Below, piece by piece: positions 1 through 64,000 of a stretch of DNA of 64,000 bases (the first letter of the stretch is position 1; every line of letters starts with the position of its first letter). The notes under the pieces are model-generated. The model was not told the DNA's origin and searched no databases. It worked only from the letters and a program-made list of their open reading frames with translations. The translations under genes were made by a program, and so were the position numbers. The stretch comes from Siphonodentalium dalli. Taxonomy: Eukaryota; Mollusca; Scaphopoda; Gadilida; Siphonodentaliidae. Where the stretch lies: the NCBI GenBank assembly GCA_032622095.1, contig CP136066.1, positions 108,335,319 through 108,399,318 on the forward strand. The letters are read 5' to 3'.

Positions 1-184
1 GAAACAACTAGCCATATTCTTGAAACTAGTGATGAAAGAATACAGTAAAGAGGCCCAGAGATGTCGACCCATATAGACACCTATTAACCACATCCTATTT
101 GTCTAACATAGGGAGGTTGAATCATTGCCTCTCTGCTTTCTTTGTGTGGGTATCCTCCATCTGTGGTTCTCTAGTCTTGTTTAA

Positions 185-1075
185 TTAGCTCACCTGAGAC
201 GAAGTCTCCGGTGGAGCTATAGTCATCACTCCTCGTCCGTCGTCCGTCGGGCCGTCCGTCCGTCTGTCTGTCCGTCCGTCTGTCCATCCGTCAACTTTTT
301 TAAAAACATCTTCTCCTCTGAAACCATCATACCAAATTGGTTCATATTTGGTGTGGATGTTCCCTAGGTGACTCTCATTCAGATTTGTTCAAATGAGGTC
401 ACTGGGTCAAATAGTTGCCAAACCAGGGTCATAACTCTATTCCTCCACAGTAATTCTTACAACAACTTCTTGATCATAACCATTGTGCCGATTTAGCTAA
501 TATTTGGTATGGAGGGTCCTTGGTGACTGGTGTTCAGATTTGTTCAAATGAGGTCACCCGGTCAATTAGTTGAGAAACCAGGGCCATAACTCATAGTAAT
601 TCTTACAATGACTTCATCTACAAAAATATTCGGCTGATTTAGCTTATATTTGGTACTGAGGGACCTTGGGTGACTGGGAATCAGATTTGTTCAAATTGGA
701 TCACTGGGTCATTGGGGGCAGAGCCAGGGACATAACTCTAAAAACCAAAAAATTACATTTTTGTATTTTGATCATATTTGGTGTGGATGTTCCCTAGGTG
801 ACTGTCATTCAGATTTGTTCAAATGAGGTCACTGTGTCAAACAGTTGCGAAACCAGGGCCATAACTATATTCCTCCTTGGTAATTCTTATAACGACTTCT
901 TGTCTATAACCATTGTGCCGATTTAGTTTATATTTGGTATGTGGGGTCATTGAATGACTGGGGTTCAGATTTGTTCAAATGGGGTCACTGGGTCAAATTC
1001 GGGTGCAGGCAGGGCCATAATTCCCAAAAAAATAATAAAAAATTCAGGAACTCCTTGATCAATTTAACATACAAA
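185..1075 (+). mobile_element. Pearl-like element P1, about 155-bp core units
   Basis: It starts with a hairpin (AGCTCACCTGAGAC / GTCTCCGGTGGAGCT around a GAA loop), then a CCGT-type microsatellite at 233-291, then five core units. The units are recognised by TCAGATTTGTTCAAAT at about 381, 537, 681, 811 and 966, 130-156 bp apart. This hairpin, ACGG/CCGT and tandem-core layout is that of bivalve pearl elements. The 3' boundary is approximate. Confidence 0.65.
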
Positions 1076-1345
1076 AAAATTTATCACCCTCCCCCCATAT
1101 GACCCAGAACCCCACCCTGCCCCCAACCAACAGCATTCCACCCTATCTCATTTCCTAACTCACAGGATCTCCCCCACCAGCATATTAAGTCAATTGTATT
1201 AGCTACAGACAGAGAGAGTTAATATAAATACACACACAGGCATCAATTGAGATGTTTATCAGACTGACAGGTGTGAACTTAATGCACCAGACAGCACTCA
1301 TGCCAATGTGTGTTATTAAAATAAAAACAAATTATTGTTCTCTAA

Positions 1346-1780
1346 CCTGAATTTAGTGTGTCTGGCATTTGCAGAATGAGGTTCCCAGAGGGTGAATTTA
1401 GTTATGCTACCCTGCACAGCAGTCTAGCATCACCAAATACACTAGCCAGGGTCCTCATTCTGCTTAAGCCTCATCTTCTGGGAAGTATATAGGCACTTAA
1501 ATTGATATTTTTACTTACTTTTTCCCTTCTATTTAGTTTCTATATCCCCTAATTTGTGAATATAAAATGCATAATTGAGGTGCCCAGTGGGTGCACATCA
1601 CCAACTTTAACTGGAGAACTTCAATCTAATGCTATGTCTCCCATAGCAGTTGAGGCCTACACAGAATGAGGTCCTCAGAGGGTGAATTTGGTGATGCTAG
1701 CCCGCATTGCAGGATTGTGTCATTAAATTCACCCTTATGGGACCTCATTGTGCAAATGTCAGACACTATGTTCAGGCTTG
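1346..1780. mobile_element. hAT-like two-hairpin MITE, copy H1
   Basis: Two hairpins built on GAATGAGGTCCCCAGAGGG / CCCTCTGGGGACCTCATTC lie at each end of an AT-rich spacer containing TTTCTATATCCCC. Ends run TGTGTCTGGCATTTGCAG to CTGCAAATGACAGACAC-like. ORFs beginning MRSSEGEFGD come from the hairpin and recur in every copy. Confidence 0.6.
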
Positions 1781-1850
1781 GCTGTTCGAATATTATGTTC
1801 TTAACCACCAGTATCCAATTGAACTCATTATACCCTGAAAAGAAAACTTG

Positions 1851-1867
1851 GCGGGGGGGGGGGGGGG
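1851..1867 (+). repeat. Poly-G tract
   Basis: About 17 G in a row; others are at 2409-2418, 3930-3940 and 50812-50822, with poly-C at 49782-49799 and 59820-59842. Confidence 0.8.
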
Positions 1868-2227
1868 TATATTGGATTGAATTTGTCAGTATCTATGTCA
1901 GACTGTTTTCCCATCCATCCATCTGTCATTATGTCTCTATCCGTCCATCAATTGTTTTATTCTCCAGATACATATTAAAGACCAAATGGGTTTAAATATT
2001 TAGGTGTGGATGTAAATCCTTGTTTTGAACACAGCTGTAGGAGTAACACAATACATTGGTATCACTGGGCAAATGTTTGTGCCATCATTAATTATCTTCA
2101 TGTCAACAGGTCTCCCAGACATTCTTGTTGCTGATAGTGGCTTTATGAATGGAATTTTATCCCATGTTTATCTCAGATACAAATTGCCTGTTTGAAAGAT
2201 AAAGTTTATTTTTACTATTAATATTAA

Positions 2228-2360
2228 CCATTTCATGACCAGAGTTGTGCTGGTGAGACCCTGTGCTTGTGCATTCTCTTATATATGCTCCCATGGGAAG
2301 CCTCCCATATAAAAGAGAATGCACTGGCTTTCCAGGTCATGGTAATTTTGTTAAGGCAAT
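2228..2360. mobile_element. piggyBac-like MITE family A, half copy A1
   Basis: One hairpin (TGCATTCTCTTATATATG / CATATAAAAGAGAATGCACT) plus an end like TTCATGACCAGAGTTGTGCT. Confidence 0.5.
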
Positions 2361-2463
2361 AGGCATCCAAATAAATGATGTATGTCATATTATTGCAGGG
2401 ATGTCGCCACTGTGTTGGGGGGGGGGGGGTGATTTACAGATTTGTTCAATGAAATGTAATTTT

Positions 2464-3170
2464 TGAGCTCACATCTTCTCTAGACTGAATGGGTTCATAT
2501 TTGGTGTAGATGTTCCCTAGGTGACTTACATTCATATTTGTTTAAATGAGGTCACTCTATCAAATGGTTATGAAGGCAGGGCCATAACTCTTGCTCTCCA
2601 TAGTAATTCTTAAAAACTACCTCTTCTGCTGTACCATCAGGTTAAACGGGTTCATATTTGGTATGAACAGTCCTTGGGTGACCTGGAGTTCAGATTTTTT
2701 TTTCAAATGGGGTCATTGGTTTTAAATGGGGTCAACTTGTCAACTAGGGGTCAAGCAAAGGAAAGTTTTCCTCTTAATATGCTTCCTTCACACAGACCAT
2801 CAGGTCTATTTTATTGATATTTAGTATGAAGGGTTCTTAGGTATCTGGGATTCAAATTTATTCAGATGGGGTCATCAGATTAAATAGACTGGGACCAGGG
2901 ACATAACTGTATGTCTCTATAGTAATACTTAAAAATGTCTTCTCAAGAGAGGTTGGACTATTTAGCTTACATATAGTATGGAGGATCCTTTAGTGACTGA
3001 GATTCAGATTTGTTAACATGAGGTCAACCTGTCAAGAAATGACGGGGCTATGGGGACTTCACTTAAAACATCTACCTTGGAACTACCTGACTGATTAATC
3101 TTGACATATATATGTTGTTTTCGGGTTCATGGATAATTGGGCTTCAAACATGTCTAAATAGTTTATAAAA
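2464..3170 (+). repeat. Decayed pearl-like core units, same family as P1
   Basis: Degenerate copies of the P1 core (TTCATATTTGGTGTAGATG, then CAGATTTGTT and AGGTCA) follow one another without hairpin or microsatellite. Probably an old truncated copy. Confidence 0.55.
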
Positions 3171-3566
3171 CGGTGCTTGTGAGATTGGAAATTTCGAACA
3201 ATTGAGAAAGTTTGAGACGTCAGTTGTGAAATTCTAACCTAAGACTTGGGAATCTGGAGCCCGGTCAGGAGGGGATATGTTTAGCTGGAGGGGGATCTGT
3301 AGTGTTCCATTGGTAATTTAAAGGTAGATATTCGCTGATCGACATGAAGCCTCTCTAGCCACATATCCTGTGTAGATCTGCTTCTTTTAAAGTGATTATG
3401 AAAAGTTCTGACTGTTATGGTCTCAAGAGTCCCAGTCTTATCAGTCTTTGCAGTCTGGTGAGCGACCCCACAGTCTTTGACTGTCTTGTATTTATATATA
3501 ATATATATATAAGATTTATGGAGGCATGGACTCCGTGTGAATGTTTCAATTGTGCTTGCTTCATGA

Positions 3567-3826
3567 TTAACCCTTAATTACTCATTGACGAGTAGTTTCT
3601 TTGAAAATGTTTAGATAATAAATTCAACATTTGTTGAACTTATTATCTGATCATTTCCCATCAATGAATAGGATTCCTTCAGCACTTATATTATCTTTTT
3701 GTCTGACCTGGTCTGACTGTCGTCGGATAATTTGTCCTGAATACCCTCCAATCGAATAATAGACCATTCCAATGTGTATACCTTTATAACTGAATGGGAG
3801 AAACCATTTAGTGTAGAAAGGGTTAA
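3567..3826. mobile_element. piggyBac-like MITE family B, copy B1
   Basis: TTAACCCTTAATTACTCATT to GTGTAGAAAGGGTTAA with TTAA at both ends. A 5' hairpin (AATAAATTCAAC / GTTGAACTTATTATC) and the conserved tail TAACTGAATGGGAGAA are present. Confidence 0.7.
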
Positions 3827-4896
3827 AAACATTCCCTGTATCATAGGATAGGATAATTTCATTTACAATATACATATGAATAGTACTATGGAATTAACAT
3901 ACAACAAGATAATAATGCAATATATTGCTGGGGGGGGGGGGACATAGCCCTGCTGTGCTGTGTTCCTACTTCCCCCAAAACAAATAGCACTATATAAATA
4001 ATTAATCAGGTGGCGTGAGAATTATTCTTATTCATATCCGCATATGCGTACAGACTAATCGTATATATATATATAAAAAAAATAATCCCAGACGAGTGAT
4101 CACTATCGCTTTATCTCTTCCCGGAAACGTTATTTTCTGGTCAGAACGAGGAATTAGAGAATAATATTCAGATTATAGAGAAGATCTCATGAAATCACAG
4201 AAGTCAAGCTCCATATGACTTCTCCTCCAATGCAGATTTATAATTTCATACACATAAGTAATGCATCCGGGGAGAGATTATGCATCTTTTAGAAAAAATA
4301 ATAAGATAGGAATTTATTTGATTCGCCAGAAGGGCTTTTTGCTGAGTGAGGTTTTGGGAGAATGTTAACTAACAGTGATAATTATGTGTATACTATCATT
4401 GTTATGGAGGCACAGACTCGGTATGAGTGTCCATTACTTCAAATATGCTTAGTCACATTTATTGTGTCGATATTATGGCTTGCTTCATAGTCATCGCGGT
4501 ATTGGTATTACAGCCTTTGATATGAACAAGAAGGAGATGGTGGAAAGAAAATGGTTGAGTAGAACTATGATTATGTGGTCGAATAGAACTATGTGTATAT
4601 GGTGTTTATATAAATATAAGTGTTCATATTATGCATCGTTACAGTCAGGGCATCCTGTGTTTTTACAGCGTACATTTTTGGGATAATTACTAAGCATTTT
4701 TGTCTGTAAGCATTTCCTTGATATGTCTGCTTCAACGTTGTTCCATATTGTGGGGAAGGCGTGATGGTGTAGTCTTCCTGAAAATTTGGTAAAAGGTATT
4801 TCTAGAAGTAGGGGATTAGTGTGTCTTGGGGTTGATTTTGCTTGTTTGTTGTACATAAATGTCACCTAATGTCCAGCATTATTTTTCTATTTACAG
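3827..4896 (+). other. MOCS1 intron sequence, no recognisable gene
   Basis: Apart from the poly-G run near 3930, nothing was recognised. I looked for MoaA sequence such as EYMPF-GNKW and found none. Confidence 0.5.
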
Positions 4897-5007
4897 GCAT
4901 ACAAGGTTCCAGGCTTCAGTGGCCAGATTGGGTTCATAACTTCAATGAGTGAGCATTTTTGTGGGACCTGTAACAGGTTGAGGATGACCGCTGATGGGAA
5001 CCTCAAG
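4897..5007 (+). CDS. MOCS1: MOCS1 internal exon, MoaA C-terminal Fe-S cluster segment
   Basis: This exon encodes 37 residues of the radical-SAM GTP 3',8-cyclase, the MoaA half of MOCS1, which turns GTP into 3',8-cH2GTP at the start of molybdenum cofactor synthesis in mitochondria. The translation runs [20 protein letters not shown] and then [17 protein letters not shown]. It carries the first two cysteines of the C-terminal CX2CX13C [4Fe-4S] cluster and the basic NRLR segment that contacts GTP in MoaA structures. A pyrimidine-rich acceptor ends in ACAG at 4893-4896, and a consensus GTGAGT donor starts at 5008. Both junctions are phase 0, and the next exon supplies the third cysteine. Earlier MoaA exons were not recognised at 1-4896. 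Confidence 0.95.
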
Positions 5008-5090
5008 GTGAGTTCCAGAAAAGAGTTGATAAAGACTCTCATACTGTTCAAGTCCCTCCATGATTATTATACTCTGATATACCTGATCAT

Positions 5091-5600
5091 TAAATGGGGG
5101 TATACTGTATTGACTTTGTCCGTCTGCCTGTTCATCTGTCTATATCCATCTGTCAGCGATCTATCCGGGCATATATCTCAGCTATGGGTTATCAGATCTG
5201 AATGAAATTTGGTATGGAGGTTCGCCATCATGACTGCTTTCAAAAGTGTGGAAAACGACAAGCGTGTTTCCTTTCTAGAGTTGTCCCATTGTTTATCTGA
5301 AAATCTTGGTTTATTTGTCTGTCTATGCAGATATATCAGCCATGATTCCTCGATTCTCAATGAAATTTGGAGGTTCGCCATCATGATTGCAATCAAAAAA
5401 GGGGCAACTGATGTTCACTTTTGCATTCTAGTGTTATCCTTCTTTGGTTATCTGGAAATCGTGGGGCTTTTTGTCTGTCTGGGCAGATATCTTAGCTCAG
5501 CTATTGGTTACAAATCGTATCTGAATTAAATTTCGTAAGGCGGTTGACCATCATGATTGTCTTCAAAAGAGTGAGTGACCAATGACGTTGATTGCATTTT
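5091..5600 (+). mobile_element. Pearl-like element P3 in MOCS1 intron
   Basis: It begins GGGGGTATACTG, has a degenerate GTCCGTCTG tract at 5117-5155, and then three core units carrying AATGAAATTTGG...GGTTCGCCATCATGA at about 5200, 5351 and 5522. It lies in the first visible MOCS1 intron. ORFs read through it on both strands and are not genes. Confidence 0.55.
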
Positions 5601-5980
5601 CCATTCTTGAGTTATTCTTCTTTGTTTCTTTTTAATTTAACCACACATGTTTAGGTGAAGTGCAACTTCTTGTTCCTAAAAAGCCTTTAACATAGAGTTT
5701 ATCGTAATGATCCATACCATAAAATAGTAGCTAAACGAGGTGATAGCTCGTTATAATCCGGTTCTCATCATATCACTGAAGTTAAAGTGATGGCGAGCTT
5801 GGTGTCTACTTGGAGGGTGACCACTAATGTGGTAGATGGGGACATCACTTTGTTGTGTGGAGGAGGACTGATTTTATATTCAGATTTTTTATTCATCAAT
5901 AGCTTACTTTTGATCATCTGACAAGGCTCCCAGGTTTAAGATTATGGCACCCAAAGGATTTCTTCAAAATGCTTCTCTAG

Positions 5981-7840
5981 TTGTCCCCCGAAATATTTTT
6001 TTTGGGGAACTATTAAAATAGCCGGTGTCCGTCCGTCCGTCTTGCTGTGTGTGCCCATTTATGCGAGAGTTATGGCCCTTTTTTTTACTTAGAATCTCAT
6101 AATTTTCTGGTTTCCGGATGATAATTTCAGTTTGTGTGATCATATCTGAACCAAATTTGGTATGTGAGTTTATCAGCCCTATATACAGTTCAAGTTCGAA
6201 TATGGGTTTGCTCCGCCCTTTTTTGCGAGAGTTGTGGCCCTTTTTGTCCGCCGACCCAACGGGTTCGGAGGACTATTATAATCAGCCTGTGCGTGCGTGC
6301 GTGCATCCGTGCGTGCGTTCGAGGTTTCCGGATGATAACTTTAGTTAGAGTGAACCAAATTAAATTAAATTTGGTATGTGGGTTTACTAGCAGAATAGAC
6401 AGGTCAAGTTCGAATTCTGGTTCCGTCCGCCAATTTTCACCAGAGTTATGCCCCCTTTTCGACTTTGGATTATTTGATCTGAACCAAAGTTGGTATGTGT
6501 ATTTTTCAGCTAAAGATACAGGCCAAGTTCGAATATGGGTTCCGTCCAATTATTTTTACATGAGTTCTGGCCCTTTTTTCGACTTAGAATTTGACCGTCT
6601 GTTAACATTTTTGGTTTCCGACCGATAACTCCAGTTTGGATTATTTGATCTGAACCAAAGTTGGTATGTGTATTTTTCAGCTAAAGATACAGGCCAAGTT
6701 CGAATATGGGTTCCATCCAATTATTTTTACATGAGTTCTGGCCCTTTTTTCGACTTATAATTTGACCGTCTGTTAACATTTTTGGTTTCCGACCGATAAC
6801 TCCAGTTTGGATTATTTGATCTGAACCAAAGTTGGTATGTGTATTTCCCAGCTAAAGATACAGGCCAAGTTTGAATATGGGTTCCGTCCAATTATTTTTA
6901 CATGAGTTACGGCCCTTTTTCGACTTAGAATTTGACGGTCTGTTAACATTTTTGATTTCCGACCGATAACTCCAGTTTGGATTATTTGATCTGAACCAAA
7001 GTTGGTATGTGTCTTTCTCCCAGCAAAATACAGGTCAAGTTCGAATTCGGGTTCCGCCCGCCAATTTTCACCAGAGTTATGTCCCTTTTTTACTTAGAAT
7101 TTTTGCCCATTTGAGGTTTCCGGATGATAACTTTAGTAAATGTGTACTGAATGAAATTAAATTTGGTATGTAGGTTTACTAGCACTAAAGACAGGTTTTT
7201 ATGCGCAAACAACGGTCGTATCAAGCCGACACTTAGAGGCGGACATGAGGTCTACCGACCTTTTATTCGACTTGGAATCCTGTCAATTTCTGGTTTCCGG
7301 ATGATAACTTAAGTTTGTGTGATCATATCTTAACCAAATTTGGAATGTGCGTTTATCAGCTCGAAATACAGGTCAAGTTCGAATATGGGTACGATCCGCC
7401 CATTTTTGCTAGAGTTATGGCCCTTTTGCGACTTAGAATCCTGTCAATTTCTGGTTTCCGGATGATAACTTTAGTTTGTGTGATCATATCTTAATCAAAT
7501 TTAGTATGATAGTTTATTAGCTTAAAATACAGGTCAGGTTCGAATATGGGTTTGCTCTGCCCATTTTTGTGAGAGTTATGGCTCTTTTATGACTTAGAAT
7601 CCTGTCAATTTCTGGTTTCCGGATGATAACTTTAGTTTGTGTGATCATACCTGAATCAAATTTGGTATATGAGTTTATCAGCTCGAAATACAGATCAATT
7701 CAAATATGGGTACGATCCACCCATTTTTGTCTGGTTGCTTCGGATTTAGGGTCCTTGTTATTTTTTTCAGAAAAGCTGATGCCCCCAATGAAGCCACTTT
7801 TTCGGGGGACACTGTGGCCGGACGGCCTTTTATTCATTTA
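5981..7840 (+). mobile_element. Pearl-like element P4 with TTGTCCCCCGA / TCGGGGGACA ends
   Basis: It opens TTGTCCCCCGAAA and a GTCCGTCCGTC tract (6028-6040), then about ten core units built on GATAACTTTAGTTTGTGTGA and AAGTTCGAATATGGGT. It closes with TTCGGGGGACA followed by the stem GGCC-GGAC-GGCC. A similar internal end with GGTC-TACC-GACC at about 7240-7252 suggests two elements fused or nested. Units vary; a near-identical block repeats at about 6460, 6640 and 6810. Confidence 0.6.
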
Positions 7841-8797
7841 CGAACAGTATCATACCATGACTTAGACAGAAAAAGGGACTCGATGTTGGTGGAAATTGAC
7901 CAGGATTATAAGCAAAAGTGTTGGCCTAGTTTTGATTACAAGCAACAGTTTTTTTAGCGGCAGGTTGTCAGAACCTCGTGACTAGTTATACAATTTTTAC
8001 TATCATGATCAGTGCAGTATCAGTGTGATAACCTCTAGTTAAAAAACTCCTGGAGTTATATTTCTAGCCTGGAAAACTACGCCACGCGATTACAGCACCA
8101 TGTCAAGTACAAATGTCCAAGTTTACCACCATACAATTTATTGCACCATTGGTTCCGATCAAAGTGTTTGCAAAGTGTGTGCTTCTAGTAGTGTCACATT
8201 TTTATACCCCCCGCAAGGGTATACTGGTATCAGCTCGTCCGTCCGTCTGTCCATCGTGCCGTCCATTCGTCTGTGGAAACAATTTTGTCCGGAGTTTTTC
8301 TCAGTCGTTTCATGATAATTTTCCGTGAAACTTGGCACAGACATCAACCACCATGGGAACCTGTGCACCTGTGATTATGACATCTGTCAGACTTTTTTTG
8401 GTGGAGTTATCCCCCCTTTTTCAACTTAGAAAATTTTCGCAACATGTATAATTTTGTCCGAGCTTTTATACCTACATTTTTTGGTCAATTTTTTTAAAAC
8501 TTGGAACATATATTTAGTACCATGGGAACCTGTGCATCTGCGATTATGACGTCTGTCCGACAAATTTTGGTGGAGTTATCCCCCTTTTTCGACTTAGAAT
8601 TTTTTTTGCAACATGCATAATTTTGTCCGAGCTTTTATTCCTACATTTTTGGGTAAATTTGTTTTAAACTTGGCACATATATTTAGTACCATGGGATCCT
8701 GACAGACCGCGAAAGCGTGGCCTATCGATCCTTTTGATTTTAGGAGTTTTAAGCAAGAGGTGTCAGATGTGCACCGAGCTTTTATTCCTACATTTTT

Positions 8798-9212
8798 ATA
8801 CTTCCGGCAACGAAGTTAGGGGGCGTATACTGGAATCAGCTTGTCCGTCTGTCTGTCTGTCCGTCGTCCGTCCATGGACACAAATTTGTCTGGAGATTTT
8901 CTGTCGTTTTTTGATCAATTTCTGTGAAACTTGGCACAGACATCAACCACCATGGGAACCTATGCACCTGCGATTATGACGTCTGTTGGACTTTTTTTTG
9001 TGGAGTTATTCCCTTTTTCGACTTAGAACATTTTCGCAACATGCATAATTTTGTCCGAGCTTTTATTCCTACATTTTTCGGTAATAGGTTTAAGATTAGG
9101 ATTAACTGTTATTTTATTATTTTAACTAAATGTTTACTGACATGTGAAACATCTTAGTATTTTAAAAACACAGGGGGTATCCTTAGTCCCATTGGGACAG
9201 TCACACCTCTAG
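8798..9212 (+). mobile_element. Pearl/Helitron-like element P6 nested in P5
   Basis: It starts ATACTTCCGGCAACGAAGTT and GTCCGTCTGTC, has about one core unit, and ends GGGGGTATCC, stem GTCCC-ATT-GGGAC (9186-9198), ten bases and CTAG (9209-9212). Removing it rejoins CCTACATTTTT with TTTGGTCAATTT, matching uninterrupted units elsewhere in the family (CTACATTTTTTGGTCAATTT). That fixes insertion between T residues, as in Helentrons. Confidence 0.75.
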
Positions 9213-9372
9213 TTTGGTCAATTTTTTTAAAACTTGGCACAGATATTTAGTACCATGGGAACCTGTGCACCTGCGTTTATGACGTCTGTCCGACATTGTT
9301 TGGTGGAGTTATCCCCCCTTTTCGACTTAGAATTTTTTTCGCAACATTCCAAGCTTTTATTCAGTCAATAAA

Positions 9373-9424
9373 TTTAGGATTAGAGTTAGGGGTTAGGGTT
9401 AGGGGGTTTTGGGTTAGGGTTATC
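9373..9424 (+). repeat. Short degenerate TTAGGG-like run inside P5
   Basis: A few imperfect TTAGGG units (GGGGTTAGGGTTAGGGGG and GGGTTAGGGTTA) sit where P5 and P6 core units have GGTTTAAGATTAGGATTA. This is more likely local drift of the core than an interstitial telomere. Confidence 0.4.
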
Positions 9425-9845
9425 TGTTGACATGATTTCAGTGCCAAATATATGGTAATGGCTACTTCATTCAAATAACATTTTGAATACGGGGGGTATT
9501 ACTTAGTCCCATCTGGGACAAGCTCATCACTAGTTTGGTGTCATTTTTGCATGGCTAGAGGTAATTTCCGCACAACATTAATGTACGAGGGAGAATTTGA
9601 TTGGATGCCAACAGATCTTGTCAGTATGCTAATCTTGATATGTGCACAAATTCGTTGCAACAGTGTCACATGCCTTATGATCAAGGTAATAATTGATGTA
9701 TTGAATTTTTTCACTGCTTATTGCACTACATAAATGGATCAATTATTATTAAAATATATATTCAGTTTAGTCTTGGTTTATGATATCTGTTGATCCGTTG
9801 GGAAGAAATTTTGAATGCCTTATTGATATGTTTATCCTTTTGTAG

Positions 9846-9966
9846 GTGTGTTTGTTTGGCAACTCTGAAGTGTCCCTGAGAGATGTGATGCGTGAAAGTA
9901 CATGTGATGAGGAATTACTCGAGGTGATCGGAGCTGCTGTGAAAAGAAAAAAGAAACAGCATGCAG
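9846..9966 (+). CDS. MOCS1: MOCS1 internal exon, end of MoaA domain
   Basis: This exon encodes [18 protein letters not shown] and onward to [13 protein letters not shown]. Its first cysteine completes the CX2CX13C C-terminal iron-sulfur motif begun in the preceding exon. The [13 protein letters not shown] and IGAAV-RKK-QHAG blocks are hallmark MOCS1A/MoaA sequence. The acceptor is TTTGTAG (ending 9845) and the donor GTATAT starts at 9967. The exon is 121 nt and leaves a split glycine codon (phase 1), which the next exon completes with GT. The 4.8-kb intron upstream and 2.4-kb intron downstream consist mostly of pearl-like elements and MITEs. Confidence 0.95.
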
Positions 9967-10707
9967 GTATATTAGAGAATGTAAAATGTCAGAGAGCAGT
10001 TTGAAATTTAAGGTTGCAGCACACAATTTAAGGGTGTGGAAAAGGGCTGAAAAATGAACATTATACTTCTGGGAATTATAACTGAAAGTGTAGTCTGTTG
10101 TGGAAACACAGTCTTAAAGGTTTGAATATGTTATTTAAACTGCTAACGCATGAAAAGATCGAAATATATTAATAGCGTAGATATGGGGCAGAGTGCCAAT
10201 CTTTTGTGGTTCTGATAGTGTGTAGCAAAATCAACTGGCCTATGAACTGTCATGGTAACGGCTGACTTTAGTCTTTCTGAACAATTATCTCATGATGAAT
10301 ATCTCATTATCTCAAATTAAATTACAAGTGACTTCTTTCTGACCTAAACATATCTACCATGTGATATAAGATATAGAAATCTCTCTCTTCAACACAACCG
10401 ACTTGAATCTGATTTATAAGCTGATTGATAAGATGATTGGTACCAAGGACTTCCTCAATACTGACTACAGACATTACTCAAAACAAACCTTGACACCTTC
10501 ACAATAGCATCACCTGTTTTAGTTTTATGGATGGATGACTTTGATATATCTTATCTATTTAAATAAAACCCATTGTCTGTCTGTCTGTGACTCAACCTAG
10601 AAGATGATACACCAATCAGGCTGATTGAAAGTGTTCCCCAAAGGCCATATTTACACTCATTCGCATGGCGGTGTGGGTGGGTCGAAATGACGTCGCACTG
10701 AGACCCC
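9967..10707 (+). other. MOCS1 intron 2, unique part
   Basis: AT-rich, with a short GTCTGTCTGTCTG tract near 10575; nothing else recognised. Confidence 0.5.
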
Positions 10708-10924
10708 TACAGTAATGCCCTAAGTAATCGACTCTTTAACCACAGCAGAATTATGAGTAACTTTTCAGGATTTAGTCGGAAATATGGCTTGTTGCCATTC
10801 ATCGGAAATCTGTCACTGAGAGCTTTCTGGTGAATGGCAACAAGCCATATTTCCGACTAAATCCTGAAAAGTTACCCATAATTCTGCTGTGGTTAAGGGG
10901 TCGATTATTTAGGGCATTACTGTA
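10708..10924. mobile_element. Pogo/mariner-like fold-back MITE, copy M1
   Basis: A near-perfect 217-bp palindrome runs from TACAGTAATGCCCTAA to TTAGGGCATTACTGTA. Arms of about 100 bp contain CCACAGCAGAATTATG and CGGAAATATGGCTTGTTGCC. Terminal CAGTAATGCC with TA outside suits a Tc1/mariner/pogo-type MITE with a TA target. It lies in MOCS1 intron 2. Confidence 0.75.
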
Positions 10925-11006
10925 CTTGCTTTGAAATTGTATGGGCACAACTGGCAACTCTCTATAGTTGAAAATGGGGTCAAATGGTCTTTTAGTTTGC
11001 CAGTGT

Positions 11007-11257
11007 TAACCCTTCCATGACTGGAGCTTCCTGAAATTTTGCGAAAACCCTGTGCCAATGCATTCTCTTATATATGCGAGTCTCACATATATAAGAGAAT
11101 ACATTGGCCTAACAATATTTACCTTCACCTTGTATTAAGCCAGTGCATTTTCTTATATATGCAAGGCTCCTTTTGGGAGACTCGCACATATAAGAGAATG
11201 CAATGGCACAGAATCTTTAATGCTGCACCACCACAGCTGCCATCATGAAAGGTTTAA
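11007..11257. mobile_element. piggyBac-like MITE family A, copy A2
   Basis: TTAACCCTTCCATGACTGG to CATCATGAAAGGTTTAA encloses two hairpins on CATTCTCTTATATATGCGAG. TTAA at both ends with CCCTT termini is the piggyBac signature. MOCS1 intron 2. Confidence 0.7.
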
Positions 11258-11331
11258 CCTATACATCATCATCAGTTTGATTATTTTCTAATAACTTTTG
11301 GCAATCACATGCTGTTGTTATGCAGTCTGTT

Positions 11332-11526
11332 ACAATATGTGATGCACGGTTATGATATTTTCTTACGTCCACAATATGTGATGCACGGTTATGATATTTT
11401 CTTATGTCCACAATATGTGATGGATGGTTATGATATTTTCTTATGTCCACAATATGTGATGCATGGTTATGATATGTTCTTATGTCCACAATATGTGATG
11501 CATGGTTATTATATTTTCTTACGCCA
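11332..11526 (+). repeat. 39-bp minisatellite, five units
   Basis: ACAATATGTGATGCAYGGTT and TATGATATTTTCTTAYGTCC repeat at 11332, 11371, 11410, 11449 and 11488. The 39-bp period is a multiple of three, so ORFs stay open on both strands with a 13-residue repeat. Not a gene. Confidence 0.9.
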
Positions 11527-11565
11527 ATTGTTGGTTTTGTGATAGAATAAACATATACATTTATT

Positions 11566-12342
11566 ATACCCCCCGCAACGAAGTTAGGGGGGGTATACTG
11601 GAGTCAGCTTGTCCGTCCGTCGTCCGTCCGTCCGTCCGTGGACACAAATTTGTCCGGAGTTTTTCTCAGTCGTTTTTTTATCAATTTCCGTGAAACTTGG
11701 CACAGACATCAACCACCATGGGAACCTGTGCACCTGCGATTATGAAGTTTGTCGGACTTTTTTTGGTGGAGTTATCCCCCCTATTTCGACTTAGAAAATT
11801 TTCGCAACATGTATACATTTGTCCGAGCTTTTATTCCTACATTTTTTGGTCAATTTTTTAAAAACGTGGCACAGATATTTAGTATCATGGGAACTTGTGC
11901 ACCTGCGATTATGACGTCTGTCCGACATTTTTTGGTGGAGTTATCCCCCTTTTTCGACTTAGAAACTTTTTTTGCAACATGCATAATTTTGTCCGAGCTT
12001 TTATTCCTACAATTTTCGGTCAATGTTTTTTAATCTTGGCACTGATATTTAGTACCATGGGAACCTGTGCACCTGCGATTATGACGTCTGTCCGACATAT
12101 TTTGTGTGGAGTTATTCCCCTTTATCGACGTATAATTTTTTTCGCAACATACATAATTTTGTCTAAGCTTTTATTCCTACATTTTTTGGTCAATAGGTTT
12201 AAGATTAGGATTATGGTTGTACACCTGCAATGGGAACTGTTATTTGATTATTTTAACTAAATGTTTACTGTCATGTGAAACATCTTAGTATTTTAAAAAC
12301 AGGGGGGTATCCATAGTCCCATTGGGACAGTCACACCTCTAG
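11566..12342 (+). mobile_element. Pearl/Helitron-like element P7
   Basis: A full-length member of the P5/P6 family in MOCS1 intron 2. It has ATACCCCCCGCAACGAAGTT with a complementary AGGGGGGGTATAC (hairpin), GTCCGTCCGTC at 11611-11638, about three core units, then GGGGGGTATCC, stem GTCCC-ATT-GGGAC (12316-12328) and CTAG at 12339-12342. It lies between TT on each side. It ends only about 50 bp before the MOCS1 exon at 12394. Confidence 0.75.
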
Positions 12343-12393
12343 TTTGATCTAATAATTTCACCTGACGTTTTTAAATGTGTCATTTCATTCCAG

Positions 12394-12449
12394 GTATGCT
12401 TAATCTCTCAAAGATGAAAAACAGACCTATGATTCTTATTGGTGGGTGA
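12394..12449 (+). CDS. MOCS1: MOCS1 short exon with alternative ends: Gly-Gly stop or fusion donor
   Basis: The acceptor TTCCAG ends at 12393. The exon completes the split glycine and encodes MLNLSKMKNRPMILI, the conserved tail of MOCS1A. Read straight on, it gives GGT GGG TGA, that is Gly-Gly-stop at 12441-12449, the double glycine needed by MOCS1A in animals. Two donors overlap here. GTGGGT starts at 12442 and, joined to 13007, restores the frame into MoaC (ILI-DETMAAA). GTGAGT starts at 12446 and, joined to 13007, gives GGT GGA TGA, again Gly-Gly-stop. Exon end is therefore 12441, 12445 or read-through to the stop at 12449. Which ends are used cannot be told from DNA alone. Confidence 0.9.
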
Positions 12450-12474
12450 GTTTTTATTTTCTTATCACACGTTG

Positions 12475-12712
12475 GCCTAGCATCACTAATTGCAACCTCT
12501 GGGGACCTCATTCTGCTTAGGCCTCCTCTCCTCGGGAAAGTATAAGAAATAACAAGATTTTTAATTTCTTTAGAATTAATAATTTTCTTTTTTAGGTTAG
12601 TTTCTCTGTATCCCCAAATTGGCAGATGATGAATATGGTGATGCTAGCCCACTGTGTGTCACTAAATTCACCATTTGGGACCAAATGTTCGGCACCATAT
12701 TTTGAGGCCTGT
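12475..12712. mobile_element. hAT-like MITE, copy H2, decayed
   Basis: Partial copy in MOCS1 intron 3 with CTCTGGGGACCTCATTCTGC and TCTGTATCCCCAAATTGGCA; outer ends lost. Confidence 0.5.
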
Positions 12713-12743
12713 TCCAATTCTTTCTTTTATCAGGATGCTTACC

Positions 12744-12960
12744 TACAGTAATGCTCTAAATAATCTACTCCTTAACCACAGCAGAATTATGGGTAACTTT
12801 TCAGGATTTAGTCGGAAATATGGCTTGTTGCCATTCATCGGAAAGCTCTCACTGAGAGCTTTTCAATGAATGGCAGCAAGCCATATTTTCGACTAAATCC
12901 TGAAAAATTTCCCATAATTCTGCTGTGGTTTAGGGGTTGATTATTTAGGACATATCTGTA
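12744..12960. mobile_element. Fold-back MITE, copy M2
   Basis: Same family as M1 with diverged ends (TACAGTAATGCTCTAA; right end decayed to CATATCTGTA). It lies within the 565-bp MOCS1 intron 3, ending 46 bp before the terminal exon. Confidence 0.7.
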
Positions 12961-13006
12961 TTTCTGTTTATATTAATTTTTACTTTGTTCAATGCTTCAT
13001 TTGCAG

Positions 13007-13950
13007 ATGAAACTATGGCAGCCGCCTATAGAAGAAGTATAAACGATAACTATATAGTCAGTACGTATCCATTATATAATCAGACAATCAGCAAACCAGT
13101 TCAATCTATCAGCCGACATCAGAGCCGATGCTTCTCAACCTCATTGGTCCATCTTCGCCAGAATCAAAGTTCAAATGAAGGTACTCCAACAGATGGTGAC
13201 GAGAATTCAGATGCCCGGCGCAGAAAACTTAGACAGCATCTGGAAGATGATATGGTTGAACGATTTGAAAAAGAAATGATGGCGACAAATGAAGATGCAG
13301 AACACAGAATTAGTGAAATTGACCTGAATTCTGAATTGAATCGGCAACAAATGAAGTATTGGGAGAGCGATTTTCATAAGATTGGTCGCCGTGACAACAG
13401 TGGAATATTTCCTGATGAGCTTAGGAAGAATGATGAATTTATTTTTAGTAACTCGGATAATTCTTTCGAGGATCATACTAAACTCACGCACACTGATGAC
13501 AGTGGGAAGGCTTCCATGGTTGATGTCGGCAGAAAGAAAATTACTGAGAGAAAGGCAGTTGCTTCAGGAAGAGTAATTTTGGGCGAGGCAGCATTCCGGC
13601 TGCTAAAGGAGAATAAACTGAAGAAGGGAGATGTGTTGGCTGTATCGCAGTTAGCAGGAATTATGGGAGCCAAAAAAACAAGCGACTTAATTCCGCTTTG
13701 TCACAACATACCCTTGTCACATGCAGCTGTATCGTTCAAGCTCAGTGATGTTGACTACACAGTCGATATCGAAGCTTCTGTTCGCTGCTCCGGTAAGACA
13801 GGTGTCGAGATGGAAGCACTGAGTGCAGTGAGCATTGCCTCGTTAACAATTTACGATATGTGCAAGGCTGTTAGCAAGGACATTGTCATCAGTGATATAA
13901 AACTCAGGTATAAGACTGGCGGCAAAAGCAAGGATTATCAAAAAAAATAA
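13007..13950 (+). CDS. MOCS1: MOCS1 terminal exon, linker plus complete MoaC domain
   Basis: The acceptor TTTGCAG ends at 13006 and the frame stays open to TAA at 13948-13950. The first 150 or so residues are a poorly conserved linker. It includes an arginine/serine-rich stretch (RRSINDNY to SRHQSRCFSTSLVHLRQ) resembling a mitochondrial presequence. The MoaC domain (cyclic pyranopterin monophosphate synthase, 3',8-cH2GTP to cPMP) runs from about LTHTDDSGKASMVDVGRK to the end. Catalytic-region motifs are intact: LIPLCHNIPLSH (histidine), GVEMEAL (glutamates) and YDMCKAVSKD (Asp and Lys). When the upstream message ends in Gly-Gly-stop, an in-frame ATG at 13015 could start a separate MOCS1B protein. 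No clear AATAAA was found close to the stop. Confidence 0.96.
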
Positions 13951-14023
13951 TTTTACATTCCAACTTTGTTTTAGAATTGTTATTATATTTGATATTGGAA
14001 TATTTAATGTAAAGTGTGATCAA

Positions 14024-14442
14024 TCCTTGAAATAGTGTACCTGTCATTTGCAGAATGAGGTCCCCAGAGGGTGAATTTAGTGACACTCCTGCACTATGGG
14101 CTAGCATCACTAAATTCACCCTCTGGGGACCTCAGTCTGCTTGAGTCTCATTTTCTGGAAAGGATCTATAGTCTCAAATTAACATTGTTTTTAGTTACCC
14201 TTTCCCTTCTGTTCAATTTCTATATCCCCAAATTTGCAGAAGATAAAATGCATAATTGAGGTGATTAATAGGTGAACATCACCAACTTCAACTGGGGAAC
14301 TTCAATCTGATCCTAGTTCTCCCATAGCAGAATGAGCTCCCCAGAGGGTGACTTTGGTGATGCTAGCCAGCCATGCGGGGGTACCGTCACTAAATTCACC
14401 CTCTGGGGACCTCATTCCGCAAATGACAGACACACTCAAGTC
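14024..14442. mobile_element. hAT-like MITE, copy H3
   Basis: Full layout, two GAGGTCCCCAGAGGGTGA hairpins around CCCAAATTTGCAGAAGATAA. It begins about 75 bp after the MOCS1 stop codon, so it may be transcribed in the 3' UTR. Confidence 0.6.
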
Positions 14443-14890
14443 TTTCAAATTCCCAGCCTAAACTAATTGTCTCTGTGAAGAAATTTAAAACCAGATCTCC
14501 CTTAAAGGCCCATTTAATTTTTGAGTCACTGATTATTTTGTTTATAGTGCCTTGATATACGGTTTTAATAACAATTTATGACATAAAATATGATTAAAAT
14601 ACTATAATTCATCACCATTTGGAACGTCTGTGTCTCAGAAGGTGTCCATAGAGTAATAGTAAATTGCTGAAATCATAGAAACATTTCCCCCGTTTCGCTC
14701 CCAGAATACAAATTCAAACTAAGATATAGTTATTCCCCTTCCATTGAAAATAATAGACTTCAGGACAGTCAAGCACAGAAAACATGTCGGTACCTCAACA
14801 AAAACAACATGTTCACACCGGATAAGTTGACGTGGTACATAATATGGCATATATTTTATATAATGTGACCTATGATTCAATCCTATTTTT
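14443..14890. other. Intergenic, nothing recognised
   Basis: Resembles 29975-30400 in places: ATTCCCCTTCCATTGA, GAAAACATGTCGGTACCT and CCGGATAAGTTGA recur there. So an old dispersed repeat follows both H3 and H4. Confidence 0.45.
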
Positions 14891-15437
14891 ATGTTTACCC
14901 ATACCATAGTATGGTAAACATAGTGTCGTTGCCCGGATTGACCACTCGTCGTTAGTCCGTCCGTCCGTCCGTCTGTCTGTCTGTCTGTCTGTAGACACTT
15001 TACGCATGGTACGATAACTGAAATATTTTCTATCTGATCGGAACCAAATTTTGTATATGAATTTCTCAGCACCAAATACAGATCGAGTTCGAATATGGGT
15101 TTGATCCGAGTTTTTTTTACGGAGTTATGGCCCTTTTTCAACTTAGAATTTATGCATGCTGCCATAAGTCAAAAAGAAATTATCTGACCATAACCAAATT
15201 TGGTATGTGAGTTGCTCAACCCAAAATACATATCGAGTTCGAATATGGGTTTGATTCAATATTTTTTAATGGAGTTATGGCCCTTTGACATAGAATTCAT
15301 GAATGCTTCGATAAATCAAAAAAATTTCAACTGATAGGAACCAAATTTTGTATGTGAGTTTCTCAACTCAAAATACAGATCGAGTTCGAATATGGGTTTG
15401 ATCCGGTACTTTTTAATGGAGTTATGGCCCTTTGATT
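14891..15437 (+). mobile_element. Pearl-like element P8 (ACCATAGTATGGT hairpin family)
   Basis: It begins with hairpin TTTACCCATACCATAGTATG / GTAAACATA, then TTGCCCGGATTGACCACTCG, a TCCG tract (14955-14992), then three core units with GAGTTCGAATATGGGTTTGA and GGAGTTATGGCCCTTT about 170-180 bp apart. The 3' end is not defined. Confidence 0.6.
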
Positions 15438-15517
15438 ATTTTATTCATCGCTAAAATATATCAAAGATACACAGGTGGCACTGTCTAGATAGTATCTAAT
15501 AAATCAGGTTCAGGATT

Positions 15518-15645
15518 CCATGAAGTTGTCTCTCTCTTGTGTCTTCTCACACAGATATTATCCAGTTACAATACCATGAAGTTGTCTCTCTCTTGTGTCT
15601 TCTCACACAGAGTTAGTATCCAGTTACAATACCATGAAGTTGGTT
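15518..15645 (+). repeat. Short tandem repeat, 55-58-bp unit
   Basis: CCATGAAGTTGTCTCTCTCT recurs at 15518 and 15573, with a partial third unit at 15631. Confidence 0.75.
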
Positions 15646-16087
15646 ATCTTGTATTGAGTTAATTAACTGCTAGGAGATGTGTTGGCTGTATCAGATTAAC
15701 TTTATACTCTATAAGTATCTCTGGCCATATCATAGGTGGAATGTTTATACTATTATATTTTATATGCATGGTTATTTAAATTTCATCTTAAAGGCATAAT
15801 CTGTTTTCATTGTTTAATAGCATTACCATTGGAATTTTGTTGGTTTCATGGGAAGACAACTTTGGTTTTCAAAGTTTTAAAAACTTGAGAGCTCTGTATC
15901 AGTCTATGGGAACAAAATAATTGTTCATAACACTTTTAAGTACTGTAGGTCTAGTTTGTTTTATCTATATATTAATGGAAAGCTTTTTCGACATTGATTT
16001 CAATTGATTACATATGTGAATTGAAAAATTAAAGGGCCACACCAGGTTTGATGTATTTTTCCTGTACTCTGCATGAGATAAAACTTT

Positions 16088-16330
16088 TTATGTGTACCTA
16101 TACCATAGTATGGTACACATAGCGTCAATGTCCGGATTGACCACTCGTCTGTCCGTCCATCTATATCTGTCTGTCAGACACTTTAGGTATAATGCGATAA
16201 CTCTAACATTTTCTATTTGATCGGAACCAAATTTTGTATATAGGTTTCTCATCCCAAAATACAGTTCAAGTTTGAATATGGGTTTGATCCGATTTATTTT
16301 AAAGGAGTTATGACCCTTCTTTTTTTTTTT
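16088..16330 (+). mobile_element. Short pearl-like element P9, same family as P8
   Basis: It has hairpin TGTACCTATACCATAGTATG / GTACACATA, then GTCCGGATTGACCACTCGTC, a short CCGTCC tract and one core unit ending GGAGTTATGACCCTT. AT-rich sequence follows that also flanks P10 in inverted form. Confidence 0.6.
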
Positions 16331-16914
16331 AATTTTAAATTTGGATTTTTCATATTTATTTTAGATTGAATTTCCTCGCTCAATTTAACATAAACAAATA
16401 TTAAAAAACTTTTATAATAATACAAAAATTATTTAATTAAAAAAAAAAAATTGTCATTGACACTAATTTGTTTTAGTTGTATTCCATTAATAAGGTGTGA
16501 TGTCCTGTATTGAAAATGTGAAGATTTTATTGCAATAGTTGCATGTAATATAATGATATCAATAAATTGACATGTGAACATCCAATATCCAGAGTATGAG
16601 AATACCTTTAATAGATGTCATTCCAAGCAAAATCTGTTAATAATTGAGTGATGACATATGTTACATAGCTCTAGGGGGGGTGGTTGTATGAAGGTAAAGA
16701 TGAACAACCTGCTGGCTGGATAATTGTTTATCCTATCTGTCAAATTTATTAATGGCTAAACAATTGGATCTCACAGTGAGAGGTCCTTGTGTGAATAGGG
16801 ACAGAGTTATGAGATTTAAAACGACTCCTCCTCCACCCCAATTACTTTAACCCTTTCTTAAGACAAATTATTTGACCTTTTGATTTTAAGTTAGGTACTG
16901 ATATATGTATTACT

Positions 16915-17030
16915 GTGATCATATCTTTGACCAATTATCAGTTATAGCTAATCGCTATTGCCAAGGTATGGGTTAAACATCTGCCGATCGTGATCGGCCT
17001 CTCGTTTATCTATGGTTCCCATAATTATTT
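16915..17030 (+). repeat. Dispersed repeat shared with 60812-60900 (inverted)
   Basis: TTATCAGTTATAGCTAATCG and CCAAGGTATGGGTTAAACAT recur inverted at 60840-60890, each next to a P8-family pearl element. This is likely a composite repeat around P9 and P10. Confidence 0.5.
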
Positions 17031-17177
17031 TATCCTTATTGATTGTTTTATTTTTAATTTATATTACAAATAAAGTTTGGTATATTTATTAATATTTTGA
17101 CGTTCATATAATTCTCTTGGCATTGGTTGAATCAATGATTCAATCACTTTTGTGTGTGCCGTCTTGGATTTTACACA

Positions 17178-17324
17178 TTTAAAACCCTTTCTTTACTAAA
17201 TGGGTTATCTCATTCGGTTATAAAAGTATGTTGGAATGGTCTATTATTCATCTGGACAGGTTTTCAGTAAAAATAAGCAGATGACAGATATTTAAAGTAC
17301 AGAAGGGGTCCTATTTATTGGAGG
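17178..17324. mobile_element. Family B partial copy B2
   Basis: AAACCCTTTCTTTACTAAAT, GGTTATAAAAGTATGTTGGA and TCTATTATTCATCTGGACAG match the B tail half; M3 interrupts its far side. Confidence 0.5.
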
Positions 17325-17433
17325 GTAATGCCCTAAATAATCTTCTCCTTAACCACAGCAGAATTATGGATAATTTTTCAGGATTTAGTCGGAAATATGG
17401 CTTGTTGCCATTCATCGGAAAGCTCTCACTGAG
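17325..17433 (+). mobile_element. Half fold-back MITE, copy M3
   Basis: Only the left arm remains (GTAATGCCCTAAATAATC to AAAGCTCTCACTGAG). It stops abruptly at the centre of the palindrome and abuts unrelated sequence, and it sits in a partial TTAA-family B element. Confidence 0.65.
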
Positions 17434-18209
17434 GTACATATGGGTCACCTGACCAGGGGAATGTCATGGGACAGGCGCCTTTGACCTCATGTGACTTAAA
17501 GGGGGAGGGGATAATCAATAAAGAGCACTTAGTCCAAAAAAAAAAGTGTTTTGATTCTCGGGCATAGCCGCGTCTGGAAAAAAAGGCCCGCGTTGAACCA
17601 TTTTATTATGATTTTCAACCGATGCTGTCAAATGATAACACGAAAATAGGAAACTAGAAAACGGAAATTAGTTATGTTTCAAACATCGAATATGATAGAA
17701 ATACAATGGTGTATGTGTTGGTATTCAAAAACAGACACTATGCAACGATAACTACCAGGTATATTGTCACCACAAGCTGCCCAAACCCCAAGTTTATTAA
17801 GTCAAATGGTTGGATGGTATAAATTGGACGTTGCTAAACGATCACCTCTGCATACGAAATTACGGACGCAAAACGCACCGGAACGGCGGAATGTAATGTT
17901 CAAATATTTCGGCAAGGTAGATAACCCACTTTTCGTAAACAATTCTGAGATTTCCAATTTCGGGAATGCAAACAGGAAAGTAATATGGTGCGTATTGGCG
18001 ATGTGTATGCTGGTTTAATATAATAGTATTTGAAGTTTTTATGGCTAGCATGTATAGTTACTATAGTTTAGATGGATAAATATTAAAGTATATAGATAGA
18101 TATAAATAGATATATACTATAAAAAGGTACATACATATATCAAATATATCAACAACAGTAAATTGAAATATTAATTGTACATATATATCATTCTGGTAAA
18201 TCCCTATAT
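17434..18209. other. Left flank of the CACTG element, mixed repeat remnants
   Basis: AAAAGTGTTTTGATTCTCGG at about 17538 is inverted at 23449-23470 on the other flank, and motif GTCATGGGACAGGCGCC resembles GTCACGCGATAGGTGC at about 23519. The flanks may thus belong to an older, larger element. Confidence 0.4.
17820..17890 (-). repeat. Fragment related to E1, minus orientation
   Basis: TTGCTAAACGATCACCTCTG with CAAAACGCACCGGAA is the reverse complement, with changes, of 24472-24527 in E1. Confidence 0.5.
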
Positions 18210-19208
18210 CACTGGGGGTAAGCTGCTCCATGGGAAGCGGTTCGCTTGTAATAAAAGCTCCAGTGCGCAGTTTACAATGCGACGGTGCGTCTGTGATTAT
18301 TTTGTGAAAAAGGAAACTGAAGTATTCAAAATGGTACGTATTATCTCTATAAACAACATTATTCTATGGAACGTCGGTCACAAATGACCAAAATGCTTCA
18401 ACTGTGATTTACATATCGCATTTATTCGAACACATTTCCATATCACGCAAAAGCAGCTGATTTATCACTTCAAAACCTGATTGTGTAACGAGAAAATTCT
18501 TAATAACATGATATTTTGTGTATGAAAATGAAATAATCTGAATAATGTCCCGTATCAATTGCTATAACAAACATCTCCGCCGTGCGATTGTTGTTGGCTT
18601 TGGTGTCTCAAACAATTAAATACTGAGAAAAATGCATTTTAATACCACCACGTGGACGCTCCAGTTCGTATTTCCATAAGCGCTAGCGCGTAGACCGCCG
18701 GGATTGGTGGGCTCCAGTGCGCATTTAAAAAGAGATTTAGGGAATTGCAGAGGGGAAAACGATCGAAACAAGTTCGTATTTATTATTTCAATCACATTGG
18801 CATTATTGGAGCCTAAAACATGACAATTATCGTGTGTTGTTTCTGTGAATTGTCAGTTATATACCAATAGTATATCCTATTATATACTCCAATCAATATG
18901 TATTTGAATGTACATGCAATCCTGTGTGATTCACATGTATTTGTACGGATATAATTAAAACTGTTCGTTTGTTGTCAGCCTAATTGATTTCGAATAGTGG
19001 GTTGATCATGTATGCATATTACGAAGTGAGAGATTGACCATTACATGCATGTATTCGAATAATTAATCTTGCAAAATAATTGTCGATATGCGGCTTGTGT
19101 AAGTCATAACACAATATGGATGTGCCATTATATAAGGATTAACTGTCATGTGGACTGTTTTTATGGAGATGTAACCGTGAGGTAAGTGGTCATAACTTGT
19201 GTAACTTA

Positions 19209-20995
19209 TTAGCTCAACTTTACTTTGTAAAGTTTGAGCTATTGCCATGGCTTTGTCGTCCGTCGTCCGTGTGTGCGTGTGTACGGGCGGCGTCAACAAT
19301 AGAGGCTACAGGTCGTACCTTTGATCGGATCATTATGAAATTTGTCATAGCTGTTGACATCAACATTTGTACCGGAATGATTCATTTTGGGGTCATACGG
19401 AAAAAAAACATGGCCGCCAGTGGCCATCTTAGATTTCAAAATTCAATCCATTAGCACGGGCTACAGGCCGTACTGTTCATCTGATCGTCATGAAATTTGT
19501 CATGGATGTTAATATTGACATGTAGATGGGAACGAGTAATTTTGAGGTCATTCGGCCAAAAAACATGGCCGCCAGCAGCCATCTTCGATTTTACTCTTTG
19601 CATGACTAAATCCTTTAGCACGGGCTACAGGTCGTACCTTTAGTCAGATCGTCATAAAATTTGTCATGGATGTTAACAATGACATGTAGATGGGAACGAG
19701 TCATTTTGGGGTCATTCGGCCAAAAAAGATGGCCGCCAGCAGCCATCTTGGATTTTACTCTTTGTATGACTAAATCCTTTAGCACGGGCTACAGGTCGTA
19801 CCTTTAGTCTGATAATCATTAAATTTATCATGGCTGTTGAAATTGGAATGTAGATGGGAACGAGTCATTTTGGGGTCATTCGGACAAAAAACATGGCCGC
19901 CAGTGGCCATCTTTGTTTTCAAAATTCAATCCATTAGCACGGGCCACAGGTCGCACTGTTCGTCTGATCATCATGAAATTTGTCATGGATGTTAATATTG
20001 ACATGTAGATGGGAACGAGTAATTTTGGGGTCATTCGGCCCAAAAACATGGCCGCCAGCAGCCATCTTGGATTTTACTCTTTGTATGACTAAATTCTTTA
20101 GCACGGGCTACAGGTCGTACCTTTAGTCTGATCATCATAAAATTTGTCATGGATGTTAACAATGACATGTAGATTGGAACGAGTAATTTTGGAGTCAATC
20201 GGCCAAAAAACATGGCCGCCAGCAGCCGTCTTGGATTTTACTCTTTGTATGACTAAATCCTTTAGCACGGGCTACAGGTTGTATCTTTAGTCTGATCATC
20301 ATAAAATTTTTCATGAATGTTAATAATGACATGTAGATGGGAACGAGTCATTTTGGGGTCATTCGGCCAAAAAAGATGGCCGCCAGCAGCCATCTTGGAT
20401 TTTACTCTTTGTATGACTAAATCCTTTAGCACGGGCTACAGGTCGTACCTTTAGTCTGATCATCATAAAAATTTTCATGGCTGTTGAAATTGGAATGTAA
20501 ATGGGAACGAGTCATTTTGGGGTCATTCGGACAAAAAACATGGCCGCCAGCGGCCATCTTGGATTTCAAAATTTAATCCATTAGCACGGGCCACAGGTCG
20601 TACTATTCGTCTGATCATCATGAAATTTGTCCTGGATGTTAATGTTGATATGGAGATGGGAACGAGTAATTTTGGGGTCAATCGGCCAAAAAACATGGCC
20701 GCCAGCAGCCATCTTGGATTTTACTCTTTGTATGACTAAATTCTTTAGCATGGGCTACAGGTCGTACCTTTAGTCTGATCGTCATAAAATTTGTCATTGA
20801 TGTTAACGATGACATGTAGATGGGAACGACTCATTTTGGGGTCATTCGGCCGAAAACATGGCCGCCAGCAGCCATCTTGGATTTTACTTTTCTCTTCATG
20901 TCTATAAACTAGTATTAGACATTCAACTTTCCACATTCCTAATCGCTCCATTGACTGTAATATATTAAATTATTCCCTTTCCAAGTTGAGCTACA
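19209..20995 (+). mobile_element. Pearl-like element P11 with about ten 154-165-bp units
   Basis: It starts with hairpin AGCTCAACTTTAC / GTAAAGTTTGAGCT, a GTCGTCCGTCGTCCG tract, then units each starting TTAGCACGGGCTACAGGTCG at 19451, 19615, 19779, 19933, 20098, 20262, 20426, 20581 and 20745 (plus a variant at about 19287). Each unit carries ACATGGCCGCCAG and GGCCATCTTGG. It closes with CCAAGTTGAGCTACAG, complementary to the start. Several reading frames stay open through the array; they are shadows. It lies inside the CACTG element. Confidence 0.7.
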
Positions 20996-21360
20996 GTGTC
21001 ATTGACACTTTCATATTTATATACATTTAGCGAAAAAAGCCACTTTTGTAAATGTATTTAAATCGAAAAGTGTATCGTGACAAAACCAGCCCAAAATATC
21101 CCACAGCACCCTTGGCAAAAGTTAACAGGAAAAATTGAAACCCGACGATTTATTAAGTCAATCCTGCGCGAATCCAAATGCGCCCAAAACATTAAGCGTT
21201 CGTCTAACCAAACCCAAATGACGTATCAATATGGTTATGAGCTGACGTATCGATGTTGTTATGAGCTGTTGCGCATTCACCATTAATAATTGCAACTAGC
21301 CACGTGGCCGCCGACCAATCAGAATGCTGGATTTAGTGATGACAACACTTAGTATGTAAA

Positions 21361-21370
21361 TATATATAAA
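21361..21370 (+). promoter_or_regulatory. TATA-box-like sequence upstream of zinc-finger ORF
   Basis: TATATATAAA followed by TGG lies about 160 nt before the ATG at 21528, in the right orientation for a promoter of the transposon-borne ORF. The sequence is AT-rich, so chance is possible. Confidence 0.3.
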
Positions 21371-21527
21371 TGGCACGAAAACGGCATGCATGACCATTAA
21401 AGGCAGACAATCTGATCAGGTGGCCCTCGTATAATCAGATTCCAACAACAACAAAAACATTTCTCAAAAGACGCTTTAGTTATTATAATCAACTAATTGC
21501 AAAAAATAATGCCAAATACATGCAATT

Positions 21528-21737
21528 ATGGATGCATTTTATAACTTTTCCGAAACAACAAGGTGTTATCACTGCCGAGAAAAACAAGAAAATGGCAGTG
21601 GTGCAATTCGGCACACCATGCAAGCGCACCCATCTGAAGAACTTGCGGTGCTGGTGTTAGAAAATGGCAGGGAAACCACGGGGATCATTGAATCCTCCAT
21701 TGATATAAGCGACCCTTCCATACCCGCATACACCTGA
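21528..21737 (+). CDS. Candidate small C2H2-type zinc-finger ORF in the CACTG element
   Basis: This 69-residue ORF begins MDAFYNFSETTRCYHCREKQ. It contains a C-X2-C-X12-H-X4-H arrangement (Cys13, Cys16, His29, His34), then an acidic/hydrophobic tail ending SIDISDPSIPAYT. A TATATATAAA box lies about 160 nt upstream at 21361. It lies inside the 18.2-23.2 kb transposon-like element on the same strand as another candidate exon. No good GT donor was found in it, so it may be a complete small protein, one exon of a decayed gene, or chance. The family was not recognised. Confidence 0.4.
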   Translation: MDAFYNFSETTRCYHCREKQENGSGAIRHTMQAHPSEELAVLVLENGRETTGIIESSIDISDPSIPAYT

Positions 21738-21992
21738 AATAACAATAATGAAATAATAATTAATAAACGCAAGATAATCAGGTATAATTGTGGGTAGAGT
21801 GTCTTCATTGCGGGTGGGTAATATTGGGCAACTCAATTTGCAATGCAGGGGTCCAGGAATTTTTTGTTTTAATTTATCATATTATTTTCTCAAAATACTA
21901 TAATAAATTAAAATCAGATATATTCCCGGACCCCTGTGATTTGCACTCCACCCGGAGTTGAAAGACAATCATATTTACAACATATATTTCAG

Positions 21993-22305
21993 ATACTTTC
22001 AAATATATGGGGGTATATCGTTGGAGTTCCAACCAGTTACAGACCTGTTTCAGGTAACAGTCAGAATATTCAAGCTCAAGAATGTGCAAAAGGAAAGTCT
22101 TAAAGTTGAGAAAAAATGTGCTCCATGCAAAGTGGGGGATACAGTTGGAAATTCGAAGTTTGACACCCACCCAAACCAAGACCCTCTAGTCACGTCCCTG
22201 ACACTCCCAATCCTGCATCAAGGTGTGATGAATACAGTGTTTGCTTTTACTGAAGCAACACATCGATACGAGTTCAACGTATTCCCGACTAAAATAAATG
22301 TCTAA
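21993..22305 (+). CDS. Candidate exon, unknown product, in the CACTG element
   Basis: A pyrimidine-rich acceptor (ATATTTCAG, ending at 21992) opens a frame of about 104 residues reading YFQIYGGISLEFQPVTDLFQ and ending FNVFPTKINV. An AATAAA signal overlaps the TAA stop. The composition is protein-like, with KKCAPCKVGD containing a CxxC. There is no good ATG at the 5' end, so it needs an upstream exon. It may belong with the zinc-finger ORF at 21528, but I could not find a donor joining them. Function unknown. Confidence 0.35.
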
Positions 22306-23187
22306 TAATCATCATTACATTCGTACTAACGAAACCATATCACCACTATACATATGGTGTTATGGTTCTGTGAAGAATGCACTGCAAATGATATGAATAT
22401 GATTATTATATTATAGTAATTATAATTATTATATATACGAATGTCTAATTATCGTAATTACATTCGTATCATTTGTATTACGAAATTCTTAATTGTCATA
22501 ATTACATTCGTATTCGGATATTTATAATATAAATGATATATAATATTAATTACAACATAAAATACAAGCTAATTGAAGAAAATGACTCTGAGGAAAGCGC
22601 ACACCACCTTCTGTAGTTTTCGGTTGTCAGAATGTTGATTATCCTGCCAAAAATAAGTCAATTACGATTCCATGACGCCTACGCACTGGCGCTTTATTTC
22701 ATCACAAGCGCACACGATGTGTAACCTGTTATCGCAATGGCACTGGGGCTTTTTGTCATGATTTGAAAGCTTTCTGGCATTGTTGTAAATGAGCAGAATA
22801 CATCGACACTGATTTGGGATTACTAGATAACGTATTAGCTTTATTGTTCAATATTGTTCACGCTCAAATAAGCTTTTAAATACGCTCTATTCACCCGGTT
22901 ACTTTCGCTATTTTCCCATAGTAAATGCATAGGGAATGTTTTTCAGCAATGTTAAACGGGTATTGTGAGCAAATATGTGACAAAACGTCCCTGGTTTTGT
23001 TATGATGTTATCGCAGAAGGGAGCAGCAGTGGAAATTCTTTTCTATTCCTTACCATCAATCTGTGTTCTTTGAATGTTGTAAATAAAATAACTTCTTCTG
23101 ACCGGATGTGCATTGGAGCTTCTCGCATGCGCACTGGAGCTTTTATCACAAGCGAACCGCTTCCCATGGAGCAGCTTACCCCCAGTG

Positions 23188-23972
23188 TATATGATGTACG
23201 GAGAGTACAATGTCATATATTTATGTAATTCTTTATTCCAGATTTGATGTACAGGTAGTACAATGTGATAATTGGCCAATTTTTATAGTGGAATACATTA
23301 GTTTATATCAAAACAATGTTTTCCTTACATTTTCTTAACCTGGGAAGGCATAATAACCCATGCTAACTATGGGCATTATCCCCATAACAAAAAATAAAAA
23401 TAAAAATAAAACCCTCGCTCCCTCATCGATTCTCAAAAAAAAATTGCCTGAGAATCAAAACACTTGTTTTTTTTGCCTTATTAACAGTTCAGAAGATATG
23501 TGAGAATGATGCGGGAAATGTCACGCGATAGGTGCTGTTGACGTCAAAATGATATTTATTAAAGAGGCACTAAAAATTAGCAATAAACATAGGTGTAACT
23601 TTATCTGGAGAGTCATGCAATAGGTGATGTTTACTACTAATTGTTTTAACTGACTTGAAGGGCCACTAATAAATTATGCATTCTTCTCCCGAGCAATGTC
23701 GGGTACCCCAGCTAGTAACTAATAAAATGTCAAAATTGTGACAGAAACTGGTTTATTCCATAGGTAATATATTTGTTCTGAACTCCACAAGAGTTGTCAA
23801 CTCAAAGTTGTAATGTAAAGTGAAAAATATATTTTATCACATAAATACATAAATACGAACTCATTCGACCTCGAGCAGTGGCATTGTGAACTAAATGTTA
23901 AAAAACGAAGTTACTTGCAATTATGCAGCATATTTTATGCGCAATCTAACATGAAATTTTAGATTATAATAT
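23188..23972. other. Right flank of the CACTG element
   Basis: Contains TGCCTGAGAATCAAAACACT (inverse of 17538), an A-rich run and CCGAGCAATGTCGGGTACCC, which looks like the end of a small unclassified repeat. No gene seen. Confidence 0.4.
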
Positions 23973-24803
23973 ACTAGCAGGTTAGCCCGCTACTGGCGTG
24001 GTTGGTCAGAAACATGACATTTAAATTTTTTATTTGTTTTTTAATTCTGCCTTTTTAAATTTTTTTTTTCTTCATTGAGTTAATTATGCCTTTTTAATCA
24101 AGAGAAATGATGGTACCCGTCCCTAAAAGAGGTATGATTTACGGTACATCGGGCGGAAAAACTGACCCGATGAAAATCTCCCCCCTTCATAGGAACGACA
24201 GACATAAGAATCACACAACACTCATTTTTTGTTTTAATTTAATTTTTTGTTTTTCAATGAGTTAATTCTGCCTTTTTAATCAAGAGAATTGATGGTACCC
24301 GTCCCTAGGGCGGAAAAACTGACCTGATGAAATTCTCCCCCGTCCCTAAAAGAGGTATGATTCAATGAAAATCTCCCCCGTTCCTAGGAACGACAGACAT
24401 AAGAATCACACGACACGCATTTGTTGTTTTCCAATGAGTTAATTCTGCCTTTTTAATCAAGATAAATGTATTCCGGTTCCAGTGCGTTTTGCATCCATAG
24501 TTTCTTACGCATAGGTGACCGTTTAGCAACGCCGATGACAATAAAGAGCGTTACTCGGTTAACAACACCAAATTTGGTCAATATAAAGAGTGTGACTGCC
24601 TTAACCCCCGCAGTGCTGAGGACGGTGATTTTGATGATTGGGAGTGGAGAATGCGTGCTCAGAGCTTCTCCAAAATGCTGCGACGACGATTCCCGTGGGA
24701 TTTTACCATTAGATGGGAAGTTTGAGCTCAATCGAGCCAGCCGTTTTCGAGTCTATAAAGGACACATTTATTTATATACGGAAGTCTCAAAATATATAGT
24801 AGA
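23973..24803 (+). mobile_element. ACTAGCAGGTTAGCCCG repeat element, E1
   Basis: Same ends as E3. A block around TTAATTCTGCCTTTTTAATC with AGGAACGACAGACATAAGAA recurs two to three times at about 24064-24460. ORFs overlap on both strands at 24453-24828 and are treated as shadows. Confidence 0.55.
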
Positions 24804-25238
24804 TCATGACCGTAAGGCGCCAGTCTGATTTTCTGTCTCCAGCTGTCGCACATGACAATAAACTCACATACCAAAAATGATCAGAATCCATCAATAAACA
24901 GCTATGTTATATAGGTTTGGGGCCGCCACCTGCCAACTGTCCCTCGCCAAACCATAAGTCAAGGTGTTTTATTATCAAAACCTCGACTAAAATTCCTGCC
25001 ACTGGGTCTGGGCATAAATTCTACTATAGAAAGATCTATACACAGGACTTCGATGTAAAACATCATTATCCCAACCAATTTCGCAAGCTGGTTTAAGTCG
25101 AAGGAGATTTGGTCTAGCAAAGATGAGCCAAGACGAGGAATCACCAAAGCTGTTTGTCTGCTATATTGCACCATATGCTAGAATATTCATTCTCCTCATA
25201 CAAATACCATGCTTGCAATTTCTATATTTGGGGGATAG

Positions 25239-25821
25239 GTTAAGCCTTTCCTTACTAAATACTCATTGATAAGTAGTTCCCTTAGGAAATGTTTAGATAA
25301 TCAAGTTCGGCCATAGGTCATTTGTTCAACTTGTTATCTGGACATTTCCCCCATCAATGATTAGGAATCCTTCTGCAGTTTTATGCTGTATACAGTAATG
25401 CCCTAAATAATCGACTCCTTAACCACAGCAGAATTATTTTTCAGGATTTGGTCGGAAATATGGCTTGTTGCCATTAAAAAAATGTCTGAGAGCTTTCCGA
25501 TGAATGGCAACAAGCCATATTTCCGACTAAATCCTGAAAAATTACCCATAATTCTGCTGTGGTTAAGGAGTCAATTATTTAGGGCATTACTGTATACAGC
25601 ATAAAACTGTAGAAGGATTCCTAATCATTGATGGGGGAAATGTCCAGATAACAAGTTGAACAAATGGCCTATGGCCGAACTTGATTATCTAAACATTTAG
25701 GGCATTACTGTAGTTCCCTTAGGAAATGTTCAGATAATCAAGTTCGGCCATAGGCCATTTGTTCAACTTGTTATCTGTACATTTCCCCCCATCAATGATT
25801 AAGAATCCTTCTGCAGTGTTA
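25239..25821. repeat. Rearranged family B cluster: direct, inverted and direct arms
   Basis: A B arm (TTAAGCCTTTCCTTACTAAA to CTGCAGTTTTATGCTGTA, 25239-25390) is followed by M4. Then comes an inverted copy of the arm (25595-25699), a stray M-family end (GGGCATTACTGTA, 25700-25712), and a third copy in direct orientation (25713-25821) broken by the Harbinger element. The B right remnant TGCTGTATAACCCTTCC resumes at 26834. Confidence 0.65.
25391..25594. mobile_element. Fold-back MITE, copy M4, at the centre of an inverted B pair
   Basis: A full palindrome flanked immediately by inverted copies of a family B arm (25283-25390 and 25595-25699). It therefore occupies the middle of a larger palindrome, with TA on each side. 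Confidence 0.75.
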
Positions 25822-26830
25822 AGCTGCTTTCACATACATGCGCTTAACGCATGCGTTTTACGGATGCGTTAGGCGGACGTCCACGTTAAGCTTTCACATA
25901 CCTCCGTTTACCTCTGCGGGTACGCGTCTGTTAGTGGATGCGTGAAGAATTATTAGTGTTTACATATTGTCCTTTCGTCATGGATTCCCCCGGCGACGAG
26001 GACGTTTAGCAATAATATTTGGTAATATATCCCATGATATTGATATATTTAACAGAAATACCGACATACCAAATGCTGAATTATGGTATAGTGAATATTG
26101 AATCTATATTGATGTTGACTTGAATTTAGCGTCAGTTAAAACAACTGATGAACTACCCTCCCCAAAATAAACAAGAAATACTATACACACTGTGTCACCC
26201 TGCCATCATGCATGAACTGAGAGCTTAATTGCCTTCATATTCTCCATGTCCCGAGTTCTTCATGTTGTTTATGATAGTTTCCCATGAATTTTGGGACATC
26301 TGTGCATCGTGGTATATATCCAATATTTTTAGGATTGAAGAGGTGGTCATATTTCCGTACTGAATCGATAAGTTCATCGTCGAAACAAGCATCGTACCTA
26401 TTCTTTTTAGGCATGGTATATCTATGCTCCTATATGCGAGACTGCCAGCAAAAATGCTAACTTCCCACAAAACCATGGCATTCTATGTCATTTAATGTAT
26501 ATTTTGACCTATACCTGCCATCACCATTATTTAATTCTTGTTTAATTTGACCCAATAATAGATAACATGGTGCCAGCTATCATACGCCCCCACATATAAT
26601 AGCATTCTCATTCGTAAACACCACAAAATATCTACGGTATATCCCAGGATTACGACATCGCACCGCTTGTGCGCTAAGCAGATAGGTTTTCGGTCTGGGA
26701 GCGAAAAGTTGTGCGCGCGCGCATTTTGTGGATGGTATGTGAAAGCTCCAGTGATAACATTGGAGACCGAAACGATGGACATACGGATGCGTTAAACGGA
26801 TGTATGAAGCGGATGTATGTGAAAGCAGCT
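25822..26830 (-). mobile_element. PIF/Harbinger-like element with TTA target duplication
   Basis: The ends are AGCTGCTTTCACATACAT at 25822 and its inverted counterpart ending GAAAGCAGCT at 26830. TTA lies on both sides (25819-25821 and 26831-26833). Removing the element rejoins CTGCAGTG-TTA-TGCTGTATA, which matches the uninterrupted related sequence CTGCAGTTTTATGCTGTATA at about 25374-25393. TIR style, TWA duplication and the internal MADF remnant all point to PIF/Harbinger. At 1 kb it is non-autonomous. Confidence 0.8.
26225..26414 (-). pseudogene. Frameshifted MADF-domain gene of a Harbinger element
   Basis: From ATG at 26414 the minus strand reads MPKKNRYDACFDDELIDSVR and on through KYDHLFNPKN, the opening of a MADF (Myb/SANT-like) domain. 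The continuation fits only after a shift into the neighbouring frame: YHDAQMSQNSWETIINNMKN, including the typical AW/SWE-I motif, ending at TAA 26225-26227. The original frame stops at 26235-26237. MADF proteins are the usual DNA-binding partner encoded by PIF/Harbinger transposons, and this sits inside an element with matching ends. It is short and broken, so non-functional. No transposase remnant was seen. Confidence 0.7.
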
Positions 26831-27005
26831 TTATGCTGTATAACCCTTCCAGATGATTGAAGTTAACAGGTGTATCATGCCATGGCTGGCGATGAATCAT
26901 AGAGTTATTCCTCTTGATTCAGTAGGCCATCTGAGCTTGTTTGAAGTCATTCGTAGCCTCTAAATTCACATGACCATTGCAATCAAATGCCTGTTTGATT
27001 GGCTC

Positions 27006-27260
27006 TCAACCCTTCCATGACCGGAGTTTCCTGAAATTTTGCGAAAACCTTGTGCCAATGCATTCTCTTACATATCCGAGTCTCCCATAGTGAGCCTCGC
27101 ATATATAAGAGAATACATTGGCCTAACAATATTTTCCTCAACATTGTCAGCCAGTGCACTCTGTTATATATGCGAGGCTCCCTATGGGAGACTCGCATTA
27201 TATAAGAGATTGCACTGGCATAGGGACTTTAATGCTGTATCAGCACAGCTCCTGTCATGA
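27006..27260. mobile_element. piggyBac-like MITE family A, copy A3
   Basis: Two-hairpin layout with end CAACCCTTCCATGACCGG; TTAA eroded on both sides. Confidence 0.65.
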
Positions 27261-27278
27261 AAACACAAGAAAATTCAT

Positions 27279-28071
27279 TGTCCCCCGACGTTTCCGTCGG
27301 AGGACTATAGAAATGACCCTCGTCCGTCCGTGCGTCCGAGATTGGGTACCTTCATGGTGTGATCAACTCCTCCTACAGTTTTAAACGTAGAGATTTGAAA
27401 CTCTGGGATATTGTTCCTAACATGTTGGTGATTTGCAACATCTATATAGCTAATAACAAATATCATTTTTTCCATATTTTCGGGGGGTTTTTGACTTAGA
27501 AAATTTGGAACATTTTTGCCTTTTGGATTAGATTGGGTACCTTCAAGGTGTAATCAACTCCTCCTACAGTTTTAAATGTAGAGATTTTAAACTCTGGGAT
27601 ATTGTTCCTAACATGTTGGTGATTTGCAACATCTATATAGCTAATAAAAAATATCATTTTTTCCATATTTTTGGGGGGTTTTCGACTTAGAAAATTTTTG
27701 CCTTTTGGATGAGATTGGGTACCTTCATGGTGTAATCAACTCCTCCTACAGTTTTAAATGTAGAGATTTGAAACTCTGGGATATTGTTCCTAACATGTGA
27801 TTTGCAACATCTATATAGCTAATACAAAAATACAATTTTTTCGCGGTTGCATGCGTTTGTTCATCGGGTTGTTTTGTCCAAGAAATTTTGCCATGGTTAT
27901 TACAAGATTGTTCCAGTACTGATGTGATATTGTTGCTATAAACACATTGGTGGTTTGCAACATCTATATACTGTATAACATTGTTGCAAATAGTATCCTT
28001 CTAACAAATCCAATCATGAAGTTTACCACTCGAGTCGGGGGACATGTGGTCTGCGACCTTTTATTTATATT
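27279..28071 (+). mobile_element. Pearl-like element P12 with TTGTCCCCCGA ends
   Basis: It starts TTGTCCCCCGACG / CGTCGGAGGAC (hairpin), CGTCCGTCCGTGCGTCCG, then three closely similar core units of about 180 bp carrying GATTGGGTACCTTCAWGGTG and ACTCTGGGATATTGTTCCTA. It ends TCGGGGGACATG with stem GGTC-TGC-GACC, matching the end of P4. Confidence 0.65.
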
Positions 28072-28607
28072 AGAATAATGAAAGGCTACTTGGCCACATA
28101 TCCCTCTGAAAAGGTGGCTTATTTGGATGTTGGCTTCTTTTTCTGGAAAAAATCTTTGCTTTTGTTTCATATCTTGATCTGTATTTCCATGTGAGTAAGC
28201 ATATACTAAATATGAAAACAATGGGATAACTTATATAACTAAAGCTATCTTCCCAACAACAAAATTGTTAGTGAATTCTAAGTTCCAAACTGGTATATAA
28301 ACTCTTGTTATAAATGATTGGACTGGACCCAAATTCAAACTTGGGGCCTGTAGTGCCATGTGAGTAATCCATATACCAAATTTGAAAACATCTTGATAGT
28401 TATAGCTAAATTTATATTCCGGATGACAAAATAATAGAAAATTCAAGTCGTAAAGGGGAAATATGTAGATCATCATCCAGATAAATGTTTTGTGATGGAG
28501 AGATAGGTGCCGAGCCAAAACCTGACCTGTTATGAACAAGTGAACAATTCTAGGTATGAAGTTACATTGAAAATAGTCGAAGTGGGTTTTAATGGTACTC
28601 AATCTGA

Positions 28608-28760
28608 TCAGACGCTCCTAAATTACTATTTCTTTGGCTTCAGGGGTAAAAAATATTTGATTTGAGTTGAGGAACCCACCCATGAATGCTCATGATCAGA
28701 TATCGATTTTTGAAGTTTGTTATTTCTCGAGATCTGCAGTAATAAGTGGCCCAGAACACT
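28608..28760 (+). repeat. Ancient dispersed repeat, copy 1
   Basis: AAATTACTATTTCTTTGGCT and GAGGAACCCACCCATGAATG resemble 35528-35665. Divergence is high and no ends were identified. Confidence 0.45.
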
Positions 28761-29387
28761 TGGCCAAACGGACAGTCTTGTGGATGAAGATGGATAACTC
28801 TAAAATCAAGTGGTTATTATTACCACTTGTTTTTAGGGTCTGTTTTCCAGAGTATCATATCATTCTGCTTGGGTATTAACTTTACTATCCACATCCATTC
28901 TGTTCTGTTCCTCGTTGAAAGTTTCAAATTTAATCATACATGCATGGGAGGCCCCATGTTAACTACTGAGTTGACCAATTTATGTTATTCGAAAACACTT
29001 GAATGGCCAATTTAATTCCTCCCTTTTAACTCCCCTCACCCAGAACCGCCCAGTGAACGAAGTAGAAAAACATTCAAGAACAACATGTTTTATTCAACCA
29101 ACAATATTTATATTATATTTTTATTCATTTTTTTTGGCAAACTTAAGCACTTTTATATAATTCTCATATATACACTATACAAATAGGTTTTCAATCATAA
29201 TTGTACAACTGATAAAAACAATCTAAAGGAATAACAAAATAGCCATTTCAAACAGCTTATATAAAACGAAGGACAAATTCTAAAATACAGCACAATTCCA
29301 ATGGGAATCAGTAAACAATACCTGGACAGAGACTGGAAGGTTCACCATCAAAATAACATCAACATTCAATTCAAAATTCATAGAATA

Positions 29388-29586
29388 TACAGTAATGCGC
29401 TAATTAATCGACCCCTTAACCACAGCAGAATTATGGGTAACTTTTCAGGATTTAGTCGGAAATATGGCTTGTTGCCATTCATCGGAAAGCTCTCCATGGC
29501 AACAAGCCATATTTCCGACTAAATCCTGAAAAGTTACCCATAATTCTGCTGTGGTTAAGGGGTCAATTAATTAGGGCATTACTGTA
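29388..29586. mobile_element. Fold-back MITE, copy M5
   Basis: Palindrome from TACAGTAATGCGC to GGGCATTACTGTA with a shortened loop (CATCGGAAAGCTCTCCATGG). Confidence 0.75.
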
Positions 29587-29865
29587 TATCATTTTTTTTT
29601 ATGACTTTGGGAAGGGACTTTTTTCCCTTACAACAAAATAATTTTTAAGAAATTCATTTCAATGGCAAGTTTGTATTAGTAGGGAGGTTTAAATGTAGAT
29701 TGAGAACTTCTAACATCAAATGTCAGGCGCTGTCAGCTTCCGACGGTCAGATGTTGCAATATGACCACCAGAAGTGTTGATGTACGAACAGATATGATCC
29801 ATCTTTATCGCTATGCGAGAACATCTGGCCCATATGTAGGTGACAGCACCAAGCCAGCAAATAGC

Positions 29866-29974
29866 ATGGCTGTAATTTGCAGAGGTGCCCGGAGGGTGAA
29901 TTTAGTGATGCTATCCCGCATAGCGAGCTAGCATCACCAAATTCACCCTCCTGAGACCTCATTCCACTTAATTT
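29866..29974. mobile_element. hAT-like MITE fragment H4, one hairpin
   Basis: A single hairpin GTGCCCGGAGGGTGAATTTA / AAATTCACCCTCCTGAGACC remains. Confidence 0.5.
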
Positions 29975-30700
29975 TCGAATGCCCAGATCATATTATTCAC
30001 AACATATTCCATATTATATACCATTTGGAAGAGGAACCAAAAATATATATATTCCACCAGAATACGGAACAGCTGTGTCCACCAAGTGATAGATTCTCAG
30101 ATTCACCCCAAGACTTCCCCCATTATTTACCCCAGAATGCATCATAATTCACAACTAAGAGATAAGAGTTATTCTTCTTCCATTGAGAATAATAAACTGG
30201 CAGTACAGACCAGATCAAACTTAACCACAGAACACACGTCGGTACCTTGACAAAAACATGTTCACAGTTTATTCGACCGGATAAGTTGATAATACAGTGT
30301 TTTGGAGCTTCATCTTTCAAATGGTATATAATATGGAATATGCAGTGGAATATGTGGTTTATAATGTGATCTGGTGATTTGAAAATAAAGTGGGCCTTTA
30401 GATTTAAACTTTCAAATCAGATGAGATTTTTGATGGTGTAGGCACCAAGCCCTATTATACAGGCTAGGACAGGGAAATGTTAGGAAGTAAAGATTATGGC
30501 ACACAAGAATCACGGTCTCCCCGAAGAGCTGGGAATAATTGCCTGAAGTTAGGCTGAATTACACATAATGTATAAGCAGTCTGTTACACAGGGGACAATA
30601 TTAGCCTGGAGTACCAAGGCTCAGACAGATTTAAGAGATTTTTGGTCTACAGGGAACAAATCGTGATAAATTTATTCATGTAAGATTCTACATATAGAAC

Positions 30701-30840
30701 ATGTAGTTTGTGTTGTCACTTAAACTGTTTATGTCTGTGAGGGGGATTTGAGCATCTATTGAGCGAGGGTCTGCCGAGTCCAATAGATGCCAAATCCCTG
30801 AGCGGACATAAACAGTTTAAGCGACAACATTAACTACATA
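30701..30840. repeat. Palindromic fold-back sequence
   Basis: ATGTAGTTTGTGTTGTCACT pairs with GCGACAACATTAACTACAT, and CACTTAAACTGTTTATGTC with GACATAAACAGTTTAAG; the centre also pairs (ATCTATTG / CAATAGAT). Looks like a small MITE; no target duplication read. Confidence 0.6.
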
Positions 30841-31036
30841 TTTTATTTATCCATCGCACAAAACAAAACTTGCCTTTTGTGAGGTAAATCCGTCATTTTC
30901 CTCAGTTTTTACATTAGTTAAAAAATAAAAAGATATCATCCCAGGTGTACAAGGAGACCGGACTCGTGATTGGAAGTGTGGGAAGAAATCACATCTATGA
31001 AATGAGCATAATATAAAACAAAATATTAATGTCAGT

Positions 31037-31251
31037 TTAACCCTTTCAGTGCCAAGTCCGATTTTTGTATCGACCCATATTTCCTTGATCATTTTTCAAA
31101 TTTATTGATTATAATAATGTGATACATTGATGGAAAGAGCTCTTAGAGCTCTTTCCATCAATGTATCACATTATTATATTCAATAAATTTGAAAAATGAT
31201 CAAGGAAATATGGGTTTATACAAAAATCGGACTTGGCACTGAAAGGGTTAA
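31037..31251. mobile_element. Perfect fold-back TTAA MITE, family C
   Basis: 215-bp nearly perfect palindrome from TTAACCCTTTCAGTGCC to GGCACTGAAAGGGTTAA, centre AGAGCTCTTAGAGCTCT. TTAA plus CCCTT ends are piggyBac-like. Few mismatches suggest recent insertion. Confidence 0.75.
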
Positions 31252-31416
31252 AGGTACACACAGTGCTCAAGATCTTATTATATTATATTATCTAATATTT
31301 ATTATAACTATTTATTTATTATATTGAAAGGACAAAGATTATTTAACCCTTCAACAAATGTGTCCCACTTCAAAACCATGTTATGAAGCTCAACTCTTGG
31401 TGAAAGGGGCTTCCTT

Positions 31417-31657
31417 TTAACACTTCCATGATGGGAGCTGTGCTGGTGCAGTATTAAAGACCATGTGCCAGTACATTCTCTTATATATGTGAGTCTTTCA
31501 TAGGGAGCCTCGCTTATATAAAAGAATACACTGGCTGTCAAGGTAAATAATGTTAGGCCAATGTATTCTCTTATATGGGAGACTTGCATATATAAGAGAA
31601 TGCATTGGCACATGGTTTTTGTCAAATTTCAGGTAGCTCCAGTCATGGAAGGGTTAA
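31417..31657. mobile_element. piggyBac-like MITE family A, copy A4
   Basis: TTAACACTTCCATGATGGG to CAGTCATGGAAGGGTTAA, two hairpins. Confidence 0.7.
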
Positions 31658-31881
31658 GGATGTCGCTCATCGAAAGTGAGTAGGCAAGGAGTTTGAGGTT
31701 CTACCCCCGATACATGGACGAAATTCAGGACCGATTTTCAAGCTTGATCAGAGTGGAAGGACATCCGAACATGCCACTCTGATCGTAACATGGTCATTTC
31801 AATAATGAATGGGAATTTATTCATTTACATTATGATGCAATGAAACCCTCATATCGACCCAGTGCCTCATACATTTTGTAT

Positions 31882-32197
31882 TTAACCACTTCGCTGCTAA
31901 ATGATGTTATGACCTCGTGTGCTGGGCTGTTGACGTTCCAGTGGAAAAATATATTGGGGAATATCACAATAACCAAAAAACTGACAGTTGAAAGGCTGTT
32001 ATCGTTCACAATCGTGGAACATCAAACACTGTTCAAAACTTCAAGATACCGCCAAACGCCGAGTTCCAATTATGAATATTAAATAGCCAACTGCTAATGT
32101 GCTGAAGTAGGTCCGTAGTACCTGCGGACCACATAGCACACGATGTGCACTTTTACATCCGTAGTAGTTACGGACGTCATAGCAGCGAAGAGGTTAA
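31882..32197. mobile_element. TTAA MITE, family D, copy 1
   Basis: TTAACCACTTCGCTGCTAAA to TAGCAGCGAAGAGGTTAA. The ORF through it is open in only one copy and is not a gene. The second copy is at 60398. Confidence 0.7.
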
Positions 32198-32376
32198 AAT
32201 TGAGTGGATAATTTCATCAGTATTAATCCAAGTATTAACATATAAATATATCAAATTATCTGTTGTTCTGAATGCATTGGTATGAAGATATGAAAAGAGA
32301 CTCCCTTTTCCTAGATGAAGTGAGTAATTGTTATCCCTTTATATGCACTTGAAGGCATTGGAAGTACACATCTTGG

Positions 32377-32612
32377 TTAACTCTTTGATGACTGGAATGC
32401 CAATGCATTCTCTAATATATGCAAGTCGCCCATGCGGAGCCTCGCATATATAAGAGACTGCATTGGCCTAACAATATTTACCCATCCTGTAAGCCAGTGC
32501 ATTCTCGTATATATGTGAGGCACCCTATGGTTGACTCGCGTATATAAGAGAATGCACTGGCACAGGGTCTTTAATGCTGCACCAGCGCAGCTCCCATCAT
32601 AAAAAAGGTTAA
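32377..32612. mobile_element. piggyBac-like MITE family A, copy A5
   Basis: TTAACTCTTTGATGACTGG to CATCATAAAAAAGGTTAA, two hairpins. Confidence 0.65.
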
Positions 32613-32764
32613 TAATGAAACTCAGGTATTTTCACACACAGTATGCTATGAATCGGTTAGCGACTATTTAAGGCCTATCAGCATTTTGTTTTGATTGTCA
32701 CACAGTGAGCGAGATGATTCACTTTTTAAGCAAAAGACATTAATGATTACTGATCTTAATCCTA

Positions 32765-32925
32765 TACAACAATGCCGTAAGTAATCGACTCCTTAACCAA
32801 CCAGAATTATGGGTAACTTTTCAGGATTTAGTTGGAAATATGGCTTGTTCCCATTCATTGGAAAGCTCTCCCCGAGAGCTGTCTAAGCTGTGGTTAAGGA
32901 GTCAATTACTTAGAGCATTACTGTA
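32765..32925. mobile_element. Fold-back MITE, copy M6, right arm deleted
   Basis: The left arm is complete and the right arm lacks most of its inner part, jumping from GAGAGCTGTCTAA to GCTGTGGTTAAGGAG, so it can no longer fold fully. Confidence 0.65.
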
Positions 32926-33197
32926 GTTTGGACATGCCATCTTGCTCATTTCCACTTGAGCAGACCTTTACTTGATTAACATGTTGTATAAAGTCTCGCT
33001 CGCAGTGTGGCAATCAAAGAAGAGTGCCTCAGTTCTATTTTAATCTTGAGGTCATAACAAAATAACTACAAATTAGTATAATTATAATGAAGGTTTGAAC
33101 ACTATGCATATCTTTAAAATTAAAACAATCATGAAGCCCTATAAATAATCAAATTTCAAGCCTACCAGAGTCCACATGATATATGTGAAGACTTATT

Positions 33198-33602
33198 CAA
33201 GCCTGCAAATAATGTGTCATTTGCAGAATGAGGACCCCAGAGGGTGAATTTAGTGATGCTATCCCACACAGTGGGCTAGCATCACCAAATTCACCCTCTG
33301 GGGACCTCATTCTGCTTAGACCTCATCTTCTGGGATGTAACTATAGTCTCAAATTAACATTGTTTTTAGTTATTTTTCCCTTCTGTTCCGTTTCTATATC
33401 CCCTAATTTGAAGTAGAAAAAATGCATAATCGAGGTGACTAATGAGTGAACATCAACTGGGGAACTTCAATCTGATCCTAGGTCTCCCATAGAAGTTGAG
33501 GCCTAAGCAGAATGAGGTTCCCAGAAGGTGAATATGGTGATGCTATCCTGCATACTAAATTCACCCTCATTCTGCAAATGACACACACTACTTCCAGGCT
33601 TT
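33198..33602. mobile_element. hAT-like MITE, copy H5
   Basis: CAAGCCTGCAAATAATGTGT at the left and CCAGGCTTT at the right; flanks GACTTATT and GACTGTTT match at 6 of 8 positions, a decayed 8-bp duplication. Confidence 0.6.
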
Positions 33603-34555
33603 GACTGTTTTAAATAAAACAAAGGTAGGTCGTGGTTGAGTTGGACTCAGACAATGGTTTTAGCTTGACCTATATAAAAATTGATGTCATGAGGTCAATA
33701 TCATTGACAATATGGCCAATATGTAGTGCAAAATATAATAGAGCAGAAAGGGTCTAGTTACTACGAATCGGGTGGCTGGTCCGATTGGAGCAAAGACTAG
33801 TATAATGCACAAAATTCGGCATCAACTAAGTTTCTACTTCATGTATGTAAAAGTATATTTTAATATTTGCGTGCTCTCAATGTCTTTTGCTTAGACTACA
33901 TGAAATCAGAAATGTAGTAACCTAACCCCTCGAGCTATAATGGAGACTAGTGTAAAAAAAAAACTGTAACAGGTGACAGACTGACAATCTTTAAAAGGTT
34001 GAAAGTCGTTCTTTCCAACATCAAATGACTGGACTGAAGTATGTTGCTCCATTTTCATAAAAATATAAAATTATAATTGGTATTTAAATGACAACTTATG
34101 CCAACAATATAACAGTAAATTTAGTAATATTCCCATTTCATATGGTTATTAAAGAATATGTTCTCAAACAAAATAAATGGACAGAAAGGTGACCTACCAG
34201 TAGTTTCTAAGAAAATTCACTTAATAATAATGTGATATATCTGCACAATTAACTGCTCAACAGCATTTCTGCTATGCAAAATATGTCAAGAGAACATTCT
34301 GTATATAAAATTAATCACATTATGTTATTTTCAAATAGTAAACTTCTCTTCGATAACAATATATATGTTTCAATGGTTTTGGAAATTGTAATATCGAGTT
34401 CTAGTAACTGACTTATTTTAATATGTAATATCCTGTTAATGAGAATTTGCAGAAGATCAAAATGCAAAATGTTTGGGTATGGTATTAAAAGTTATCTGGA
34501 CATGAATTTGAATTCTAAAATCTTCTACAAATAGAGTTATCACTCCTGCAATAGG
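33603..34555. other. AT-rich intergenic, nothing recognised
   Basis: No ORF, hairpin family or tandem repeat of note was seen. Confidence 0.5.
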
Positions 34556-34800
34556 TCTGTGTACCGGAGATCACTCTCAGGTGCCTAATTATAAGTGTGA
34601 GCGTGATTATTACTTTTGGAGAAAATTCCCAATGATCACTATTATTTTGCATTGAGACATAAGTGTGAAATTGTCATCGCTATTATTATTTACAGCCTAA
34701 ATTATTAATTTCAGACTAATTGCTCACCCATCACTATTTTTAATTTCAGACTAATTCCTCACCCATCACTATAATAGGCACCTAAGAGTACCGGTAGTTT
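34556..34800. repeat. Weak inverted repeat, possible MITE remnant
   Basis: GTACCGGAGATCACTCTCAG with GTGCCTAATTAT pairs with ATAATAGGCACCTAAGAGTA. It contains a 31-bp tandem pair TTTCAGACTAATTGCTCACC at 34711 and 34742. Confidence 0.45.
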
Positions 34801-35527
34801 TTAATCATTGCAAGACTTTGGCTGTACATAAAAAAGTTGAAAGCTGGCATTAATTAAAAACTACACATATCTTGTATCATGATATATTTATAACACTACA
34901 ATTGAATATTATATATCACTATAACAATACAATTTAATATTATATATCACTATCACAAATAGCTTGATTATGATTGGTATATTGAAACCAATTCATCTTT
35001 TCAACCTTGCAACCCCATAATTATAACAGAAATAGAGGATATGATATTTATGAAACGAGTCTAAGAATTTTCAGTTTTCTCGAGCCTCCGGCGAAGATAT
35101 AGTGCGCTATTCTGTTCTCAGTTTGTGACATTATATCGTATGTTTATTAGATAAATACGAATTACATATTCTATTTATCGTATAACAATGTCCAAAACTA
35201 TATATTTCAAGATTATAATTGCGAGAATTTCGGCATCGCGTTGATTGACGCGCACGAATTTGACCTGCATTTAGTTAGAGACACGGCTCGAACTCGGCTG
35301 CCAATCAGAACACACTTTTTGTCAACAAACCAATCAAATTATCGGAAGGTGATATGAACTAGTAGTTCATATGAAATTGATTTATGACATACTTTCCAAA
35401 GTAAATAATGATTGAGTCATATGATAAAATAATATATGAGTCAGCTGTATGACCGTTAACATTTAAATATCGATGAAACTGAAGGTGGAATATTCAAGAT
35501 GGTTAAAGATACATAATCCAATTTAAC

Positions 35528-35665
35528 GCCCCAAAATTACTATTTCTTTGGGTTCTGGGATAAACAATATTAGATTTGAGCCAAGGAACCCACCCATCAA
35601 AGCCCAGAGTTATCAGGTTTTGAGTTTTGAAATCTGTTATTTTCACCACCTTGAATATTTGGCAG
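35528..35665 (+). repeat. Ancient dispersed repeat, copy 2
   Basis: AAATTACTATTTCTTTGGGT and AAGGAACCCACCCATCAAAG match copy 1. Frames open on both strands here (up to 158 codons) but show no protein family. Confidence 0.45.
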
Positions 35666-35926
35666 TCTGGCAAATATTCAACGAATGCCGACCGACATAC
35701 TCTCGATACCAAATCATTAATTTTCGGCAAATTTAACTCGATTCTGATAACTGAAGTGGCATTCCAAGAAATATTGTTGTTGAAATCTGATGATATGGGG
35801 ACGATCGAATTGTGTACCTTTAATCTATTCGCTGCAACAATTCCAACAACAAATAATTCTATGAAACTCAATTGTAGAATACACAGGAGAAATGCATGCA
35901 TTGCACATATTTCACATACAAGTGTT

Positions 35927-36214
35927 TTAACCTTTTCTATATTAAATGGATTCTCCCATCCAGTTATAAATGTACACATCGGAACATTCTACTGTCCATT
36001 TGGAGGGGTGTTCAGGCAATAAATGCAGACAACAGACATAAAAACAGATAATACAAGATCAGAATGTTTCATATTCATAGGTGGGAAATGTTCAGATAAT
36101 AAGTTCAACAATCGACCTATGGTACCTATGGCCGTTTGATGAACTTATTATCTGAATATTTCCGAACGGAACTACTTGCCATTGAGTATTTAGTATAGAA
36201 ACTGAAAGGGTTAA
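35927..36214. mobile_element. piggyBac-like MITE family B, copy B4
   Basis: TTAACCTTTTCTATATTAAA to GAAACTGAAAGGGTTAA, orientation opposite to B1, hairpin AATAAGTTCAACAATCG / TTGATGAACTTATTATC. Confidence 0.7.
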
Positions 36215-37435
36215 AAGATAGATTTTCAATGAAAAAAGTTATGTTCTAAAAATAGTAACAATTCCTGTCTCAGTTTGTGGGGGGAAATATCTCCAAGTGA
36301 CAGGTCTCTCTGAGTCAAAATTATCATTCTATAACCCTATTAAAATCAATAAGGAAATTTGGTTAAAAATAGTGTCTCGCTTCAGGGCCACAATTACAAA
36401 AACAACAACATTTTTATAATACCTGATTTCAAAACTACAAATAGCTTATTTTGTGAATAATCTACATGTATTTATAAAAGAGTAGGATCTGTCTGTCCAT
36501 CTGATTTTCTCCCAGACTGCTGTTCCGATTTCAACCAAATTTGGTGTGGTGACTCGGGGTAACTTGGTTGAGGTTATAACGGTGTTAGTTTAAAATAAAT
36601 TTGATTTAATAATTTTAACTGAATAAATAAAATAAAAAATTGATTTTAAAATAAGCTCACTATGGGCCTATTTCAGAATAAAATAAGTCCAATATGAACC
36701 TATGTCACTATTTAGGTCCAATATGAACCTATTTATTTGATGTGTTTTTACTGCGGCCCATGCCATCCAATGGAATAACAGGTATAAGTCCGCTATGGGT
36801 TAATACCAGAATCAAATAAGTTCAATATGAACCAATGTCAATATTTAGGTCCAATATGAACCTATCTGCACGAGGATATATTGAAGTAGCATAATAAATA
36901 TTATATCTATATATAAAGGAATACGATCTGTCTGTCATGTGCATGAAGCACACACAGGGGCCACAGGATGCTAATGCACAAAGGAGCCAAAGGCCCCTCC
37001 AATGCTAAATAGAGGCTCCCAAAAGAGCCTTTTTCAGCTAGTTTTCAGATAAAACTGAGAGTAGTATATTATTTTGTCCAAAAAGACATAATAAAGAGGT
37101 TTATTTCTGATTTAGCCAAGCTTACGTGTAATTCATGGTGAAATCTCTTTGTTGAAATGAAATTTGGAGGGTCCTAACAAGATAGAGTTCTCCGAACATC
37201 TTGAGATTTTCTGTTCTGAAAATAGCCCCTTTCTCTGCCCCAGGAATGTGATAAGAAAATGAAGGAATTATAAATAAAATTGATATTAATTGTATAGATA
37301 ACAAGATTGATAAAAGCTTTTCCTGACAGGTCACAGGTGTCCTCAAATCATATCTATTATTTTATACCCTGGAATCTACATAGAACTTGCTAGGAAGAGA
37401 TGCACTATCTTTAACTATTTCACAGCTACACAAGT
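36215..37435. other. AT-rich intergenic with a short repeated block
   Basis: GGTCCAATATGAACCTAT recurs at about 36715 and 36848, with a related AGTCCAATATGAACCTAT at about 36688. A GATCTGTCTGTC motif occurs at 36487 and 36927. No gene recognised. Confidence 0.45.
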
Positions 37436-37575
37436 GGGATAATGTCACCAAATTCACCCTCTGGGAACCTCATTCTGCTTATGCCTCAACTTCTTTGGGA
37501 AACCTGGGATCAGATTGAAGTTCCCCAGTTAAAGTATTGGCACAGGGTTTTCGCAAAATTTCTAAGGAAGGGTTA
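37436..37575. mobile_element. Composite fragment: H-family piece joined to A-family end
   Basis: 37436-37541 is an H-family segment (CACCCTCTGGGAACCTCATT) that runs straight into an A-family terminus (GGCACAGGGTTTTCGCAAAA to AAGGGTTAA), so one truncates the other. Confidence 0.5.
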
Positions 37576-38033
37576 AATGTGCTCCATAATAATAATTAAC
37601 TTTCCCCTATTTATAATAATTAACTTTCCCCTATTTATTTCCATAAAAACAACTGAAAATATGTACTGAAATTTGTCTGCATTTAAAGGTTACAATATAC
37701 TGCTGTAATTTACCCCAATATTCTACCTACAAAAATTATCAGTTGATTAGTCTAGCTGACTCTAGAATAACAATGTGCCCATATATTCAACCAACTGATT
37801 TTAGTCATTTAGGTAAAGATGTGACGTTGGTTCATGTTGTGTTTTATGGGGGTATAAAACACATGCCGAAATGAGTGTTGATTAATCAACAGGTAGGATT
37901 TAAAAAAAAGTGTAGCTGGTAAATCACTGACAGTTTGAAGAGTTTGTTCCAAGACATATGGAGCATCATATCCAAACAGCATATAATTTTACCCAGTGTA
38001 ATTTCAATGCAGAATATTAACCTTGCTCGCATA

Positions 38034-38250
38034 TACAGTAATGCACTAAGTAATCGACCCCTTAACCACAGCAGAATTATGGGTAACTTTTCAGGATTTA
38101 GTCGGAAATATGGCTTGTCGCCATTCATTGGAAAGCTCTCGGAGAGAGCTTTCCGATGAATGGCAACAAGCCATATTTCCGACTAAATCCTGAAAAGTTA
38201 CCCATAATTCTGCTGTGGTTAAGGGGTCGATTACTTAGGGCATTACTGTA
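38034..38250. mobile_element. Fold-back MITE, copy M7
   Basis: Near-perfect 217-bp palindrome, TACAGTAATGCACTAAG to CTTAGGGCATTACTGTA, central GGAGAGAGCTTTCCGATG. Confidence 0.75.
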
Positions 38251-38486
38251 AACAAGTTAATGATATGTATGAAAATATTAGTGATTTTCATGAACATTCG
38301 GATCCATAAGGAAACAGCAATTTAATGGCCTGGTTTACGACCCCATCCTACAACTTGTTTCCTACATTTAAAAAAATAAATTATTTACTGGTTTGAATTA
38401 TGCATGCTCCTGTGGTTAAAAGCTCCTGTGGTTAAAATATGAAACATGTGGCAAAGAAAATAGTTGACGGAAGAGTCTTTTCAGGG

Positions 38487-38630
38487 GAGGAGCCAGGAGC
38501 CTGACAGGGGGGCTATAGCTACCATGCTGACATTGCAGATTTCCCCGATGGGGCTAACACTCCCCAAAAGGGGGGCTGTAACCCCTCCCCTGACACCTCT
38601 TCTGGTGCCACCCCTGATTCTTTTCCATTA
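38487..38630. repeat. G/C-rich GGTGCCACCCCTG repeat fragment
   Basis: CAGGAGCCTGACAGGGGGGC and TCTGGTGCCACCCCTG resemble 49798-49840, 50440-50560 and 43855-43985 (CCCCGACAG..., CCACCC). Probably decayed copies of one repeat built around CAGGGGTGGCACCAG; no full-length copy is visible. Confidence 0.4.
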
Positions 38631-38652
38631 CATTTCCCTTCATGTCTATTAT

Positions 38653-39036
38653 TTAACCATTCATATGGAATGGATTCTCCCATTCAGTTATAAAAGTAAA
38701 CATTGGAATGGTTTATTATTCATCAGGAGCAATGTTCAGGAATTACAGTAATGCCCTAATTAATCGACTCCATAACCACAGCAGAATTATGGGTAACTTT
38801 TCAGGATTTAGTCGGAAATATGGCTTGTTGCCATTCTCGGGGGTAACTGAAAAGTTACCCATAATTCTGCTGTGGTTATGGAGTCGATTAATTAGGGCAT
38901 TACGCAGAAGGATTCCTAATCATTAGTGAGATATGTTCAGATAATAAGTTCAACAAACGCCATAGACTATGGTCGTTTGTTGAATTTATAATCTGAACAG
39001 TTCCTAAGGGATGAGTATTTAGTATAGAAAGGGTGA
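38653..39036. mobile_element. piggyBac-like MITE family B, copy B5, split by M8
   Basis: TTAACCATTCATATGGAATG to AGTATAGAAAGGGTGAA; M8 lies between GTTCAGGAAT and CAGAAGGATTCC. Confidence 0.65.
38744..38903. mobile_element. Fold-back MITE, copy M8, inside a family B element
   Basis: Shorter palindrome (TACAGTAATGCCCTAAT to TTAGGGCATTAC) inserted into the family B element at 38653-39036. Confidence 0.7.
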
Positions 39037-39259
39037 ACTGTTTTATAGAAAGAAATACCTCAGATATTTATACATGTAATAAAAGATATCGTTTTCAAAA
39101 ATCTTGTGAAATTCGTGTATAGTTTCACTGTTTGAAGAGGCGATAAAATTATTTTTCCCTCCTACATCTATTGCTTCCAATAAAATGTTTGTAAACCAGG
39201 CTATAATATTGGTGTAGCCTAAACCAATTGTTTCAAGTTTCATACTAAAGCCCCCTACG

Positions 39260-41285
39260 TTAGAGAGACAATTTCCTCTGCCTTTCACCATCGCGGAAGT
39301 TTTTGTCGAACCTCTGATACATTTCACCTGAAATCTCACCCGTAAGAAGCTTTTGTAATAGCGGACGTTTATCACTATCATCAACAGTTTTCTGGACAGG
39401 ACTAGAGTTTTCCTTTCTTGAAGAATAAAGATCCAAAGGATAACGTGAGTCCACATATCCTCGAAGAACCTTTTCTAATTCTGACATGTTTTTACCACCA
39501 GAATTTTTCGAACATTTCAGACTAGTTTGTGCCGGTTTCATAGCTTTCTGTTTTTTCTGATCCTCTGCCTGAGCATTCAACAGAATCATTCTAAGTTTAC
39601 TCTCGAAAAAATCGGTGCTAGATGAAACTGTCGGTGAAGTTGGCATAGAAACCGATGATGACTTAGATTTATTTGGTTGAGCTTGAACATCATCACTATT
39701 CTTTAGAGGAACACTAGTATTAGATTCGCATAATACAGTTGATGAGTCAGGCAGAATAGCGTCATCTTCCAATGAGTAATCATTACTCAGAAGACAATTA
39801 TCACTATCGTTAGACGACCAATTTTGTTGAGTCATTCCTGAAATGAGCGAACAAACCTGCTCATCTCCGAGATTATCACAATATTGAAGTGCAAAATCCA
39901 AAAAGTCCTCCGACGATGACTGGTGGTCCAATGTCGCTGAATTTTCTGCCTCCTGATATGGCATTGTGGGAAAAGCATGACCTGATGAAACTGTACCCGA
40001 AGAACCTGAGCATGATTTGTGAATAGGTTTGGAAATGACATCTGTTTTTTCGGCGAAATGTGTTTCGAGATTGCCTTTCCACATCGGATCAGTTTCTGAT
40101 AGCAGATGTTCAAGATCACTGAAAGTACTACTATCTGGTACAACTTTCGTCGTCATAGAAGACTTTGTCGCTCTTGATTTCTCAATTTTCTTGCTCAACT
40201 GTTCCAGAATGTTTGTACGCAAGAAAGACGGCAGCATTTGAGACTCGCTATCCACCTTATCACTTAGAAGGGAGCGCAGTAATGTTCTTTGACGTTTTTT
40301 ATGTAGATCAAAATCTCCAGTTTCACAATGCTTCCGTTTTGTTGAATCGGGTTCAGTTTTAAAAATATGACTTCTTTGATTCACTTGTTTGCGATCTTTT
40401 TCGCAGTTTGGAGTCACTATGGTATCTGTGTTACAACAATGAGCACTGTTAGCAGAATTATTATTATTGTTGTTGTTTACTAACTCATTAAAATCACAGT
40501 AACTTGGCAGCTGGCCATTAAACATGGAACTATTCAGACATTGTGAGCCAGGAGAGATTGAGGAATTATTAACATTCACAGTTGATGTTTGGTTGTAAGC
40601 GTTTTGGTTGAAAGTTGAAGGGTCTGGAATGTATAATGGTTGATCATCTCGCTTTCTTGTGTCATTATCCAGATTTTTCAAAAAATCATAGAGAAAATCC
40701 AAGTTATTCAGATCAGTAAAATCAGGTTGCTCTATCGAACTTGAAAACATTTCCAGATCTGAATTATTGAATGATGATGAATCTAGAGGTAAATTATCAT
40801 TGAAAGTATTAAGTGAAGGACACGTGTTGTGCAGCATGGAATCGGGACTAGTTTCGTTCTTAATGCATGTCAGAATGTTAGACACACCATCCGAGTCAAT
40901 AATCATGGGATCACATTGGCTTTCACAAATTCTTGACACGTCGCTAACGACTTCACTAGGCTGGTTACTAATGAAGTCTGGCTGTTCGTGAGAATCATAA
41001 TATTCATGCTCCATCGTAGAGATGTCTGAAGGGCTGCCCCTTGGTGAGTAGTTCGAATTAGCACCATTGCTGCTACCTAGAGGGCTGCCGGACATAGAGT
41101 TTCCACTGTGGTAACCGCTGCTTAGTCCATCTGTGTCTGCTTCCTCGGACATATCTGATGTGCTACTAGCACCGCCAGGTGATGAGCCAGCATAATCATT
41201 AAAATCCATGCTCCCAGTCATGGTGGTTACCACAGGACCTTGCATCGTTGATTGATTGCCTTGGACTTCGTGACTATTGTCCTCA
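39260..41285 (-). CDS. Large exon of an unidentified LXXLL-motif nuclear protein
   Basis: The ORF has 661 residues from ATG at 41245, and the frame is open a further 40 nt to a good acceptor (TTCTTTCCAG, ending at 41286), so coding may start in an upstream exon. Numbering from that Met, the protein is rich in Ser, Asn and Asp with an Asn run near 257-263. LXXLL motifs lie at 323-327 (LRSLL), 378-382 (LEHLL) and 630-634 (LQKLL). A bipartite basic signal spans 303-320 (KRK...KKRQR). SUMO-type motifs are IKNE at 128 and FKTE at 295. These are features of nuclear-receptor coregulators or receptor A/B regions, but no DNA-binding or other domain is visible and the family was not recognised. The TAG stop could be bypassed by a weak donor, GTGAAA, after residue Gly653. 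Confidence 0.8.
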
Positions 41286-41754
41286 CTGGAAAGAATGAAG
41301 AAAAATTAATTTAACAAAATTATAACATTATAATGAGAGGCCGATCACGATCATCTGATGGTTAAACCATACGACTACAACAATCGAAACCATCCAGCGA
41401 GCGTACTAATTACCTCCACTCAAAGACCAATATTTCAGCGTTATACAGTCAGCTCCAAGCCTGCGATGTTTATATAATAGAGAATTTGTTATATTTTAAA
41501 TATTTTGAGGTGTTGACAGATACATTGGTTCAGCTAGTAAAGCTACCCCAATAACATAGTCTGGTTTTCAAACAATTCGCATCATTAAAAATTATATGCA
41601 GGAGGGGAAAAAAATAATGAAAGTGTCCATTTAGTATAGAAAGGTTTAACACACGAGTGGTCCAAAGCATGCAGTCACCATCACAGTGTGAACGACATCA
41701 TAACCTCGTCACAGTGAAACTCAGCATTCTGCCAGCGAGTGTCGATCTCATAAC
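41286..41754. other. Intron upstream of the LXXLL exon
   Basis: Begins (minus strand) with the TTCTTTCCAG acceptor. The GGCCGATCACGATC motif at 41340 echoes 16985. No upstream exon identified. Confidence 0.45.
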
Positions 41755-42192
41755 CAAGCCTGCAAATAGTGTGTCTGTCAGTTGCAGAATGAGGTACCCG
41801 GAGGGTGAATGAATTTAGTGATGCTATCCCGCACAGTAAATTCACCCTCTGGGAACATTCTGCTTACAGGCCTCATGGGAGATATACATGTACATGGAGG
41901 ATCAGATTGATGTTCCCCAGTTGAAGTTGGTGATGTTCACCCATTAGTCATCTTGGGTATGCATTTTATCTCCTGCAAATTATGGGATATAGAAACTTTT
42001 CAGAAGTGAAAAAGTAATTAAAAACAATGTTAATTTGAGACCAGATACTTCCCAGAAGGTGAGGCTTAAGCAGAATTAGGTCCACAGAGGGTGAATTTGG
42101 TGATGCTAACCCACTGTGCGGGATAGCATCACTACAATTCACCCTCTGGGGACCTCATCCTGCAAATGACAGACACACAATTTGCAGGCTTG
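41755..42192. mobile_element. hAT-like MITE, copy H7, with 8-bp duplication
   Basis: Ends CAAGCCTGCAAATAGTGTGT and its inverse GCAGGCTTG; flanks CTCATAAC and CTCATATC (7 of 8). The SINE starts just after it. Confidence 0.7.
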
Positions 42193-42224
42193 CTCATATC
42201 TTATTGACAGTGATTACAAACCAA

Positions 42225-42645
42225 GCACTCTAACCGGGAAGTCGGTAGCCGAGAGGTACGTAGCGTACTGGTCTCTCGTGCTAGCGGACCGGGGATCGCA
42301 ACCTGGTCAGGCTATGCTGACAAAAATCAGAACTCTGTCAGATAACAAGTTTGTCAGGCCAAAAAGTCTCATTCGAGATCACTGAATAAGATCCGAATGC
42401 AAAAATGCTGACTTCCCCCATTACAACATTTGTCCAGGTATGTTGTCATGGTACAGTACGCTGTCCGATCGGGCGCGGACATTAATGGCTGACCCGTGTA
42501 CATGCCTCGGTGTATGCATGTTAAAGAACGCTACTGGGGTCACCACAGGGTTATAAAGTTACTCAGCTGTGGTAGCACCTGGGCCGGCTCATAATTGTCA
42601 GTAAATGGCAGCGAGATGTCAAAGGAAGAAGAAAAAAAGAACCAC
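42225..42645 (+). mobile_element. tRNA-derived SINE
   Basis: A perfect pol III A box (TAGCCGAGAGG, 42246-42256) and a one-mismatch B box (GATCGCAAC, 42294-42302) lie 38 bases apart in a tRNA-like head. A body with CATGTTAAAGAACGCTACTG follows, then an A-rich tail (AAGAAGAAAAAAAGAA, to about 42645). Ends are approximate and the SINE family is not assigned. Confidence 0.6.
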
Positions 42646-42730
42646 TGAGCTACCGAGCTCATACGTTACGGTAGGACCTTTTTCCCTCTCCGCTTCTCCC
42701 TGCTGTTGGTGGGCAGAGGTCAACTACCTA

Positions 42731-42976
42731 TTAACACTTTCACAATGGGAGCTGCGCTGGTGCAGCATTAAGTTCATGTGCCAGTTCATTCTCTTATATA
42801 TGCATGTCTCCCACAGGGAGAGAATGCACTGGCTTACAAGGTCAACGTAAATATTATTAGTCCAATGTATTCTATTATATATGGAAGCTCCCTATGGGAG
42901 ACTCACACATATAAGAGGATGCATTGGCACAGAGTTTTAGCTAAATTTCAGGAGTATCCAATGACTGAAGGGTTAA
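42731..42976. mobile_element. piggyBac-like MITE family A, copy A7
   Basis: TTAACACTTTCACAATGGG to ATGACTGAAGGGTTAA; the first hairpin is shortened by a small deletion. Confidence 0.65.
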
Positions 42977-43265
42977 ATCTATTCCTCTCAATTTACAAAG
43001 CTGGGTTGGTTTTATGATGCCATGCTAGATAACCTTATGATGCCATAGCAGATAAGCTGGCATATAGGAAAGCTTCCTTACGAAGAGGAGACAAATCAGT
43101 TAAATCGATCTGCACATTACAAAAGGGATGATTATATAAATGGAGGTCTCTATTCAAACAGACAGTTTAGTTCCCCACTGGCCCCCAGATAGTTGGGATA
43201 CTGTGAATATTTTCATTAAAAGTATTACAGGAATCGCTGACGTCCTATGGGATTTGAGCCAGGGC

Positions 43266-43519
43266 CAAGCCTTGAAATAGGGTGTCTGTCATTTGCAGAA
43301 TGAGGTTCCCAGAGGGTGAATTTAGTGATGCTACCCCGCAGAGTGGGCTAGCATCACCAAATTCACCCTCTGGGGACCTCATTCTGCTTACACCTCAGCA
43401 GAATGAGGTTCCCAGAGGGTGAATTTGGTGATGCTAGCCCGCTATGCGGGGTAGCATCACTAAATTCACCCTCTGGGGACCTCATTCTGCAAATGACAGA
43501 CACCCTATTTCAAGGCTTG
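43266..43519. mobile_element. hAT-like MITE, copy H8, short form with exact 8-bp duplication
   Basis: Two hairpins with almost no spacer. Ends CAAGCCTTGAAATAGGGTGT and inverse. GCCAGGGC occurs exactly on both sides (43258-43265 and 43520-43527). The cleanest and probably youngest copy. Confidence 0.8.
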
Positions 43520-43527
43520 GCCAGGGC

Positions 43528-44342
43528 AATACATTAAATGATGCAATGTGCATCATGTTATATGACATTATCATCATTTACGGGGCTGAAGATATGAGAG
43601 AAACCCATTTTACTGTTTAGCTTCGAAAATACAAAAGGACAGGCCAATAATAGATTGTTAAAGTGAATCAATATACTAATGGTGGTGACATTTAATATAA
43701 ATATATACAGAGAGAGAGAGAGAGGGAAAGAGAGAGTGAGGGAGGGGAAATATATAGAGATAATTATACATGTAACCATATCATAATCATGCCAACAACT
43801 GTTTCAGTTATCAAATCGCAATGCCAAAATTAGTCCAGGGGTAGCATCATGATTTCCATGCAGGGACTATGATCCCCGACAGAAGAGCTTTAGGATCCCT
43901 AATGGGTCGACCATTGCATATCTCCCCAATCCTCCTCAACAGAGGGGCTGTATCCCTGACTCCCTCCCCTGAAGCCACCCATGAATTAGTCGTGATTAGT
44001 CTGTGCTTGTGCATCAACATATATGTATTATTATATGAGTTATAATGCGCCATTTCATAACTAACTTATATAATAATACATATTAAATGCACAGGTTTAT
44101 AAATATCAGAACAAAATCATTTTAATTCAAAACTAATGCTATACTTTCTTATAGAATCTTTTTAAATCATGAAAATAAAGTGGAAAAATCTATTTTTAAC
44201 AAGATAAATATCTGGGTTCTAGGCTGCATTTAATGTGTCAACTTATACATGGTATTTTTATTGGAATCTAAATTAAAAGCAATATAGATATTATAACAAT
44301 TAACCTCAATCCCTGATTATGTTTTTAAACTTGTCTACAATG
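43528..44342. other. Intergenic or intronic, little structure
   Basis: A GA microsatellite at 43711-43735 and a CCACCC repeat fragment near 43855-43985; no gene. Confidence 0.45.
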
Positions 44343-44844
44343 CACCATAGGCCATTTGTTGAACTTATTATCCAAATATTTCCCATAAATGAATATGAAT
44401 CATTTTGATCTTGTTTTATCTGTTTTTATTACACTCCTATGTGCGAGTTCCATTGAACCTCCGTTAATTAAAAATGGTAATATCACTAGTGAATTATGTT
44501 ATTTCTTGTAACGTCATTTACGTTACGTCGCTTTAATACCGATCTAGACTGAACTTTCGATGGTTGATCTTTCTCCACATTGAGGCTTTCATGCATTCGT
44601 TTTGGATGTTTTAATCATATATGGCGAACCAAATTGATGCGGAAGTGTAATAAATAGAGTAATCAATTAGTTCCGAGAATTATGTTAAATAATCACACTC
44701 GATGAGAGAGACGTTTAGGTAAGAAACGAGTGCGCGTTTCATTTCTTACCAAAGTCTCTTGCCTCTCGTGAATTATTTAACGTAATTCTTGAAACCAATT
44801 GATTACTCTCTATTTCTGTTTGTCATCTGTTTAGAAAGGGTTAA
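44343..44844. repeat. Family B copy B6 interrupted by a fold-back insert
   Basis: CCATTTGTTGAACTTATTAT (44350) and the tail TTTAGAAAGGGTTAA (44831) belong to B. Between them an unrelated segment carries a palindrome at 44652-44815 with about 75-bp arms (AATAGAGTAATCAATTAGTT / AACCAATTGATTACTCTCTA). Confidence 0.5.
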
Positions 44845-44878
44845 AGCAATGACAAAGACAACTACTGGTATGTGCAAT

Positions 44879-45286
44879 CAAGCCTGAGTTTAGTGTGCCT
44901 GTCATTTGCAGAATGAGGTCCCCAGAGTGTGAATATAGTGATACTATCCCACATAGCGGGCTAGCATCACTAAATTCCCCCTCTGGGGACCTCATTCTGG
45001 AAAGTTTCTCCATTATAAAATTTCTGTAGAAACTTCTTCACAAAGATTCTATTTCTTTTTTAGCTCAGTTTCTCTATATCATCAAATTGGCAGACGACAC
45101 ATTGCATATTCAAGGTTCCCAATGGGTGTAGATCACAATATTCTCCATTTGGGAACTTCAATCTGAGTCTATGTCTCCCATAGCAGATGAGGCCATGCAG
45201 AATGAGGTCCCCAGAGGGGGAATTCAGTGATGCTAGCCTCTGGTGACTTCATTCTGCAAATGACAGGCACACTAAACTCAGGCTTG
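44879..45286. mobile_element. hAT-like MITE, copy H9, with exact 8-bp duplication
   Basis: Ends CAAGCCTGAGTTTAGTGTGC and inverse CTAAACTCAGGCTTG; TGTGCAAT on both sides (44871-44878 and 45287-45294). Confidence 0.8.
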
Positions 45287-45780
45287 TGTGCAATTTTTTA
45301 TTCATAGACTTCAGTCTGTTTTGACTGATAAGTTAGATTTATAGATTGCACTGGAGTGCAAAAATCATTTCAAGAAAAACGAAAATGAAAAATACCTCGT
45401 TCAGTGAACACTTGTTGCTATTTGCAGTCTGTGAGATAAACCATATCATGAGATGGGCACTGTCCCAGAATCTCTAACAGAAATCGGGCTGTGCATAAAT
45501 GAGTCCCTACTAATGTAACCATATTATACACCATTAGGCCACTATTTTATGTTTGTTGGTTTACATATAATTTTCTATTTAAAGAGGGCAGGAGATAAGA
45601 AGTAAAATTAGTTATGATTTATCTGTTTTTATTACATAATTAGCCCCTAAACCCAGCCTCATATTTTTAAATAAGACAGATGTGTATTACATGTGTATTA
45701 TCGGCATTTGCAGTGACGTAATAGCTTTTAATAGCGCAATGCATGATGTTGATGTTAATGCCCAAACTTTAATATTATAT

Positions 45781-46162
45781 TAATTAGAATATAATTATGA
45801 TATTTGATTTGTGTTGGGTTATTTAGTGTTGACTGTGAGATAAACATGGGTGATTGAACAATTCTCTTAACATGAAAAGACCATTTAAAATGAAACTATA
45901 TTTTTTTTAAGGTGTCTTTAATTCCACTTTGGTTGTGATAAGGAAATGAATATTAATTATTTTAACCCCAGCTGTGTCAATATCGTTTTTTCCTTGCTAA
46001 AATGTGATTATGTGATAAAATGGATCTAAAATTTATCGCAATTCTAAACCAAATTTATTAACCTAATGTCCACCTAAATTTGATTCGAGCCTTGCTAAAG
46101 CTTGAATTGAATTTAGTGCACTCGGTTAATAGAATTGTGACTCATTAGAGATGCTGTATTAT
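45781..46162 (+). repeat. Long fold-back, left arm
   Basis: About 380 bp from TAATTAGAATATAATTATGA to TTAGAGATGCTGTATT, pairing with 46624-47045 inverted. Divergence is noticeable (several indels). Confidence 0.75.
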
Positions 46163-46623
46163 TTTTAATATAGGCCCCATTATACTCAAGAGGAAATAAA
46201 ACAAGTGCTAGCTGATACGCAGATTTTTTTTATTTTTTTTCTTCATAATTTAATGATTTTTAGAGGATCGGTAAACCAACAAATAAAAAAGTGTCCTTTA
46301 TACACCCAAAGAATATACCACAATAGTAATTAAACCATGTAAACTGTGAACCTGTTCCTCCATTTAACAAGTCACAACCCTATTACATAATGATAAGCTT
46401 TGAATTGTATCTCAATTTTGTACCAGTGCACTTAAAGCTAGTGTCCTCTTTCAAAACATCACAGGGTGCCAATTGTTTGGAAGTAAATCTTGGCACTTAA
46501 TCATTCAATGAGTCATAAAGAACTATTAAAGCAATTAAAGAATTACTACTTAACAGATATATAATGGTTGGACATTTGCAAAGTTTGCAAATCTTAATTT
46601 AGATATGCAGGTTTTGTCTTGTA
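46163..46623. other. Loop of the long fold-back
   Basis: AT-rich, no ORF or motif recognised. Confidence 0.5.
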
Positions 46624-47045
46624 CAATATACAGAGGATCTCTATTGAGTCGCAATTCTATGCAAAATTGATTAACCGAGTGCAATGAATTCGATTCGATC
46701 TGAGCTTTAAAGTGGCTCGAATCAAATTTAGTGAACGAAGTTAATAAATATTTTATAGAATTGCGAAAATTTTTAGATCCATTTTATCACATAATCACAT
46801 TTTATCAAGGAAAAACAATCTCGAAATGGCTGTGGTGAAAAATTAATAATATTTATTTCCTTATCAAACAGTATCAAAACCAAATAAAGACACCTTCAAG
46901 AAAAAATTTAGTTCCATTTTAAATGTGTCTCTTTCATGTTTACAAAATTGTTCAACTACCCTAATATTACTGCATGATGTTTACCTCACAATCAACACTA
47001 AATAACAACCAACACAAATCGAATATCATAATTATATTCTAACTA
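46624..47045 (-). repeat. Long fold-back, right arm
   Basis: Inverted counterpart ending CATAATTATATTCTAACTA. A further 43-bp piece of the arm appears displaced to 48801-48843, pairing with 45635-45677 (ATTAGCCCCTAAACCCAGCC). Confidence 0.75.
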
Positions 47046-47192
47046 GCTGATGTGCCCGACTTCATCCAGGACACTGTCGCACATTCCAAATTTGAGTTGG
47101 ATCGGTCGAGCATTTTTCGAGTCTATAAAACACACTCACACATACATATATACATACATACACACAGACAGAAGTTCCAAAATATATAATAG
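47042..47192 (+). mobile_element. Short ACTAGC...TATATAATAG repeat, E2
   Basis: ACTAGCTGATGTGCCCGACT, GAGCATTTTTCGAGTCTATA and a CATA-rich tail ending AAAATATATAATAG; related to E1 and E3 by its tail. Confidence 0.5.
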
Positions 47193-48145
47193 ACTAGCAG
47201 GTTAGCCCGCCACTGGCGGCGTTGGTCAGAAACATGACATTTTTTTGGCTTTTCAACGAGTTAATTGTGCCTTTTTAATCAAGAGAAATTATGGTACCCG
47301 TCCCTAAAAGATTTAAGGTACATCGGGCGGAAAGAACTGACCCGATGAAAAATTGTTGAGCCCGACGTTGTCCGGGCTATTCAAAAACCAAATTTCAAGT
47401 CGATAGCTCCACCCGTTTCCGAGATATGGTCTGCGCATGCGCGAAGCTGGCGTCGCACGGGCTCGGCGACCCGATAAAATTCGTATCCGGGGCAAGATAC
47501 ATTCACATACCAAATTTCAAGTCGATAGCTCCACCCGTTTCCGAGATCTCGTCTGCGCATGCGCTGCACGGGAGTCGCACGGGCTCGCCAATACGACAAC
47601 GACGACCACCTGGTCAAACTACACTCACGTACCAAGTTTCGTCCCGATCGGTCGAGGTGTTGGTATCTGATGCAAAAGCAAAAGCAAAAGCATTATGCCT
47701 ATATCCACACTAACTCCCCCCCCCTAAGCCCTGACCTAAGTGTCATACATACTATAACAATGATGTTGTAAGAGTACTATGGCATCCAATAAATCTCCCC
47801 GCATAGGAAACCACTCAAAAGTATTGTTCCCGTATATCTATCTGAAGATGCTAATAACGTTGAATGGTAAACAGACGCTCTTTATAGCGATGCGTCAAAA
47901 ACAAACGCTCATTAAATTATCACTTGATTAACCACCGCAGTGCCGTTTTTTGTGACTGAGATTGGAGAACAGGTGCTCTGAGCTTCTCCAAAACGCGACG
48001 CCGACGGTGTCCGTGGGTTTTTACACTTATATACAAAATTTGAGCTCAATCTGTCAACGCGTTTTCGATTCCATGAAGTACACATATACACACACACACA
48101 CACACATATATATATACGGAGTTCTCAAAATATATAGTATAGATT
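47193..48145 (+). mobile_element. ACTAGCAGGTTAGCCCG repeat element, E3
   Basis: Starts ACTAGCAGGTTAGCCCGCCA and ends CTCAAAATATATAGTATAG. It contains two units of about 125 bp (TCAAGTCGATAGCTCCACCC at about 47396 and 47518), an ACCGCAGTGCCG block and a CA microsatellite (48084-48104). E1 has the same ends. Unclassified; a non-autonomous element of unknown type. Confidence 0.55.
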
Positions 48146-48224
48146 AACATAATAATGAAGTTCCAGGATTGACACTGACATCATTGCACTTACATCACTC
48201 TGCGCATTATCCGTAAACCCAACA

Positions 48225-48800
48225 AAAAAGATTTTTAACTTTAAAGAAAAATTTGGACAAATAATATCGATATGGTGTCACAAGAAGCTTGTACAGAAAA
48301 AATTATTCAAAATTGATTCACATTTGTTAACGTTATTAAGTCGGACAGAATTTTCTAAGTCAAAATAAGTCGAAAATGAAGTGTAATATTACGAAAAACA
48401 GTCTGAGCCAATCCCTAGCCGCATCATGTAGAGAGGGTATTGTGAGAAGCATGTATACCAAAAATTATTGAAATCGGTTCATATTTATTAAAGTAATTAT
48501 TAAGTCGGACAGAATTTTCTAAGTCAAAATAAGTCGAAAATGAGGCGTAACTTAAAAAAAAGAAAGTCGGACCGAACCGCAATTAGCATCATGCGGAGAG
48601 GCAGTCCTAAGGAGATTGCATACAAAAAATTATTGAAATCGGTTAATAGTTGTTCGAGTTATGAAGTCGGACGGACGGACGGACGGATGGACGGACGGAC
48701 GGACACACAGAGGGAGAAAGCGTGACGGATGGACGGACGACGGACGGATGGACGCAGTCAATCCAGTATACCCCCCATTTTCTTCGAAAGTGGGGGTATA
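48225..48800 (-). mobile_element. Pearl-like element P13, minus orientation
   Basis: On the plus strand it reads core units with GTCGGACAGAATTTTCTAAG at about 48340 and 48511, then a GGAC tract (48666-48705 and 48726-48755), then hairpin TATACCCCCCA / TGGGGGTATA ending at 48800. This is the ATACCCCC hairpin family reversed. Confidence 0.65.
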
Positions 48801-48985
48801 AAAATATTAGGCTGGGTTTAGGGGCTAATTATGTGATAAATGTATATACTAGATTGAGTGAGCAAGATGCCAAGCTCATCACATGGCCATCCTGTACTTG
48901 CTGCATGCTGCATGCTCAAGGCATATGGATATCAAAAGCTTACTGTGAGCTTGTAGAATTCATATAAAATATTATACTACATACT

Positions 48986-49140
48986 TTTGACCCTTTTTAT
49001 ACTAAAGCATTATTGATGAGTGACTAGTTATCAGATGTCGTCTGCTCTTATTATCTTAACATCCCTCCAAATGAATGCTAGACCATTCTAATGTCAACTT
49101 TTATAACTGAATGGGAGAATCCATTTAGTATGTAAAGGTA
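48986..49140. mobile_element. Family B copy B7, internally deleted
   Basis: TTGACCCTTTTTATACTAAA start and TAACTGAATGGGAGAATCCA tail with most of the middle missing. Confidence 0.55.
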
Positions 49141-49478
49141 TATAATACATATGGCCATATGTACATACTATGGGTCAATACTATAGAACATTTTACACTT
49201 GTAAAATAATTTTATTTAAATTTTTATTAATGATACTGAAGGGTGAGAATATCAAGAGCTGAGCTCAGTGTTGGGCTGGTATATAACCCTGTGTGGTACA
49301 CAACAGAATGCCAGTAGGTGTGCATAAGTATACCCTATGGTTGTGTTACAGATGATCAATGAGAGATAACTCTAGAATGTAAATAACAGACAACAGAATT
49401 TAAACCTCTTTTGAAAGTCATTCTGATAGCAAAGCCACATACCCAATTTCAATGAGCTCTGATAACACATAGCTCAGA

Positions 49479-49690
49479 TACAGTAATGCCCTAAGTAATC
49501 GACCCCTTAACCACAGCAGAATTATGGGTAACTTTTCAGGATTTTGTCGGAAATATGGATTGTTGCCATTCAGGATTTAGTCGGAAATATGGCTTGTGGC
49601 AACAAGCCATATTTCCGACTAAATCCTGAAAAGTTACCCATAATTCTGCTGTGGTTATTAAAGTGGTCGATTACTTAGAGAATTACTGTA
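49479..49690. mobile_element. Fold-back MITE, copy M9, with a partly duplicated arm
   Basis: TACAGTAATGCCCTAAG to GAGAATTACTGTA; the centre repeats CAGGATTTAGTCGGAAATAT, so part of the left arm is duplicated before the turn. Confidence 0.7.
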
Positions 49691-50481
49691 TCTTTGGACA
49701 GACAAAGGGATAATCATTTCCAGACAAACAAACGTTTTAACTAGAACTAATATAAGTAGCCAATAATCAACAATGTTTAAACCCCCCCCCCCCCCCCCCA
49801 GGGGTGGCACCAGAAAATCCCCGACAGGGTGGCTACACTAAATTACACTATATTGCCTGTTGGTATGTGAAATGAGCGCACATAGTGTGTGTGGCGAACC
49901 AATGACCAAAACCATATTGAAGTAATTATAGTCTCTTAGCTGGAGCCTGGAGAATTCTAATAGATCTGCAGTTGCTTATAATTGATGAACATTACCACAT
50001 ATAACTCGAAGATGAATTGAATTGAACCCATGAATTGTTATGAAAATTCCTATATTCTAGGGAGGCCCCTTGTCTTCTGTGTCAGTTCTAATTTCTAATT
50101 TCATTAGTTGCAAGTGCCATCATGGTGTTTCACTGTCGGGGATATAGCTAACATGTGGCCATACTGTAGGTACTCAATGGTTATATAGACCAATGTGGCC
50201 ATTGTGACGAATTCAGAGTAGCCAGCAATGATAAAGCACACATGTTTCAATAGATTTTCATTACCACTAAAACGCTGATGGTGTAACAATACAGGGGAAT
50301 ACCCCCAGATTTAATGGGAACCTGTGCCATGAATATTTTGTGTGGGATATATTCCGCTGTATGTTCTCTCTCTGACACTTTCCCACACTGACAGTCTGTA
50401 CATGATTACTTCATCTTATACACACAACCGACTTACATATAGAAAATCCCCGACAAGTCCTCCCAGACGAGGGGGCTAGAG

Positions 50482-50521
<40 letters not shown>
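50482..50521 (+). repeat. 40-nt poly-C tract
   Basis: An uninterrupted run of C flanked by GGGGGCTAGAG and GTGTGCCCCCCACTGGCGCC. Its length may be unreliable in sequencing. The related GGGGTGGCACCAG context recurs at 49800 and 38610. Confidence 0.85.
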
Positions 50522-50522
<1 letters not shown>

Positions 50523-52092
50523 TGTGCCCCCCACTGGCGCCACCCCTGCCCCCCCCTACTCCCATTGAAAGGATTTATGATGGCGATTATCCAAGCCAAA
50601 TAGTATTGAAGTCTAACCATCCATTTCTGAGAGGACAGACATACAGATGGATGATGAGTCATACACATGTATAATCCAGAGAGGACGTTCGTCTAAGTTT
50701 AAAGAACTTGTCCTCCAATCCCAGTCTCTGTACCATCTTATGATAATAAAATATGTTTATTAAAATCAAACATGTAATCCAGTATTACCTGCAACTGATT
50801 CAAATGAATTGGGGGGGGGGGGTGATGAACAGAAATGCTGTTAACAAATTTTGCAGAATTTTGCCCAATTCTCAGCAGTGACACTTGAGTATAAAGGGGG
50901 GCATAAAAGTGCACCTCCTGCCCTCACCAAGGGGGCACTTTAAAGGGGCACAAAGTGCTGTATGATTACCAAACTTTTGTCTTTTTGACATACATTTATA
51001 TACCAACACATCTGACAGCAAAAAGAGCCCTTTACTGGAAGTTGTGCCCCTCTTGCCCATGGATGCTTTCGGCACCCCTGATTGTCAGACAGACAGACAT
51101 GCAGGTGGAACTTCCACCCGGAAACTCGATGGAACTAAATTATTGGTATTTAGACACCTTCTAATATCCTAGTGTTTTCTGTAGACAGATGGTGTGACAT
51201 GTCTCAAGACATTGATCGATAATCCAGACAGAACCTCATCCAATTCCAAAGACATCTGATGATATGGGTATTCTCATATAAGCAACCTTCATCAGTAAGT
51301 GGGAGTCTGTAACGCCACTTTATTGTTTGAACAACATAAGTAGCTGACACGCAAGATCAGGGAAGGTGGAGCATAACTCACCACTCGCCTAGGGAGAGGA
51401 GGGTATTCTAAGTGATTACAGCACTTGTCCTCCAATCCCTTTTGTCATATATCAAATTATGAACGAATAAAATATGTTTAAACAAAAACTCGCCTTCGAC
51501 GGAAGCCTGTGCAAATGCATAAATTACATATCAAAAGAGCTTTGATTTTTGTTTTGATCATGCAACAATGAGCGAGACGATATAACAAAAGGTTAATCCA
51601 GTGTAGGTAAATTCATGTGGAAATCAGCAAGAATGTGCGTGTCAAACATATAGGATTAAGGCCAAGCAACAACTTTAGTCATCTCGCTGGCTATATGTCA
51701 CATCAACGATGCATAGTGCCTTAATTGTCAGATTAAACTGATGGTCGGTGGCCTATTAAATTGGCTTTCTATTGTCAAATTAGGTTTTGTGAAAGAGTAC
51801 GCTTAATTGCACATGATTTTGGTCTCAATATTGTTGCCCTTTCCCATTTTAAGAATGTTGTGGTCGAGAGCACAAAGACCTAGAGTGAAGTTGCAAAATA
51901 CGGCGATCAGGCACTCTGGGCTGCCAATACTACACATCTGAGTTCTCCACAACTAAAGTCTAATTTGCAGACATAATGATGTCATAAGCATTCATTATTG
52001 CCTGGCAAAAGGAAATGGATCAAGACTAGGATACTCAGTCTTTCCACTTCAGAACAATAACATTTATAATTCAACGGAAACCACTATAGAGG
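50522..52092. other. Intergenic, two related short segments
   Basis: CTTGTCCTCCAATCCC with AATAAAATATGTTTA occurs at 50708-50765 and again at 51425-51482. No gene recognised. Confidence 0.45.
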
Positions 52093-52321
52093 TTAACCCT
52101 TCCATGATGGGAGCTTCCTGAAATTTTTAGAAAAACCCTGTGCCAATGCATACTCTTATACATGTGAGTCTCCCATATGGAGCCTCGCATATATAAGAGA
52201 ATATACTGGCCTAACAATATTGACATTGCAAGCCTATCTATGAGAGACTGACATATCTAAGAGAATGCAATGGCATAGTCTTTAATGCTGCACCAGCGCA
52301 GCTCCGTCATGAAAGGGTTAA
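52093..52321. mobile_element. piggyBac-like MITE family A, copy A8
   Basis: TTAACCCTTCCATGATGGG to CGTCATGAAAGGGTTAA with intact TTAA on both sides; part of the second hairpin is deleted. Confidence 0.7.
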
Positions 52322-53173
52322 CAAAAGCATTTCCTGGATTAAACTGTGTCATCACGGGTCACTTTCATTAGGAAGAGATCCAGTATTCAGACATCAGACA
52401 TATCCTCCGGCTTGTATATAAATAAACAACAGACGGAACTTATTATTGATCGGTGCACTATATAGTGATCGGGATCAAATCTGATCTGGAAATATAAAGC
52501 TAACGTAGTACAATCGATGAACAATAATACAATCAAGTCAATACAGTACACTTTATGGGGAATAATTCCAATGCAGCAGAATTTATCAACGATAATGCTA
52601 AATTTTTACGACCTCCTATCTTCGTATATATATAGACATCTCTATTCACATAGGGATATATTTTCCCATAAACTGCCCACAACTTAAATTAATGGCGCTA
52701 TAGTTAACAACTATTTGGTGGATAACTTAAATCCCTGTGGCCTGAAATTATGTTCACTTTTGTTACATTTTGATCTGGTTAGGCCAATAAATACATGAAA
52801 TTTTTGTATATGGCCTTCGGAGGCAACATAAAGACTTCATCTAGTCATGGAATGTAGAACAGACAGAGCCAGATTTTCCCGACAGTATTGAATATAAAGA
52901 GCGTTAATTTTTTAGTAAAATAAAGAAAATGTAAATCAATTGTCTCATTTTGGTGCGAAAAATGGAAAATAGCTGGAAAATTGCTATTTTCAGGCTAATA
53001 CAGCCTGCATGTCAGTATTTCATAAATTTATCAATACATTTTATCCTTCCTTACTACAAAGACATAATTTGGAGGCTCAAACAAGCCTACTCTGTTTAAA
53101 TTACTGGCATTATAAATTTAACAACTACATGTACTTGGTAGACAACTTAATAAGCCTCATTCAATTTGGCTGA

Positions 53174-53420
53174 TGTAACCATTTTAATACTAAATACACT
53201 GTATTATGGTCTATTACTTATTTGGATGGATGTTCAGGTAATTACAGCAAACTACAGGCAGAAGAAATGATAATACAAGTGAAGAAGGGTTCCTAATCAT
53301 TGGTGGGAAATGTCGAGATAATAAGTTAAACAAACAGCCTAGACCGTTTGTTGAACTTATTATCTGAACATTCCCTGAGGGAACTACTCATCAATGAATA
53401 TTTAGTAAAGAAAGAGTTAA
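53174..53420. mobile_element. Family B copy B8 in duplication copy 1
   Basis: Hairpin AGTTAAACAAACAGCC / GTTTGTTGAACTTATTAT and end TAGTAAAGAAAGAGTTAA. Its twin in copy 2 is at about 55369-55615. Confidence 0.6.
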
Positions 53421-53871
53421 CCTTTGAATGTGCAAATGTTTCCATTCAAATAATAATGTTCCTGTGTTGACCATGCCATCAATCATAGCTCTAGGTCATT
53501 GATATTTCTAGTCAACATTGGCAATCATCCTAGAATTCGAGTACCAGGTACTTAGAAGGTTATCTATCCTCAAGGCATGACTTTATAATGTAATTAAGCG
53601 TTCCATCTTTTGTGGAAGAATTGATAAATCTAAAGAGAATCAGAAGATGAAAGAAACTGAAAAAACCACTGTAGAGTTGGACTCTCAGATGGTTTAATTC
53701 TGTCGAGTCTGGATAGTTCAGATGTCTGCACATATTTGGTATGAGGATTGTTATGTTACTCGTTACCATACCTTTGCATGGATCACAAATCTGCTATATA
53801 AATTGGATGGCTATTGACAGCCTAATCTGCTATGAACCTTTCCAACTGAGCCACCAGTGAGCCTAATTGGG

Positions 53872-54124
53872 TTAACCCTTTCTATACTAACTACTCATTG
53901 ATGAGTAGTTATCCCTTAGGAAATGTTCAGATAATAAGTTCAATAAATGTTTGTTGTACTTGTTATCTGAACATTTCCCTCCAAAAACAGGACTTCTTCT
54001 GTACTTAAATTATCTGTCGCCTGCTTATATGTATACATGAACATCCCTCCAAGTCAATAATAGACCCTTCCAATGTACACTTGTTTAACTTGCTTGGAGA
54101 ATCCATTAAGGAAAGAAAGTGTTA
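53872..54124. mobile_element. Family B copy B9 in duplication copy 1
   Basis: TTAACCCTTTCTATACTAAC to GGAAAGAAAGTGTTA with hairpin CAGATAATAAGTTCAA / TGTTGTACTTGTTATCTG. Its twin in copy 2 is at about 56065-56317. Confidence 0.6.
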
Positions 54125-54577
54125 CTTGGTTTTCCATGAGGCTTTCAAAATAGGTCTAGCAAATATCATGTTTACCAACATAAATTTGCACTGATTTCAG
54201 TGCTGATTTGCCTATTGTTTGGAATGATGATATTTTGAAACACAAGAAGCAGTAAAGAATATTGTCAACTGATTATTGAAAGGACAAATTAACAGGACCT
54301 GTGTAATTATCACTGCAGAATTTTAATAAGTAAGAATGTGTGTCTTCTCGCTATTGTTATCCAAACATACACAAGCAGGCAATTACTGATTAACAAATTT
54401 CAAGGGTTTTATTGAGATCTGATTATTACATTTAATAGAGGTAATTGTTGACCATAGTCTTAAAACATTTTGGCAAAAAGTTTGGCCAAATGAAATTTTC
54501 TTTTTTTGAAAAAAATATCACCATTGGCCAATTTGGCCACCGTCATTGTGAACCGAGCCTTGCACCAAAAGAGTTAA

Positions 54578-54803
54578 TTATCTGTATCCAATTTGATGGA
54601 ATTTATACGTGATTCGAGGAGTTCATTCGGGAATTGTTCCACTTGTCCCACAGGCATGGACAGCTAACCATGACTAAGTGACGATGTTCATAACGAGACA
54701 TTTTGTATTCATTGCGGACTGAGTGGTTTTGCCCCGAGATGAATATGTTTGTTACTATACGGAAACTGTTTCGCAAAAAGTTCCACCAATCACATTCCGT
54801 CTA
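54578..54803 (+). repeat. 226-bp inverted repeat, left arm, between the duplication copies
   Basis: TATCTGTATCCAATTTGATG to TCACATTCCGTCTA. The same sequence occurs inverted at 56979-57207. It fills exactly the gap between copy 1 and copy 2. Confidence 0.85.
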
Positions 54804-56775
54804 GACCTCCGATCTTCGTATATATATAGACATCTCTATTCACATAGGGATATATTTTCTCATAAACTGCCCACAACTTAAATTAATGGCGCTATAGTTA
54901 ACAACTATTTGGTGGATAACTTAAATCCCTGTGGCCTGAAATTATGTTCACTTTTGTTACATTTTGATCTGGTTAGGCCAATAAATACATGAAATTTTTG
55001 TATATGGCCTTCGGAGGCAACATAAAGACTTCATCTAGTCATGGAATGTAGAACAGACAGAGCCAGATTTTCCCGACAGTATTGAATATAAAGAGCGTTA
55101 ATTTTTTAGTAAAATAAAGAAAAATGTAGATCAATTGTCTCATTTTGGTGCGAAAAATGGAAAATAGCTGGAAAATTGCTATTTTCAGGCTAATACAGCC
55201 TGCATGTCAGTATTTCATAAATTTATCAATACATTTTATCCTTCCTTACTGCAAAGGCATAATTTGGAGGCTCAAACAAGCCTACTCTGTTTAAATTACT
55301 GGCATTATAAATTTAACAACTACATGTACTTGGTAGACAACTTAATAAGCCTCATTCAATTTGGCTGATGTAACCATTTTAATACTAAATACACTGTATT
55401 ATGGTCTATTACTTAGTTGGATGGATGTTCAGGTAATTACAGCAAACTACAGGCAGAAGAAATGATAATACAAGTGAAGAAGGGTTCCTAATCATTGGTG
55501 GGAAATGTCGAGATAATAAGTTCAACAAACAGCCTGGACCGTTTGTTGAACTTATTATCTGAACATTCCCTAAGGGAACTACTCGTCAATGAATATTTAG
55601 TAAAGAAAGAGTTAACCTTTGAATGTGCAAATGTTTCCATTCAAATAATAATGTACCAGTGTTGACAATGCCATCAATCATAGCTCTAGGTCATTGATAT
55701 TTCTAGTCAACATTGGCAATCATCCCAGAATTCGAGTACTTCGTACTCAGGAGGTTATCTATCCTCAAGGCATAAGTTTATAACGTAATTAAGCTTTCCA
55801 GCTTTAGTGGAAGAATTGATCAATCTAAAAGAGAATCAGAAGATGAAAGAAACTGAAAAAACCACTGTAGAGTTGGACTCTCAGATGGTTTAGTTCTGTC
55901 GAGTCTGGATAGTTCAGATGTCCGCACATATTTGGTATGAGGATTGTTGTTACTCGTTACCATACCTTTGCATGGATCACAAATTTGCTATATAAATTGG
56001 ATGGCTATTGACAGCCTAATCTGCTATGAACCTTTCCAACTGAGCCACCAGTGAGCCTAATTGGGTTAACCCTTTCTATACTAACTACTCATTGATGAGT
56101 AGTTATCCCTTAGGAAATGTTCAGATAATAAGTTCAATAAATGTTTGTTGTACTTGTTATCTGAACATTTCCCTCCAAAAACAGGACTTCTTCTGTACTT
56201 AAATTATCTGTCACCTGCTTATATGTATACATGAACATCCCTCCAAGTCAATAATAGACCCTTCCAATGTACACTTGTTTAACTTGCTTGGAGAATCCAT
56301 TAAGGAAAGAAAGTGTTACTTGGTTTTCCATGAAGCTTTCAAAATAAGTCTAGCAAATATCATGTTTACCAACATAAATTTGCACTGATTTCAGTGCTGA
56401 TTTGCCTATTGTTTGGAATGATGATATTTTGAAACACAAGAAGCAGTAAAGAATATTGTCAACTGATTATTGAAAGGACAAATTAACAGGACCTGTGTAA
56501 TTATCACTGCAGAATTTTAATATAAAGTAAGAATGTGTGTCTTCTCGCTATTGTTATCCAAACATACACAAGCAGGCAATTACTGATTAACAAATTTCAA
56601 GGGTTTTATTGAGATCTGATTATTACATTTAATAGAGGTAATTGTTGACCATAGTCTTAAAACATTTTGGCAAAAAGTTTGGCCAAATGAAATTATCTTT
56701 TTTTGAAAAAAATATCACCATTGGCCAATTTGGCCACCGTCATTGTGAACCGAGCCTTGCACCAAAAGAGTTAAT
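54804..56775 (+). repeat. 2-kb direct duplication, copy 2
   Basis: Starts GACCTCCGATCTTCGTATAT and ends ACCAAAAGAGTTAATG. Differences from copy 1 include ACAAAGAC to GCAAAGGC and a few short indels. Confidence 0.9.
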
Positions 56776-56978
56776 GATATGAGGAACGAAATCGTAATAA
56801 TAATACACTGAGATATGCAAAGGTTCCATGGGGGGTTCAAGCACCACTTTGCACATTATCCAAAAACCATTAAATCTGGAATAATTGTCAGGAAAGAAGT
56901 AGACGTCATGTTATTTACGCTGCTATTAATATTTGATTAGATTTACTATCAATATACATCTAGAGGCAATATAGATGG

Positions 56979-57207
56979 TCTAGACGGAATGTGATTGGTG
57001 GAACTTTTTGCGAAACAGTTTCCGTATAGTAACAAACATATTCATCTCGGGGCAAAACCACTCAGTCCGCAACAATACAAAATGTCTCGTTATGAACATC
57101 GTCACTTAGTCATGGTTAGCTGTCCATGCCTGTGGGACAAGTGGAACAATTCCCGAATGAACTCCTCGAATCACGTATAAATTCCATCAAATTGGATACA
57201 GATAATA
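56979..57207 (-). repeat. 226-bp inverted repeat, right arm
   Basis: TAGACGGAATGTGATTGGTG to TTGGATACAGATA, the reverse complement of 54578-54803. Together the arms bracket copy 2 plus 203 bp of otherwise single-copy sequence. The ORF starting at 56995 lies in this arm and is not considered a gene. Confidence 0.85.
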
Positions 57208-57228
57208 ACTGTCACCGACATATGTGAA

Positions 57229-57506
57229 CAAGCCTGGAAATAGTGTGTCTGTCATTTGCAGAATGAGGTCACCAGAGTGAATTTAGTGACCCTATCTGGA
57301 TAGCTTCACCAATTTCACCCACTGGGAACCTCATTCTACTTAGGCCTCAACTGCTATGCGTACCTAAGATAAGATTGAAGTTACCCAGTAGAAGTTGGTG
57401 ATGTTCAACCATCAGTCATCTCAAATATGAGTTTTATCTTCTGCAAATTGGGGGATATAGAAACTTCCCAGAAGGGAAAAGGTAACTAAAAACAATGTTA
57501 GCGTGA
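57229..57506 (+). mobile_element. hAT-like MITE, copy H10, right end missing
   Basis: CAAGCCTGGAAATAGTGTGT start and one hairpin, then the spacer as far as AACTAAAAACAATGTTAGCG, where homology stops. It begins 21 bp after the right inverted arm of the 2-kb duplication. Confidence 0.6.
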
Positions 57507-57510
57507 GAGG

Positions 57511-58271
57511 ATAGAAGGAGTGCCGTTGCCTCAAATTATATCCTTCCACAATGGCACAATGTGTCGAATTGACAAACACATAAACACACATGTCGTTCTG
57601 TGTTTATTACACATCACCAATCTGTGAATTAAAAAATACAGACACAAGGTTTATTCAGGCACATATTGGGCTTATTTTGTCATGTGTGATGATGCTTTTA
57701 TTTTATAATTTCCGGTTTCATGGATGAGATGAATGTCATTTACGTCATGTGTTCACACATTCCAAATATGGAGTAGCAAGAACATTGTAATTCTAGGAAC
57801 AAATCTGTTATAAAAATGGTCATTCTTTGCTCTCAAGGCAATAACATTTCTCTTTAGGTTGATGCCTCAAGCATTTCTTGCCATTCTGTGAATCAAATGC
57901 AGCCATTTTCTGCTTCCCCTCTGAAGTCCACCTCTGGTGGAGTATAAGATTGCGGCCTGACTCCCTGAATTAATATCAAAAGTTCCGTATACAGATTCCT
58001 GTTTTGAACAGACAATAAAAGCTGTGACTGTAAATACAATCAGCTGCTGACAATGATTAGGAAACACCATTCATTGAGCAAGATAAATGGGAGATAATTC
58101 CGCCTCAGAATGATCAGTATACCGATTAAGTGGGTTTCGCCATAAAAACTAATGGTATGAGAATTATCTCTGGCTCACTTTGAGGCATATGGACACGCTG
58201 TTATCACAACTCATCAAATACAGAAAGTTCAGAAACGTTCATGGTAGGAATCAGTGTCAATAACTTTTATA
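57511..58271. other. Intergenic, nothing recognised
   Basis: A 67-codon minus-strand frame at 57867-58070 has no features. Confidence 0.45.
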
Positions 58272-58734
58272 TTAACCCTCTCTTTACTGAATGGATTCTA
58301 CCATTCATTTATAACAGTATACATTGAAACGGTTTATTATTCATTTGGAGGGGTGTTCAGGTAATAAAAACAGACAGAAAAACAGTTACTACAAGGGTAT
58401 AGAATGATTCATATTCATTGGTGGGAAATGTTCAGAAAGTTGTTGAACTTACTATCTGAACATTTCCTATGGGAACTACTCATCAATGAGTTGCGCCGGT
58501 GCAGCATTAAAGATTCTGTGTCAGTGAATTCTCTTATATATATGCGAGTCTTCCATAGGGAGCCTCGCATATATAAGAGAATGCACTGGCTTACAAGTTG
58601 AAGGTAAATATTGTTAGGCCAATGTATTCTCTTATATATGCGAGGCTCCCTATGGGAGACTTGAATATGTAAGAGAATGCATTGGCACAGGGTTTTCGCT
58701 AAATTTTAGGAAGCTCCCATGATGGAAGGGTGAA
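58272..58734. mobile_element. Chimera of family B (58272-58490) and family A (58490-58734)
   Basis: The left part is a B element (TTAACCCTCTCTTTACTGAA...) that stops in ACTCATCAATGAG. An A element lacking its first about 18 bp follows directly (TTGCGCCGGTGCAGC...) and ends CATGATGGAAGGGTGAA. The junction suggests recombination between the two TTAA families. Confidence 0.6.
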
Positions 58735-59086
58735 CTCTGATTTATCGTTTTAAGGTGGCAAAGATGATGCTCTGTTTCAGCTGAGATAGTCATGGCAAAT
58801 TTTACAAAAACTAAATCTTTCACAAACAAATTAAGATACATCTTTAAGTTAGTTCATTGAAAAGATAAGAGCTCCTTAGCTCAAGTGCAAGTATTGGTCT
58901 ATTTTCTATGGAAAGATACCATTTGTGTAATTAGGCACTTAACAATTTTTACAACCAGATTATGATGCAAGTTGTGTTCTGTAATCTACAATATTATGTC
59001 AGATAATTTCAATCCATGATTGTCACCTTCATTGATACTATAGCTACCTTTATTGCGATTTAAGTCTGACGAATAACCAGTAATGA

Positions 59087-59338
59087 TCGCAGTATCACCC
59101 CAAGCGTTATATAGCCTTAGCAGGATTCTACGACAATTGCACGAGTGCTACGGAACCGAGGATATTCGTCCTAGTACATGAAATTTTGGATGAACTCAAG
59201 ATCGATGCATACCTGCTTCTGGAAACAAAGAATAACGAATGTATGGAAGCGATCAGCGAAGATGAAAAAGTTAAAGTTCTATCAGGCGACATAGATCATT
59301 ACAAAGATTTGTGCAGTGTTAAGTCGTATTGAACATAA
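59087..59338 (+). pseudogene. Isolated open frame, possible exon or gene remnant
   Basis: An 83-codon open stretch without an initial Met reads LAGFYDNCTSATEPRIFVLV then HEILDELKIDAYLLLETK and ends at TGA 59336-59338. It looks like real protein (amphipathic, balanced charge) and differs from the repeat-derived ORFs around it. A CTTAG that could serve as an acceptor lies near 59116-59120. Downstream to about 59700, short protein-like pieces appear in shifting frames, which would suit a decayed coding copy. The family was not recognised and it could be chance. Confidence 0.3.
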
Positions 59339-60397
59339 GGCAAATGATGTTTAAACTGCTATTATTTTGCAACCTTGGCGTGGATTTGTCCCAAACAGCC
59401 CAACTGAAACATGTCAACGCATTGGCGTGACTGTTGATTAAGTCATAGTCGAAGTGTGTCGCGTAACCAAGCAATCGAATCCTTTGAATTTGCAAAGAAA
59501 TAATGGTCGACGATTGTGACTGTGAGGTTAAGTGTAGAGAGTAATTCTGTAAAGTTGGTTTAACTGAATGATGCCTTTCACAAAGTGTCGAGAATTGGCA
59601 CGTGTGATTTTGAGAATCATGATAAAACAGATCACCGATGCTAGTAGACGTACATCAAAAGTCGCCATGTTTTCAATCCAGCAGATACAAGTCCCTGCAC
59701 CATCCACATCTTTGACATGCCTATCGCAGCGCGATACAATGTGATTAACATTAGTTTTAAAAAATTGTTTGAGAATTGCGTCTGCCTTAGTTCAAAGTTA
59801 GTTCAGTCTGACTACCATCTCCCCCCCCCCCCCCCCCCCCCCCTCCATGCACTGCTCCACTTGGCCCAACAATATTAAAAATTTAGGTAAACTGAAACAC
59901 CAAAACCTACCCATGGTCCCCATACACAACTTCTAGTAACATCCTCTGTATTCCAATAAAGAAAGATATCCAGTGATCGGCAATACTTCCTGGAGCCATA
60001 TCAGAGAGAAGATACATTGATTGTGATACACACCAAAGTGCTGTCACATATGGAACCACTTGCAGCCATAGTGAGTTGATTTATTGAATTGGTTCAAAGA
60101 AAATACTAAGTGGAAAACACCAAGGCACAGCTGACATTAACAGGTATTTGTAGATAGCTCTCATTCTCCCTTCGAGACAGACTTCATCAAAATATTTCTT
60201 TACCAATGTGAGAAATGTTAAGATCATAAAGCTAATGATAACAACATACCATGGCACTAACTGGCAATAAATAATCGGAACACATGGACACATGATGCAT
60301 TGGCGTGTGTGGCTTTAATAAAGAGATATTATCATGGCCAGCCATAGCTGTCTGTTTTATAATAACTATAGGCATGTGACATGTTATATGATACACT

Positions 60398-60674
60398 TCT
60401 AACCTCCTTGCTGCTAAATGACGTTAGTGATGGCATGTGCTGGGCTGCTGACGTTATTGCCATTTTCCAGTGGAAATATATAATGGGAATATCACAAGAA
60501 CCATAACACTGACTCAGTTGAAATGGTATTATCGTTCACAATCGTGGAACATCATACTCTGATTGAAACTTGAGATACAGTTATTCCGATGCTCCAGTCT
60601 CCAGTAATAAATAATGGCCTGTTGTGGACCATATAACACATGACATGCAGACGTAATAGTAGTGAAGAGGTTAA
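60398..60674. mobile_element. TTAA MITE, family D, copy 2
   Basis: CTAACCTCCTTGCTGCTAAA to TAGTGAAGAGGTTAA. Inner block TATCGTTCACAATCGTGG is identical to copy 1, while much else differs. Confidence 0.65.
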
Positions 60675-60945
60675 AGAGTTAATTTTCCTCTTATAGATAG
60701 TGGCACCTTGCACATCTAATTCTAAAGTGGTCTTCAAACCAGCTAATGCTATTCCCTCACCCTGTTCAGCAATGCAATTAGGGTCATATCAGAGTTTTCT
60801 TTTGACAGTCACACATCAAGACGAGAGGTCGATCGTGCAGATGTTTAACCCATACCTTGGTGATAGCGATTAGCTATAACTGATAAAATAAGTCTCCGTA
60901 ATTATTAATAATAAACAAAATTTATAATTATTTTTTTGTTAAATT

Positions 60946-61355
60946 GAGCAAGGAGTTGAAAATAATTTTTTTTTTTTTTGGACAAAGGGCCATAACTCTG
61001 TTAACAAAAATTTGATCAAACTCATATCCGAACTCGATCTGTATTTTGGGCTGAGAAACTCAACTACCGAATTTGGTTCTGATCAGATAAAATTTTTGAG
61101 TTATGAATTCTAAGTAAAAAAAGGGCCATAACTCCGTAAAATAACTCGGATCAAACCCATATTCGAACTTGATCTGTATTTTGGTCTGAGAAACTCATAT
61201 ACAAAATTTGGTTCTGATCTGTTATAAAATGTTCAAGTTATCGCACCATGCATAAAGTGTCTACGGACAGACAGACAGATGGACGGACGGACGAACGACG
61301 AGTAGTCAATCCGGACGTCGACACTATGAGTACCATATTATGGTATGGGTACACA
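60946..61355 (-). mobile_element. Pearl-like element P10, reversed member of the P8/P9 family
   Basis: Plus-strand order is core units (AAGGGCCATAACTC, TCGAACT...GATCTGTATTTTGG), a GGAC tract at 61265-61294, AGTCAATCCGGAC, then hairpin TACCATATTATGGTATGGGTACACA ending about 61355, exactly P8/P9 reversed. Confidence 0.6.
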
Positions 61356-61667
61356 TAAAAAGTGATATAACAATAGGGTATAATCGAGTAAAGGTACTCA
61401 AAGTGGAAACGAACAGAACCGGGTGTCAAACCAATAAAATATAAAAGTGAATTGTTTTCAGTGCTGGGTGACAGTCAAAACGAAACACGATATGACCCTA
61501 ATTCGGTCAATGAATAGTAGATAGCATAGCGGATGTGCAGAGTACATATAAGAAGGGTGTGCAACCAGCCCGAGATTGTTGGGATTCATGATCAGCTAAT
61601 AGTTCAACATAACAGCTTGGTTTATCAGCAGATCCCTACAAAACCGAAACAGAACACAAAGCGCATC

Positions 61668-61716
61668 TTAACCCTTTCATGACAGGAGCTGCGCTGCGCT
61701 GATGCAGCATTAAATA
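61668..61716 (+). mobile_element. piggyBac-like MITE family A end fragment
   Basis: TTAACCCTTTCATGACAGG and GATGCAGCATTAAATA only; the rest is lost before M10. Confidence 0.55.
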
Positions 61717-61739
61717 TCTTAGTAACAGTTACCTACAGG

Positions 61740-61956
61740 TACAGTAATGCCCTAAGTAATCGACTCCTTAACCACAGCAGAATTATGGGTAACTTTTCAG
61801 GATTTAGTCAGAAATATGGCTTGTTGCCATTCATCAGAAAGCTATCACTGAGAGCTTTCTGATGAATGGCAACAAGCCATATTTCCGACTAAATCCTGAA
61901 AAGTTACCCATAATTCTGCTGTTGTCAAGGAGTCGATTATTTAGGGCATTACGGTA
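61740..61956. mobile_element. Fold-back MITE, copy M10
   Basis: Near-perfect 217-bp palindrome of the same family; the right end has CATTACGGTA. It follows directly after a family A fragment (61668-61716). Confidence 0.75.
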
Positions 61957-64000
61957 CGTGGAATTGGCAGGAAAATTCTATTATAGCTTATATATGTCCT
62001 ATATATAGTGCTACATTTTGCTTAAAATGCATATATGTGTGAATTATAGCCTATGCTATGCGAAAATAGTCCTAACCGATATTAGAGGGCAACCATTCAG
62101 GAATCAGGGAGCTAAATGTGTTCTAGAGTCGGGGAACGAGTACACCGTGGAATGCTAAAGGTGAAGGTAACTGAAGAATGACCTTCACCTGATACATGCG
62201 ACACGTTATTAATGGATGAAATCGCATTTATTTGATTTGTACATCATATCTAAATAATTTAAACTGGTGAATGAATGGGGGAATGGATTTTTGTGAGCGG
62301 GAAATTTATTTAACTAGCTGCTGTAGTTCTGGATTTGTCCAGATCAAATTTGGCTGTGGGATAGCCCTGTCGTACACTTGGGGATTTATTTAAAAAAGTA
62401 AACACATGACCTAAGATTTTTCGTCCATTTTCGTGATCAACTGGTGTCAATCTAGCCGGGTAAACATCACTGATATGGCCTGCAGGCTTGAATTCAGTGA
62501 ATTTGGCCGAAACGTTAACACTGTCGCCTATGGGAAACCATTTAGTTCCGCGATTCCTTCAATATACACACCATGGCCACCACTGATGTGTATGGGGCCA
62601 TTTTATATTAGTGGGTCTTTCGTGTATAAGTATGCTATAACCCATTTTTTTTTATTGCACTGCTCTGCGCATGCACGAATAAATCAACTTGATATGCGAT
62701 AGACCCTTCCCCATATGTGGCAGAACACTGATTAATTAGACTGGTGAAAATACAGTAATACCCTAAATAATCGACTCCTTGACTCCAGCTGTTTCAATTT
62801 TTTCAAAAAGAAGTGAAACAAACACTCTTTATTTCAACCACATTAGGAATAGACTAGCACGAATGCTCTTTTCAGTTTTTTTATTGGGACCCAAACATCG
62901 TGTTCAAAGTTGTATTTTGAATGACTTCAATTCGTCTTTCTGGGACATATAATGCTCGTAAAAAGGTAACGTTCAAATATTTATCGACCTATTTCCATAC
63001 CAGTAAAAATGTGAAAGAAAATATTATTAGGTTTATTTTGGAGCGCAAACCGCCAAGTGGCTTTAAAGTTTACAAAACTGATAATGTGTGAGTACCCATG
63101 CTTGTGAGTACCCATGCATTTAATTCACTCACTGACAGAATTTAGCATTCAACTGATATTTCAGAATATTCCAACCCACACCAATCATACCGTTTCACCC
63201 TTTTTAAATTAAAAACTGAAAAACCAGCTGATGCCGTCTGAAACATTTGAAGTAATTGCGGCAAACAAATGGCGTCAATAAATATACTGTTCCTTTCCAT
63301 AGGAAGACCCGGTGATGACTATTGGTGGGCATGACATAGAAAATTCTTATTACTGGAAGGAGACTCATTAATACGATCAATTTTTAGTGTTTTCTAAATT
63401 AGTGCATCCTAATTTATATCTAAAATGCTTGATTCTATTGTAAAGTGGTTTAGATATTATTTGAAGTAGCTCAATTTTGTCCTACAACCCCGGGAACGGG
63501 GCATTTTACATATATATTCTAGGGTTCAAAGGATTAAATAGCCTTCAATTTTGGTAATGATCTTGAAAATATTGCCTAGAAATAACCTTAAATGACCATG
63601 AATTTTTAAATAGAGTGAATTAAAAAAACCTTTAAAATTGTCACCAAATATTTCTGAATGCATGACCTTGAATTTCATTAGGTCCGACTTCAGAAACCAT
63701 GTGCTATTCCAAGGATGGAGGTTGTCAGTGGTTTGTAGAATTGATGAAGGAGGGAGGTTGTCTGTCTGTTGTAGAATCGATGACCTAACATTGTAGCAGA
63801 TCTCACCCAGACACCAGAGTGATCAAGTAATCTTCCATGACTACATAATTAACTTCTACAGTCCAAACACCTATCTCAGCTGGGTATTAAATACATTAAA
63901 GCCTTCAGATTAACATTCCCAGTTGGTTCCAACCCCCACACTGCCTCAGGTCTCAATATTCTCATCCAAAGTCAGCCCTCATCGTCTTAATTTGGAATAC
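61957..64000. other. Intergenic, nothing recognised apart from M11
   Basis: An 89-codon frame at 62433-62702 shows no family resemblance. GGAGGTTGTCxGTxxxTTGTAGAAT occurs twice near 63717-63777. Confidence 0.45.
62751..62790 (+). mobile_element. Fold-back MITE terminal fragment M11
   Basis: Only about 40 bp of the left end remain (TACAGTAATACCCTAAATAA then TCGACTCCTTGACTCCAG). Confidence 0.55.

Follow-up and report, generated by a model that had tools for sequence, protein, structure and literature searches.

The MOCS1 gene in the present window (by which we mean the whole 64-kb stretch of DNA analysed) carries, at the end of a 48-nt exon, two overlapping donor sites that lie 4 nt apart, and the sequence permits splicing round the stop codon of MOCS1A. 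We propose, with a probability of about two in three for the explanation taken as a whole, that competition between these donors switches this animal gene between a MOCS1A protein and a MOCS1A-MOCS1B fusion. Should both donors be in use, the required Gly-Gly end, the stop codon and a pair of overlapping U1 sites would all be contained in eleven bases, the constraints of protein and splicing could be weighed directly against each other, and a frameshifting 4-nt tandem donor would supply two products that are both needed, instead of noise or decay. The features discussed are collected in Table 1.

Table 1. Features of the MOCS1 locus (positions are those of the window).
Feature	Position	Strand	Remarks
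MOCS1A exon, Mob_synth_C region	4897..5007	+	donor 5008 GTGAGT
MOCS1A exon ending ...KKKQHA	9846..9966	+	donor 9967 GTATAT; ends phase 1
48-nt exon GMLNLSKMKNRPMILI(G)	12394..12441	+	phase 1-1; alternative 3' end 12445; skippable in frame
Upstream donor GTGGGT, would give the fusion MOCS1AB	12442..12447	+	U1 duplex -9.2 kcal/mol
Downstream donor GTGAGT, would give ...IGG-stop MOCS1A	12446..12451	+	U1 duplex -10.4 kcal/mol
TGA stop following Gly-Gly, retained-intron form	12447..12449	+	
Intron	12446..13006 (from 12442 in the fusion form)	+	frame analysis of junctions
Last coding exon: linker, MTS-like segment, whole MoaC domain (MOCS1B)	13007..13950	+	
TGA stop read across the 12445/13007 junction, within the last coding exon	13008..13010	+	
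ATG in MoaC frame, possible reinitiation codon	13015..13017	+	AAACTATGG context; A at -3, G at +4
RCFSTS, presequence-cleavage-like motif	13126..13143	+	starts 40 residues past the junction codon
MoaC domain PF01967	13516..13923	+	E 3.1e-53

The MOCS1 gene and its proposed choice point

The 3' part of the gene sits on the + strand of the window (genome of 2.2 Gb), and exon pieces found upstream (L006, L007) join with the window exons into a single open frame of nine exons, the first exon not included. In this joined frame MOCS1A without its first exon has 352 residues and the fusion 664. The MOCS1A part matches the MoaA profile TIGR02666 completely (profile positions 1-336, E 6.7e-117, score 390 bits, cut-off 284), as well as Radical_SAM and Mob_synth_C (Pfam), and is thus an intact radical-SAM MoaA, with an Ile-Gly-Gly end through donor 12446 or through intron retention. 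MoaC follows downstream on the same strand, where the last coding exon matches TIGR00581 (E 1.9e-55) and contains PF01967 in complete form. Profile searches of the genome, which can miss matches, found no second MOCS1 copy, since every match reported (one PF01967, three PF06463 and four TIGR02666) falls in the present gene. When relatives of the MoaC exon were sought in viral contigs, five stretches fitted a pattern and none was confirmed. The last coding exon is given here up to the final base of its stop codon, 13950, and a single AATAAA/ATTAAA, at 14593, is present in 13951-14600; an Rfam scan of 9000-15000 gave nothing at the gathering threshold. Elsewhere in the window, the minus strand of 39260-41305 holds an open stop-to-stop frame of 681 aa, Ser-/Asn-rich by eye and with no Pfam match.

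The 48-nt exon ends in ATTG|GTGGGTGAGT, the acceptor AG occupies 13005-13006 and the sequence of the choice-point junction is GGTGGGTGAGT, so that the two donors 4 nt apart described in the earlier note are indeed present. Translation also bears out the frames proposed there, with the upstream donor staying in the MoaC frame and the downstream donor, or no splicing, leading to Ile-Gly-Gly and a stop. Joining 12441 to 13007 gives ...KNRPMILI-DETMAAAYRR..., a frame that runs on across MoaC and ends with the stop codon 13948-13950, joining 12445 to 13007 gives ...KNRPMILIGG (last Gly as GG+A) followed at once by TGA, and the unspliced RNA encodes an identical ...MILIGG peptide (GGT GGG TGA). With the 4-nt spacing, therefore, the intron interrupts the second Gly codon, and the next exon supplies the stop; an out-of-frame ATG (13007-13009) overlaps this stop (as ATGA) in the 12445/13007 mRNA. 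Skipping of the 48-nt exon, with 9966 joined to 13007, gives ...KKKQHA-DETMAAAYRR... and keeps the MoaC frame, because the exon is of phase 1-1. The view that the whole choice is packed into ten bases thus went too far, for an in-frame fusion also results when the exon is skipped. Nevertheless, the reading of the locus as a switch between MOCS1 A and A-B forms is well supported by the frames, by the intact gene, by the bacterial Gly-Gly ends and by the apparent position of the human fusion donor.

Donor strength was assessed by duplex energies with the U1 5' end and by a donor frequency matrix. Among all GT/GC sites in 12331-13006, predicted U1 pairing places 12446 first and 12442 second, and the matrix, applied to the GT sites of the same stretch, places 12446 first (8.47) and 12442 fourth (6.04); GTGAGT is the stronger donor by both measures, as the earlier note had judged from its appearance. 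The U1 energies of the pair (Table 1) are close, the matrix scores less so. Both energies lie inside the range of seven other MOCS1 donors that were scored (-5.3 to -12.2), and among the 3536 GT of the window's + strand only 0.37% pair with U1 as well as or better than 12442 and 0.17% as well as or better than 12446. The motif GTNNGTRAGT is over-represented in the window and is not unique to the 48-nt exon: it occurs eight times against 2.77 expected (none of 100 shuffles reaches eight), four of the occurrences being one repeated string, GTATGTGAGT. In 20,000 simulated sequences with GGT-GGN-stop fixed, and with stop-codon weights that are an assumption, a GT at +4 was found in 18% and U1 pairing at least equal to that of 12446 in 0.86%.

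Proposed products and their fate

In the mechanism that we propose, U1 would compete between the overlapping donors. Splicing at 12446 would draw on the last coding exon to complete the final Gly codon and to provide the stop, and would give an active MOCS1A (GTP 3',8-cyclase) ending in Ile-Gly-Gly. A stop in the last exon, with no intron in the 3' UTR, spares an mRNA from nonsense-mediated decay under the exon-junction rule, and the 12446-spliced mRNA would be expected to escape decay because its stop lies in the last coding exon, with no known intron beyond. Splicing at 12442, or skipping of the 48-nt exon, would remove Gly-Gly and stop and produce the MOCS1A-MOCS1B fusion, with an A part that would be inactive, having no Gly-Gly end, and with the delivery of MOCS1B (MoaC) to mitochondria as its presumed role; MOCS1B would then be freed by a cut, possibly close to RCFSTS. 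It may also be that one of the two donors is silent, its product being supplied by skipping or retention.

The need for a Gly-Gly end was examined in bacterial MoaA. Of 230 confirmed relatives the 80 best were taken, and each frame was read to its stop: 79 of the 80 loci end in Gly-Gly-stop and the other one (L061) runs off its contig. Together with the functional importance of the MoaA double glycine in eubacteria and eukaryotes (PMC3602415, in the passage cited), these ends indicate that a route to a Gly-Gly end is needed. The A part of the cattle fusion, which has no Gly-Gly, is described as inactive (PMC3034695, in the passage cited), and the A part of the present fusion, which lacks it too, is probably inactive. 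In a pattern-based, capped list of prokaryote MoaA relatives the top twelve (L008-L019) bear Bacteroidetes-type labels, one of them Balneolaceae, and the top identity of the animal MOCS1A to prokaryote MoaA among the matches listed is 56%; the labels of these relatives may offer a clue to where the animal gene came from.

The linker of the fusion starts with DETMAAAYRRSINDNY. RCFSTS is the sole match in the partial fusion to R-x-[FYL]-[SA]-[SATG], which we take to be a presequence-cleavage-like pattern, and at least one such motif appears in the first 70 residues of 2.7% of 10,000 shuffled linkers. The net charge of the MTS-like segment does not stand out: out of 625 windows taken along the fusion protein, 69 are at least as positive. 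Human MOCS1AB is reported to be imported by way of a targeting motif within the protein and to be cut afterwards at 432, which is 48 residues past 384 (PMC9607355), compared with the 40 residues between junction codon and RCFSTS here; in the version of the human work given in PMC7232280, the cut exposes the internal signal prior to import, so that the cited passages of the two papers disagree on the order of cut and import, a disagreement that weighs against our reading. The Neurospora fusion releases its B part after it has been imported (PMC7232280).

The earlier note had also suggested that the ATG at 13015 would allow reinitiation. In its fullest form this would make the 12445/13007 mRNA bicistronic, with a restart 5 nt past the Gly-Gly stop, one RNA giving both mitochondrial enzymes and the tandem donors only tuning their ratio, which we consider improbable. 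The suggestion stands insofar as the ATG is in the MoaC frame and in a favourable context, and its product would begin with a basic, RCFSTS-containing presequence; against it, the human bicistronic mRNA is described as giving functional protein from the first frame only (PMC9607355). The same source describes trace MOCS1B through reinitiation in one human patient, and separate NIT-7B in Neurospora showed no mitochondrial localisation in the cited passage of PMC7232280.

Comparison with human and other known systems

Human MOCS1A has 385 residues, ending in Gly384-Gly385, the human fusion occurs as isoforms of 636 and of 620 residues, and an exon-9-skipped splice type exists. Human variants comprise c.1102+1, c.1165+6 (formerly IVS9+6) and c.1150G>A (p.Glu384Lys), and the renumbering of c.1523 to c.1508 and of c.1777 to c.1762 corresponds to a shift of 15 nt (PMC9313850). 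By arithmetic on this variant numbering, combined with Gly at residue 384 of MOCS1A (the paper itself, in the passages cited, does not state the layout), we infer that the human exon starts at c.1103 and ends at c.1150 in the fusion form (48 nt, phase 1-1) and at c.1165 in the Gly-Gly form. Human codon 384 would then be split as G|AR, coding for Glu, where the split codon here is G|AT, coding for Asp. The exon at 12394-12441, likewise of 48 nt and phase 1-1, and with the donor for the fusion placed in the penultimate Gly codon, would be the counterpart of c.1103-1150, and the human fusion donor would occupy the same codon position as 12442. The Gly-Gly donor would lie at +15 in human and lies at +4 here, where no GT/GC is present at +15 (12457; 12456-12458 is ATT) and the nearest strong downstream donor is the one at +4. 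In human, Gly-Gly and stop would be wholly inside the exon, in contrast to the split Gly codon and the stop in the next exon found here. The table of PMC9313850 assigns c.1150G>A to MOCS1A and c.1165+6T>C to MOCS1AB, the reverse of what this layout leads one to expect, and it mixes numberings (c.1643 with Ala543; c.1338 with Arg447, against S442 in PMC9607355), the discrepancies again amounting to 15 nt or 5 codons.

The earlier note had regarded the arrangement as preserved in an invertebrate. This seems to hold for the position of the upstream donor but not for the spacing, because the human Gly-Gly donor appears to lie 15 nt, not 4, downstream, and the compact form here differs accordingly from the human layout. 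If this human layout is true, the 48-nt exon and the split codon that human would share suggest that the upstream position predates the split of vertebrates and the present lineage and that the downstream donor has moved.

Splicing between A and AB forms is itself already known, the 4-nt spacing being a variant of it. PMC3034695 refers to Gray and Nicholls 2000 for splice types in human, mouse, cattle and invertebrates, and in the vertebrate genes (human, mouse and cattle; types I and II) the choice between MOCS1A and MOCS1AB is also made at the exon preceding the MoaC exon (PMC9607355; PMC3034695). As here, MoaC is held by one last exon, preceded by a linker with a targeting and cleavage region; the junction residue is Asp here and Glu384 in human. 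Drosophila Mocs1 produces a short Mocs1A and a long Mocs1A-Mocs1B by alternative splicing (PMC5817353), as proposed for the present gene. Neurospora crassa nit-7 resembles it in its intron-coded Gly-Gly and stop, in the formation of the fusion by splicing and in having two nearby donors (removed stretches 1460-1696 and 1469-1696), and differs in that these are 9 nt apart instead of 4, that the Gly-Gly form is the unspliced RNA and that the second splice variant is not essential (PMC7232280). We did not meet the 4-nt spacing in the passages of MOCS1 literature searched, a search to which Gray and Nicholls 2000 and Mayr 2020 did not belong, and either of these may already describe it in some species; a literature search found no paper joining MOCS1, molluscs and alternative splicing.

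Alternative explanations and neighbouring repeats

Complementary repeats that flank an exon can promote its skipping, and copies of a palindromic repeat lie on both sides of the 48-nt exon, with a mutual complementarity of 89% over 217 nt. An explanation in which 12446 is the sole donor used at the exon's end, the fusion arises when the 48-nt exon is skipped, and the upstream GT is simply part of the penultimate Gly codon would draw on these repeats, on the MoaC frame left intact by skipping and on the higher rank of 12446 in both strength measures. We consider it rather unlikely, as 12442 has the second-best U1 pairing of the region and stands at what appears to be the human fusion-donor codon, and as each palindrome, its arms being 1 nt apart, can fold on itself and is common in the window. 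The mode known from fungi, in which the Gly-Gly form would come mostly from unspliced intron and 12442 would be an ordinary donor, is quite unlikely here: retention does yield Gly-Gly-stop, and nit-7 relies on it, unspliced RNA rising on demand (PMC7232280), but the intron has 565 nt and a predicted fold that includes a long hairpin, a stronger donor is placed 4 nt downstream, and the human reports, in the cited passages of PMC9607355, are of alternative splicing in exon 9, not of retention.

Mere splicing noise, with one dominant donor and the other giving a functionless trace product, has to be weighed against the human record of GYNNGY tandem 5' splice sites, to which the present pair is alike in its two GY donors, their distance of 4 nt and the resulting frameshift (PMC4267661). 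In human, 796 of 122,198 such donors (0.65%) were seen alternatively spliced, which was judged to be primarily noise (PMC4267661), and for this reason the tandem motif is by itself a poor predictor. However, each of the two products has its match among the enzyme forms of known MOCS1 genes, pairing with U1 is good at either site, and regulated pairs are reported to resemble each other (PMC4267661); we consider noise a very improbable explanation. Regulated GYNNGY pairs mostly create stops thought to trigger decay (PMC4267661), in contrast to the present stop, which lies in the last coding exon and would be where an enzyme normally ends.

The palindromic repeat is 217 nt long, and the copies flanking the exon, with arms 1 nt apart, occupy 10708-10924 and 12744-12960 in the introns on either side; we regard them as a minor lead for exon skipping. 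The window contains six further full or nearly full copies, with 81-91% identity in the better orientation, and fragments; copies outside the flanking pair lie near 25391, 29388, 38034, 49479 and 61740; in the genome, 80 matches were listed, both strands of the same places included (40 of 2099 candidates scored). The fold of 12394-13060 has a z of -24 (20 shuffles), mainly from this repeat, and the intron hairpin was rejected as a regulator, being the same many-copied palindrome. An RNA hairpin over the donors was likewise rejected as special: 12415-12460 (46 nt), picked after a fold had been seen, has a z of -2.86 (2 of 200 shuffles as good), but an 87-nt stretch over the donors has a z of -0.51 (59 of 200 as good), and among 1000 synonymous recodings of the exon 770 fold at least as well and 245 close off the donors to the same degree or more. 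Two tandem arrays lie between the repeat copy at 10708-10924 and the 48-nt exon, one at 11332-11521 (period 39, about 4.9 copies, 95% matches) and one at 11693-12202 (period 170, 3 copies, 85% matches), the latter with like sequence, by eye, at about 8400-9400.
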